From contig JADGPO010000146.1 of assembly GCA_017882405.1 (NCBI GenBank), positions 1-39,801 on the forward strand: a stretch of DNA of 39,801 nucleotides, written 5' to 3'. The translations under genes and the position numbers were made by a program. This DNA is from Solirubrobacteraceae bacterium (lineage in GTDB: Bacteria; Actinomycetota; Thermoleophilia; Solirubrobacterales; Solirubrobacteraceae). Under the pieces are notes generated by a model that was given only the letters and a program-made list of their open reading frames with translations, ran no database searches and was not told where the DNA came from. Positions 1 to 39,801 of this stretch are shown here, piece after piece (position 1 is the first letter of the stretch; each line of letters starts with the position of its first letter).

Positions 1-1
1 C

Positions 2-766
2 CACCGCACTGCCGAGCGCGTGTCCAAGCAGACCGACGCGATCGTCGTCGCCGTCTCCGAGCGCCGCGAGGTGGTCTCGCTGTACGTCGACGGCGGCAAG
101 TACATCCTCGAGGACATCCCCGTGGTGCTGGCCAAGGCCAACCAGGCACTGGCCACGCTCGACAAGTACCGCAGCCGTCTGGACCAGGTCTCGACCCGCC
201 TCACGGCGCTCGAGTTCGAGGGCGGCGTGACGCTCAACGACGTGCTCACCGTGCTGCAGCGCGTCGAGCTGGTGACGCGGATGGCGGTCGAGATCGAGCG
301 CTACATCGTGGAGCTCGGCACCGAGGGCCGGCTGATCGAGATGCAGCTGGACGAGACCATGGTGGGCGTGGCCGCCGACAAGGCCGCGCTCGTGCACGAC
401 TACCTGATGGAGGACACCGACGAGAGCTTCGCGACCGTCTGCGACCAGTTGGTGAGACTTCCGCATCAGGACCTGTTGGACTTCGGCCGGCTCGCCGAGC
501 TGCTCGGCTACGACCGCAAGCTCAACACTCTGGATTACCCGGTTTCTCCGCGCGGTTTCCGCATCCTGGGACGCATTCCTCGCCTGCCCCGGCTGGTGGT
601 TCAGCGGATCGTGACGGAGTTCGGAGGATTGGAGGAGTTGCTCGCCGCATCGGACGGCGAGCTGGAGACCGTCGACGGCGTCGGCGAGATCCGGGCGAAG
701 GACATCCGGGAGGGCCTTCGCCGCCAGCAGGAGATCAACCTCGTTGATCGCTACCTGCAGACGTAG
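2..766 (+). CDS. disA: DNA integrity scanning diadenylate cyclase DisA (5' partial)
   Basis: The product is the C-terminal part of DisA, which makes cyclic di-AMP from two ATP and scans DNA for lesions. The reading frame is open from base 2, so the gene begins outside the window. The first codons read HRTAER, the end of the catalytic RHRTAE motif of the diadenylate cyclase domain, and the GTG at 20 is therefore an internal valine. After the end of the cyclase domain come a helical linker (about residues 25-140 of the visible part) and a C-terminal helix-hairpin-helix DNA-binding region, with RIPRLPRLVV followed by VDGVGEIRAKDIREGL. The gene lies 59 nt upstream of carD on the same strand. The disA-ispD-ispF order further on matches the Firmicutes arrangement. 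Identification is firm; only the N-terminal catalytic half is missing from view. Confidence 0.93.
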   Translation, partial: HRTAERVSKQTDAIVVAVSERREVVSLYVDGGKYILEDIPVVLAKANQALATLDKYRSRLDQVSTRLTALEFEGGVTLNDVLTVLQRVELVTRMAVEIERYIVELGTEGRLIEMQLDETMVGVAADKAALVHDYLMEDTDESFATVCDQLVRLPHQDLLDFGRLAELLGYDRKLNTLDYPVSPRGFRILGRIPRLPRLVVQRIVTEFGGLEELLAASDGELETVDGVGEIRAKDIREGLRRQQEINLVDRYLQT

Positions 767-802
767 CGCAATCCGCGCGCGCCCCCCGCGCCGCAATCCC
801 AG

Positions 803-808
803 AGGAGG
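803..808 (+). promoter_or_regulatory. Shine-Dalgarno of carD, spaced for an ATC start
   Basis: A perfect AGGAGG lies 17 nt before the first ATG (826) but only 5 nt before an in-frame ATC at 814. The spacing favours initiation at ATC, a rare start codon in bacteria. A sequencing or consensus error turning ATG into ATC would look the same. Confidence 0.5.
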
Positions 809-825
809 ACACCATCACAGAGCTA

Positions 826-1401
826 ATGGAAGAGCAGCTGGATGATTTGGAGCCGGAGGTACCGGTCAACGTCGAGTTCGAGATCGGCGACAGTGTCGTG
901 TATCCGCATCACGGTGCCGGCCGAGTGCTCCGCAAGGAGATGAAGGAGGTCCTCGGCGAGAGCCGCGAGTACCTGACCATCAAGATCCTCCACAACGACA
1001 TGACCGTGATGGTCCCCACCGAGAACGCGGCGCTTGCCGGCCTGCGCCGCGTGATCGATGAGGAGACCGTCAAGAAGGTGCTCGCCCTTCTGCAGGACGA
1101 GTGCTCGGAGATGCCCAAGAACTGGAACCGGCGCTTCAAGCACAACCGCGACAAGATCAAGACGGGCGACATCTACGAGCTCGCCGAGGTGGTCCGCAAC
1201 CTGGCCGTCCGCGAGTCCGAGAAGGGGCTGTCGACCGGCGAGAAGCAGATGTTCATGCGTGCCAAGAAGATCCTCGCCTCCGAGCTGATGTATGCGCTGG
1301 AGATGAACGAGGGGCAGGTGGAGGAGCACCTGTACACGCTGCTGATCGAGTCCAACGGCAACGGAAGCCCGAACGGCAAGGTGGCCGTGGCCGCCAAGTA
1401 G
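826..1401 (+). CDS. carD: CarD family transcriptional regulator
   Basis: CarD-type RNA polymerase-binding regulator of 191 residues. CarD proteins bind the RNA polymerase beta subunit and stabilise open complexes at rRNA and many other promoters. An N-terminal Tudor-like RNAP-interaction domain is visible (about residues 18-75, with FEIGDSVVYPHHGAGRV), followed by an all-helical DNA-binding domain (about 80-175) holding the conserved NWNRRFKHN and SEKGLSTGEKQMF segments. The ATG at 826 lies 17 nt after a perfect AGGAGG (803-808), which is far. An in-frame ATC at 814 sits 5 nt after it, so translation may start at that rare codon and add four residues (ITEL). The acidic N-terminal tail and the Asn/Gly-rich C-terminal tail look unstructured. 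Family assignment is firm; the exact start is open. Confidence 0.93.
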   Translation: MEEQLDDLEPEVPVNVEFEIGDSVVYPHHGAGRVLRKEMKEVLGESREYLTIKILHNDMTVMVPTENAALAGLRRVIDEETVKKVLALLQDECSEMPKNWNRRFKHNRDKIKTGDIYELAEVVRNLAVRESEKGLSTGEKQMFMRAKKILASELMYALEMNEGQVEEHLYTLLIESNGNGSPNGKVAVAAK

Positions 1402-1419
1402 GCCCCCGGGCACATCCAC

Positions 1420-2088
1420 ATGGCGGTCGCGCTGATCGTGGCCGCAGGGAGAGGCGAGCGCCTTGGGTCCGGCCGGCCCAAGGCGCTCGTCTCGCTTTGC
1501 GGCCGCCCGATGCTGGAGTGGAGCGTGGCGTCGCTGCGGGCGGTGGCGGCGATCCGGGCCGTGATCGTGGCGCTGCCCGCCGACGAGCTGGACTCGGCGC
1601 CCGCGGGGACGATCGCCGTCGCCGGCGGCCTGCACCGCTCGCACTCGGTTCGCGCGGCACTGGCCGCCTGCGCGGGCGGCGACCCGGTGGTCGTCCACGA
1701 CGCGGCCCGCCCCCTGGCCACGCCGCAACTGTTCGAGCAGGCGCTGCGCGCGCTGGAGCGCGCCCCGGAGGCCGACGCGGTGATCGCGGCGGCGCCGGTG
1801 ACCGACACGATCAAGGAGGTCGCCGACGACGGCCGCACCGTGCAGCGCACGCTGCCGCGCACGCGCCTGTGGGCGGTGCAGACCCCTCAGGTCTTCCGCC
1901 GCGCCGCGCTGGAGCGGGCGCTGGACGTCTCGGACGCCGAGCTGGCCCAGGCCACCGACGACGCCTGGCTGGTGGAGCGGACCGGGGGGGTCGTGCACGT
2001 GGTCGGCTCAGACCCCCAGAACATGAAGATCACCACCCGCGAGGACCTCCGGGTGGCCGAGCTGCTGCTCTCGGAGCGTGGGTCGTGA
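1420..2088 (+). CDS. ispD: 2-C-methyl-D-erythritol 4-phosphate cytidylyltransferase
   Basis: IspD transfers CMP from CTP to 2-C-methyl-D-erythritol 4-phosphate, the third step of the MEP isoprenoid pathway, in the cytosol. The 222-residue product has the family length. The nucleotide-binding signature AAGRGERLG is at residues 8-16, followed by PKALVSLCGRPML, the central VVVHDAARPL motif, and the C-terminal VQTPQVF and ATDDAWLVE segments that shape the active site. It lies 18 nt after carD and overlaps the next MEP-pathway gene ispF by four bases (GTGA), so the two are translationally coupled. No clear Shine-Dalgarno precedes the ATG. Confidence 0.93.
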   Translation: MAVALIVAAGRGERLGSGRPKALVSLCGRPMLEWSVASLRAVAAIRAVIVALPADELDSAPAGTIAVAGGLHRSHSVRAALAACAGGDPVVVHDAARPLATPQLFEQALRALERAPEADAVIAAAPVTDTIKEVADDGRTVQRTLPRTRLWAVQTPQVFRRAALERALDVSDAELAQATDDAWLVERTGGVVHVVGSDPQNMKITTREDLRVAELLLSERGS

Positions 2089-2567
2089 CCAGCGGCATCG
2101 GCTACGATTGCCATCGCTTCGCCAGCGGGCGCGCGCTCGTGCTCGGAGGCGTGCGCATCGAGCACGAGCGGGGCCTGGAGGGCCACTCCGACGCCGACGT
2201 CCTCACGCACGCGATCATCGACGCGATGCTGGGGGCGGGCGCGCTGGGCGACATCGGCCAGCATTTCCCCGACACCGACCCGCGCTACGCGGGGGCGGAC
2301 TCGATCGAGCTGCTGCGGGCGACCCTGGCGCTCCTGGCCGACGCCGGACTTAGGGTCACTCACGTCGACGCGACGGTCGTGCTCGAGCGCCCCAAGCTGG
2401 CGCCGGCTCGCGAGGCGATGCGCCAGCGGCTGGCCGAGGCGCTGGCGCTGGACCTGCGCCACGTCAGCGTCAAGGCCACGCGCGGGGAGGGGATGGGCTT
2501 CGTCGGGCGCGAGGAGGGCATCGCGGCGCTCGCGATCGCGACCGTAACAGAGCGCGCCAGGAAGTGA
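2085..2567 (+). CDS. ispF: 2-C-methyl-D-erythritol 2,4-cyclodiphosphate synthase
   Basis: IspF cyclises the CDP-methylerythritol phosphate intermediate to 2-C-methyl-D-erythritol 2,4-cyclodiphosphate, releasing CMP, in the MEP pathway. The product of about 160 residues has the expected length. The metal-binding DCHRF motif is near residues 8-12, GHSDADVLTHAI follows, and the C-terminal KATRGEGMGFVGREEG segment is the usual CMP-binding region. The GTG start at 2085 overlaps the ispD stop codon by four bases. In-frame extension upstream would run through ispD in the wrong frame and is rejected. IspF works as a homotrimer in other bacteria. Confidence 0.94.
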   Translation: MTSGIGYDCHRFASGRALVLGGVRIEHERGLEGHSDADVLTHAIIDAMLGAGALGDIGQHFPDTDPRYAGADSIELLRATLALLADAGLRVTHVDATVVLERPKLAPAREAMRQRLAEALALDLRHVSVKATRGEGMGFVGREEGIAALAIATVTERARK

Positions 2568-2630
2568 ACAGGGGATGAACGACGGCGCCGGCCGCTGACG
2601 GCGGGTGGCGGCGCTGCCAGAATCGGCGGC

Positions 2631-3329
2631 ATGGACGATCACCCCCGGGGGTCCGTGCTGGTGGTCGACGACGAGCCGACGATCGCCGAGGTGGTCTCGC
2701 GGTATCTGGAGCGGGCGGGCTACTGCGCTCGCATCGCCGCCACCGGCCCGCAGGCCCTGGAGCAGGTGGCCCGCCAGCGGCCCGACCTGGTCGTGCTCGA
2801 TCTGATGCTTCCCGGCATCGACGGGCTGGAGGTGATGCGCCGCATGCGCCAGGCCGACGGGCCGCCGATCGCCACCATCCTGCTGACCGCCAAGGGCGAG
2901 GAGTCAGACCGGGTGATCGGCCTGCGCCTGGGCGCCGACGACTACGTGGTCAAGCCGTTCTCGCCCGCCGAGCTGGTCGCTCGCGTGGACGCGGTGCTGC
3001 GCCGGGTCGACACCGCGGACACCCCGCAGGAGCCGATCGAGCTGCCGGACATGACGATCGACCCCGCCGCCCGCCGCGTGTTCGTCCGCGGGCAGGCGGT
3101 GATGCTGACCCAGCGCGAGTTCGACGTGCTGATGTTCCTGGCCCGCCATCCGGGGCAGGCGTTCAGCCGCAACCAGCTGATGGACGCCATCTGGCAGTAC
3201 TCGTTCTACACCGACACCTCGACCGTGACCGTGCACGTCCGAAGGCTGAGGGCCAAGATCGAGGTCGATCCGGCGCAGCCGCGCCACATCGAGACGGTGT
3301 GGGGCGTCGGCTACAGGTTCGCGCCGTGA
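2631..3329 (+). CDS. OmpR/PhoB family response regulator
   Basis: DNA-binding response regulator of 232 residues. An N-terminal receiver domain (about 8-120) has the acidic pair in VVDDEP, the phosphoacceptor Asp57 in LVVLDLMLP, and the conserved Lys in YVVKPF. A C-terminal winged-helix domain (about 135-232) carries LTQREFDVLMFLARHPG and the recognition-helix region TSTVTVHVRRLRAKIE, ending in the family-typical WGVGYRFAP. The stop codon overlaps the GTG start of the histidine kinase by 4 nt, so the pair forms a co-transcribed two-component system. The signal and target genes cannot be read from the sequence. Confidence 0.92.
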   Translation: MDDHPRGSVLVVDDEPTIAEVVSRYLERAGYCARIAATGPQALEQVARQRPDLVVLDLMLPGIDGLEVMRRMRQADGPPIATILLTAKGEESDRVIGLRLGADDYVVKPFSPAELVARVDAVLRRVDTADTPQEPIELPDMTIDPAARRVFVRGQAVMLTQREFDVLMFLARHPGQAFSRNQLMDAIWQYSFYTDTSTVTVHVRRLRAKIEVDPAQPRHIETVWGVGYRFAP

Positions 3330-4390
3330 GCCGGCTGGCCGCCCGGCTGCGCCTCGCCGCCGGACCGCTGTCCCGGCAGTTGGTCCTGGTGGTGGCGATC
3401 GGCGTGGCCCCCGTGCTGGTGGCGCTGGTGGTCGTCTCGCTGCTGATGATCCTGTCCGACCACGCGGCGGTGCTGGTGGCGGCGATCGTCGTCGGCGCCG
3501 GGGTGCTGGCGGCGCTCGGCGCGCGGCTGGTCGCCAACGGGATCCTGCGTGACGTCGCGTCGATCCGCGATGGGCTGGCGGCCGTGGCGCGTGGCGAGCG
3601 CGACGCGCGGATCGCCACCGAGGCTCGCGACGAGCTCTCCGCGCTGGCGGTGGCGGCCAACGGGATGATCGCCGAGCTGGGCAGCCAGGAGGCGGCGCGC
3701 GACCAGTCGGACTCGGCGCGGCGGGACCTGGTGGCGGCGGTCTCACACGATCTGCGCACGCCGATCACGTCGCTGCGCCTGCTCGCCGAGGCGGTCGGCG
3801 ACGACATCGTCGACGGGGAGCTGCGCCGGGCCTACCTGATGCGGATGCGAACCCACATCGACGCTCTCAGCGCGCTGATCGACGACCTGTTCGAGCTCTC
3901 GCGCCTGGAGGCGGGCGACATCAACTGGTCGCTGGAGCGCGTCCCGCTGGGCGAGCTGGTGGGCGAGACCGTGGAGGCGATGCGCCTGGAGGCGGAGGCC
4001 AAGGGAGTGGCCGTATCGGCCAGCGTGCCCCACGGTCTGTCACCGGCGCGGGCCAATCCCGAGAAGCTCCAGCGGGTGCTGTTCAACCTGATCCAGAACG
4101 CGATCCGCCACACGCCGGCCGACGGCAGCGTGGTCGTCCGCGCCGAGCCGGTGGACGCCGGGATCGAGGTGGAGATCGCCGACAGCGGCGCCGGGATCGC
4201 TCCCGAGGAGCGCGAGCGCGTGTTCACGGCGTTCTATCGGGGAGGTGCCGACGCGGCTCGGACCGCAGACGGCGCCGGCCTGGGCCTGGCGGTCTCGCGC
4301 GCGATCGTCGAGGCGCACGGCGGGCGGATCTGGCTGGCCGACAGCCCTCGCGGCGCCGCGGTGCGCTTCAGCCTGCCCGCCGCCCCCTGA
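3326..4390 (+). CDS. Sensor histidine kinase, short-loop membrane type
   Basis: Membrane histidine kinase of 354 residues, partner of the preceding response regulator. The GTG at 3326 overlaps the regulator's stop. Two transmembrane helices (about residues 19-43 and 47-70) are separated by only a few residues, so there is no extracellular sensor domain; the signal is probably sensed in or at the membrane, or through an accessory protein. A HAMP domain (about 70-122) and a HisKA domain follow, with phosphoacceptor His141 in AAVSHDLRTPITSLR. The HATPase domain shows the N box NLIQNAIRHTP, the G1 box DSGAGI and the G2 box GAGLGLAVSRAIVEAHGG. It converges on the SRPBCC gene with a 16-nt gap. Confidence 0.92.
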   Translation: MSRLAARLRLAAGPLSRQLVLVVAIGVAPVLVALVVVSLLMILSDHAAVLVAAIVVGAGVLAALGARLVANGILRDVASIRDGLAAVARGERDARIATEARDELSALAVAANGMIAELGSQEAARDQSDSARRDLVAAVSHDLRTPITSLRLLAEAVGDDIVDGELRRAYLMRMRTHIDALSALIDDLFELSRLEAGDINWSLERVPLGELVGETVEAMRLEAEAKGVAVSASVPHGLSPARANPEKLQRVLFNLIQNAIRHTPADGSVVVRAEPVDAGIEVEIADSGAGIAPEERERVFTAFYRGGADAARTADGAGLGLAVSRAIVEAHGGRIWLADSPRGAAVRFSLPAAP

Positions 4391-4406
4391 CATGCGGAGA
4401 CGACCC

Positions 4407-4892
4407 TCAGCCGGCGCGGGCCGCCCGCCGCTGGGCCGCGAGATCGCGGGAGTGCTCGTACTCCACCAGGCGTCTGAGCTGCGCGACGGTGTTGCGCAGG
4501 TGAGCGCCGACCGCGGGCCCGGCGATCCGCTCGGCCAGCCATCCGGAGATGCCGGCGCCCGCCACTCCGTAGGCGAGCCGGATCTCGGCTCGAGTGCGGC
4601 CACCGGGCGCGGCGCGCAGCCGCCAGCGGCCGCGCTGGTCGACGCCCGTGACCGACGTCCAAGCGAGCTCGCGCGGCGCCTCCCACTCGACGATCTCGAT
4701 CAGCCCGCCGACCTCGGCCGAGCCCACCCGCAGCAGCATCCGGTAGCGGGCGCCCAGGCCGGTCTGCTGATCTCCGTCCACCTCCCAGCGCGTCACACCG
4801 GACAGGAAGCTCAGCGCGCGCCCAGGGTCTGACACGAGCGCCCAGACCGTCTCGATCGGGGCGGCGACCGTGGTCTGGGCGGCGGATCGCAC
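4407..4892 (-). CDS. SRPBCC family protein (polyketide cyclase/START-like)
   Basis: Small protein of about 161 residues with the SRPBCC helix-grip fold, a hydrophobic-ligand-binding fold. It opens with TTVAAPIETVWALVSDP, typical of the first strand and helix of this fold. The central IVEWEAPRELAWTSV segment and a long C-terminal helix (AGPAVGAHLRNTVAQLRRLVEY) also fit. The GTG at 4892 is chosen because it lies five bases after the stop of the acyltransferase gene; longer reading in this frame only shadows that gene. Together with the acyltransferase and the SCP2-hydrolase it forms a minus-strand group that looks lipid-related. The ligand is unknown. Confidence 0.75.
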   Translation of the reverse strand: MRSAAQTTVAAPIETVWALVSDPGRALSFLSGVTRWEVDGDQQTGLGARYRMLLRVGSAEVGGLIEIVEWEAPRELAWTSVTGVDQRGRWRLRAAPGGRTRAEIRLAYGVAGAGISGWLAERIAGPAVGAHLRNTVAQLRRLVEYEHSRDLAAQRRAARAG

Positions 4893-4897
4893 CCGTT

Positions 4898-5878
4898 TCA
4901 GCCGATCACCGGCAGCCGTCGCTCGGCGGCCAGCGCGTCGAGGGTGTCCTGCATCAGGCGGATCAGGCGATCGTAGATCTCGTCTACGTCGGGATCGGGG
5001 CCGAACTCGCTCCGTAGGTCGATCGGCGGCAGGGTCTCGATCGTCAGCTTGGCGGGGAGCGGGATGTGCCCCAGCAGGTCGCCGACGTTGAGGATCCACG
5101 GCAGCGCGATGGAGATCGGCAGCACCTTGAGCCGGAACATCCGGTCCAGCGCCAGCAGCCGCGCCAGGCCCTCGCCCCGGGACAAGAAGAGCGCCGTCTC
5201 CTGGCCGCCGATCGAGACCACAGGCACGATCGGCACCCCCTCGTCGAGGGCCAGTGCAATGAAGCCCTTGCGTCCGTTGAAGTCGACCCGGTTGCGCTGC
5301 CAGCTGGGCCGATGTACCTCGTAGTCGCCCCCCGGGTAAACGAGCAGGGCGGCTCCGGCGCTCAGCGCCTGACGGGCGTTGTCCGGCGAGTCGGCGACGG
5401 TTCCGAACTTGCGCAGCGCCCCCAGTCCCGGCATCGAGAGCACCAGGTTGTGGGCCAGCTGGTAGAAGGGCCGCTCGACGCCGAAGTAGGTGTTGAAGGC
5501 CAGCGTGAACACCAGCGTGTCGGGGGTCATGTTTCCGCCGGAGTGGTTTCCGACCATCAGCACCGGGCCGGTGTCCGCGACATTGCCCAGTCCGCGCACT
5601 TCGCCCCGGTACCACAGGCTCGCGAACAGCCACATCAGCGGTAGGTGCTCGCGAATGAAGTCGGGGTCGCGCTCGTCGAGGTCGGCGCGGGGGATCCGCC
5701 GCTTGGCCTGAGTGGCGACCTCGCGCAGGCCCCGGCTCAGCAGCGACCGGACGGCGCCGCCGGCGCTGCCATCGCGCTCGCTCGCCTCGGCGGACGCGTG
5801 CTCAGCCGCACCCGGGGTGCCCCCGTTGGGGAAGTGGCCGTTGCTGCCGGCTCGGCCCGCGACGCCGGTATCGGCCAT
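4898..5878 (-). CDS. Lysophospholipid acyltransferase family protein (PlsC/MGAT-like)
   Basis: Acyltransferase of 326 residues. The catalytic region reads MVGNHSGGNMTPD (about residue 130), the GNHSGG form seen in the MGAT/DGAT-like LPLAT branch rather than the classical NHxxxxD of PlsC. The substrate-side motif YPGGDYEVHRP follows about 85 residues later, then a VPVVSIGG segment. The N-terminal 60 residues are low-complexity and probably disordered. The likely role is transfer of an acyl group to a glycerolipid or other lipid at the membrane; the exact acceptor cannot be read. The downstream SRPBCC gene starts five bases after its stop, and the SCP2-hydrolase gene lies 31 nt upstream on the same strand, so the three probably form an operon. 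Confidence 0.85.
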   Translation of the reverse strand: MADTGVAGRAGSNGHFPNGGTPGAAEHASAEASERDGSAGGAVRSLLSRGLREVATQAKRRIPRADLDERDPDFIREHLPLMWLFASLWYRGEVRGLGNVADTGPVLMVGNHSGGNMTPDTLVFTLAFNTYFGVERPFYQLAHNLVLSMPGLGALRKFGTVADSPDNARQALSAGAALLVYPGGDYEVHRPSWQRNRVDFNGRKGFIALALDEGVPIVPVVSIGGQETALFLSRGEGLARLLALDRMFRLKVLPISIALPWILNVGDLLGHIPLPAKLTIETLPPIDLRSEFGPDPDVDEIYDRLIRLMQDTLDALAAERRLPVIG

Positions 5879-5909
5879 CGCTAGTGGCCCATCCTGCGAG
5901 GATGAACCA

Positions 5910-7175
5910 CTAGGCCGCCCGCGTGCCGGGGGCGTCGTCCTTGCGGGCGGGCTGTGGTCTCGCGAGCGTCAGCTCGTGCCGGGCGAAGAAGCTCATCAGC
6001 AGCTCGTTGGTCTCGGTCGGGCGCTCCACCTGGGGCACGTGACCGCACGACTGCATCGTGACCTGCTCGGCGCGCGGGAGCCAGCGACGCACGTGACGGC
6101 CGAAGGCCGCGGGCACCAGACGATCGTGCGTGCCCCAGACGAACAGCGCCGGACAGCTGAGCTCGGCCAGGCGCGGGTAGAAGCCCTGTCGCCCGTACGG
6201 CGCCTCCAGGTAGATGTTCCGCGCCGAGGCCAGGAACGCCAGTCGCGCCCCTGGTGATTGGTAGATCCGGCGGAACTCATCGACCATCAGGCCGCCGAGC
6301 TCGGGGTCGATCAGGTCACGGTCGTAGAACATGCTCCAGAACTGCGAAGCGACCGTGCGGCGGCTGAAGCCGTGGGGCAGCAGACCGAACTCGGGCCGCA
6401 GCAGCCGCACCAGCGGATGAAAACCGCGCTTGACCCAGGCCACCGCCGGGCACAGCAGCCCCAGCGCGCGCACCCGGTCCGGCGCGGTGAGCCCCATCTC
6501 GATCGCCACCCGGCCACCCATCGAGTTGCCGACCACGTGAGCGGAGCGGATCTCCAGCGCGTCCAGCAGCCCGAGCATCGTCTCGGAGTACCAGCGCGCG
6601 TTGTAGGGGGCGCGGGCGGGCTTGGAGGAGGACCCGAAGCCCGGCAGGTCGGGAGCGTGCACGCGGTAACGCTTGCTCAGCTCGGCCGCAGTCTCGAACA
6701 GCGAGGCCCGGGTGCCACCCAGCCCGTGGAGCAGCAGCACGTCGGGTCCGTGGCCCATCGTCAGCGTCGAGATCCGATAGCGGCCGACCAGCACGTCGTG
6801 GATCTGCAGCAGCGGCGGCCGCCCGCCCGGCAGGCGGAACATCCCCTCGAAGGCGACGGCATAGTCCAGGTTGCCGCGCACGCGGAGCCGGCGCTGCTCA
6901 AAAGCATCGATTCCCGACAGCTCGCCCTGGCCCATCGCCAACCAGGTGGCGGCGTCGGTGGCGATCGTCACATCAGGCTCGCGGCGAGTGGCTCCCTTGC
7001 GCACCCGGGCGCCATGCACGGTGCAGCGCACCTCCCAGGTGTGTCCGAGATCGCCCAGCTTGACGTGGTAGGTGGCGTCAAAAGCCGGATGGGCGCCCAG
7101 GTAGCGGTCGGGGAGGGAGCGGAAGGCCGCTTCGACTTTGGCGAGTCGCTGGGCATGATCGGAGCTCACTGACAT
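5910..7175 (-). CDS. Alpha/beta hydrolase with N-terminal SCP2-like domain
   Basis: Fusion protein of 421 residues. Residues about 10-115 resemble the SCP2 sterol/lipid carrier fold (WEVRCTVHGARV, REPDVTIATDAATWLAMGQG), a hydrophobic pocket domain. Residues about 125-405 form an alpha/beta hydrolase with the oxyanion strand LLLHGLGGTRAS, the nucleophile elbow GNSMGG (Ser218), the acid in WGTHDRLVP and the catalytic His in SCGHVPQVERP. The likely action is hydrolysis of an ester or similar bond in a lipid delivered by the N-terminal domain; the substrate is unknown. The ATG at 7175 is divergent from cysS across about 90 nt. The gene probably heads the operon continuing into the acyltransferase and SRPBCC genes. 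Confidence 0.85.
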   Translation of the reverse strand: MSVSSDHAQRLAKVEAAFRSLPDRYLGAHPAFDATYHVKLGDLGHTWEVRCTVHGARVRKGATRREPDVTIATDAATWLAMGQGELSGIDAFEQRRLRVRGNLDYAVAFEGMFRLPGGRPPLLQIHDVLVGRYRISTLTMGHGPDVLLLHGLGGTRASLFETAAELSKRYRVHAPDLPGFGSSSKPARAPYNARWYSETMLGLLDALEIRSAHVVGNSMGGRVAIEMGLTAPDRVRALGLLCPAVAWVKRGFHPLVRLLRPEFGLLPHGFSRRTVASQFWSMFYDRDLIDPELGGLMVDEFRRIYQSPGARLAFLASARNIYLEAPYGRQGFYPRLAELSCPALFVWGTHDRLVPAAFGRHVRRWLPRAEQVTMQSCGHVPQVERPTETNELLMSFFARHELTLARPQPARKDDAPGTRAA

Positions 7176-7225
7176 CGGCCCAGAACATATTGCAACGCTT
7201 GGAGCGGTGTGCCGGCGAGCGCCGG

Positions 7226-7248
7226 TGCAGGTTCTTCGGAACCCTGCA
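7226..7248 (+). promoter_or_regulatory. UUCG-capped hairpin in the cysS leader
   Basis: A nine- to ten-base stem (TGCAGGTTC against GAACCCTGCA, one bulged base) closes a TTCG tetraloop. It ends 16 nt before the cysS GTG start. UUCG loops are exceptionally stable in RNA, so this may influence cysS initiation or transcription. No T-box consensus was seen around it. Confidence 0.4.
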
Positions 7249-7264
7249 CTAGGGTCTCGGACGA

Positions 7265-8620
7265 GTGCGCACGGTCTCCCTGCACGATACGCTCACCGGC
7301 AAGCTTGAGGACCTGGTCCCGGCGGCCGCGCCGCGGGTCCGGATCTACGCCTGCGGTCCGACCGTCTACAGCCGCGTGCACGTCGGCAACGCCCGCCCGT
7401 TCGTGGTCTTCTCCCAGCTCAAGCGCTTCCTGTCCGCCCAGGGCTACGACGTGGTCTTCGTGGCCAACGTGACCGACATCAATGACAAGATCTATGCGGC
7501 GGCAACCGCGGCCGGGGTTCCGAGCGACGAACTGGCGCGCGAGATGACCGCGGCCTATCGGGAGGACACCGACGCGCTGGGGCTGGGCCGGCCCGATCAC
7601 GAGCCGCTGGCCAGCGAAACCATCCCCAGGATCGTGGGCCTGATCGAGCAGTTGATGCAGGGCGGGCATGCGTACGCAAGCGACGGCGACGTCTACTTCT
7701 GGGTCCGGTCCTACCCGGGATACGGCGAATTATCGCATCGTGACATCGAGCATATGGATCAGGGGGAGGACACCGAGGGAGCCGGCCGCAAGCGCGACCC
7801 CCAGGACTTCGCCCTGTGGAAGGGCCACAAGGAGGGCGAGGACACGCATTGGGACTCGCCCTGGGGGCCCGGGCGGCCGGGCTGGCACATCGAGTGCTCG
7901 GCGATGGCCGAGGAGCTCCTGGGCCTTGACTTCGAGATCCACGGCGGGGGCAGCGACCTGATCTTCCCCCACCACGAGAACGAGGCCGCGCAGACGCGCG
8001 CCGCCCATGGGCAGCGCCTGACGCGCATGTGGATGCACGTCGGCATGGTCCGGCTGGACGCCGAGAAGATGTCCAAGTCACTGGGCAACGTGTTCGGCCT
8101 GCGCGAGACGCTGGCGCGGCACGGGGAGGAAACGCTCCTGATGTACTTCTCCGGCGCTCACTGGCGTCAGCCGATGGAATTCGACGAGGACCGGCTGTCG
8201 GAGGCTCGCGCGCGCGCCGCGGGCATACGAGAGGCGGGCCGGGCGCTGGTCGACGGCCCCAGCCCGGCATGGTCGGCGCCGCTGCGCGAGCGCTTCTTCG
8301 ACGCCCTGGCCCACGACTTCAACACTCCGCGCGCGCTGGCGATCGTGGCCGAATGGACGCGTGAGGCCAACCGCAGCCCGCCGGGCACGGTCGGGTCGGC
8401 CGACCTGGGGGAGATGCTGGACGTGCTCGGTTTGCGCGGCCTGCTGACGGCCCCGCCCGTCGACGTCCCCGAGCGTGCGCTGGAGCTGCGCGAAGCTCGC
8501 GAGCGGGCGCGCCGAGAGCGCGACTACGAGGCCGCCGACCGGCTGCGCGACGAGCTGCGCGAGCTCGGTTGGGAGGTCCGCGACGGACTCGACGGCCCCG
8601 AGCTGCTGCCCGCGGGCTGA
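7265..8620 (+). CDS. cysS: Cysteinyl-tRNA synthetase
   Basis: Class I aminoacyl-tRNA synthetase of 451 residues that attaches cysteine to tRNA-Cys. The N-terminal YACGPTVYSRVHVGNARPF contains a zinc-ligand cysteine (Cys30) and the HIGH-like HVGN motif. The zinc site continues with IECSAMAEE and the HHENE motif, and the KMSKSLGN signature follows near residue 270. The C-terminal helical part contains the tRNA-binding segment ERDYEAADRLRDELRELGW. The length is normal for actinobacterial CysS. The start is GTG 7265. It lies just upstream of sigH, as in the Bacillus cysS-to-sigH region, but the usual mrnC and rlmB between them are absent. Confidence 0.95.
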   Translation: MRTVSLHDTLTGKLEDLVPAAAPRVRIYACGPTVYSRVHVGNARPFVVFSQLKRFLSAQGYDVVFVANVTDINDKIYAAATAAGVPSDELAREMTAAYREDTDALGLGRPDHEPLASETIPRIVGLIEQLMQGGHAYASDGDVYFWVRSYPGYGELSHRDIEHMDQGEDTEGAGRKRDPQDFALWKGHKEGEDTHWDSPWGPGRPGWHIECSAMAEELLGLDFEIHGGGSDLIFPHHENEAAQTRAAHGQRLTRMWMHVGMVRLDAEKMSKSLGNVFGLRETLARHGEETLLMYFSGAHWRQPMEFDEDRLSEARARAAGIREAGRALVDGPSPAWSAPLRERFFDALAHDFNTPRALAIVAEWTREANRSPPGTVGSADLGEMLDVLGLRGLLTAPPVDVPERALELREARERARRERDYEAADRLRDELRELGWEVRDGLDGPELLPAG

Positions 8621-8631
8621 CGCCGCCGTCC

Positions 8632-8655
8632 CGCCCCCGGGGTGGGCGTTTGTTT
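8632..8655 (+). terminator. Terminator-like hairpin after cysS
   Basis: Twelve bases after the cysS stop, a short GC stem (CGCCC 8632-8636, GGGCG 8644-8648) is followed directly by TTTGTTT. This is a plausible intrinsic terminator, though the stem is only five base pairs. Confidence 0.45.
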
Positions 8656-8673
8656 GCATAACGCCGACCGCCC

Positions 8674-8701
8674 CTTGACAGTCGTGCGGTGCTATGTCAA
8701 G
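8674..8701. promoter_or_regulatory. Inverted repeat upstream of sigH
   Basis: CTTGACA (8674-8680) and TGTCAAG (8695-8701) form a perfect 7-bp inverted repeat with a 14-nt spacer. A third TTGACA is at 8746-8751. TTGACA also matches a -35 hexamer, but no good -10 is seen at 16-18 nt. The site may be an operator in the roughly 250-nt cysS-sigH gap, or promoter elements on both strands. The rest of this gap holds nothing else recognisable. Confidence 0.35.
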
Positions 8702-8871
8702 CTCGCGCCGCCAAATAAGGATCAACTCGAGCTTTAGGGCTAGGGTTGACAGGGAGCCAGGCGGAAGACGCCCTGCTCTCTGGGAGGTCTATACCGGTGC
8801 GGCGCCAGGGGAGGTAGCGCGCCACGACAAATCCGATCTGCCGCGGATTCGCGGCAGCATGGAGAACGCCT

Positions 8872-9522
8872 GTGGCTCGATTGTCTTCATACTCTCAGGC
8901 TCAACCTAAGGTTGAGGATGGATTTCTGATCGCCCTTGCCAAACAGGGTCACCCCGAGGCCTACGACCAGATCGTCCGTCGTTATTACGGGTTCGTCCGG
9001 CTCAAGGCCTCGTCGTACTTCCTCGCGGGAGGCGATGCCGACGACCTGATCCAGGAGGGCCTGGTCGGCCTCTACAAGGCGGTGCGCGATTACCGGACCG
9101 ATCGCGAGTCCAGCTTCCGGAACTTCGCGGAGCTGTGCATCACCCGCCAGATCATCACCGCCGTCAAGACGGCTACGCGCAACAAGCACACGCCGCTGAA
9201 CCAGTACGTGTCGTTCTCCAGCACGCCGGCGGGCGGCACCGGCGACTCCGAGCCCACGCTCGACGAGATGCTCCCGGGCTCGACGGTGCACGATCCCGTC
9301 AATCAGGTGATCTCGTCCGAGGAGCTGCGCGCGCTGGTGGCCTGCATCTCCACGGCCCTCTCGGAGCTGGAGTCACGGGTGCTGGCGCTGTACCTCGACG
9401 GTCATTCCTATGAGGAGATCGGCCGGCGCCTGGACTGCGACTGCAAGACCGTCGACAACGCGCTGCAGCGGGTCAAGCGCAAGGTCGGCTCCCACCTCTC
9501 AGAGCGCGCGATCGCCGCCTGA
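8872..9522 (+). CDS. sigH: RNA polymerase sigma factor, SigH (Spo0H)-like
   Basis: Sigma-70 family factor of 216 residues that closely resembles the Firmicutes SigH/Spo0H type. Region 2 is clear: YYGFVRLKASSYFLAGGDADDLIQ is followed by EGLVGLYKAVRDY and the hallmark AELCITRQIITAVKTATR with NKHTPLNQYVS. Region 4 near the C-terminus has LSELESRVLALYLDGHSYEEI and CKTVDNALQRVKRK. The two are joined by a linker of about 40 residues. The GTG at 8872 is used because GGAG lies seven bases upstream. No anti-sigma gene is adjacent. No sporulation genes are in the window, so its role here is likely stress or stationary phase, by inference. Its 3' end overlaps a kinase pseudogene on the other strand. Confidence 0.92.
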   Translation: MARLSSYSQAQPKVEDGFLIALAKQGHPEAYDQIVRRYYGFVRLKASSYFLAGGDADDLIQEGLVGLYKAVRDYRTDRESSFRNFAELCITRQIITAVKTATRNKHTPLNQYVSFSSTPAGGTGDSEPTLDEMLPGSTVHDPVNQVISSEELRALVACISTALSELESRVLALYLDGHSYEEIGRRLDCDCKTVDNALQRVKRKVGSHLSERAIAA

Positions 9523-10180
9523 GCGGTCGGCGACCGGGTAAGCGGGCCGCTGCTCGGCGGCCGCCGGCACGCTGAGCGTGAACTCGGCGCCGCCCCCCGG
9601 GGCGACGGGCCGCGCGCACGCCGCCGCCCATCGCGGCGGTCAGCTCCCTGACGATCGCCAGCCCCAGTCCCGACCCCACGGCACGCTCGGAGCGATAGCG
9701 GTTGTACAGCTAGAAGCGATCGAAGGCGTGGGGCAGGTCCTCGGCGGCCAGCCACCCTGCCGGCCGACAGCTCGACGCCCAACTCGCGCGCCCGAGGGAC
9801 ATGGCGCTGAACGGCCGTCCGGCTGACCGCGGCCAGGTCGACCGGCCGGCGCTCGACGCCGAACCCCTCGCGACCGAGGCGCGCCAGGTCCAGCAGATCC
9901 GAGACCAGTCGCTCCAGCCGGTCGGCCTCGCGCGCCCGGGTCAGCTCGGCGGACATCGCGTTGAACGACCGGCCCAGCCCGGCCATCTCGTCCTCGCCCT
10001 GCACCGGTACCTCCACGCCGGACTCGCCGGCGGCGACTTAGATCAGCGAGCGCCCAGGTTGCCCGACCGCTGGGTGGCCAGCTTGTGGCGCACCAGCACG
10101 ACGGCCACGCCGACGGTCAGCGCGCACGAGGCCACGGCGGCCAGCGCCAGGTAGCCGAGCACGCGGCGGCGCTTGCGTGA
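9499..10180 (-). pseudogene. Degraded sensor histidine kinase
   Basis: Remnant of a membrane histidine kinase. In the order of the gene one sees an N-terminal transmembrane helix ([16 protein letters not shown], with a stop soon after), a HAMP stretch (VPVQGEDEMAGLGRSFNAMS), then AREADR joined directly to LERLVSDLLDLARLG. The block that should hold the phosphoacceptor histidine motif SHELRTP is therefore missing. The ATPase domain is reduced to FDRF-stop-LYNRYRSERA and GSGLGLAIVRELTAAMGGGV, with an in-frame TAG and at least two frame changes. The tail GGGAEFTLSVPAAAEQR is readable in yet another frame and ends at 9499, inside the 3' end of sigH. It cannot make a working kinase. Confidence 0.85.
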
Positions 10181-10486
10181 GATCCACCTCGTGGCCGTCG
10201 ACGTAAACTTCGCGCGCGCCCCGGGCCAGCGTCAGCGGCCCGCGCGCGATCACGTCGCTGCGGTCCGCGCCGCCCGTCCGCCCGGCGCGTCGCAGACCTC
10301 GAAGCCGTCGATTCCCGGCAAGCCGATGTCGAGCACGACGAGGCGCACGGGATGGCGGCGCAACTCCACCAGCGCGTCCTCGCCGGAGCGCACCCAGAGC
10401 ACCCGGTAGCCGTCGCGCTCCAGGTAGGTGCGCACCAGCGCGCCGATGTTCGGCTCGTCCTCGACGACCATGACGGTGGTGTTCAT
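10176..10486 (-). pseudogene. Degraded OmpR-type response regulator
   Basis: Remnant of the response regulator that went with the kinase pseudogene. The first 65 codons read as a normal receiver start (VMVVEDEPNIGALVRTYLERDG, with Asp in VVLDIGLPGIDGFEV). The frame then breaks. A second frame resumes with [26 protein letters not shown], the start of the winged-helix domain. After VDL the sequence passes without a break into the first transmembrane segment of the kinase. The rest of the DNA-binding domain, the stop and the kinase start are thus deleted. The longest open piece (10250-10486, 78 codons) lacks the phosphorylation-switch Lys and any DNA-binding part. Confidence 0.85.
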
Positions 10487-10628
10487 GGCGACATCGTAGG
10501 TGCGCTGGGTGGGCGGGATCGGGTTCCGGCGTGGCTTTTACACGCAGCTGACCTTCGGCTGGCAGGTTGCTTTCAGACCGCCGCGACAGTGATCCGGCAC
10601 GTCAATCACAAAGCGAGGTCCACATTCC

Positions 10629-11177
10629 ATGTCACCCATCCTCAAGCACTCACGGTTACTGTCGGTCGCCGTCTGCTGCGTCGCGCTCGGAGCCGGAGCG
10701 AGCGTGATCGCAGGTGCCGGCGCCGCCACCAGTACACCGGCTCACGCCAAGCACAGCCGCAGCGCTAAGGCCAAGCAGCGAGGCGGCCTGCGCCGCATCG
10801 CGACCCGCGCGGTGCACGGCGACGTCGTTGTCCACACCGAGGCGGGCTTCCGCACTGTCACATTCGATCGGGGCGTCGTCGACTCGGTCTCCGGCCAGCA
10901 GCTGAAGATCACCGAGGGAACGCCGAAGGCGACCTACAAGACCGTGACGCTGACTATCCCGGCCAACGCTCGCGTCCGCGATGACAAGCAGAAGGCGCCC
11001 CGTGCGTCGGTCAAGGCGGGCCAGCGGGTGCTCGTCGTCAGCGCGCCCCAGCGCACGCTGGTGATTGCCCGCACACCACCCGGCGGGGTCGTCCGGCCAC
11101 GATCGCGGCGGGTGGGCGGGTTTCCCAGCCACGGCCCCTACTCCGCGATCGGGCCGAGCGTCGGCGCCAGGCCGTAA
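10629..11177 (+). CDS. Secreted hypothetical protein
   Basis: Hypothetical protein of 182 residues with a clear Sec signal peptide: basic MSPILKHSR, a hydrophobic core LLSVAVCCVALGAGASVIAGAG, and a likely cleavage site in the Ala-rich stretch before residue 43. The mature part starts with a Lys/Arg/Ser-rich segment. A small beta-rich domain follows (about 60-150: GDVVVHTEAGFRTVTFDRGVVDSV, KTVTLTIPANARVRDD, GQRVLVVS), which resembles an OB/SH3-like barrel, but I do not recognise a named family. The last 13 codons overlap the end of the convergent PHP gene by 40 nt, and the Pro/Arg/Gly-rich tail may have been extended by loss of an original stop. No strong Shine-Dalgarno precedes the ATG. Confidence 0.65.
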   Translation: MSPILKHSRLLSVAVCCVALGAGASVIAGAGAATSTPAHAKHSRSAKAKQRGGLRRIATRAVHGDVVVHTEAGFRTVTFDRGVVDSVSGQQLKITEGTPKATYKTVTLTIPANARVRDDKQKAPRASVKAGQRVLVVSAPQRTLVIARTPPGGVVRPRSRRVGGFPSHGPYSAIGPSVGARP

Positions 11178-12016
11178 AGGTCGAAGGCGCGAAAGCGCGA
11201 GAAGGTGTGGTGGTCGGGACCGTGGAAGTCAGACGAGCCGGTGGTCAGCAGCTCGGTCTCGGCGCAGTGGTCGACCAGCAGCCGCGTCTGCCCGGCGGTG
11301 TGGGTGGCGTAGAACGCCTCCACGCCGTCCAGGCCGGCCCGGCGAAAGCGGGCGATCGCCTCCAGCACGGCCGCGGGGTCGGAGATGTCCCAGAACGGGT
11401 GCGCCCACACGGCCACCCCGCCGGCACCGTGGATCAGCTCGATCGCCTCCTCCACCGACGGGGCCTGGCGCTCGCGGAACGCCGGCTTTCCCTCGATCAG
11501 GTAGGCGACCAGGAAGTCCGTCGGATCCAGCAGCCCGTCGTGCTGGAGGCGGGCGAAGTTCTCCGGGTGCCCGACCACCGCCTGAGCGAGGTGCGGGCGC
11601 CCGATCGACTTGCCCTGAGCGGCGCGCTCGGCGAGCATCTCGTCGTCGAGCGCGAAGCCGAGCTCGCGCAGGGCGTCGGCCATCGCCTCGGCGCGGCGCT
11701 CGCGATCGGACTGCGAATTCTGCAGCGTCGCCACCAGCCGCGGTTCGAGGGGGTCGATCAGGTACCCGAGCACGTGCAGGTCCTGGCGGCCGCCGTAGAG
11801 CGACGTGATCTCGGCCGCGCTCACGAGCCCGATCCCCGCCCGCACCGCGGCTTCCTGGGCCTCGGGAACCCCGGCGGCCGTGTCGTGGTCTGACAGCGCC
11901 AGGAGCTCCACGCCCGCCTGCGCGGCGGCAGCCACCACGCCGGCGGGGGGCAGCGCTCCGTCGGAGTGGACGGAGTGGCTCTGCAGGTCGAAGGTGGGCG
12001 CCTGTCCAGAACTCAA
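11138..12016 (-). CDS. PHP domain phosphoesterase (TrpH/RNase AM-like)
   Basis: PHP-domain metallohydrolase of 292 residues. The four classical PHP metal-binding motifs are visible: QSHSVHSDG near the N-terminus, LSDHDTAAG (about residue 42), AAEITS, and the C-terminal WAHPFW and TGSSDFHG segments. The layout matches the YciV/TrpH group, whose members act on 3',5'-nucleoside bisphosphates and 5' ends of RNA. The substrate here is inferred from family only. The start appears to be TTG 12016, which places the PHP domain directly at the N-terminus. The upstream SDR gene ends 10 nt before it, so it may be the last gene of the MarR-MFS-SDR transcription unit. Confidence 0.88.
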   Translation of the reverse strand: MSSGQAPTFDLQSHSVHSDGALPPAGVVAAAAQAGVELLALSDHDTAAGVPEAQEAAVRAGIGLVSAAEITSLYGGRQDLHVLGYLIDPLEPRLVATLQNSQSDRERRAEAMADALRELGFALDDEMLAERAAQGKSIGRPHLAQAVVGHPENFARLQHDGLLDPTDFLVAYLIEGKPAFRERQAPSVEEAIELIHGAGGVAVWAHPFWDISDPAAVLEAIARFRRAGLDGVEAFYATHTAGQTRLLVDHCAETELLTTGSSDFHGPDHHTFSRFRAFDLYGLAPTLGPIAE

Positions 12017-12026
12017 GTCGACAAGA

Positions 12027-12992
12027 CTAGTCAGCTTTGTTCACGGCCCCTGTGAGCCGCTCGCACTCGCGCCATAGCGCCTCGCGGTCGGCCGGTGTCT
12101 CACGCGTCCACGGCAGCAGCGACGTGGGCCGGCGCCGGCGATCGTGCCAGAAGCCCCCGGTGCTCCGCGCCGGCTCGTCGGCGGCGCCCAGCCACACGAT
12201 CGTGTCGGCGCCCTGCTCGGGCGCGCGCAGCAGCGGCTTGGTGGCCCGGTAGAAGCGGGGCAGCGACGAGCTCACGCCTGGCGTGTCGACCCAGCCGGGG
12301 TGCATCGCATGGGCGACGATGCCGCGATCGCGAAGGCGCTCGGCCCACAGCTCGGTGAGGATCACCTGGGCACGCTTGCTGCGGGCATAGGCCGTCGTCC
12401 CGTTGAAGTCGCCGCGGGCGCTCTGCAGGTCATCGGGGTGCAGCCGCTGTGCATACATCCCGCCCGAGGACACGGTCACGATCCTCGAGGGTGCGCTGGT
12501 GGCGAGCTTGTCGGTCAAGAGGCGCGTGAGCAGGAACGGCGCGACCACGTTGACGGCGAAGGTCATCTCGATTCCGTCCTCGGTGACGGTCCGCTCCTCG
12601 GGCAGCACGCCGGCGTTGTGGACCAGCACGTCGAGCCGCTTGGCCTCTCCCTGGAGGCGCCCCGCCAGGTCGCGGACCGAGTCCAGGCTGGCCAGATCGC
12701 ACAGCGCGAGCCGCGCCTCACCGCCGGGGCTGTGCGCCGCAACCCGCGCGCGAGCCCGCTCGCCGCGCTGCTCGTCGCGGGCGACCAGCCACACGTCGGC
12801 ACCCAGGCGGGCGAAGCCCTCCGCCGCCGCCAGGCCCAGCCCCGAGGTGGCGCCCGTGACGAGCACCGCCTTGCCGCCCATCGGCCGTAGCTCGCCGTCG
12901 TGCCACGAGCGGCTGCGCACGGCATAGCCGACGTTGGTGTAGCCGCCGAGCACTGTGCGATCCAGGGCGGTGTCCAGCAGGGAGGCGATCAT
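12027..12992 (-). CDS. Short-chain dehydrogenase (DHRS12/retinol dehydrogenase-like)
   Basis: SDR oxidoreductase of 321 residues. An N-terminal extension (LLDTALDRTVLGGYTNVGYA) as in DHRS12-like proteins precedes the cofactor motif TGATSGLGLA (about residue 46). CDLASLDSV, the HNAGVLP variant of NNAG, the serine strand TVSSGGMYAQ and the catalytic Tyr-Lys pair in AYARSKRAQ follow, then HPGWVDTPG. It is probably NAD(P)-dependent; the substrate is unknown. The ATG at 12992 is chosen because upstream codons in this frame are Arg/Pro-rich shadow of the MFS gene, whose stop lies 11 nt before it. It is likely co-transcribed with MarR and MFS. Confidence 0.87.
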   Translation of the reverse strand: MIASLLDTALDRTVLGGYTNVGYAVRSRSWHDGELRPMGGKAVLVTGATSGLGLAAAEGFARLGADVWLVARDEQRGERARARVAAHSPGGEARLALCDLASLDSVRDLAGRLQGEAKRLDVLVHNAGVLPEERTVTEDGIEMTFAVNVVAPFLLTRLLTDKLATSAPSRIVTVSSGGMYAQRLHPDDLQSARGDFNGTTAYARSKRAQVILTELWAERLRDRGIVAHAMHPGWVDTPGVSSSLPRFYRATKPLLRAPEQGADTIVWLGAADEPARSTGGFWHDRRRRPTSLLPWTRETPADREALWRECERLTGAVNKAD

Positions 12993-13003
12993 CGCCCCGA
13001 TGC

Positions 13004-14314
13004 TTACCGCTGCGCGCCCCGCCAAACGGCGAGCGGTCGACGTGCGCCGACGACGGCGCGGGCGCCGGCGCCGGCGGCGGCGGCGGGGCGCGGACCATGT
13101 CCGCTCAGGCGGCGCAACGCCACCAGTCCGCCGCACGCGACCAGGGCGGCGGTGAGCGCTCCCACTCCGAGGCCCGCTCGGGCGCCCAGCCCCGACATGG
13201 TGACGCCCACGATCGGGCCGCCGATCGGCGTCGAACCCTGGAAGGCGACGAACCACAGCGACATCACGCGTCCGCGCATCTCCGGGGCGGCGTTGAGCTG
13301 CAGCGTGGAGTTGCCGGTCGACATGAACGCGATGCTGCCCGCGCCGGCGAGCGCGAGGGCGATCAGCTCGAAGGCCAGGCTGGGGGCCAGTGTGGCCAGC
13401 GACAGCGCCACCGCGAAGCCGGAGGCGGCGATCACCAGCGGCCTCAGCCCGGTCTTGCCCCGGCCGGCGACGAACAGGCCGCCCGCGACCGCGCCGATGC
13501 CCATCGCGGCCGTCATGAAGCCAAAGCCAGTCGCGCCGACGTGCAGGCCCCGGTCGGCCATCACCGGCAGCGAGACCTGGAACTCATAGGTCAGGCAGCC
13601 GGCGATCCCCATCATCACCAGAGGGATGGCGAGGTTGGGGGCGGAGCGGACGTAGCGCAGGCCCTCGCGCAGCTGGCCCCGCGCCCGCGGGGCCGGCGTG
13701 GAGGGCGCCAGGGCGGAGCTGTCCATCGAGGTCAGCGAGAAAACGACCGCCACGAAGCTGCCGGCATTGACGAGGAAGCACACGCCGGTCCCCACGGTGG
13801 CGATCAGGATGCCGGCGACCGCCGGGCCGACCGAGCGCGCGACGTTGACCAGCACGGAATTGAGGCTGACCGCGTTGCGCAGGTGCTCGGGGCCGACGAG
13901 CTCCATCATGAACGACTGGCGAGAGGGGTTCTCGAAGGCATTGTTGAGACCCAGCAACGCCGCGAGGATGCCGATCTGCCATACCCGCACGGCACCGGTG
14001 ACCGTCAGTACCCCCAGCGTCAGCGCCTGCAGGCCCATTAAGGCCTGCAGCGCGACCATCAGCCGTCGCTTGTTCACGCGATCGGCGATCACGCCGCCGT
14101 AGGGACCCAGCAGCAGCACCGGCAGTGTCTGCAGCGCCACCACCACGCCCAGCATCGTGCCGGAGTGAGTGAGCGTCAGCACCAGCCACGACTGCGCCGT
14201 CATCTGCATCCAGGTCCCGATCATCGAAATCGCCTGGCCGCCGTAGTAGCGGCGGTAGTTGGGGATCGCGAGAGACGCGAAGGTGACGCGTCCGGCGCGC
14301 ACGACGCGCGTCAT
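13004..14314 (-). CDS. MFS transporter (EntS/drug-export type)
   Basis: Major facilitator transporter of 436 residues with about 11-12 hydrophobic helices. The N-terminal NYRRYYGGQAISMIGTWMQ and helix WLVLTLTHSGTMLGVVVALQTLP are typical of the Bcr/EntS-like MFS_3 group. The loop GGVIADRVNKRR between helices 2 and 3 is the conserved MFS motif A. It probably exports small hydrophobic compounds; control by the MarR regulator supports a drug-efflux-like role. The ATG at 14314 overlaps the MarR stop by four bases. The last 40 residues (Ala/Gly/Pro/Arg-rich) are low complexity and probably a disordered cytoplasmic tail. Confidence 0.9.
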   Translation of the reverse strand: MTRVVRAGRVTFASLAIPNYRRYYGGQAISMIGTWMQMTAQSWLVLTLTHSGTMLGVVVALQTLPVLLLGPYGGVIADRVNKRRLMVALQALMGLQALTLGVLTVTGAVRVWQIGILAALLGLNNAFENPSRQSFMMELVGPEHLRNAVSLNSVLVNVARSVGPAVAGILIATVGTGVCFLVNAGSFVAVVFSLTSMDSSALAPSTPAPRARGQLREGLRYVRSAPNLAIPLVMMGIAGCLTYEFQVSLPVMADRGLHVGATGFGFMTAAMGIGAVAGGLFVAGRGKTGLRPLVIAASGFAVALSLATLAPSLAFELIALALAGAGSIAFMSTGNSTLQLNAAPEMRGRVMSLWFVAFQGSTPIGGPIVGVTMSGLGARAGLGVGALTAALVACGGLVALRRLSGHGPRPAAAAGAGARAVVGARRPLAVWRGAQR

Positions 14315-14778
14315 GGGCGACGGGCCTTCAGCTCTGCGGCCAGTCCCTCCAGCGCGGGCAGCGCCCGCTCCAGCAGCCGGCGGTCGTCCCCATCCAGCCC
14401 ACCAAGGGCCTCGTTGAGGGCGTCGGTGCGCTCGCGACGCATGCGCTCGGCAAGCCGGTGGCCGGCGTCGGTCACGTTGACCCATGCGGCGCGGCGGTCG
14501 CGGTCGTCGGAGACGCGCTCGAGCGTCCCGTCATCGACGAGCTTGGAGATCGCCCGCGAGAGCATCGTCGGGTTCAGGCTCTCGAGCTCGGCCAGGTCGG
14601 CGATCGGGATCGGTCCGTGGCGGTCGACCGAGAGCAGCACGGAGATCCGCGTCGGCGTCAGCCCCGCCTCAGAGCCGGCGGCGGTGATGCGCAGCCGGCG
14701 TGAAAGGCGGCCGACCGCGACACGGAGACGGCTGGCGGTGTCGACGTCGAGGAGGGGGGCAGTGGTTGGCATCAGCAC
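14311..14778 (-). CDS. MarR family transcriptional regulator
   Basis: Winged-helix regulator of 155 residues. The fold is seen as a first dimer helix (VDTASRLRVAVGRLSRRLR), then LTPTRISVLLSVDRHGPIPIADLAELE, a recognition helix region with NPTMLSRAISKLVDDGTLERV, and the wing DDRDRRAAWVNVTDAG. A C-terminal dimerisation helix pair completes it. It starts at GTG 14778 or ATG 14772 with no obvious Shine-Dalgarno. A perfect palindrome lies about 15 nt upstream, so it likely represses its own operon, including the overlapping MFS gene. The inducer is unknown. Confidence 0.92.
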   Translation of the reverse strand: MLMPTTAPLLDVDTASRLRVAVGRLSRRLRITAAGSEAGLTPTRISVLLSVDRHGPIPIADLAELESLNPTMLSRAISKLVDDGTLERVSDDRDRRAAWVNVTDAGHRLAERMRRERTDALNEALGGLDGDDRRLLERALPALEGLAAELKARRP

Positions 14779-14793
14779 AGAGCGGGGAATAGT

Positions 14794-14809
14794 TGCTTGC
14801 TGGCAAGCA
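14794..14809. promoter_or_regulatory. Palindromic operator, probable MarR site
   Basis: TGCTTGC-TG-GCAAGCA is a perfect 7-bp inverted repeat with a 2-nt centre. Its size fits a MarR dimer site, and it lies 15 nt before the MarR gene start. Autorepression of the MarR-MFS unit is inferred. Confidence 0.7.
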
Positions 14810-14861
14810 TCCTACCAGGTGCTGATCGACCGGACCGGCAGCGGGCGTAAGCTCCGGGCGC

Positions 14862-15018
14862 GATGACACCCTGCTGCTGTTCGGCAACACCGAGAGCTCG
14901 CCGGCGGGGCCGCCTGCGGCGGATCGGCGGGGTGCGCTTCGAGGATCTGCTGCTGGTCACCGATGAGGGGTGCGAGACGCTGACCGGCTTCTCCTACTCG
15001 CTCACGCCCTCGCCCTGA
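14862..15018 (+). pseudogene. Scar of an M24 (Xaa-Pro peptidase-like) gene
   Basis: Two short coding memories sit side by side in different frames. The frame from 14862 reads DDTLLLFGNTESSPA, like the start of an M24 Xaa-Pro peptidase N-terminal domain. The frame from 14920 reads RIGGVRFEDLLLVTDEGCET and then LTGFSYSLTPSP before a stop at 15018, like the last 30 residues of such a peptidase. The intervening 350 or so codons with all catalytic residues are missing. It overlaps the annotated 5' end of the EamA gene. The C-terminal match is strong; the N-terminal match is moderate. Confidence 0.7.
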
Positions 15019-15929
15019 CTGCCGCCGCCGTCTCTCCTCGCCAGCGAAATCTGGCGGTGCTGTTCGCGCTGGGGTCGATGTCGAGCATCCAGCTGGGGGC
15101 GGCGCTGTCCAATCCACTGTTCGGACGCCTCGGTCCGGCCGGAGTGGTCATGCTGCGCTTGCTGTTCGCCGCCGTCGTGCTGTGTGTAGCCGTGCGCCCG
15201 CCGCTGCGGGGGCGCGACGCCCGCGAGTGGATCGCGCCGGTGGCGCTCGGCGTGACCTCGGGCTTGATGACGCTCGCCTTCTACGGGGCGATCGCCCGGG
15301 TTCCGCAGGGAATCGTGGCGGCGATCGAGTTCACCGGCCCGCTGGCGGTGGCGCTCGCCGGTTCGCGCCGCTGGTTGGACGGGGTCTGGGTGGTGCTCGC
15401 CGCGGGCGGAATCGGCCTGCTCACGCTCGGCCATCCGGTCGGCGGGGCGCTGAACGCGACCGGCGTGCTGCTGGCGTTCGCGGCCGCCGCCGGCTGGGGG
15501 ACCTACATCGTGCTCACCAAGCGCGTCGGCCAGAGCTGGCCCGGTCTGGGCGGCCTGGCGATCTCGATGGCGATCGCGGCGCTCGTCTCGCTGCCGTTCG
15601 GGCTCACGCACTTCGCTCACCGCTACGCGGATCTCGACAAGGATCTCTACGGCCTGGCGCTGGGCCTACTCGTGCCGCTGGCGCCCTACATGCTCGAACT
15701 GGCGGCGCTGCGTCGGCTGCCAACGCGGGTGTTCGGCGTGCTGATGAGCCTGGAGCCGGGGATCGGAGCGCTGCTGGCGCTGGTGATCCTCGGGCAGTCG
15801 CTGGCGCTCGGCGCGGTGGTGGCGATCGCCTTGATCGTCTCGGCGAGCGCGGGCGTGACCCTGACCGCCGATCCCGAGGAGCCCCCGATCGCCGCGGATG
15901 TTCCTATGCTGAGCAATAACCAGGATTAG
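14970..15929 (+). CDS. EamA family transporter (RhtA-like)
   Basis: DMT-superfamily transporter with ten predicted helices in two EamA repeats (first from about LAVLFALGSMSSIQLGAAL; second from about ATGVLLAFAAAAGWGTYIVL). The conserved LEPGIGALLALVILGQ motif near the end resembles the RhtA threonine/homoserine exporter group. Up to 319 codons are open from GTG 14970, but the first 25 or so run through the M24 peptidase scar in another frame and look non-native. GTG 15057, just before the first helix, would give about 290 residues and is a credible alternative start. The C-terminal tail after VTLTADPEEPP is short and soluble. The substrate is not known. Confidence 0.85.
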   Translation: MRDADRLLLLAHALALTAAAVSPRQRNLAVLFALGSMSSIQLGAALSNPLFGRLGPAGVVMLRLLFAAVVLCVAVRPPLRGRDAREWIAPVALGVTSGLMTLAFYGAIARVPQGIVAAIEFTGPLAVALAGSRRWLDGVWVVLAAGGIGLLTLGHPVGGALNATGVLLAFAAAAGWGTYIVLTKRVGQSWPGLGGLAISMAIAALVSLPFGLTHFAHRYADLDKDLYGLALGLLVPLAPYMLELAALRRLPTRVFGVLMSLEPGIGALLALVILGQSLALGAVVAIALIVSASAGVTLTADPEEPPIAADVPMLSNNQD

Positions 15930-16003
15930 CGATCCGGGATACGGAGATTTAGCCATCGGGCAGAATGACAACCAATATGGTCGACAATCAGGAGAGTGTG
16001 ACG

Positions 16004-16672
16004 ATGTCATTGAAGATCGGGTCAACCGCACCAGACTTCGAGGCCCAGACGACCGAGGGCCCCATCAGCTTCCACGACTGGATCGGCGACTCGTGGGCGG
16101 TGCTCTTCTCCCACCCCAAGACCTTCACGCCGATTTGCACCACAGAACTGGGCTACATGGCCAAGATCAAGCCTGAGTTCGACAAGCGCAACGTGCAGAT
16201 CATCGGCCTCTCGGTCGATCCCGCCGACGCGAACGCCGAATGGGCGAAGGACATCGAGGAGACCCAGGGCGCAGCCCCCAACTACCCGATCATCGGGGAT
16301 GAGGACTTCAACGTCTCCAAGCTCTACGACATGCTCCCCGAGGACGTCAGCGGCGACGCGGCCGGCCGCACGCCGGCCGACAATCAGACGGTCCGCAACG
16401 TGTTCGTGATCGGCCCTGACAAGAAGATCAAGCTGATCCTCGTGTACCCGATGACCACCGGACGCAACTTCGACGAGGTCCTGCGGGTGATCGACTCGCT
16501 CCAGTTGACCGCCAACCACAAGGTGGCCACTCCCGTCAACTGGCAGCAGGGCGACAAGGTGATCATTGCCGGCTCGGTCTCCGACGAGGCGGCCAAGGAG
16601 ACCTACCCGGAGGGCTGGGAGTCCCCGAAGCCCTACATTCGGATCGTGCCCTCGCCCGAGCCGGTCAAGTAG
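16004..16672 (+). CDS. 1-Cys peroxiredoxin (Prx6 type)
   Basis: Thiol peroxidase of 222 residues that reduces peroxides in the cytosol. The peroxidatic cysteine lies in FTPICTTELGYMAKI (about Cys46), with the usual preceding FSHPKTFTP. The partner Arg lies in the NQTVRNVFVIGPD segment. The long C-terminal domain with NHKVATPVNWQQGDKVII and KPYIRIVPSP is typical of the Prx6 group, which uses one conserved cysteine. ATG 16004 is preferred because GGAG lies nine bases upstream; an earlier in-frame ATG at 15965 would add 13 residues not typical of the family. It is a stand-alone gene ended by a strong hairpin. Confidence 0.94.
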   Translation: MSLKIGSTAPDFEAQTTEGPISFHDWIGDSWAVLFSHPKTFTPICTTELGYMAKIKPEFDKRNVQIIGLSVDPADANAEWAKDIEETQGAAPNYPIIGDEDFNVSKLYDMLPEDVSGDAAGRTPADNQTVRNVFVIGPDKKIKLILVYPMTTGRNFDEVLRVIDSLQLTANHKVATPVNWQQGDKVIIAGSVSDEAAKETYPEGWESPKPYIRIVPSPEPVK

Positions 16673-16684
16673 CACTCTTCCCCG

Positions 16685-16710
16685 CCCGCCCGCCGACCTC
16701 GGTGGGCGGG
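16685..16710. terminator. GC-rich hairpin between convergent genes
   Basis: CCCGCCC-G-CCG pairs with CGG-T-GGGCGGG around a four-base loop, 12 nt after the peroxiredoxin stop. No T-run follows on either strand, so it is a terminator-like structure rather than a canonical intrinsic terminator. It may serve the convergent copper unit too. Confidence 0.5.
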
Positions 16711-16728
16711 TGCCGCGCTCCTCGCAGT

Positions 16729-16743
16729 ACTAGACGGTCTAGT
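16729..16743. promoter_or_regulatory. Perfect palindrome, TetR-type operator-like
   Basis: ACTAGAC-G-GTCTAGT is a perfect inverted repeat resembling operators of TetR-family repressors. It lies between the ends of two convergent genes with no TetR gene nearby, so it may be left from a lost gene, or function is absent. Confidence 0.45.
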
Positions 16744-16767
16744 CCAGTTCGGGGGCGCCGGCGCGGG

Positions 16768-16875
16768 TCAGGAGAGGACGGAGCGGACCACGTCGATCGC
16801 TAGCACCGCGGCCGCGATCCCCGCCGCCAGCGCGAGCACGGCCATGCTGAGTCGCAGGGCGATCGAGGGGCTCAT
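16768..16875 (-). CDS. Small single-helix membrane protein (35 aa)
   Basis: The 35-residue open frame MSPSIALRLSMAVLALAAGI followed by AAAVLAIDVVRSVLS is almost entirely one transmembrane helix. Its ATG overlaps the stop of the CopC-CopD gene by four bases, like the other junctions in this unit, which argues that it is real. It may be an accessory or stabilising subunit of the membrane copper protein. No family is recognised. Confidence 0.55.
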   Translation of the reverse strand: MSPSIALRLSMAVLALAAGIAAAVLAIDVVRSVLS

Positions 16876-18656
16876 CCGTTGGCCTCGTCGACGATCAGGG
16901 CGGTGAACTGCCGGCCGCCGGGTGGGGTGACGCTGAACGACAGGCCCCACTTGCCGACCATGATCAGGGCCGGCGCACGGCGGGCGTAGACGCCGGGCAG
17001 GGTCTCGGTCAGCTGATATTGCTGCTGGGGCATCTGCATCTCCAGGTGATTGAAGGTCAGGGTCACGTCGGCGTGGCGCACGGGCCGGCCACCCTTGGTG
17101 ATTCGCAGCGCGAACGAGTCGGGCGCGGCCGCCTTGTTGGGGGAGACCAGCACCTGCAGCCGGTAGCCGGCGCGCTGCACCGCCTCGGCCACCCGTCCCG
17201 GTCCGACCGACGCCACGGCCGAGTCCTGCAGCGCGAACGCCGGCGGCGGGGGAGCCAGGCTGGAGAGCAGCGCGGCAACGAACACCGCTCCGGCGACGAG
17301 CACCGCCTCGCCCGCGATCAGCCTGCGCAGCAGGGAAGCGGCGCCCGCGCCATCGCCGTCGCCGCCGCGCCCGCCAGTGCCGCCGTCGCCTCCGGGGCCG
17401 CCGGCGCGCGTGCCCGCCGCGACCAGCCGCGGCCTGGCCCTCAGCAGGTTGCCGGAGGCCAGCGCCACCGCCGCCAACAGGATCGCGATCTTGACCAGGA
17501 TGGCCACGCCGTAACCGGTGTCCCACAGCGCGTCGAGGGCCGGCATGTGGTCGATCGTGGCGATCGTCCCGGTGGTCAGCAGCACCGCCACCGAGGCCAG
17601 CGCCAGCGCCGAGAAGCGGGGCACCACCAGCGAGAGCGCGGCCACCCGGCGACCCGCGCCGAAGGTCATCCACAGCACCAGCAGCCCCACCAGCCCGCCC
17701 AGCCACAGCGAGCCGGAGATCAGGTGCAGCCAGTCGACCGGCACCGAGACTCCGCGCGGCGACGTCTGCCCGGCGTGTCCGATCGCGCCCGGGATCACCA
17801 GCGTGGCGGCGGCGGCCAGCAGCGCTCCGGTCTGGGCCATCAGCTCGGCCAGCGAGCGGCGCTCCCGTTGAGGCCGGTCGACGTACAGCGCGATCCACGA
17901 GGCCACGCAGAACAGGGCGAAGCACAGCATCATGTCGACGTAGCCGCGTCCGAAGGCGGTCACGCGGAACAGGGGCACCAGTGCCCCTAGGTCGAACACG
18001 GAGCGCAGCGAGTCGGCGGCGATCGCGAAGTCCAGGTAGACGGGAATCGCCAGCACGCCGATCACCGACGCCACCACGAAGGCCACCGACAGCGCCCGCA
18101 GGCCCGTCCCCTCCACCCGGCGGGGCAGCGAGCGGGCCAGCAGGAAGCGCAGCGCGAACAGCCCGATCGCGACCATCACCGACAGCAGCATCACCCAGCG
18201 CGCGATCAGCAGGTTCGGCGCGGTGGCGCCCTCGGAGATGCTGGGTACCGCGAACTTCGGCGCCGGTCCGGGGGTCGGACCGACCGCATAGGTGAACGCC
18301 CCCTGCACAGGGTGGCCGTCGACCGAGATCGCGCGCCAGTAGATCAGGTACCAGCCCTCGGGCAGGTGGGGGCGCAGCCCCACCACCAGCGTGTCGGGGT
18401 CCGACGCCGAGCGGTGCACCGGCGCGGTCGTCTCCTGGTGGCCGTCGACGTTGGTGACCGAGATGATCGCGAAGCGGGGCTCGACGGCCTCGTCGTAGGT
18501 GAGTGACACGTTTCGGGGCGCCGCGTTCAGCACGCCGCTGGGCGCCGGCGCCGTTCTGATCAGGTACGCGTGGGCCGAGGCGGCGGTCGGTATGACCAGG
18601 CAGATCGCGCCGGCCACGCCCACCAGCACGCCGACGATCCGCCCGCGACGCGTCAC
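16872..18656 (-). CDS. CopC-CopD fusion copper resistance/transport protein
   Basis: Membrane protein of 594 residues in three parts. A signal peptide (cleavage after ASA, about residue 28) exposes an N-terminal histidine, the usual first copper ligand of CopC. A CopC domain (about 29-125) has the second histidine region in SVDGHPVQGAF. A CopD domain (about 150-420) has eight or so helices with VDWLHLISGSLWLGGL and ATIDHMPALDALWDTGYG. A Gly-rich linker and another helix lead to a C-terminal extracytoplasmic domain (about 485-590, YRLQVLVSPNKAAAPDSFAL), similar to FixH/YtkA-like folds. It likely binds periplasmic-side copper and moves it across the membrane. GTG 18656 overlaps the stop of the YcnI gene. 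Confidence 0.9.
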   Translation of the reverse strand: MTRRGRIVGVLVGVAGAICLVIPTAASAHAYLIRTAPAPSGVLNAAPRNVSLTYDEAVEPRFAIISVTNVDGHQETTAPVHRSASDPDTLVVGLRPHLPEGWYLIYWRAISVDGHPVQGAFTYAVGPTPGPAPKFAVPSISEGATAPNLLIARWVMLLSVMVAIGLFALRFLLARSLPRRVEGTGLRALSVAFVVASVIGVLAIPVYLDFAIAADSLRSVFDLGALVPLFRVTAFGRGYVDMMLCFALFCVASWIALYVDRPQRERRSLAELMAQTGALLAAAATLVIPGAIGHAGQTSPRGVSVPVDWLHLISGSLWLGGLVGLLVLWMTFGAGRRVAALSLVVPRFSALALASVAVLLTTGTIATIDHMPALDALWDTGYGVAILVKIAILLAAVALASGNLLRARPRLVAAGTRAGGPGGDGGTGGRGGDGDGAGAASLLRRLIAGEAVLVAGAVFVAALLSSLAPPPPAFALQDSAVASVGPGRVAEAVQRAGYRLQVLVSPNKAAAPDSFALRITKGGRPVRHADVTLTFNHLEMQMPQQQYQLTETLPGVYARRAPALIMVGKWGLSFSVTPPGGRQFTALIVDEANG

Positions 18657-19279
18657 GCCAGGCTCCTCCCGCCGCCGCCGTCGCCCCCGCCGCGGCCAAC
18701 CAGCGCGACCCCGGCCGCCGCCAGCCCGAGCACGCCGACCACCAGGGCGACGATCGTCAGCGCCGAGGTACCGACGCCTCCACCGCCGCCCAGCGACTTC
18801 TTGACCTGGATCGTGGGTGCCGGCGACTCCGAGGACTCAGAGCCCGTCCACTCGACGATCGAGCCGTCGGAGTAGGTCTGTCGCACGCGGAAGGTGTAGT
18901 TCCTGGCCGTCGCCGGCTCGGCGAGGAACTGAAACAGCGAGTCCTCTCCGGTGGGTGTCCGGCCGCCCGTCCAGCTGACCCTCTGCACGACCGCCGAATC
19001 GCCGGAGCCGGTCGACTGGACCTGCTGGCGCCAGCCCGGTGGCGGGGGTGCGAACGAGTCGATCCCGAAGCCGCTGGGCACGGTGAGGACGATCTTGGAG
19101 GTCGTCACCCCGGCCTTCTCGGTGGGCACCGCCAGGCTGTAGAGCTGCAACTGGCCCGATACCGACACGGCGGGGCTGACGCGGGCGTGTCCGAGCGCGA
19201 GCGCGGGGGCGGCGAGCAGTGCGATGAGTGCCAGGACGACGGCCCGCGAGGCCCGCCCGAGCACGATGTGACGCTTCAC
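18653..19279 (-). CDS. YcnI family (DUF1775) copper-binding protein
   Basis: Exported, membrane-anchored protein of 208 residues. A signal peptide ends near ALALGHA. The following HARVSPAVSVSGQLQLYSLAVP is the conserved YcnI start, whose first histidine binds copper in known members. The beta-rich domain continues with VPSGFGIDSFAPPPPGW, the family's conserved Trp region. After a Gly-rich linker a C-terminal helix (ALTIVALVVGVLGLAAAGVAL) anchors it in the membrane. GTG 19279 is selected because AGGAGG lies ten bases before it; an earlier in-frame start at 19342 would put 21 polar residues before the signal peptide. It overlaps the CopC-CopD gene by four bases, and the pair is a standard association. 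Confidence 0.9.
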   Translation of the reverse strand: MKRHIVLGRASRAVVLALIALLAAPALALGHARVSPAVSVSGQLQLYSLAVPTEKAGVTTSKIVLTVPSGFGIDSFAPPPPGWRQQVQSTGSGDSAVVQRVSWTGGRTPTGEDSLFQFLAEPATARNYTFRVRQTYSDGSIVEWTGSESSESPAPTIQVKKSLGGGGGVGTSALTIVALVVGVLGLAAAGVALVGRGGGDGGGGRSLA

Positions 19280-19343
19280 GTTGTCTGATCCTCCTTTGGT
19301 TGGCTGACGTCGAGGCGCGTCGGGATATTCCCGACGCCGCATG

Positions 19344-19952
19344 TCAGCCGGGAGGACCGCGGCCGCACCAGCCGAGCGCGAGCGGCGCCAAGCGGGGCAG
19401 CAGCGCGTCCACCGGGCGTGCCGGGCGTGTGGGCCGGGCGGACGCCGCGGGAAAACGACGAGCGTGGCGAGCGCCGACCTCGTGCAGCAGCCAGCGGGCG
19501 CCGTGCAGCAGCGCGGCCAGCACCAGCCCCACGCACAGCGCCGCCGGGATCGCCCACCAGCCGCCGTAGCCGAAGGTCCCGGGCAGGCCGCCCGGGTGGC
19601 CGGTGGCGAACAGACCCTCGAGGAGCTCCTGGCTGGCGTAGATCACGATCAGGCAGACCGAGCAGGTCAGCCACAGCCACAGCAGCGAGAACCCGTAGCG
19701 CGGCAGCGTGGTCTGGCCCGACAGCGCGCGGCCCAGCGACGACAGGAACGCCCCGGCCGCAAGGCCGAGCCCCAGCACCAGCCACGGCGCGAAGGAGTGC
19801 AGGTAGGAGTGCCCCTGGCGCTGCAACTCGGCGCTCGCCCCGGTGCCGAAGGCCAGCAGGTAGCGGAGCTGGTGGACGGCGAAGGCGGCGATGGGCACGA
19901 CCGCCGCTCGCGCCACGCTGTGGCCGATCGCTCGCCGCCTCGGCGCTCCCAT
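19344..19952 (-). CDS. Hypothetical four-helix membrane protein
   Basis: Integral membrane protein of about 202 residues, not assigned to a family. Four hydrophobic helices are seen: AAVVPIAAFAVHQLRYLLAF, SFAPWLVLGLGLAAGAFLSS, FSLLWLWLTCSVCLIVIYAS and WWAIPAALCVGLVLAALLHG. Histidines at or near helix ends (HQLRY, GHSYLHSF) could bind a metal or heme, but this is only a suggestion. The C-terminal 45 residues are Arg/Pro/Ala-rich and probably disordered. Its ATG overlaps the SDR stop by four bases, and it lies 64 nt upstream of YcnI, so it belongs to the copper-type unit. Confidence 0.7.
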   Translation of the reverse strand: MGAPRRRAIGHSVARAAVVPIAAFAVHQLRYLLAFGTGASAELQRQGHSYLHSFAPWLVLGLGLAAGAFLSSLGRALSGQTTLPRYGFSLLWLWLTCSVCLIVIYASQELLEGLFATGHPGGLPGTFGYGGWWAIPAALCVGLVLAALLHGARWLLHEVGARHARRFPAASARPTRPARPVDALLPRLAPLALGWCGRGPPG

Positions 19953-20725
19953 CAGGACGCCCCGCTGAACAGGTCGAGCGTTCGGGCCATGCCGCCGTCG
20001 GCGGAGATCGTCTCGCCGGTGACGAAACGCGCCGCGTCGGAGGCGAGGAACACCACCACGTCGGCCACGTCGTCGGGCGTCGACCAGCGGCGCAGCGGCG
20101 TCTGGGCCTCCACCATCTCGACCACGCCGGGGATCGCCTTGTTCCGGGCCCACATGTTGGTGTCCACCACGCCGGGAGCCACCGAGTTGACGCGGATCCC
20201 GTGGGGCCCGAGCTCGATCGCCAGCGCGCGGGTGGCGGCGTCGATCGCGCCCTTGGTGGCGGCGTAGACGTTGCGATGTGGCGTCCCGACGACGCCCGAG
20301 ACCGACGACAGGCTGATGATCGAGCCGCGCCCGCGCTCGGTCATCCCGGGGGCCAGCGCCACCACCAGCAGCAGCGGCGCGCGGACGTTGACGGCGTACA
20401 TCCCGTCGATCACCTCGGCGTCGACGTCGCGCAGCAACATCCGCCCGCCCAGCGCGGCGTTGTTGACGAGCACGTCCACCCGGCCGAGCTGCGCCTCGGC
20501 CTCGGCCGCCAGGCGCTCCGGCGCGTTGCGGTCGGCGAGATCGACCTCGATCACCACAGGGTCGTTGCTCAGCCCGGCCGCCACGTCGGCGAGCGCGTCG
20601 CCCGTACGGGCCGCCAGGGCCACCCGTGCTCCCGTCCGATCCAGCGCGGCGGCGATCGCTGCTCCGATCCCGCGGGAGGCGCCGGTCACCAGCGCGGTGC
20701 GACCCTGCAGCGAGAACGGCGTCAT
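19952..20725 (-). CDS. SDR family oxidoreductase (FabG-like)
   Basis: Classical short-chain dehydrogenase of 257 residues. The cofactor motif TGASRGIGAAI (about residues 14-24) is followed by VDLADRN, VNNAALGG, the catalytic Ser in SLSSVSG and the Tyr-Lys pair in YAATKGAID. The C-terminal VAPGVVDTNMW and SADGG segments are typical. An Arg in AARTGD after the second strand hints at NADP preference. The substrate is unknown. It is the first gene of the minus-strand unit that runs into the membrane protein and copper genes, and is divergent from the P450 scar 50 nt away. Confidence 0.9.
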   Translation of the reverse strand: MTPFSLQGRTALVTGASRGIGAAIAAALDRTGARVALAARTGDALADVAAGLSNDPVVIEVDLADRNAPERLAAEAEAQLGRVDVLVNNAALGGRMLLRDVDAEVIDGMYAVNVRAPLLLVVALAPGMTERGRGSIISLSSVSGVVGTPHRNVYAATKGAIDAATRALAIELGPHGIRVNSVAPGVVDTNMWARNKAIPGVVEMVEAQTPLRRWSTPDDVADVVVFLASDAARFVTGETISADGGMARTLDLFSGAS

Positions 20726-20775
20726 CGCGCCTGAGACTACCGGCGGCCCGCACCGTGCGGGTACAGTGCCGCCCC

Positions 20776-20952
20776 GTGGCGGCCTCGGACATCAGCGGAG
20801 TCGACGATGCCGACCTCGGGTCGCTGGAGTTCTGGGGCCGGCCGGCGGAGGAGCGCGACCGCTACTTCGAGCTGCTGGGCGATCGCGAGCTGGGCAGCGC
20901 CTTCATCCACGGCATCCAGCGGATGCCGTGCACGTTCGCCTCGAGGGCCTGA
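20776..20952 (+). pseudogene. Scar of a cytochrome P450 gene
   Basis: A 58-codon open frame joins two ends of a P450. The first part, DLGSLEFWGRPAEERDRYFE, resembles the N-terminal helix of many actinobacterial P450s. The last part, SAFIHGIQRMPCTF, resembles their final strand. The roughly 340 codons between, including the heme-cysteine loop, are missing. The junction falls around LLGDRELGS and keeps the frame. It may be translated as a short peptide but cannot bind heme. Confidence 0.7.
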
Positions 20953-20959
20953 CCCGGCG

Positions 20960-21727
20960 TCAGTCGGGGGGCCGGGGATCGCCGGGGTGCGGCCGGCGCC
21001 CGGCAGTGTGCTCGAAGAACGCCGTCACCCAGTCGGGGTCGACGGGGGACACGAGCGAGCCATCGAGGTGGTCGTCGAGATTGGGAAAGCCCGAGCCACG
21101 CAGCTCGGCCAGCGCCGCGGTCCGGTCGTAGCTCGTCTCGCGCAGCTGCGGCGCGCCGTCGGCCACCAGCATCCAGAACGCATCCGGGCTTCCCTCGTAC
21201 GGGAGCCCGATGCTTCCGGCGTTGGCATAGACGACCCCCTCACGCGCGTGACGGATCAGCTGCTGATGGGTGTGCCCGCCCACGACCAGCGCCTCGGGCA
21301 CGGCGGCCAGCGCCTCGGCGAGCGCCCCGTCCGGTGTGCCGCGGGTGAGAATCTCATCGTCGCGCCGCGGCGAGCCGTGGCAGAAGCACACGCCGTCCAG
21401 CGTCAGCGCGATCGGCCAGACGGCCAGCGCATCTCGCCACCGGCGGTCCAGCTGGCCCGAGCTCCAGGCGGCGGCGCGGCCGGCTGCATCGTCGGAGATC
21501 TCCGCGCCGTCGAACACCGCCACCGTCTCGCGCTCGCTGTTGCCGGCGATCCAGTGCACGGGCTCGGGGCGGGCGGATAGCAGCTCCAGCGCGTCACGGG
21601 TCAGCGGCCCGCCGCAGACGTCGCCGGCGACGACGATCGCGTCCACCGGCTCTGAGTCCAGCTGCGCCGCCACCGCACGCAGGGCGGGCAGGTTCCCATG
21701 CACGTCGGCCAGCACCGCGATGCGCAC
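20960..21727 (-). CDS. Metallophosphoesterase (YfcE/calcineurin-like)
   Basis: Phosphoesterase of 255 residues with the full set of di-metal motifs in order: DVHGN (residues 8-12), GDVCGG, GNSE, CHGSP and GGHTHQQ. The layout matches the MPP group that includes YfcE and related phosphodiesterases. The substrate cannot be predicted. The start MRIAVLADVHGN puts the first motif directly at the N-terminus, as in relatives. The last 20 residues are Pro/Arg/Asp-rich. It starts ten bases after the stop of the epoxide-hydrolase-like gene and is probably co-transcribed with it. Confidence 0.9.
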   Translation of the reverse strand: MRIAVLADVHGNLPALRAVAAQLDSEPVDAIVVAGDVCGGPLTRDALELLSARPEPVHWIAGNSERETVAVFDGAEISDDAAGRAAAWSSGQLDRRWRDALAVWPIALTLDGVCFCHGSPRRDDEILTRGTPDGALAEALAAVPEALVVGGHTHQQLIRHAREGVVYANAGSIGLPYEGSPDAFWMLVADGAPQLRETSYDRTAALAELRGSGFPNLDDHLDGSLVSPVDPDWVTAFFEHTAGRRPHPGDPRPPD

Positions 21728-21737
21728 GCCAACCCAC

Positions 21738-22607
21738 CTAGTCCGAGAAGAACTCGGTCAGCAGCCGGTTGACGGTGTCGGGCTGGTCGTGCTGGACCCA
21801 GTGTGACGCGTCCAGGCGCTCGACGCGATCCAGCGCCGGGACGTCCCGGCGCTCGGGCTCGGCCAGCTCGGCCCCCAGGTGCCGGTCGCGCTCGCCCCAG
21901 ATCACGAGCGTGGGCGCGACGATCGGACGGATCCCGGCCTCCGCTTGACCGGGCGTCCGGCGAAACGCTGCGCGGTAGTAGTTGAGCATCGCGGTGGCGG
22001 CGCCGCCCCGCCCCCAGGCCTCGACGTAGCGCTCGATGTCGGCGGGCGAGAACGCTCCGGGGCGCGCATCGTGCTCGAAGTTGTCCCGAAAGCCCTGCCA
22101 GCGGTTGTGGGCGAGCAGCCGCTCGGGCAGCCAGGGCAGCTGGAAGAAGAACATGTACCACGACTTGCGCAGCTGGCGAGCGGTGCGCAGCCCCTGCAGC
22201 AGCCGCCGGGGGTGGGGGACGTTGAGGATCGCCAGACGTTCCACCACGTCCGGGCGGGTGAAGGCGGTGGCCCACGCCACCGCGGCGCCCCAGTCGTGGC
22301 CGGCGAGCATGGCGCGCGCCGCGCCGCGCTCTCCGATCAGGTCGCTCACGTCCTGGGTCAGATGCTGAATGTCGTAGGCGGCCACCCCCGCCGGGCGGGA
22401 GGAGAGGTTGTAGCCGCGCATGTCGGGCGCCACCACGTGGAAGCCGGCAGCCGCCAGGGCGGGGATCTGTGCGCGCCAGCCGTACCAGAACTCCGGAAAG
22501 CCGTGCAGGAGCACCACCAGCGGCCCCTCACCCGCTTCGACGTAGTGCAGACGCACCTCCGACAACTCGGCATAGCCGTGGCGCAGCTCGGCATCCTCGA
22601 CGCTCAT
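21738..22607 (-). CDS. Alpha/beta hydrolase, epoxide hydrolase-like
   Basis: Hydrolase of 289 residues of the epoxide hydrolase/haloalkane dehalogenase type. The oxyanion motif HGFPEFWYGWR is followed by the nucleophile elbow GHDWGAA, where Asp is the attacking residue in this group, then a cap region (WLPERLLAHNRWQGF), GERDRHLG and the His loop SHWVQHDQP. A tyrosine (NYYRAAFR) in the cap fits the ring-opening Tyr of epoxide hydrolases. The ATG at 22607 (MSVEDAELRHGYAEL) is preferred; upstream codons are shadow of a cyclase fragment in another frame. Confidence 0.9.
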   Translation of the reverse strand: MSVEDAELRHGYAELSEVRLHYVEAGEGPLVVLLHGFPEFWYGWRAQIPALAAAGFHVVAPDMRGYNLSSRPAGVAAYDIQHLTQDVSDLIGERGAARAMLAGHDWGAAVAWATAFTRPDVVERLAILNVPHPRRLLQGLRTARQLRKSWYMFFFQLPWLPERLLAHNRWQGFRDNFEHDARPGAFSPADIERYVEAWGRGGAATAMLNYYRAAFRRTPGQAEAGIRPIVAPTLVIWGERDRHLGAELAEPERRDVPALDRVERLDASHWVQHDQPDTVNRLLTEFFSD

Positions 22608-22855
22608 CGCGCCCGAGGATGCCGGATCGTCTCCCGGCGTGCGCGCCGACTCGTCAGCTGCGCGCCATTGCCGAGGAGCTGCCCGAGCACTTTCGTCGCG
22701 AACGTGTCCAGCGACATCTGATCGATCCGGGGAGCATCGTCTGGCCGATCGAGGTGGCTGATCGCGTCCACGTGGGTCGGGCCGTGGTCGCACATGGTCA
22801 GCCCCAGGCTCTGATACGAGAAGCCGCTGTCGAAGTTCGGCGCCGTCTGCTCGTC
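22604..22855 (-). pseudogene. Fragment of a cyclase family (kynurenine formamidase-like) gene
   Basis: The frame reads EQTAPNFDSGFSYQSLGLTM, then CDHGPTHVDAISHLDRPDD and APRIDQMSLDTF. This matches the metal-binding HxGTHVDxxxH region and following segment of cyclase/kynurenine formamidase proteins. A stop codon lies just upstream and no proper start precedes it. The sequence then leaves the family (ATKVLGQLLGNGAQLTS) and ends at 22604, so most of the protein is gone. An ATG at 22795 could start a 63-residue peptide, but it would lack the fold. Confidence 0.65.
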
Positions 22856-22914
22856 TTACGGGTCGGGGCGCGCCACCGCATGGTGGTCATGTCTACCACC
22901 GTTACTCTTAACGG

Positions 22915-23556
22915 ATGCGGGTTGCCATAGCCGGAGCCCACGGAAAGGTCGGGATGCGGCTCGCCCGGCGGCTGGTCGCCGGTGGCGACGAGGTGATCGG
23001 CCTGATCCGCAAGCCGGAGCACGCGGCTGACCTCGAGGCGATCGGCGCACGAGCGGTGGTCTGCGATCTGGAGCACACGGGCGTCGAGGAGATCGCCGCG
23101 GCGGTCTCCGGTGCCGACGCCGTGGTGTTCGCCGCCGGCGCCGGACCCGGCAGCGGCGCCGCGCGCAAGCTCGCGATGGACCGCGACGGCGCGGTCAAGC
23201 TGCTGCACGCGAGTCCGGGGGTGCGCTATGTGATGGTGAGCTCCGTGGGTGCCGAGGACCCGCCGGATGGCGAGGACGTGTTCAGCGTGTACCTGCGCGC
23301 CAAGGCAGAGGCCGATGCCGCCGTGATGACCGATGACCGCGAGTGGACGATCGTCAGGCCCGGTCCCCTGACGGACGATCCGGGCACCGGTCGGGTGCGC
23401 ATCGACACGACGCCGTTTCGCGCTGAGGTCCCGCGAGACGACGTCGCCTCCGTGTTGGCGGCGGTGCTGCACGAGCCCCGCGCGGCCGGCCGCATGCTGT
23501 ACGTGAGCGCCGGCGAGGAGCCGCTGGCCCTGGCGCTCGCCGCCGCTCTCAGCTAG
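22915..23556 (+). CDS. NAD(P)-binding protein (atypical SDR)
   Basis: Protein of 213 residues with a Rossmann fold of the atypical SDR type, like NmrA/HSCARG and YwnB-like reductases. The glycine motif AGAHGKVGMRLARRL is right at the N-terminus (residues 6-20), and LIRKPEHAADLEAIGARAVVC fits the second and third strands. VVFAAGAGPGSG, YVMVSSVGAE and TIVRPGPLTDDPGTG follow in the usual order. The canonical Tyr-Lys catalytic pair is only loosely present (VYLRAK). It may be an NAD(P) sensor or reductase. The 3' end overlaps the convergent protease gene by four bases. Confidence 0.88.
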   Translation: MRVAIAGAHGKVGMRLARRLVAGGDEVIGLIRKPEHAADLEAIGARAVVCDLEHTGVEEIAAAVSGADAVVFAAGAGPGSGAARKLAMDRDGAVKLLHASPGVRYVMVSSVGAEDPPDGEDVFSVYLRAKAEADAAVMTDDREWTIVRPGPLTDDPGTGRVRIDTTPFRAEVPRDDVASVLAAVLHEPRAAGRMLYVSAGEEPLALALAAALS

Positions 23557-24179
23557 GTAGGCAGCGCCGCCAGCAGCTCCGGGCTGGCGGCGCTCAGCAG
23601 CCCGGCGCCCAGCACCGTGACGCCCGGGGTGTCGACGTGCTCGCCGATTACGCCCACCACGCTACCGCCGGCCCACAGCACCGCCCCGGACATGCCGCCC
23701 CACGCGCCGTGACGCGCAACGCGGTCCTCGGCGAGGGCCAGATCCACCTCGAACCTCAGCGATCCCCCGCGAACGTTGACCCCCGGCCGGGCGATGCCGG
23801 TCGCGACGTGCAGCACACGCTCGCCGTCCGCCGCGAGGTTGAACTGCGGGAAGCCGAGCGCGGTGACCGTGACGTCGCCCGACACCGCGTCCAGCCTGGC
23901 CCAGGGCGCCGGCGGCACGGGGCCCAGGACCGGGTCGATCGCCAGCACCGCGATGTCGGCCCGCGAATCGCTGATGGCCGTCCGGCTGTCGGCGGTCAGC
24001 TCGTGGGCTTCGGCCGCCGAGGATCCGATCAGCAGCCGAGCCGAACCCAGGCCGTCGACCACATGCGCGGCGGTCAGGACCAGCGTCGGTGCGATCAGGT
24101 AGCCCGATCCGGCCGGCTGGTCGGTCGATCGACCCGCGAACAGCTGGACGACGCGCCCTCGATCGGTCTCCACGCTCAA
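23553..24179 (-). CDS. Trypsin-like serine protease domain protein
   Basis: Trypsin-fold protein of about 208 residues. The catalytic triad is visible: His in LTAAHVVDG, Asp in DSRADIAVLAID and Ser in WGGMSGAVLW. The oxyanion-strand regions (GSGYLIAPTLVL, VVGVIGEH) are in the right order. No signal peptide is seen, so it is probably cytoplasmic, unlike secreted proteases. Such cytoplasmic trypsin domains are often the first module of larger nSTAND/WD40 conflict proteins, and this one ends shortly after the domain. The TTG at 24179 or GTG at 24173 may start it, but the frame stays open and protein-like farther upstream (WIEDVVAVVDCARI) with no ATG, GTG or TTG there, so the 5' end may be broken. 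Confidence 0.78.
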   Translation of the reverse strand: MSVETDRGRVVQLFAGRSTDQPAGSGYLIAPTLVLTAAHVVDGLGSARLLIGSSAAEAHELTADSRTAISDSRADIAVLAIDPVLGPVPPAPWARLDAVSGDVTVTALGFPQFNLAADGERVLHVATGIARPGVNVRGGSLRFEVDLALAEDRVARHGAWGGMSGAVLWAGGSVVGVIGEHVDTPGVTVLGAGLLSAASPELLAALPT

Positions 24180-24228
24180 GATTCTGGCGCAGTCGACGAC
24201 AGCGACGACATCCTCGATCCACAGGGAT

Positions 24229-24456
24229 GCCCCCTCGCTGCGCCTCGTGCGCCATTACGCGCTCGTCAACGGAATCCAGACGCTCGCCTTCTCTCCCGAC
24301 AGTGGCGAGCTGGCGGTCGAGGACACGCGCGACGTCGTCCGGGTCTGGGATACCTGCGCCGTGTGCGAGAACCCGACTCGCCTGGCGGCGCTCGCCGGCC
24401 AGCGAAGCGTACGAGAGCTGACCCCGGGGGAGCGCGCGACCTTCGGCGTCGAGTAG
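24229..24456 (+). pseudogene. C-terminal fragment of a WD40-repeat protein
   Basis: The frame reads GIQTLAFSPDSGELAVED, then VVRVWDTCAVCENPTRLAAL and RSVRELTPGERATFGVE before a stop. This is one WD40 blade and the Cys-containing tail typical of large actinobacterial BTAD/nSTAND-WD40 proteins. The rest of the protein is missing. The longest open part starts at GTG 24247 and would give 69 residues. It lies on the strand opposite the neighbouring protease and BTAD genes. Confidence 0.65.
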
Positions 24457-24484
24457 CCGGGCCGAACGATCGAAGGCGAGCGGC

Positions 24485-25270
24485 TCAGCGGCGCAGAAGT
24501 CGCTCTTGCAGCGCACGCAGCTCGGGCGCGGGTGTGGCGCCGAGCTCGTCGCGCAGACGCGCGCGGAGCGCCTCATAGACGAGCAGGGCCTCGGCCGCGT
24601 TTCCGCGCGCGACCAGGATCTCCATCAGGAGCGCGTGCCCGCGTTCGCGGAACGGCTCGGCGGCGACGAGCTCGCGCGCGACGCGCTCGCCAGGTGCGAG
24701 CTCGGTGCCGCCCACGCCGAGCGCGACCGCCGCGTAGCACTCCAGCGCCGAGCAGCGGATCTCCTCCAGTCGCCGGCGATGCTCCTGCGCCCAGGGGAGG
24801 TCCTCGCCAGGCAGAAAGCCTCGGCGGGCCGTAAAGAGCGCGATCAGTGACGCGCCCCAGCCGCGCGCCCATTCGTGCTGTGTCACGGCCGACTCGGCGC
24901 GATGAATCGCCTCCTCGGCGGCCTCCAGATCGATCCAGGTTTCGGGCGGCAGTTTGAGGCGGACCTGAGCACCGCCTGAGAGCACGTCGCTGCCGAGCAC
25001 GCCTCGCAGACGCGAGAGCAACGCGCTCAGCGACGCGTCGGCACCCGCTGGCGCGCGCCACGGCCAGAGCGCTTCGATCAACTCCTCCCGCCGGGCCGGA
25101 AGCGCCCGGTTCACGACCAGGTATGTGAACAGCACCCGAGCCTGGCCGCCCGGTAGCTTCGCGGTCAGCTCACGCCCACCGAGCTCCACGGCCAGCCGGC
25201 CGCATAACTGAATCCGGGTCGGTGCCTTGTCGGGCAACTTTGCTGCAAGGAGAATCGCAGAAGTTTGCAA
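24485..25270 (-). CDS. BTAD-domain transcriptional regulator (SARP/AfsR-like)
   Basis: Regulator of 261 residues with the short SARP layout. An N-terminal OmpR-like winged-helix domain (about 18-110: QLCGRLAVELGGREL, GGQARVLFTYLVVNR, ALWPWRAP, LSALLSRLRGVLG) precedes a bacterial transcriptional activation domain (about 115-260) of TPR-like helices (EEIRCSALECYAAVALG, ERGHALLMEILVARGNAAEALLVYEALRARLRDELG). The start codon appears to be TTG 25270, with none better upstream. No ATPase or WD40 extension follows, but a WD40 fragment of the kind found on large BTAD proteins lies 29 nt beyond its stop on the other strand. Target genes are unknown; the divergent DUF1059-like gene starts 42 nt away. 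Confidence 0.85.
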   Translation of the reverse strand: MQTSAILLAAKLPDKAPTRIQLCGRLAVELGGRELTAKLPGGQARVLFTYLVVNRALPARREELIEALWPWRAPAGADASLSALLSRLRGVLGSDVLSGGAQVRLKLPPETWIDLEAAEEAIHRAESAVTQHEWARGWGASLIALFTARRGFLPGEDLPWAQEHRRRLEEIRCSALECYAAVALGVGGTELAPGERVARELVAAEPFRERGHALLMEILVARGNAAEALLVYEALRARLRDELGATPAPELRALQERLLRR

Positions 25271-25311
25271 ACCGCCGGCCGTAAGTTGGGCCGCACGAAC
25301 AAGGAGTCGTC

Positions 25312-25470
25312 ATGGCAAAGGTCATCCGGTGTCAGTGCGGGTTCCTCGCCCGCGGCGAGACCGTAGAACAAGCCGCTGCTGCGATCGACGTGCACATGCG
25401 CTCAGACCATCCCGAGCTGGTTGGAAAGGTGACCCGCGAAGATCTGATCGCCATGGCCGAAGAGTCGTAA
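25312..25470 (+). CDS. Small DUF1059-like protein (52 aa)
   Basis: A 52-residue protein starting MAKVIRCQCGFLARGETVEQ and ending DLIAMAEES. The Cys-x-Cys-Gly pair near the start and the VHMRSDHPEL segment later resemble DUF1059, a family of small proteins with a possible zinc or iron site made of two Cys and two His. A good Shine-Dalgarno (AAGGAG) precedes the ATG. It is divergent from the BTAD gene and lies 47 nt upstream of the rhodanese gene, probably in the same transcript. The function of the family is unknown. Confidence 0.75.
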   Translation: MAKVIRCQCGFLARGETVEQAAAAIDVHMRSDHPELVGKVTREDLIAMAEES

Positions 25471-25517
25471 CAACAGGCCACCGCCGCCGGCGGCTGGCCT
25501 CCCCAAAGGAGCAGAGC

Positions 25518-26399
25518 ATGCCGCCGACGCGGTCAAACCCCCAGCACCCCGAAGGTCCGCTCGTAACCAGCCAGTGGCTGGAGGCCAACCTCGAAGACCC
25601 GGGGGTGCGGATACTCGACGTCCGGGGCCGTCACCCAAGCTCTTCGCTTCCGCACGCCAAGCGCGCGGAGTACGCGGCCGGGCACATCCCGGGAGCCGCG
25701 TTCGTGGATTGGGAGCACGACTTCGTTGACACCGGGGACCCCGTGCCGGTCCAGGTCGCGCCCCCGGAGCGGTTCGCGCAGCGCGCCGGTGAGCTCGGCG
25801 TCGGCGACGGAGATCTGGTGGTCACCTACGACGACTATTACGGGATCTTCGCCGCTCGGGTCGCCTGGGCGTTCCGGCTCTACGGCGCGGAGGCGCGGGT
25901 GCTCGACGGCGGCTGGACCACGTGGCGAGAAGAGGGCCGTCCGGTCGCCGACGAGCCCGCAGAAGCGGTGCCCGCGCGGTTCGGCGCGAGGATCCGGCCC
26001 CGGCTGAGACGTACGCTGACCGAGGTCGAACAGGCCTGTCGCGACGGCGCGACGCTCGTCGACGCCCGCCCGCGGCACCTATTCCTCGGCCAGGAGCAAG
26101 TGGCCAATACCGGCCACATCCCGGGCGCGCGCTGCCTCCCGTACCAGGAACTGGTTGACGGCGCGACCGGGCTGTGGGCCGCGCCGGCGGCGGTCGCGCG
26201 GCTCGTCCGTGACGCCGGAATCGACCCCGACCGCCCGCCCCGCGAACTGATCGCGACGTGCGGAAGCGGCGTGTCCGCCACCGTCGCGCTGATGGCGCTC
26301 GAGCGGATCGGGGTCCACTGCGACGGCGTCTACGACGGATCGTTCAACGAATGGAGCACGGACCGGTCGCGGCCGGTTGCCTACGGCCGCACGGAATGA
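25518..26399 (+). CDS. Thiosulfate sulfurtransferase (two-domain rhodanese)
   Basis: Sulfurtransferase of 293 residues with two rhodanese domains. The N-terminal one (about 15-140) has ILDVRG, AAGHIPGAAFVDWE and the loop TYDDYYGIFAAR, where the catalytic Cys is replaced by Asp, so it is inactive as usual. The C-terminal one (about 165-285) has LVDARPR, NTGHIPGARCLPY and the active loop ATCGSGVSATV with the catalytic Cys. It moves sulfane sulfur from thiosulfate or a similar donor to an acceptor. The ATG at 25518 follows AAAGGAG by about six bases. It sits next to Mo/W cofactor genes, where it could feed sulfur to a MoaD-like carrier; that link is inference. Confidence 0.93.
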   Translation: MPPTRSNPQHPEGPLVTSQWLEANLEDPGVRILDVRGRHPSSSLPHAKRAEYAAGHIPGAAFVDWEHDFVDTGDPVPVQVAPPERFAQRAGELGVGDGDLVVTYDDYYGIFAARVAWAFRLYGAEARVLDGGWTTWREEGRPVADEPAEAVPARFGARIRPRLRRTLTEVEQACRDGATLVDARPRHLFLGQEQVANTGHIPGARCLPYQELVDGATGLWAAPAAVARLVRDAGIDPDRPPRELIATCGSGVSATVALMALERIGVHCDGVYDGSFNEWSTDRSRPVAYGRTE

Positions 26400-26449
26400 T
26401 CAAGATCACGATCGGGACACGCTGATCTCGTACTGCTTCTTGGCCTGTA

Positions 26450-26466
26450 GAGGGCGACGTGCCCTC
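26450..26466 (+). terminator. Hairpin after the rhodanese gene
   Basis: GAGGGC and GCCCTC form a perfect 6-bp stem with a 5-nt loop, 50 nt after the stop. No T-run follows, so termination is only possible. Confidence 0.3.
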
Positions 26467-26544
26467 CAGCCGGATCAGGACCGCCCGGCGTGACGACGGG
26501 TTCGCCGATGCTCGCCGGACTCGGGAAACTCCTACGATGTCCCT

Positions 26545-26772
26545 ATGGGCAAGCTGCTGCGTCGGACCGCGGGTGGTGACGAGCTACTCGCAGAGTGGAC
26601 GCCCGCCGATGGGGCGTCCGTCGCTTCCGCCGAGGCGGCCTATCAGCACTGGCTGGACCAGGACTACGAGGCGGTGCAGAGCGACGGCGTCTACTACGAG
26701 CCGATCAGCGGAGACCACTTGCCGGTTGACGCCGAGCAAGTGATCCTGAGCACCGCCATGGGCGGCGGTTAG
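26545..26772 (+). CDS. Small protein ending in Gly-Gly-Gly (75 aa), possibly beta-grasp
   Basis: A 75-residue protein, MGKLLRRTAGGDELLAEWTP to LPVDAEQVILSTAMGGG. I do not recognise a named family. The pattern is two strands, one helix (ASVASAEAAYQHWLDQ), then three short strands, and the chain ends after a strand with three glycines. Length, order and the exposed Gly-Gly end resemble MoaD/ThiS sulfur carriers, and a second Gly-Gly-ended MoaD-like domain lies in the same region (MobA-MoaD fusion). The gene sits between a rhodanese gene and a convergent MoeA fusion gene. A role as a sulfur carrier or protein modifier is inference. No strong Shine-Dalgarno is seen. Confidence 0.65.
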   Translation: MGKLLRRTAGGDELLAEWTPADGASVASAEAAYQHWLDQDYEAVQSDGVYYEPISGDHLPVDAEQVILSTAMGGG

Positions 26773-26780
26773 CTCCCGGC

Positions 26781-28706
26781 TCAGCGGATGCGCCGGCCCA
26801 TCTCGGTCGTGTCATATCCGCCGAGTTGCTCGACGGCAGCACGAAAGTCAGGCGACCGCAGAAGCTGCCACAGCGGCTCAAGCAGCGGGCTTTCCACCGA
26901 GGCGGGGTCGAGCACCAGGTCGTACGGCTCTGACGTCACCGGCACGAAATCCAACTCGAACGCGCGGGCGGCGGCCCGGATCCCCATGCCGCAGTCGGCT
27001 CGGCCCGCGGTAATTGCCGCGGCCACCGCGAGGTGGGTGGGTTCCTCGCGCGTGTATCCACTGATCGTCGCGGGGTCGATCTCCTCCCGGGCCAACTCGA
27101 AGTCGAGGAGTACGCGGGTGCCGGCGCCGCGCTGACGATTGACGTAGCGCAGCCCCGGGCGCGCGAGATCGGGAACACCGCGTAGGTCCAGCGGATTGCC
27201 TGGCGCGACCAGTAGACCCTGCTCCCGATGGACGAGGCGAATCACGGCGGTCCGCCGGCCGGGCAGCAAGCGGTCGAGATACGGCAGCGTGTACTCACCG
27301 GAGCCCGGGTCCAGCAGGTGCGAGCCCGCGAGATGGCAGAGGCCGTCGCGGACGGCGATCAGGCCGCCCATCGATCCGACGTTGCTCGAGGCGAGCGTCA
27401 ACTCGGGATGGTCGGCGCGCAGGGATGAGGCCGCGAGATCGAGGATCAGATCATGTGACCCGATTGCGACGATCGTATGGTCGATCTGGCTCAAGTCTCG
27501 TAGCAACGTGACCTGTACATCCTCGCCGGCGTGATGACCCTCGACGTCGGCGGGCACGACGAGCAGTCCGTCAGCGCGTACCAGCGAGGTGAGCACACCC
27601 GCTCCGCGGGGCATCGGCGAGGCGACCAGCGATCCGCCCACGCGTCCGAGCCTGACGCGCACCCAGTCATCCATTCCGATCGTGGAGGAGAGCTTGCGGG
27701 CCAGACGCGCCTCGGTCACCGGGCGCGGTGTGGTCGGCGCGCCTTCGAGCTCGGCGAGCAGTGGTGCGGCGAAGATGTCGAACGTCAGCGAGGCGGACAC
27801 CGGGTAGCCGGGTGCCCCGAGGACCGGTGTGGCGTCGATGGCGCCGAGGACGACCGGATGGCCAGGTCGCACCGCGACTCCGTGCACGGCGAGCGTGCCG
27901 AGTTCGCTGACGAGCATCGCCGTGTGATCGTCGCGGCCGGCGCTGGAGCCGGCGATCACGATCAGCAGGTCGCAGCGACCCACGGCGTCGCGGATCGCGC
28001 TGGTCAGTCGCTCGGGATCGTCGGGCTCAATCGGGAACACGAGAACGTGATAGCCGAGCTCGCGAGCTTGCCCAGCGAGCATCAGCGAGTTGGTATCCAG
28101 CAGTTCGCCGGCATCGAGCTCTGAGCCGATCGGCCGCATCTCGTCGCCGGTGGGCAGGATCCCCACCACCGGGGCCCGGCGCACGCAGACATCGGTGGCG
28201 CCGGCCGCAGCGGCAGCGGCAATGTCGACGGCACGCAGCCGGTGGCCGGCGGGCAGCAACAGCTCGGTGGCGCTGATGTCCTCTCCGACCGAGCGCACGT
28301 GCTGGTAGGGCGCGACCGCGGCCCGCAACTCGGCCCGGCCATCGTCGTGGTGAACGTCTTCGCGCATCACCACGGCGTCGAATCCGTCGGGCATCGGGTC
28401 ACCCGTGTCGATGACCACGAATGCTTCGGCGTCCAGCTGTAGCGGGATGCTCTCGCTCGCCCCCAGCGTCTCCGCGGCGCGGACCGCGACGCCGTCCATC
28501 GCGGCGGAGTCAAACGGCGGGGAGGACCGCACCGCCCAGATCGGTTCCGCGGTGACACGGCCAAGCCCGTCGGCAAGTGCCACGACCATCGCCGGCACGC
28601 GTGACGCGCACCCCGCCGCGCCGCGGCAACTGCTCCACGCCTCGCGCGCGTCGGCGAGTGGGAGGTCTTGCAGAAACGGGTGGGTGGGGGCCGTGTCCCT
28701 AGGCAT
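26781..28706 (-). CDS. MoeA-type molybdotransferase fused to a PBP-like domain
   Basis: Fusion of 641 residues. Residues about 1-410 form a MoeA domain, which inserts molybdate or tungstate into molybdopterin: FDSAAMDGVAVRA, the MoCF-biosynthesis motif VGILPTGDEM, AGSSAGRDDHT, and GHPVVLGAI with GAPGYPVSA. Residues about 420-641 are a periplasmic-binding-protein-like domain of the type often fused to MoeA or ModE relatives (VAIGSHDLILDLAASSLR, GSMGGLIAVRDGLCHLAGSH, RYVNRQRGAGTRVLLDFEL, GRADCGMGIRAAA). No signal peptide is present, so that domain is probably a cytoplasmic ligand sensor. It overlaps the upstream MoeA gene by eight bases and is the last gene of the formate/aldehyde oxidoreductase operon. 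Confidence 0.9.
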   Translation of the reverse strand: MPRDTAPTHPFLQDLPLADAREAWSSCRGAAGCASRVPAMVVALADGLGRVTAEPIWAVRSSPPFDSAAMDGVAVRAAETLGASESIPLQLDAEAFVVIDTGDPMPDGFDAVVMREDVHHDDGRAELRAAVAPYQHVRSVGEDISATELLLPAGHRLRAVDIAAAAAAGATDVCVRRAPVVGILPTGDEMRPIGSELDAGELLDTNSLMLAGQARELGYHVLVFPIEPDDPERLTSAIRDAVGRCDLLIVIAGSSAGRDDHTAMLVSELGTLAVHGVAVRPGHPVVLGAIDATPVLGAPGYPVSASLTFDIFAAPLLAELEGAPTTPRPVTEARLARKLSSTIGMDDWVRVRLGRVGGSLVASPMPRGAGVLTSLVRADGLLVVPADVEGHHAGEDVQVTLLRDLSQIDHTIVAIGSHDLILDLAASSLRADHPELTLASSNVGSMGGLIAVRDGLCHLAGSHLLDPGSGEYTLPYLDRLLPGRRTAVIRLVHREQGLLVAPGNPLDLRGVPDLARPGLRYVNRQRGAGTRVLLDFELAREEIDPATISGYTREEPTHLAVAAAITAGRADCGMGIRAAARAFELDFVPVTSEPYDLVLDPASVESPLLEPLWQLLRSPDFRAAVEQLGGYDTTEMGRRIR

Positions 28707-29931
28707 ACGGGAACACGTCGACGTCCTCGCCGGCGGGTAGGCCGGTCGCGGGTTCGGGCACGATCACGTATCCGTCGGCACCGGTCAGGACCGACAGGAG
28801 CGCCGACGGGCCGAACACGGGCTCGGCCTCATCACCGGACAGTCGAACCTGGACCACGTCAAGACGCCCTGCCGCGGACGGGAGGTTGCGCGCCAGACGC
28901 GCGCGCACGGTTCCGAGGCGCGGCTCGACGGTCCAGCCGCCGACACGCCGCACCACGGGCATACCGATTAGCCGGAAGACGACCAGTGCCGATCGGGGGT
29001 TGCCCGGCAGCCCGATGATCGGGATCCCGCCGGCAAAGGCCAGCAGGGTCGGCTTGCCCGGCTTGATCGCGAGGCCGTGGCACCAGATCTCCGAGCGCGA
29101 AAGCGACGAGACGGCCGCGCCCGTCTCGTCGCGAGCTCCAACCGAGGAGCCGGCGCAGATCACTACGACATCACTGTCGCGCACGGCCATCTCGAGCACT
29201 CGTTCCAGTGCCTCGCGGTCGTCGGGGACGATCCCCGACGGGTACGGGTCGCCGCCGGCCTCTCGAGCGAGCGCGCCGATCGAGACGCTCAGGGCGTCGC
29301 GTACCTGCCCGGGTGCCAGCTCCGTCGTGTCCGGTGAGCGGATCTCGTCGCCGGTGGCGATGATCGCCACTCGCGGCGCCGCGTGGACATCCACCTCGGT
29401 GACGCCGGCGGCGGCGAGTATCGCCACGTCCTGCGCGCGCAGCGGGCGCCCGGCCGGCGCCAGCCGCGCGCCCGGGCCGGCATCCTCGTCCGCGCGGACG
29501 ATCCCGTCGCCGGGCGCGACAGGCCGAACAACCTCAATCGTGCCGGGCATCGCCTCCTGAGTGTGCTCAACCATCACGACCGCGTCGGCGCCCGGCGGGA
29601 GCATCGCGCCGGTCGCGACCGCGACCGCTCTGTCTGCGGTGACGCTGACGTCGGCGGTGGCTCCCGTCCGCACGGCACCGCTGAGCTGCAGATACGCGGG
29701 GATCGCCTCTGAGGCGCCAAACGTGTCAGAGGCGCGAACGGCGTACCCGTCAACGGTCGAGCGGTCAAACCCCGGCAACGGCGCGCGGGCGAGGATCGCG
29801 GCGGCGGGCACTCGACCCGCAGCCGTCTCCAGGGGGGCGCGGTCGATCGCGCTGCGGTGCTCGGGACGGTATTCGCTCAGTGCCTCCGCGACCCGCCGTG
29901 CCGTGAAGAACTCCCTCCCGGTCGTGCGCAT
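28699..29931 (-). CDS. moeA: Molybdopterin molybdotransferase MoeA
   Basis: MoeA (gephyrin-like) of 410 residues, which inserts molybdate (or tungstate) into adenylylated molybdopterin. Domain order is normal: an N-terminal segment with FDRSTVDGYAVRASD, the insert domain (AVATGAMLPPGADAVVMVEH), the MoCF-binding domain with AIIATGDEIRSPDT, ICAGSSVGARDETG and KPTLLAFAGGIPIIGLPGNP, then a C-terminal barrel domain. It begins six bases after the FdhB stop and overlaps the MoeA-PBP fusion gene by eight bases. Two MoeA-type proteins side by side may serve different metals or target enzymes; in some tungsten-using organisms paralogues divide Mo and W, but the sequence alone does not show which. Confidence 0.92.
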   Translation of the reverse strand: MRTTGREFFTARRVAEALSEYRPEHRSAIDRAPLETAAGRVPAAAILARAPLPGFDRSTVDGYAVRASDTFGASEAIPAYLQLSGAVRTGATADVSVTADRAVAVATGAMLPPGADAVVMVEHTQEAMPGTIEVVRPVAPGDGIVRADEDAGPGARLAPAGRPLRAQDVAILAAAGVTEVDVHAAPRVAIIATGDEIRSPDTTELAPGQVRDALSVSIGALAREAGGDPYPSGIVPDDREALERVLEMAVRDSDVVVICAGSSVGARDETGAAVSSLSRSEIWCHGLAIKPGKPTLLAFAGGIPIIGLPGNPRSALVVFRLIGMPVVRRVGGWTVEPRLGTVRARLARNLPSAAGRLDVVQVRLSGDEAEPVFGPSALLSVLTGADGYVIVPEPATGLPAGEDVDVFPYA

Positions 29932-29937
29932 CGGGGT

Positions 29938-31671
29938 TCAGCTGGAAGCTGATGTGCGCTGCATGCGGAGCACGCTCATGACCGGCCCGAGCGCGACCTG
30001 CCCGAGGCCGCAGATCGACGTCAGGCGCATCGTCTCCTCCAGCTGATCGATGCGCGCTTCGACGTCGTCGGCACCGCCGCCTTGCAGGAGCAGGTCGCTG
30101 AGCATGATGTGCGCTTTGTGAGAGCCGACCCGGCACGGGACGCACTTACCGCAGGACTCGTTGCGAAAGAAGCGCAGGACGTTGGTGGCCGCGGCGAGCA
30201 GGTTGGTGCCCTCGCCGATCACGACGACCGCTCCGGAGCCGAGCATCGAGCCGGCGTCGGCCAACGGCTTGAAGTCCAGTGGCACGTCGAGCTGGTCGGG
30301 TCCGACGAAGTTCGAGGATGCGCCCCCGGGCTGGAATGCCTGCAGCTCGGCGCCGTCGGCGAGTCCGCCGGCGAGCTCGATGAGCCCGCGGGCGGTCGTG
30401 CCCATCGGGACGCAATACACGTCGGGGCGGGCGATGTGTCCGGAGATGGCAAAGAACTTCAATCCGACGCCTCCGTTGACGCCCTGGTCGCGCCACCACT
30501 GGGCGCCGCGTCGCATGATGATCGGCACGGCGGCGAACGTCTCAACCGAGTTCATCAGCGTCGGCTTGCCCCACAGCCCGTAGACGGCCGGAAATGGCGG
30601 CTTGTTACGCGGTTCGCCGCGGTGACCCTCCATGCATTCCAGCAGGGCGGACTCCTCGCCGAGGATGTAGCCCCCGGGCGAGGTGAAGATGTCGATGTCC
30701 AGGTTCCGACCGGATCCGAGCACATCGGGCCCTATCACTCCGTGCGCCCGGGCATTGGCGAGCTCGGCGCGGACGGCGTTCGCTTCGGGCCCGTACTCGT
30801 GGCGGATGAAGACCCAGCCCTGCTCGGCACCGGTGGCCAGCATGGCGACCAGCATGCCTTCGATCACGAGGTGCGGCTGCTCAGCGAGGATCTGGCGGTC
30901 CTTGAACGTGCCGGGCTCGGACTCGTCGGCGTTGCAGATCACGTACTTCGGCTCGTTCTCCTGGCTGGCGACCATCTCCCACTTGCCGCCGGTCGGAAAC
31001 CCGGCCCCGCCCATTCCCCGCAGGCCTGACTCCTTGAGCTCCCCGATCGCGTGCTCCAGGAAGCCGCCCATCCCGCGCAACCCGGACTCGTCCAGACGCT
31101 CGATCGCCTCCTCACCGCCGAACTCGCCGGCGAGGACGCTGCGCACGACGGCGTAGCGATCCACATCCGCTCCTTCGGGATACGGGTCGTTCGGCCAGTG
31201 ACGAGGGGGCCGTGCGGGGGGCGTCGCGAGTTGCGCGCCGGAGCGCGCGCTGTCGACGAGCTCCTCGACCTCGGCTGCTGCGACCGGGCGCTCGTTGACG
31301 GTCAATGCCGGGGCGATGTCGCACCGCCCCAGACACGACACCGTGCGCAACTCGATCTCGACGTCGTCCCCGTAACGAGCACGGATCTCAGCGATCTGCT
31401 CGTCGGCGCCCTGCAGCCAGCAGGACAGGTCCCGGCACACGGCGACCTCGATCCGCGGGGGCGCGTCGACCCGGAAGTGCGGGTAGAACGAGATCAGCCC
31501 CTCGATCTCGTACAACGGCCGGCGCGTGTCGCGTGACAGTGTCAGCAACCGGTCGCGTGGCAGCCAGCCGCACTCAGCTTGGATCGCGTTCAGCGCCGGG
31601 ATCAGGCTGGGACCGGGGAACTTGCCCGCGCGCGCCTCGCGGCCGGGGACGCGTCCGTTGGTGATCGACAT
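29938..31671 (-). CDS. Formate dehydrogenase beta subunit, NuoE-NuoF fusion
   Basis: Diaphorase-type subunit of 577 residues that passes electrons between the FdhA clusters and NAD. The NuoE part (1-145) has a [2Fe-2S] site: Cys79, Cys84, Cys113 and Cys117 (CRDLSC, CLGRC). The NuoF part has the FMN/NADH region GMGGAGFPTGGKWEM, NADESEPGTFKDR, GAGAY-like GGYILGEESAL, and a C-terminal [4Fe-4S] site ESCGKCVPCRVGS with Cys in SICGLGQ. The ATG at 31671 overlaps the FdhA stop by one base. An unusual duplication is present: AIERLDESGLRGMGG (189-203) and AIGELKESGLRGMGG (208-222) repeat with a 19-residue period, just before the FMN loop. Confidence 0.92.
   Translation of the reverse strand: MSITNGRVPGREARAGKFPGPSLIPALNAIQAECGWLPRDRLLTLSRDTRRPLYEIEGLISFYPHFRVDAPPRIEVAVCRDLSCWLQGADEQIAEIRARYGDDVEIELRTVSCLGRCDIAPALTVNERPVAAAEVEELVDSARSGAQLATPPARPPRHWPNDPYPEGADVDRYAVVRSVLAGEFGGEEAIERLDESGLRGMGGFLEHAIGELKESGLRGMGGAGFPTGGKWEMVASQENEPKYVICNADESEPGTFKDRQILAEQPHLVIEGMLVAMLATGAEQGWVFIRHEYGPEANAVRAELANARAHGVIGPDVLGSGRNLDIDIFTSPGGYILGEESALLECMEGHRGEPRNKPPFPAVYGLWGKPTLMNSVETFAAVPIIMRRGAQWWRDQGVNGGVGLKFFAISGHIARPDVYCVPMGTTARGLIELAGGLADGAELQAFQPGGASSNFVGPDQLDVPLDFKPLADAGSMLGSGAVVVIGEGTNLLAAATNVLRFFRNESCGKCVPCRVGSHKAHIMLSDLLLQGGGADDVEARIDQLEETMRLTSICGLGQVALGPVMSVLRMQRTSASS
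31006..31107 (-). repeat. Tandem duplication inside the FdhB gene
   Basis: Two 45-nt units (31063-31107 and 31006-31050) encode near-identical 15-residue segments, each ending ESGLRGMGG, with a 57-nt period. Twelve of the 15 residues match. The DNA copies differ at several codon positions, so the duplication is not fresh. Only the second copy runs into the FMN-binding GAGFPTG. Confidence 0.75.
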
Positions 31672-34535
31672 CAGTCGCCGGCCGCGACCGTCGCCGGAGC
31701 GCCCGCCGCCTCGACGCGGACCGCGCAGAACTTGAACTCCGGAATCTTCCCGAACGGGTCGATCTCGTCGATCGTGAGCAGGTTCGCCGCTGCCTCGCGG
31801 AAGTGAAACGGGATGAAGCAACTGCCGACGGTCTCGCGATGCGACACCCTGGCCTCCAGCTCGATCGCCCCCCGCCGCGAGCTGACGCGGGCGAAGTCCC
31901 CGTCGGCGATTCCCAACCGCCCAGCGTCCCGCGGGTTCAGGAACACCGTCGCCGTGGGGGAGATCGTGTCCAGCGCGTAGGAGCGCCGGGTCATCGAGCC
32001 CGTATGCCAGTGCTCGAGCAGGCGACCGGTGTTCAGCACGAACGGAAATTCCTCGTTGGGCAGCTCGCGGGCCGGCAGCCACTCCGCCGGCACGAGGTGG
32101 GCGAGGCCGTCGTCGGTGTTGAACGAATCCTGGAACAGGACGACCGTCCCGTCGCTCTCGTCCGGATCGGAGTTCGGGTAGAGCTTGCCGGTCGGACCCA
32201 GGTTCTCGTAGCGCAGGTTCGTGTAGTTGGGCATCAGCGCCACCTGCTCGTCGAAGATCTCGCTGGGGGACTGGTAGTCCATCGGCAGCCCGACCCGGTT
32301 GGCGATGTCCTGGATGATCTCCCAGTCGACCCGGGCCTCGCCGGGCGGCTCGAGCACCTTGCGGCCGCGCTGCACGCGACGGTCGGTGTTCGTGTAGCTT
32401 CCCTCCTTCTCCAAATACGAGGATGCCGGCAGGACCACGTCGGCGAACTCGGCCGTCTCGGTCAGGAAGATGTCCTGCACGGCCAGGAAGTCAAGTGCCG
32501 CCAGCGCCTTGCGAACCTTGTTGATGTTGGGGTCAGACAGGAACGGGTTCTCGCCCATCATGTACATGCCGCGCACGCTGCCGGTCAGCGCCGCGCCGAT
32601 GATCTCGGTGACGGTCAGTCCGCGCTGGGGATCCAGCGAGCGACCCCAGGCGGCCTCGAATCGCTCCTGCACCGCCGGTCGGTCGACGGGCTGATAATCG
32701 GGATAGAACATCGGAATCAGGCCTGCATCGGATGCCCCCTGCACGTTGTTCTGGCCGCGCAGCGGATGAAGTCCGCTGCCGGGGCGCCCGACGTTGCCGG
32801 TGATGGAGCACAAGGCGATCAGACACCGCGCGTTGTCGGTTCCGGTGGTGTGCTGGGAGATGCCCATGCCCCAGTACACGACCGCGGCCCCGGCCTCGCC
32901 CCACAACCGCGCGACCTCGCGGATCATCGCCGGTGCGATCCCGCAGATCTGCCCGGCCCGCTCGGCGGGATACTGCTTGACCATCTTCGCCAGCTCGCCG
33001 TAGTTGCTGGTCCGCTCGGCGATGAACTCACGGTCGACCAGGCCGGCGGCGATGATCTCGAACATCACCCCGTTGTAGAAGGCGACGTCGGTGCCCGGCT
33101 TGATCTGGCAGTAGATGTCGGCGTGATCGGCCACCCGCTCGCGCCGCGGATCGACCACAATCAGCTTCGTTCCGCGCCGCCGGGCCTGCTTGAAGAACGA
33201 CGAGGCGACCGGGTGATTGGCGGTGGTATTGGTGCCGGCCAGAATCGCGACGTCGGCGTTGATGACGTCACCGTAGGTGGTCGACACCGCCGCGGACCCG
33301 ACGCCTTCGAACAGCGCGGCGACGCTCGAGGCGTGGCAAAGGCGCGTGCAGTGATCGATGTTGTTGGTGCCAAACCCGGCGCGGATCAGCTTCTGGAACA
33401 GATAGGCCTCTTCGTTGGAGCATTTCGCCGATCCAAAGCCCGCGATCGCGCCCCCGCCATGCTCGTCGCGAATCGCCACCAGCCGTCCCGCGACCAGGTC
33501 CAGAGCCTCCTCCCAGCTCGCCTCCCGGAAGTGGGGCATCACCTCCGCGTAATCGACCAGCCCTCCCGGCTTGCGCCGGCCGCGCCCTTCGCCCTTGACG
33601 TCGCCCGACAGCGCGCCCTTGGGATAGGAGTCGTCGCGGCGGATCAGCGGCATGGTGAGGCGCTGGGGGGATCGTGCGTAGTCCCACCCGTAACGGCCCT
33701 TGACGCACAGCCGCCCCTTGGATCCGGGCTGGTCGCGTCCCTCGGCGAACGCGATGGCGTGGCGGTCTTCGTCCACGTGGTAGGTGAGGGCACAGCCGAC
33801 ACCGCAGTAGGGGCAGACCGAGTCGACCTGGCGCAGCTCGGAGCGAGGGCGGATCGGGACATCGTGCAGCGGCTTGTTGGTCAGCGCCCCGGTCGGGCAG
33901 GCTGCGACGCATTCTCCGCAGGTGACGCACGACGAGTCGCCCATCGGATCGTTGAGGTCGAACGCGATGCGGGTTGTGTAGCCCTTGCCGCTGCGGCCGA
34001 TCACGTCGTTGCCCTGGATGTCGTCGCAGGCGCGCACGCAGCGGTCACACAGGATGCATGCGTCGTGATTGACGGAGATCACCGGGTTCGAGCTGTCGAG
34101 CCCGCGTCCTTCGCCCTGAGGCACGCCGTCGTCCTGGCTGAGGCCGAATTGGCGGACGAGGACCAGCAGCTCGTTGTCGGCGGTGGTCGTTTCCTTGGGA
34201 TCGAGCTCGGGATCGGGCTGGTCGGCCAGCAGCAGCTCGGTCAGCGTCGAACGCTGGCGCTCGACCCGCTCGTTGGTGGTGGTGACCTCCATGCCCTCTT
34301 CGCAGGGCCGGACGCACGCGGCGGCATAGACGCGGGCGCCGATGTCCACGACGCACATGCGGCATACCCCGACGGGGTCATAGCGCGGATCGTGGCAGAG
34401 CACCGGGATCGCGATCCCGAGCTGCGCGGCGGCGTCGAGGATCGTCGTGCCGTCGGCGACGGTGACCTCTTGCCCGTCGATCCGCAGCGTGACGTTCTTG
34501 GTTACCGCAGTGGGGGTAGCTGATGCGGTCGCCAC
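31671..34535 (-). CDS. fdhA: Formate dehydrogenase alpha subunit (Mo/W-bis-MGD)
   Basis: Catalytic subunit of 954 residues that oxidises formate to CO2 (or the reverse). The N-terminus holds a NuoG-like [2Fe-2S] domain (Cys47, 58, 61, 74), then two [4Fe-4S] ferredoxin-type sites (Cys160, 163, 166, 170 and Cys203, 206, 209, 213). The molybdopterin part begins with a further [4Fe-4S] site (Cys241, 244, 248, 277). The active site is RLCHASSVAAL, with Cys400 as metal ligand next to His401, so this is a cysteine, not selenocysteine, enzyme. A C-terminal dinucleotide-binding domain ends the chain. GTG 34535 is preceded by GAGGAG. It starts seven bases after the AOR stop and overlaps the FdhB gene. 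The layout is that of cytosolic NAD-linked FDHs. Confidence 0.94.
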   Translation of the reverse strand: MATASATPTAVTKNVTLRIDGQEVTVADGTTILDAAAQLGIAIPVLCHDPRYDPVGVCRMCVVDIGARVYAAACVRPCEEGMEVTTTNERVERQRSTLTELLLADQPDPELDPKETTTADNELLVLVRQFGLSQDDGVPQGEGRGLDSSNPVISVNHDACILCDRCVRACDDIQGNDVIGRSGKGYTTRIAFDLNDPMGDSSCVTCGECVAACPTGALTNKPLHDVPIRPRSELRQVDSVCPYCGVGCALTYHVDEDRHAIAFAEGRDQPGSKGRLCVKGRYGWDYARSPQRLTMPLIRRDDSYPKGALSGDVKGEGRGRRKPGGLVDYAEVMPHFREASWEEALDLVAGRLVAIRDEHGGGAIAGFGSAKCSNEEAYLFQKLIRAGFGTNNIDHCTRLCHASSVAALFEGVGSAAVSTTYGDVINADVAILAGTNTTANHPVASSFFKQARRRGTKLIVVDPRRERVADHADIYCQIKPGTDVAFYNGVMFEIIAAGLVDREFIAERTSNYGELAKMVKQYPAERAGQICGIAPAMIREVARLWGEAGAAVVYWGMGISQHTTGTDNARCLIALCSITGNVGRPGSGLHPLRGQNNVQGASDAGLIPMFYPDYQPVDRPAVQERFEAAWGRSLDPQRGLTVTEIIGAALTGSVRGMYMMGENPFLSDPNINKVRKALAALDFLAVQDIFLTETAEFADVVLPASSYLEKEGSYTNTDRRVQRGRKVLEPPGEARVDWEIIQDIANRVGLPMDYQSPSEIFDEQVALMPNYTNLRYENLGPTGKLYPNSDPDESDGTVVLFQDSFNTDDGLAHLVPAEWLPARELPNEEFPFVLNTGRLLEHWHTGSMTRRSYALDTISPTATVFLNPRDAGRLGIADGDFARVSSRRGAIELEARVSHRETVGSCFIPFHFREAAANLLTIDEIDPFGKIPEFKFCAVRVEAAGAPATVAAGD

Positions 34536-34542
34536 GGGCTCC

Positions 34543-36387
34543 TCAACTCTCGCTCGTTACACCGATTGCTCGATTCGCCGGGCTCAGCCGGTCGAGATCC
34601 AGCTCGCGTAGCGTACCGCTGCGCGGCACTCCGGTCGGCTCCAGGCCGCGGCCGCGATAGTAGGCATCGATCATTCGTGTCAGACGCTCCGGGGTTAGCG
34701 TCGCGGTACGCCCGGAGTCCAGCTCCAAGGGCTGCGTGAGGAAGCGCTCGGGCAGCCAGTCCTCTGCGCGCGTCCACCCCTCGCGAAGGTTGAACAGGCG
34801 CTTGGCGAGCACGATCCGCCGAGCGGTCTGCTCCAGCTCCGCCGCGTCGACATCCCACCCCGTGACCTTCTCGAGCAGCGCGGCCCATTCCGAGAACGGG
34901 TCCTCGAACACGCCGCGCAGGAACTTGCAGAGAATCAGCGAGTCCATGATCGCCGCGCGGTCCTCGGTCTCGATCGCGCCGGCCACGGCCGGCGCGCCGC
35001 CATCCAACCGGTCGTGGCGGCCAGATAGGTCGAACTCGTAGGCGCCCGAACGGTTGTGATCAGCGCCGCGGGCGTTCACCGACAGACCCAGCGCCATCGC
35101 CTGCAACGTCCGCGGCTCATACCCGGGCAGCTCGAGCCCCTTCACGTGCGCCGCAAACGCCCCTGATCCCTGCCCGACCTTGCGTGACGCAAACCGCGAG
35201 CCTTCGGCCAGCAGATCGCCGAGGCCCTCGCGGGCGCCGATCTCCTCGATCGCGCGCAGCAACGCTTCGGCGTCGCCGAAGCGCAGCCATGGCGCGTCGA
35301 TCAGACCCGCCTCGGCGCTTTCCATCGCCCAGGCGATCGTTCCGCCAGTCGAGATCGTGTCGATCCCGAGCTCGTCGCAGCGCGAGCTGGCGGCGATGAC
35401 CGCATCCGCGTCGCCGACGCCGCATAGCGGGCCAAGCGCGAACACGTTCTCGTATTCCATCCGGGTCTTCTTGCCACCGGGGCCGCGGTAGAGGTGCTCG
35501 CACCCGATCGAGCACGACGCGCACGAACTGCGAGCCACTTGACGGAGCTCGGCGACGTCCTCGGCTCCCAGCGTCGACGCGCCCTCGAAGCTCGCTGCGG
35601 AAAAGTTGCGGGTCGGGAGCGTCGAGATCGCATTGAACGCCAGCAGATTGGCCATCGTGCCCAGCTCGCGGTACTTCGCGGTCGCTGGCCCAAATGACCG
35701 GCCGCGCAGCTCTCTCGCTGCCGCCAGGACCCCCGGTGGATCCGCGGAAGCAACCTTGCGGGACGGACGCACCATGACCGCCTTGCACAGCTTCGAACCC
35801 ATCACGGCGCCGAGGCCGCCGCGGCCGGCGTGACGTCCGTCGTGAGAGACCGTCGCGTAGCGGACGAGCCGCTCCCCCGCTTGACCGATCGCCGCGACAC
35901 GCCAGGCCGGCCCCATGCGATCACGCAGGCGCACCTCGGCCTCAGCAGCCGGTAGGCCCCAGAACTCATCCGCCGGAGCCAGCCACACCGAGCCGCCATC
36001 GATCATCAACACCGACGGCTGCGGACAACGGCCGCGCAGCACGACCGCGTCATGACCCGTGAGCTTGCCGGCGATCGCGAAATGGCTCGAGGCGAGAGCA
36101 TCAGTCAGCCGACCGGTCAGTGGCGACTTCGCCACGACCGCGAACTTCGCGCTCGTGGTCAGCGGCGTCCCCACCAAGGGCGAGAAGACGAAGATCAACG
36201 GCGCGGGCGGCGAGAGCGGATCGACCCCGGGCGGGCAGCACTCGTGCATCAGCCACGCCCCCAGGCCAGCGCCCCCGATGAACGATCGCAGCACCCACTC
36301 AGGCAGTGACTTGACCTCTGCCGTCCCGGTAGTGAGATCGACAATCAGGGCCTTGCCGAAATAGCCGCCCGGAAGCGCGCTCGCCAT
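34543..36387 (-). CDS. Aldehyde:ferredoxin oxidoreductase family protein (tungstoenzyme)
   Basis: AOR-family enzyme of 614 residues. Known members hold a tungsto-bispterin and one [4Fe-4S] cluster, and interconvert aldehydes and carboxylic acids. The N-terminal GGYFGKALIVDLTTG is the family's start, followed by the pterin-binding segments GGAGLGAWLMHE, TTSAKFAVVAKSPLTG and HDGRHAGRGGLGAVMGSK. The cluster ligands are CASCSIGC (about Cys289, 292, 296) and a distant Cys in DSLILCKFLRG (about 487), the classic spacing. ATG 36387 is used; a TTG lies one codon earlier. The stop is seven bases before fdhA. No separate ferredoxin-like partner gene is present, so FdhA/FdhB clusters may take its electrons; that is inference. 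Confidence 0.93.
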   Translation of the reverse strand: MASALPGGYFGKALIVDLTTGTAEVKSLPEWVLRSFIGGAGLGAWLMHECCPPGVDPLSPPAPLIFVFSPLVGTPLTTSAKFAVVAKSPLTGRLTDALASSHFAIAGKLTGHDAVVLRGRCPQPSVLMIDGGSVWLAPADEFWGLPAAEAEVRLRDRMGPAWRVAAIGQAGERLVRYATVSHDGRHAGRGGLGAVMGSKLCKAVMVRPSRKVASADPPGVLAAARELRGRSFGPATAKYRELGTMANLLAFNAISTLPTRNFSAASFEGASTLGAEDVAELRQVARSSCASCSIGCEHLYRGPGGKKTRMEYENVFALGPLCGVGDADAVIAASSRCDELGIDTISTGGTIAWAMESAEAGLIDAPWLRFGDAEALLRAIEEIGAREGLGDLLAEGSRFASRKVGQGSGAFAAHVKGLELPGYEPRTLQAMALGLSVNARGADHNRSGAYEFDLSGRHDRLDGGAPAVAGAIETEDRAAIMDSLILCKFLRGVFEDPFSEWAALLEKVTGWDVDAAELEQTARRIVLAKRLFNLREGWTRAEDWLPERFLTQPLELDSGRTATLTPERLTRMIDAYYRGRGLEPTGVPRSGTLRELDLDRLSPANRAIGVTSES

Positions 36388-36436
36388 CAAAGCAGCCTAC
36401 CGCTGGCTTCGCAGGATGAGGCCCGGCCGCTCCTCG

Positions 36437-37282
36437 TTAGCCGCCTGCGTCGGCAGCCAGGAACGCAAGTGAGTCCCCCGCTGCCAGCGGCAGATGCGGA
36501 TCGCGACTGATTTGATCGCCGTTGAGTGCCGCGACGACGTGCTCGTCCAGGGTCAATCCAACCGCCAGGGCGGCGGCCCCGAGCGTGCACGCCCGGATTG
36601 TCTCCCGCCGCGGACCGGACTTCGGTGCCAGGGTTCCGAATCGCTCGACCACCACCTCCGGCGCGGGAAGCGCCCGGGCCTGGCGGTAGTCAGCCTGCTC
36701 GTTGAGGTTTTGGACTGACCTCAGCGCCGGGTCGAGCCGCGCGAGCACCGAATCGTCAAGGAGCGCGGCTTCGCCCAAGCGCAGCACCCGACAGCGATCG
36801 AAGATGAACGCCGGCTTGAGACGATCGGCGGCGATCAGCTCCTCGACGATCCCGAGCAGGCTCGTCCGGTAGGCGGCGGCGAGCGGCTGCCGGTGGCCGC
36901 CGATCTCCGGCAACACGACATCCTCATCGTCGCCGAGCGCGGCGACGACGCGCGCCACGAACGCGGGGTGAAGCAGCGGCACGTCGGTCGACGACAGGTA
37001 CGCGACCGACGCGCGATCGCCGATCGCGCGCAGACCACCGGCCAGTCCCTGCAGCGGACCGCGACCCTCGGTGGCGTCGTCGACGATCTCGACGGCAACC
37101 GCCAGGTCCGGCAGCTGCTGTCCGGGAGCGCGCACAACGATTACGGGCCCGTCCACCACGCGGGCGACGATCCCGGTGACGCGCCGCAGCAGCGTCGAGC
37201 CGTGCCACTCCAGTGCGGCCTTCGGCGATCCCATCCGAGATGACCGACCGCCCGCCAGAACGATTCCCGCCGCGTCGCGCAT
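36437..37282 (-). CDS. MobA-like nucleotidyltransferase fused to a MoaD-like domain
   Basis: Fusion of 281 residues. The first 190 or so are a MobA-type enzyme that attaches GMP to molybdopterin: GIVLAGGRSSRMGSPKAAL, DATEGRGPLQGLAGGLRA, YLSSTDVPLLHP and LPEIGGHRQPLAAAY. The last 75 residues (from EVVVERFGTLAP) form a MoaD/ThiS-like beta-grasp domain: LGAAALAVGLTLDEHVVAAL, NGDQISRDP, and an end at AFLAADAGG with the terminal Gly-Gly used for thiocarboxylate formation. ATG 37282 begins directly at the MobA fold; earlier in-frame codons look non-coding. It is the first gene of the operon, 49 nt before AOR, and diverges from the CBS gene. Confidence 0.88.
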   Translation of the reverse strand: MRDAAGIVLAGGRSSRMGSPKAALEWHGSTLLRRVTGIVARVVDGPVIVVRAPGQQLPDLAVAVEIVDDATEGRGPLQGLAGGLRAIGDRASVAYLSSTDVPLLHPAFVARVVAALGDDEDVVLPEIGGHRQPLAAAYRTSLLGIVEELIAADRLKPAFIFDRCRVLRLGEAALLDDSVLARLDPALRSVQNLNEQADYRQARALPAPEVVVERFGTLAPKSGPRRETIRACTLGAAALAVGLTLDEHVVAALNGDQISRDPHLPLAAGDSLAFLAADAGG

Positions 37283-37398
37283 CGGTCCGATGGTAGGCCC
37301 GCGGCGGAGTGGGTGACATCCGTCTGGCACCGCCCCATCCGTTCACCTGCTGCATATCCACCAGGGGCAGCTATCGGACCGGCATAGAATTCCGCACT

Positions 37399-37845
37399 GT
37401 GAGCTCGAGCGAGTGGAGCGTCGGCAAGCTTTCGCGCGACGAGGCGTCGGACCTTTCGGTCCGGGACGTGATGTACACGTCCCCGAAGACGCTCCCAGCC
37501 GACACAACCGTCGGCGAGCTGCGCCGCCAGTTCGAGCAACCTAAGCTCCGCACCGCCCTCCTAGCCGATGGGAGCACCTTCGTGGGCGCGATCCAGCGCG
37601 CTGACGTCCCGGCGTCTGCTGCGTCAGAGGAGCAGGCGATCGGCTATGCGCAGCGCCGGCCCGAGGCGATCGGGCCCGAACGACCCGCCGCAGAGGCGCT
37701 CGCGCGCTTGGACGGCGAGAACGATGACTATCGTCTCGTCGTGCTCGCCGACGATGGTCAGACTCTGATCGGGCTGGTCTGCATGAACGCGGCACGGACG
37801 CACTTCTGCGTCGATAAACGTGGGACCCAAGCGGTCGTGCCGTAG
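37399..37845 (+). CDS. CBS domain protein
   Basis: Protein of 148 residues with a pair of CBS-like modules, which usually bind adenosyl ligands and regulate other proteins. The first reads VRDVMYTSPKTLPADTTVGE, LRTALLADGSTFVGAIQRAD; the second PERPAAEALARLDGENDDYR and LVVLADDGQTLIGLVCMN. GTG 37399 is chosen; a longer in-frame version from 37309 adds 30 residues without family features. The tail ends HFCVDKRGTQAVVP. It is divergent from the MobA-MoaD gene across 116 nt, so a shared control region is possible. Confidence 0.82.
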   Translation: MSSSEWSVGKLSRDEASDLSVRDVMYTSPKTLPADTTVGELRRQFEQPKLRTALLADGSTFVGAIQRADVPASAASEEQAIGYAQRRPEAIGPERPAAEALARLDGENDDYRLVVLADDGQTLIGLVCMNAARTHFCVDKRGTQAVVP

Positions 37846-37881
37846 CCGTTGGGCCGCGCCTCAGTAGCGCATAGACCGCTT

Positions 37882-37898
37882 GAGGCTCGCGAAGCCTC
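37882..37898 (+). terminator. Hairpin after the CBS gene
   Basis: GAGGCT and AGCCTC form a 6-bp stem around CGCGA, 37 nt after the stop. No T-run follows; weak terminator candidate. Confidence 0.3.
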
Positions 37899-38445
37899 GG
37901 GACTCGGCCGACTCAACCCCCCGGTGAGTCCAACGGTGCATGGCCCTCTAGGCGTTGCGACGAATCTGTGCCAGCAAGCCGCCGACCGCGAGTGCCAAGC
38001 CCACCGCCGCGAATAGTGGTACACCCCTTCCGCAATCGTGGGTGCGCAGAATCGAGCCCGCGACCCCGGGGGGCATGGGGCCGCGGGCCTTCGATACGCG
38101 CGCGCTGCGGGGGCGCTGAGCGCACGCGATGCATCCATGCTGTTCCCACGCTACGCCCTTATCGCGGATCCGCAACCTGGCCCAGGGTTAAACCGGCGGT
38201 CAGCACGGGGGAGCTCGTTCTTTCTGCGGGCACGCGGACGACGCAAACAGGCCGTGCCCGTGGGGATCTGTCCGCCCTCACGGAGCCCGTGCGAAGCATC
38301 CGTGCTGCCGCCACCGCTACGCACTGAGTACCGGCAGGTCTAAGCAAGTTTTCGGAGCTTGAACCAACCTTCTGCTGCCCGAAGCGTCTTAAGAGATAAG
38401 GAAGCGCAGGGACGCGGTTCAGAACGCCGGGCGAACGATTGATTG

Positions 38446-38475
38446 ACGGGCCTGTCCGGGGCGGGACAGGCCCGT
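38446..38475. terminator. Strong 12-bp perfect hairpin
   Basis: ACGGGCCTGTCC (38446-38457) and GGACAGGCCCGT (38464-38475) pair perfectly around a 6-nt loop. No T-run follows on the plus strand. It lies 84 nt upstream of the small gene at 38560, so it may be a terminator, part of a leader, or a mobile-element end. Confidence 0.5.
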
Positions 38476-38559
38476 TGCGTTCGACGTGACGGCGCCAGTT
38501 CCGCGGCCCGTCAGCGTCCTAAGAACTGCACCAGGCAAGGATGTGAAGCAAGGGGCGCT

Positions 38560-38820
38560 ATGGAAAACGTTTCCGAAGCACGGTTGCTCGGGGTTCTCGC
38601 GGAGTTTGATCCGCTGGGCGGAGCGAGCTTGGGTTTGAGCGCGTGGGAGTTGTTCGCGACCGAACAGCAGCTCCGGGGCGCTTGGCAGCGCGCCATCAAT
38701 CAAGGTTGGCTCGCGCCCGCTGGATACGACCAGGTCTATAACGAGCGGCTCTGGCGATTGACCGCCAGTGGTCGGGCAGCAGCACAAGCGGCTGAAGATC
38801 TGACCAGACCGGCCGAGTAA
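38560..38820 (+). CDS. Small hypothetical protein, winged-helix-like (86 aa)
   Basis: An 86-residue protein, MENVSEARLLGVLAEFDPLG to AAQAAEDLTRPAE. The order helix-helix-helix and a probable wing (LRGAWQRAINQGWLAPAGYD, then VYNERLWRLTASGRAAAQAA) suggests a small winged-helix fold, but no named family is recognised. ATG 38560 follows a purine-rich AAGGGG; upstream codons in frame are the hairpin region and are left out. It stands alone beside mobile-element debris and could itself have come with it. Confidence 0.6.
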   Translation: MENVSEARLLGVLAEFDPLGGASLGLSAWELFATEQQLRGAWQRAINQGWLAPAGYDQVYNERLWRLTASGRAAAQAAEDLTRPAE

Positions 38821-38876
38821 CGCCCTGTTACGTCTCCTCCTCCCCGGCGAAGCCTCCGCTCATAGCAACCCGGGGG

Positions 38877-39119
38877 CACCAGCCACGGGATCGGATTGAG
38901 GTGCTGATCGCAGCCAGCCGTGGTGGCCGTGTGCCAACAGGTTGTGCCCGGCCCGTCACGCTGCACGTAGGCGACCACGAGGAGTGGCAACCCTACGCCG
39001 GTCACGAGGCCGAACATCGATCTGCGAGCTGTCGGACTCCGCGCTATCAGCGCCGCGATGATGAGCGCAGGGCCCCAGCACGCCGACTGCCACTCACACC
39101 CAGAAGCATCCACATCGAA
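38877..39119 (-). pseudogene. Fragment of an actinobacterial membrane protein gene
   Basis: The frame reads GCEWQSACWGPALIIAALIA, then SMFGLVTGVGLPLLVVAYVQ and RDGPGTTCWHTATTAGCDQH, LNPIPWLV: two transmembrane helices with a Cys-containing loop known from short actinobacterial membrane proteins of unknown role. After LNPIPWLV the expected last helix is missing, and upstream the frame runs into unrelated sequence. It is a remnant rather than a gene. Confidence 0.55.
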
Positions 39120-39385
39120 CGGAATGACGAATTCGCCGTGTCTATGGACGTCCCCCGGTTCGGTGGACACGGTTTCTCTAGGCGGCAACTCCCAAGCCAA
39201 CATCAAGGCACCCGCGCGCGAAAAGCGAGCTTCGGTCTCGCGTCCGTGCTCGATGAGCTTCCCGCGCGCCAGATCGTGCTGCGCCCTCGACCCCGAGACC
39301 AGCAGCGCGGTTCGGCCGACCCGCAGAGGTGCCTGGCGAGTGGGCTCGGAACGGAAGCGGCCTGAGAGTCGCGCTGCCAGGGAAG

Positions 39386-39481
39386 CGCACCGGCGACCAG
39401 CTGAGCGTCCTCCTCGCGCGGCACGTAGTGGAGATACCGCATCGTGGTCTGGATGTCGGCGTGGCCCATCCACTTAACGTC
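39386..39481 (-). mobile_element. C-terminal fragment of a tyrosine recombinase
   Basis: VKWMGHADIQTTMRYLHYVP followed by REEDAQLVAGAL is the end of a phage-type integrase, with His and the catalytic Tyr of the MRYLHYVP motif. Nothing else of the protein is present. It continues in frame from the IS110 remnant to its right, across an unrelated junction. Confidence 0.75.
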
Positions 39482-39511
39482 CGCTTGTGCGGATCGATCC
39501 CGACCACGGTT

Positions 39512-39751
39512 CACGTGCGGCTCGAGGCGCCGCGCGACCTCCCAACACGAACCCGTCACCCCCACGCCACCCGATCGGTGGCCAGCAGACTCTCCGCCAG
39601 CGCTCCTAGCCCCTCCGGGGGTGCTCGGCACCCGCCCCGCGGAACGGACCTTCCCGTCCTCGCAGATCGCGACCACACAGAAACCACGGTGCACATCCAG
39701 GCCGATCGCACGACCCACCCACCCGCCAACGCCATCCCCTTTCACCTCCAC
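39512..39751 (-). mobile_element. N-terminal fragment of an IS110 family transposase
   Basis: The start reads AIGLDVHRGFCVVAICEDGK, then VRSAGRVPSTP: the DEDD-type N-terminal domain of IS110 transposases, with the first Asp in GLDVH. After STP the frame slips; EGLGALAESLLATDRVA is readable in the next frame. The first frame then returns with VTGSCWEVARRLEPHV. Two compensating indels are implied. The rest of the transposase is gone, replaced by integrase sequence. Next to the junction VVGIDPHKRT is readable in another frame and could be a trace of a second IS110 element. Confidence 0.75.
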
Positions 39752-39801
39752 AGCATGATGGTTGACAAGGCGGGAGAACCAGCCGGGAAAACGACACAGA
39801 C

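What the first reader, a model, noticed from the sequence alone, without database searches (positions are those of the whole stretch)
26781..37282. Six-gene operon joining AOR, NAD-linked formate dehydrogenase and its own Mo/W cofactor machinery
Six minus-strand genes are spaced by overlaps or short gaps (49 nt or less): MobA-MoaD, AOR, FdhA, FdhB (NuoE-NuoF), MoeA and MoeA-PBP. AOR usually needs a ferredoxin-type partner, and none is present, while FdhA/FdhB bring iron-sulfur sites and an FMN/NAD module. A single complex or shared electron pool that links aldehyde/acid and formate chemistry to NAD(H) is a reasonable proposal and would be unusual for an actinobacterium.
Basis: partly seen in the sequence, partly recalled or inferred. 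Interest (0 to 1): 0.75.

Follow-up and report, generated by a model that had tools for sequence, protein, structure and literature searches.

The report
Paired tungsten aldehyde and formate enzymes
This soil-bacterium operon makes two enzymes that probably use tungsten, one acting on aldehydes and one on formate, together with cofactor-building proteins, and the same enzyme pair sits side by side in distant bacterial groups, so the two probably work together.

Summary
The six-gene operon is real and at the stated coordinates. AOR is a one-cluster large subunit with its catalytic residues intact; no small 4Fe-4S subunit was found in the window. FdhA is closest to the tungsten formate dehydrogenase of Methylorubrum extorquens; FdhB has the same fused build. 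MobA-MoaD, MoeA and MoeA-PBP surround them; some relatives add TupABC tungstate transport nearby.
The pairing is wider than supposed: FdhA follows AOR in 46 of 51 actinobacterial loci with room. In 396 genomes of this phylum the same 6 carry both enzymes, always adjacent. Of 199 Planctomycetota genomes 21 have this AOR; 20 of these have this FDH type, 15 adjacent, with a 4-nt ATGA overlap in 7 of 10 read closely. Some Chloroflexota put other FDHs beside the same AOR clade.
Observation confirmed; functional coupling likely. A single complex is possible but unproven; coupling through formate, or through shared tungsten supply, also fits. 'Unusual for an actinobacterium' does not hold. New variant of a known kind.

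The parts
36437..37282 (-). MobA-MoaD (WorX-like) fusion: guanylyltransferase plus sulfur-carrier domain ending in Gly-Gly
34543..36387 (-). AOR, WOR-family large subunit (expected W-bis-pterin and one 4Fe-4S)
   Evidence: AFOR_N/AFOR_C; best solved relative 1aor; Cys289/292/296/487, Tyr423 and His444 conserved in 56 of 56 relatives, Glu313 in 53 of 56
31671..34535 (-). FdhA, formate dehydrogenase alpha with NuoG-like N-terminus, Cys (not Sec) type
   Evidence: TIGR01591 781 bits, cut-off 666; best solved relative W-FDH1 of M. extorquens, 1004.8 bits against 594.4 for the next different enzyme
29938..31671 (-). FdhB, NuoE-NuoF fusion with expected FMN/NAD(H) site
   Evidence: Pfam; aligns with W-FDH1 beta 7e5z_B over residues 23-569 at 317 bits, rank 5; the top row is a hydrogenase subunit at 350 bits; start set
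28699..29931 (-). MoeA, metal insertase
   Evidence: Pfam MoeA_N, MoCF_biosynth, MoeA_C
26781..28706 (-). MoeA-PBP, probable tungstate-dedicated metal insertase
   Evidence: PRK14498 684 bits, cut-off 534; PBP_like 239 bits; link of MoeA-PBP to TupA in PMC11733289 (passages)

Best explanation
A tungsten-dedicated operon that encodes a two-enzyme oxidation module and the proteins that load its cofactors. MobA-MoaD and the two MoeA proteins build W-pterin (kept as bis-pterin for AOR, guanylylated to bis-MGD for FdhA). AOR oxidises an aldehyde to its acid; FdhA oxidises formate to CO2 and passes electrons through its NuoG-like Fe-S chain and FdhB (Fe-S, FMN) to NAD+. The coupling I judge most likely is through formate: the AOR of this clade makes formate or works in the same C1 route (formaldehyde to formate to CO2 being the simplest form), which would explain why FDHs of different build are found beside it. 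Shown by sequence: gene order, domains, conserved ligands, conserved pairing. Inferred: tungsten as the metal, the substrate, the direction, and the way AOR disposes of its electrons (soluble ferredoxin, or FdhAB itself).
For: FdhA matches the M. extorquens W-FDH1 best by far and FdhB shares its fused build. In relatives TupA lies in 12, TupB in 10 and TupC in 11 of 63 loci (one TupC, in L048, only 42% and without TupA/B in view; names); FdhD in 5 of 63. AOR and FDH1 co-occur: 6 and 6, the same genomes of 396; 20 of 21 AOR genomes against 4 of 178 others in Planctomycetota, Fisher p 1.5e-22 ignoring kinship. Control: FdhA within 1.5 kb of AOR in 6 of 6 loci of this clade, in 0 of 24 other AOR loci returned by the same search. 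Different FDHs beside the same AOR clade: FDH1 (Actinomycetota, Planctomycetota), a separate NuoE/NuoF-linked FDH (L056, L062, L063, L188), FDH-N type (L190, L192; L008 and L023 genomes about 11 and 6 kb away). In 87 AOR loci, 64 have one bis-MGD-type enzyme in view, and each of the 64 is FDH-like at 300 bits or more; no other was found with FDH queries at E 1e-4.
Against: No substrate gene for formaldehyde or another C1 source lies in the operon, and none stood out among the recurrent flanking clusters (annotated only in part). The L005/L008/L023 lineage, near FDH-N in two genomes, carries Gln in place of the catalytic Glu313, so it may not be an active example. Many AORs of the wider clade stand with MoaD alone or with other genes (L053, L125, L189, L191, L193); 23 of 87 loci show no bis-MGD enzyme, some because the contig ends; only 4 of 11 Chloroflexota loci with wide flanks have an FDH near. 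All FDHs are Mo/W enzymes, so the pattern does not by itself exclude shared metal. No metal or activity was measured.
Confidence: 0.45

Rival explanations
1. Direct electron-transfer complex: AOR docks on the Fe-S N-terminus of FdhA and aldehyde electrons reach NAD+ through FdhB, making an NAD-linked AOR without the usual WorS wire.
For: The only Fe-S/flavin chain found with AOR in the operon is FdhAB. The AOR-FdhA gap is 7 nt in the window, and 7 of 10 Planctomycetota pairs read closely overlap by 4 nt (ATGA); in two more the AOR frame runs into FdhA. In 4 of those 10 loci (L174, L175, L176, L187) FdhB lies upstream of AOR and FdhA downstream, so AOR is between the FDH genes. Two separate NAD-linked FDH lineages lie beside this AOR clade (quick tree with long-branch warnings). 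Precedent: Class IV WOR complexes join WorL with an electron module; solved entry 9mqx, which by its chain names I take to be such a complex, matches AOR by chain D and FdhB by chain B.
Against: AOR kept without FDH1 in L044 (best FdhA in its draft genome 38%) and G754; pairs not adjacent in G015, G691, G804, G861; projected gaps of 0.4-7.9 kb between AOR and FdhA in 5 of 46 loci. Beside an FDH-N with a twin-arginine-like start (L190, read by eye) a cytoplasmic complex would not be expected. No fusion protein among the 120 best FdhA homologues listed of 7995.
Confidence: 0.3
2. Shared metal supply only: two tungsten enzymes are kept together because they use the same uptake and cofactor genes under one regulator; their reactions are unrelated.
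For: TupABC in some loci, a PBP_like regulator gene in 11 of 63 loci (GntR domain above cut-off in 3 of 4 scanned), MoeA-PBP and MobA-MoaD in the same neighbourhoods. M. extorquens groups moeA1-mobB-tupBCA (PMC13197769, passage).
Against: The partner is an FDH each time a bis-MGD-type enzyme was in view (64 of 64; FDH queries only); AOR and FdhA genes overlap in Planctomycetota; FDH1 stands without an annotated AOR or W gene within 7 kb in one Methylobacterium and one Azospirillum plasmid (plasmid gene tables are incomplete), so FDH1 can do without these neighbours.
Confidence: 0.2

Closest known systems
Methylorubrum extorquens W-FDH1 (7vw6, 7e5z) and its MoeA1-MobB-Tup pathway
   Same: FdhA closest in sequence; FdhB with the same NuoEF-fused build; W uptake and insertion genes associated (PMC13197769, abstract and passages)
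   Different: No AOR annotated beside FDH1 in the two alphaproteobacterial loci viewed (M. extorquens itself not viewed); here MoeA-PBP and a MobA-MoaD fusion are in the operon
Class I WOR: PfAOR, BmWOR
   Same: Single large subunit, no WorS, ThiS-like WorX often near (PMC13328260); ligands and catalytic residues kept
   Different: Those use ferredoxin and no FDH partner is described in the parts read; WorX-like domain here is fused to MobA; the position of the dimer-bridging Glu332 is Ala in 55 of 56 relatives
Class III WOR: Aromatoleum AorABC
   Same: Idea of an NAD-linked AOR
   Different: WorS and FAD-type WorN not found here; NAD module is NuoEF-type and belongs to an FDH
Class IV WOR: WorLS-ABC (Acetomicrobium, Eubacterium)
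   Same: WorL joined to a multi-subunit electron module; 9mqx matches AOR and FdhB by different chains
   Different: No WorS found here; the NuoG-like part is the N-terminus of a formate dehydrogenase

Membership tests
AOR/WOR large subunit | AFOR_N and AFOR_C domains; four Cys ligands; Glu313, Tyr427, His448 (Pf numbering) | tested here: met
AOR/WOR large subunit | bound tungsten bis-pterin | not testable with these tools
   metal analysis needed
WOR Class I | no WorS encoded | tested here: met
   within the 39.8-kb window only FdhA carries the 4Fe-4S motif searched; no whole genome held
WOR Class I | ferredoxin as acceptor | not testable with these tools
   assay needed
WOR Classes II-V | WorS small subunit | tested here: not met
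   window only, by motif
W-FDH1-type formate dehydrogenase | FdhA with NuoG-like N-terminus and Cys at the active site, fused NuoEF beta | tested here: met
   the Cys is read in the alignment, its catalytic role is recalled
W-FDH1-type formate dehydrogenase | tungsten in the active site, NAD-linked formate oxidation | not testable with these tools
   assay needed
MoeA-PBP (PRK14498) | above curated cut-off, C-terminal PBP_like domain | tested here: met
MoaD/ThiS sulfur carrier | ThiS domain and C-terminal Gly-Gly | tested here: inconclusive
   Gly-Gly met (51 of 51 relatives; window sequence); ThiS only E 0.013 in the window copy, matched in 14 of 16 members at a loose limit; the fold comparison did not cover this part

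The most novel reading that the evidence does not exclude
A sixth kind of tungsten oxidoreductase: AOR uses a complete formate dehydrogenase (FdhAB) as its electron-accepting module, so one assembly exchanges electrons among aldehyde/acid, formate/CO2 and NAD(H), perhaps even driving CO2 to formate with aldehyde electrons.
Probability: 0.25. Interest if true: 0.85.

Novelty: new variant of a known kind. Interest (0 to 1): 0.62.

Why it matters
Tungsten oxidoreductases are classed by partner subunits. The main text of the 2026 WOR classification has no word beginning 'actino' and holds 'formate dehydrogenase' once, which falls in the reference list as far as the two passages shown; the parts I read describe no FDH-linked class. 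A conserved AOR-FDH pair in Actinomycetota and Planctomycetota gives a testable partner, a possible C1 role, and a sign that tungsten is used in groups, many of them aerobic as far as I recall, where a 2018 survey expected AOR and TupABC less (PMC6147048, passages). It also points to further FDH1-type enzymes to test.

Tried and rejected
Rejected: chance adjacency. Rejected as far as searched: a 4Fe-4S ferredoxin or WorS hidden in the window (one motif, ORFs of 40 aa or more; 2Fe-2S ferredoxins were not sought). TupABC, FdhD and SelD in the window itself: none found by tblastn with relatives' proteins. Tried without result: an AOR-FdhA fusion protein (none among 120 listed of 7995); RNA families at gathering score and tRNAs in the window (none); papers on this pairing. 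Seven paper searches (listings capped) gave no title or abstract start that showed it; 24 (AOR + Pseudonocardia + FDH) returned 0. I saw parts or passages of ten papers (PMC13328260, PMC7176365, PMC11733289, PMC13197769, PMC1779556, PMC12096430, PMC6147048, PMC9424855, PMC12727526, PMC7325909), none whole, and no supplements, so I do not claim that the pairing is unpublished. PMC7325909 reports aor and fdh in anaerobic-type Actinobacteria, not this pairing in the passages seen.

Limits: one search sampled by six peptide patterns, so counts from it describe that sample. Trees are quick searches with SH-aLRT support only and carry long-branch warnings. Searches scored only the best few candidates per genome. 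The four Planctomycetota FdhA hits at 40-44% were dropped from the FDH1 count (24 kept of 28). Five of 56 AOR loci lacked 3 kb downstream and were not counted in 46 of 51. The seed genomes G001 and G015 are counted in their phyla. Own slip: L065 was labelled 'not next to AOR', but it is the same gene as L019's, whose AOR lies 2.2 kb upstream; label counts there are off by that row.

Full report
Observation. Searches confirm six co-directional genes at 26781-37282 with short gaps or overlaps; start codons of AOR and FdhB were corrected. No whole genome is held for the window; its AOR is 85% and FdhA 87% identical to a Solirubrobacterales MAG (L001), so a host of that group is likely.

The enzymes. 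AOR matches PfAOR (1aor) best among solved structures. Its four Cys ligands, Tyr and His are kept in 56 of 56 relatives and Glu313 in 53 of 56; the three others have Gln. FdhA matches the tungsten FDH1 of M. extorquens at 1004.8 bits, the next different enzyme scoring 594.4. FdhB is a NuoE-NuoF fusion that aligns with the FDH1 beta subunit over residues 23-569 at 317 bits; four rows, hydrogenase and complex I subunits, score higher. No other ORF of the window carries the 4Fe-4S motif searched.

The cofactor genes. MoeA-PBP passes its curated cut-off. PMC11733289 (passages) reports that MoeA-PBP co-occurs with the tungstate transporter TupA in 86% of cases and proposes a tungsten role. In relatives here TupA lies in 12, TupB in 10 and TupC in 11 of 63 loci, and FdhD in 5 of 63. 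A separate PBP_like gene is in 11 of 63 loci; it carries a GntR domain above cut-off in 3 of 4 scanned and below it in the fourth. The MobA domain is supported by fold; the MoaD part rests on ThiS matches in 14 of 16 members at a loose limit and a DAGG end in 51 of 51.

Conservation in Actinomycetota. Of 63 loci found, 56 have AOR at 66% identity or more. Of these 51 have 3 kb downstream, and 46 of 51 carry FdhA downstream on the same strand; L004, L005, L008, L023 and L044 do not. The genome of L004 holds FDH1-type genes elsewhere; that of L044 shows none above 38%. MobA-MoaD is upstream in 51 of 51 with 1.5 kb; MoeA is present in 43 of 46 and MoeA-PBP in 41 of 46 with 9.5 kb downstream. In 396 genomes drawn from the phylum, AOR of this clade (67% or more; next best 44%) is in 6, FDH1-type FdhA (76% or more; next best 51%) in the same 6, and the two are adjacent in all 6. 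One of the six is the seed genome. The 24 other AOR loci returned by that search have no FdhA within their flanks of up to 1.5 kb.

Beyond Actinomycetota. In 199 Planctomycetota genomes AOR is in 21, FDH1 type in 24, both in 20; AOR precedes FdhA directly in 15 of 20, is not adjacent in 4, and in 1 the two lie on different contigs so that it cannot be told. Seven of ten pairs read closely overlap by ATGA, and in four FdhB is upstream so that AOR sits between the FDH genes. FDH1 without AOR occurs in four genomes, AOR without FDH1 in one. In Dehalococcoidia (L056, L062, L063; also L188 in the phylum search) MobA, AOR, NuoE, NuoF and FdhA stand together, with a MoaD-like gene before AOR in L056, L062 and L063 and a cupin after AOR in L062 and apparently L056. 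Their FdhA lies outside the FDH1 clade, so this pairing looks independent, though the tree carries long-branch warnings. L190 and L192 have an FDH-N type upstream of AOR, and in the L008 and L023 genomes an FDH-N type lies about 11 and 6 kb away. Only 4 of 11 Chloroflexota loci of that search viewed with wide flanks had an FDH near (L062, L188, L190, L192); 6 of the 17 hits were not viewed so. Thermomicrobium roseum has AOR with MoaD and no FDH in the stretch read. Over 87 AOR loci together, 64 show a bis-MGD-type enzyme, one each, and each is FDH-like at 300 bits or more; 23 show none, some because the contig ends (FDH queries at E 1e-4, so remote relatives could be missed).

How it works. 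The metal genes make a tungsten operon likely. The pairing with FDHs of different build points to formate as the link; the ATGA overlap and the nested order point to a closer, perhaps physical, link; the transporter and insertase genes also allow a link by metal supply only. I rank these 0.45, 0.30 and 0.20. Exceptions (L044, G754, pairs that are not adjacent) rule out AOR as an obligate FDH subunit everywhere.

Known relatives. PMC13328260 (outline; parts 1 and 2 of its results; term search) sorts WORs into Classes I-V by partner subunits. By its rule this AOR would be Class I, but no FDH partner is described in the parts I read. The statements on BmWOR, AorABC and WorABC come from those parts. 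PMC1779556 (passages) already noted AOR-linked MoaD genes.

Noticed in passing
L005, L008, L023 (AOR): Catalytic Glu313 is Gln in all three AORs of this lineage (3 of 56), which lack FDH1 beside them; in L023 AOR is followed at once by SelD.
   Followed up: partly
L029:5385-6542, L033:8071-9018, L028:19900-20853: GntR plus PBP_like regulator beside or near TupA; its PBP domain is about 40% identical to that of MoeA-PBP, a possible tungstate sensor.
   Followed up: partly
window 25227-26399: Rhodanese protein (mercaptopyruvate sulfurtransferase-like, below the model's cut-off) convergent with the operon; might supply sulfur.
   Followed up: no
window 37309-37845: Divergent ORF with a CBS domain upstream of MobA-MoaD.
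   Followed up: no
L004, L019, L037, L044: Same ABC exporter beside AOR in four Pseudonocardia, between AOR and FdhA or MoeA; an Nramp-type gene also in L004.
   Followed up: partly
NZ_LT559118.1: An 11.85-Mb Nonomuraea gerenzanensis record is listed as a plasmid; by size it looks like the chromosome.
   Followed up: no
L055: AOR, FdhA, MoeA and MoeA-PBP hits are split into frame-shifted pieces, probably sequencing errors.
   Followed up: no
L094-L097; L106, L109-L113: Other AORs carry Tyr at the His448 position or His at the Tyr427 position.
   Followed up: no
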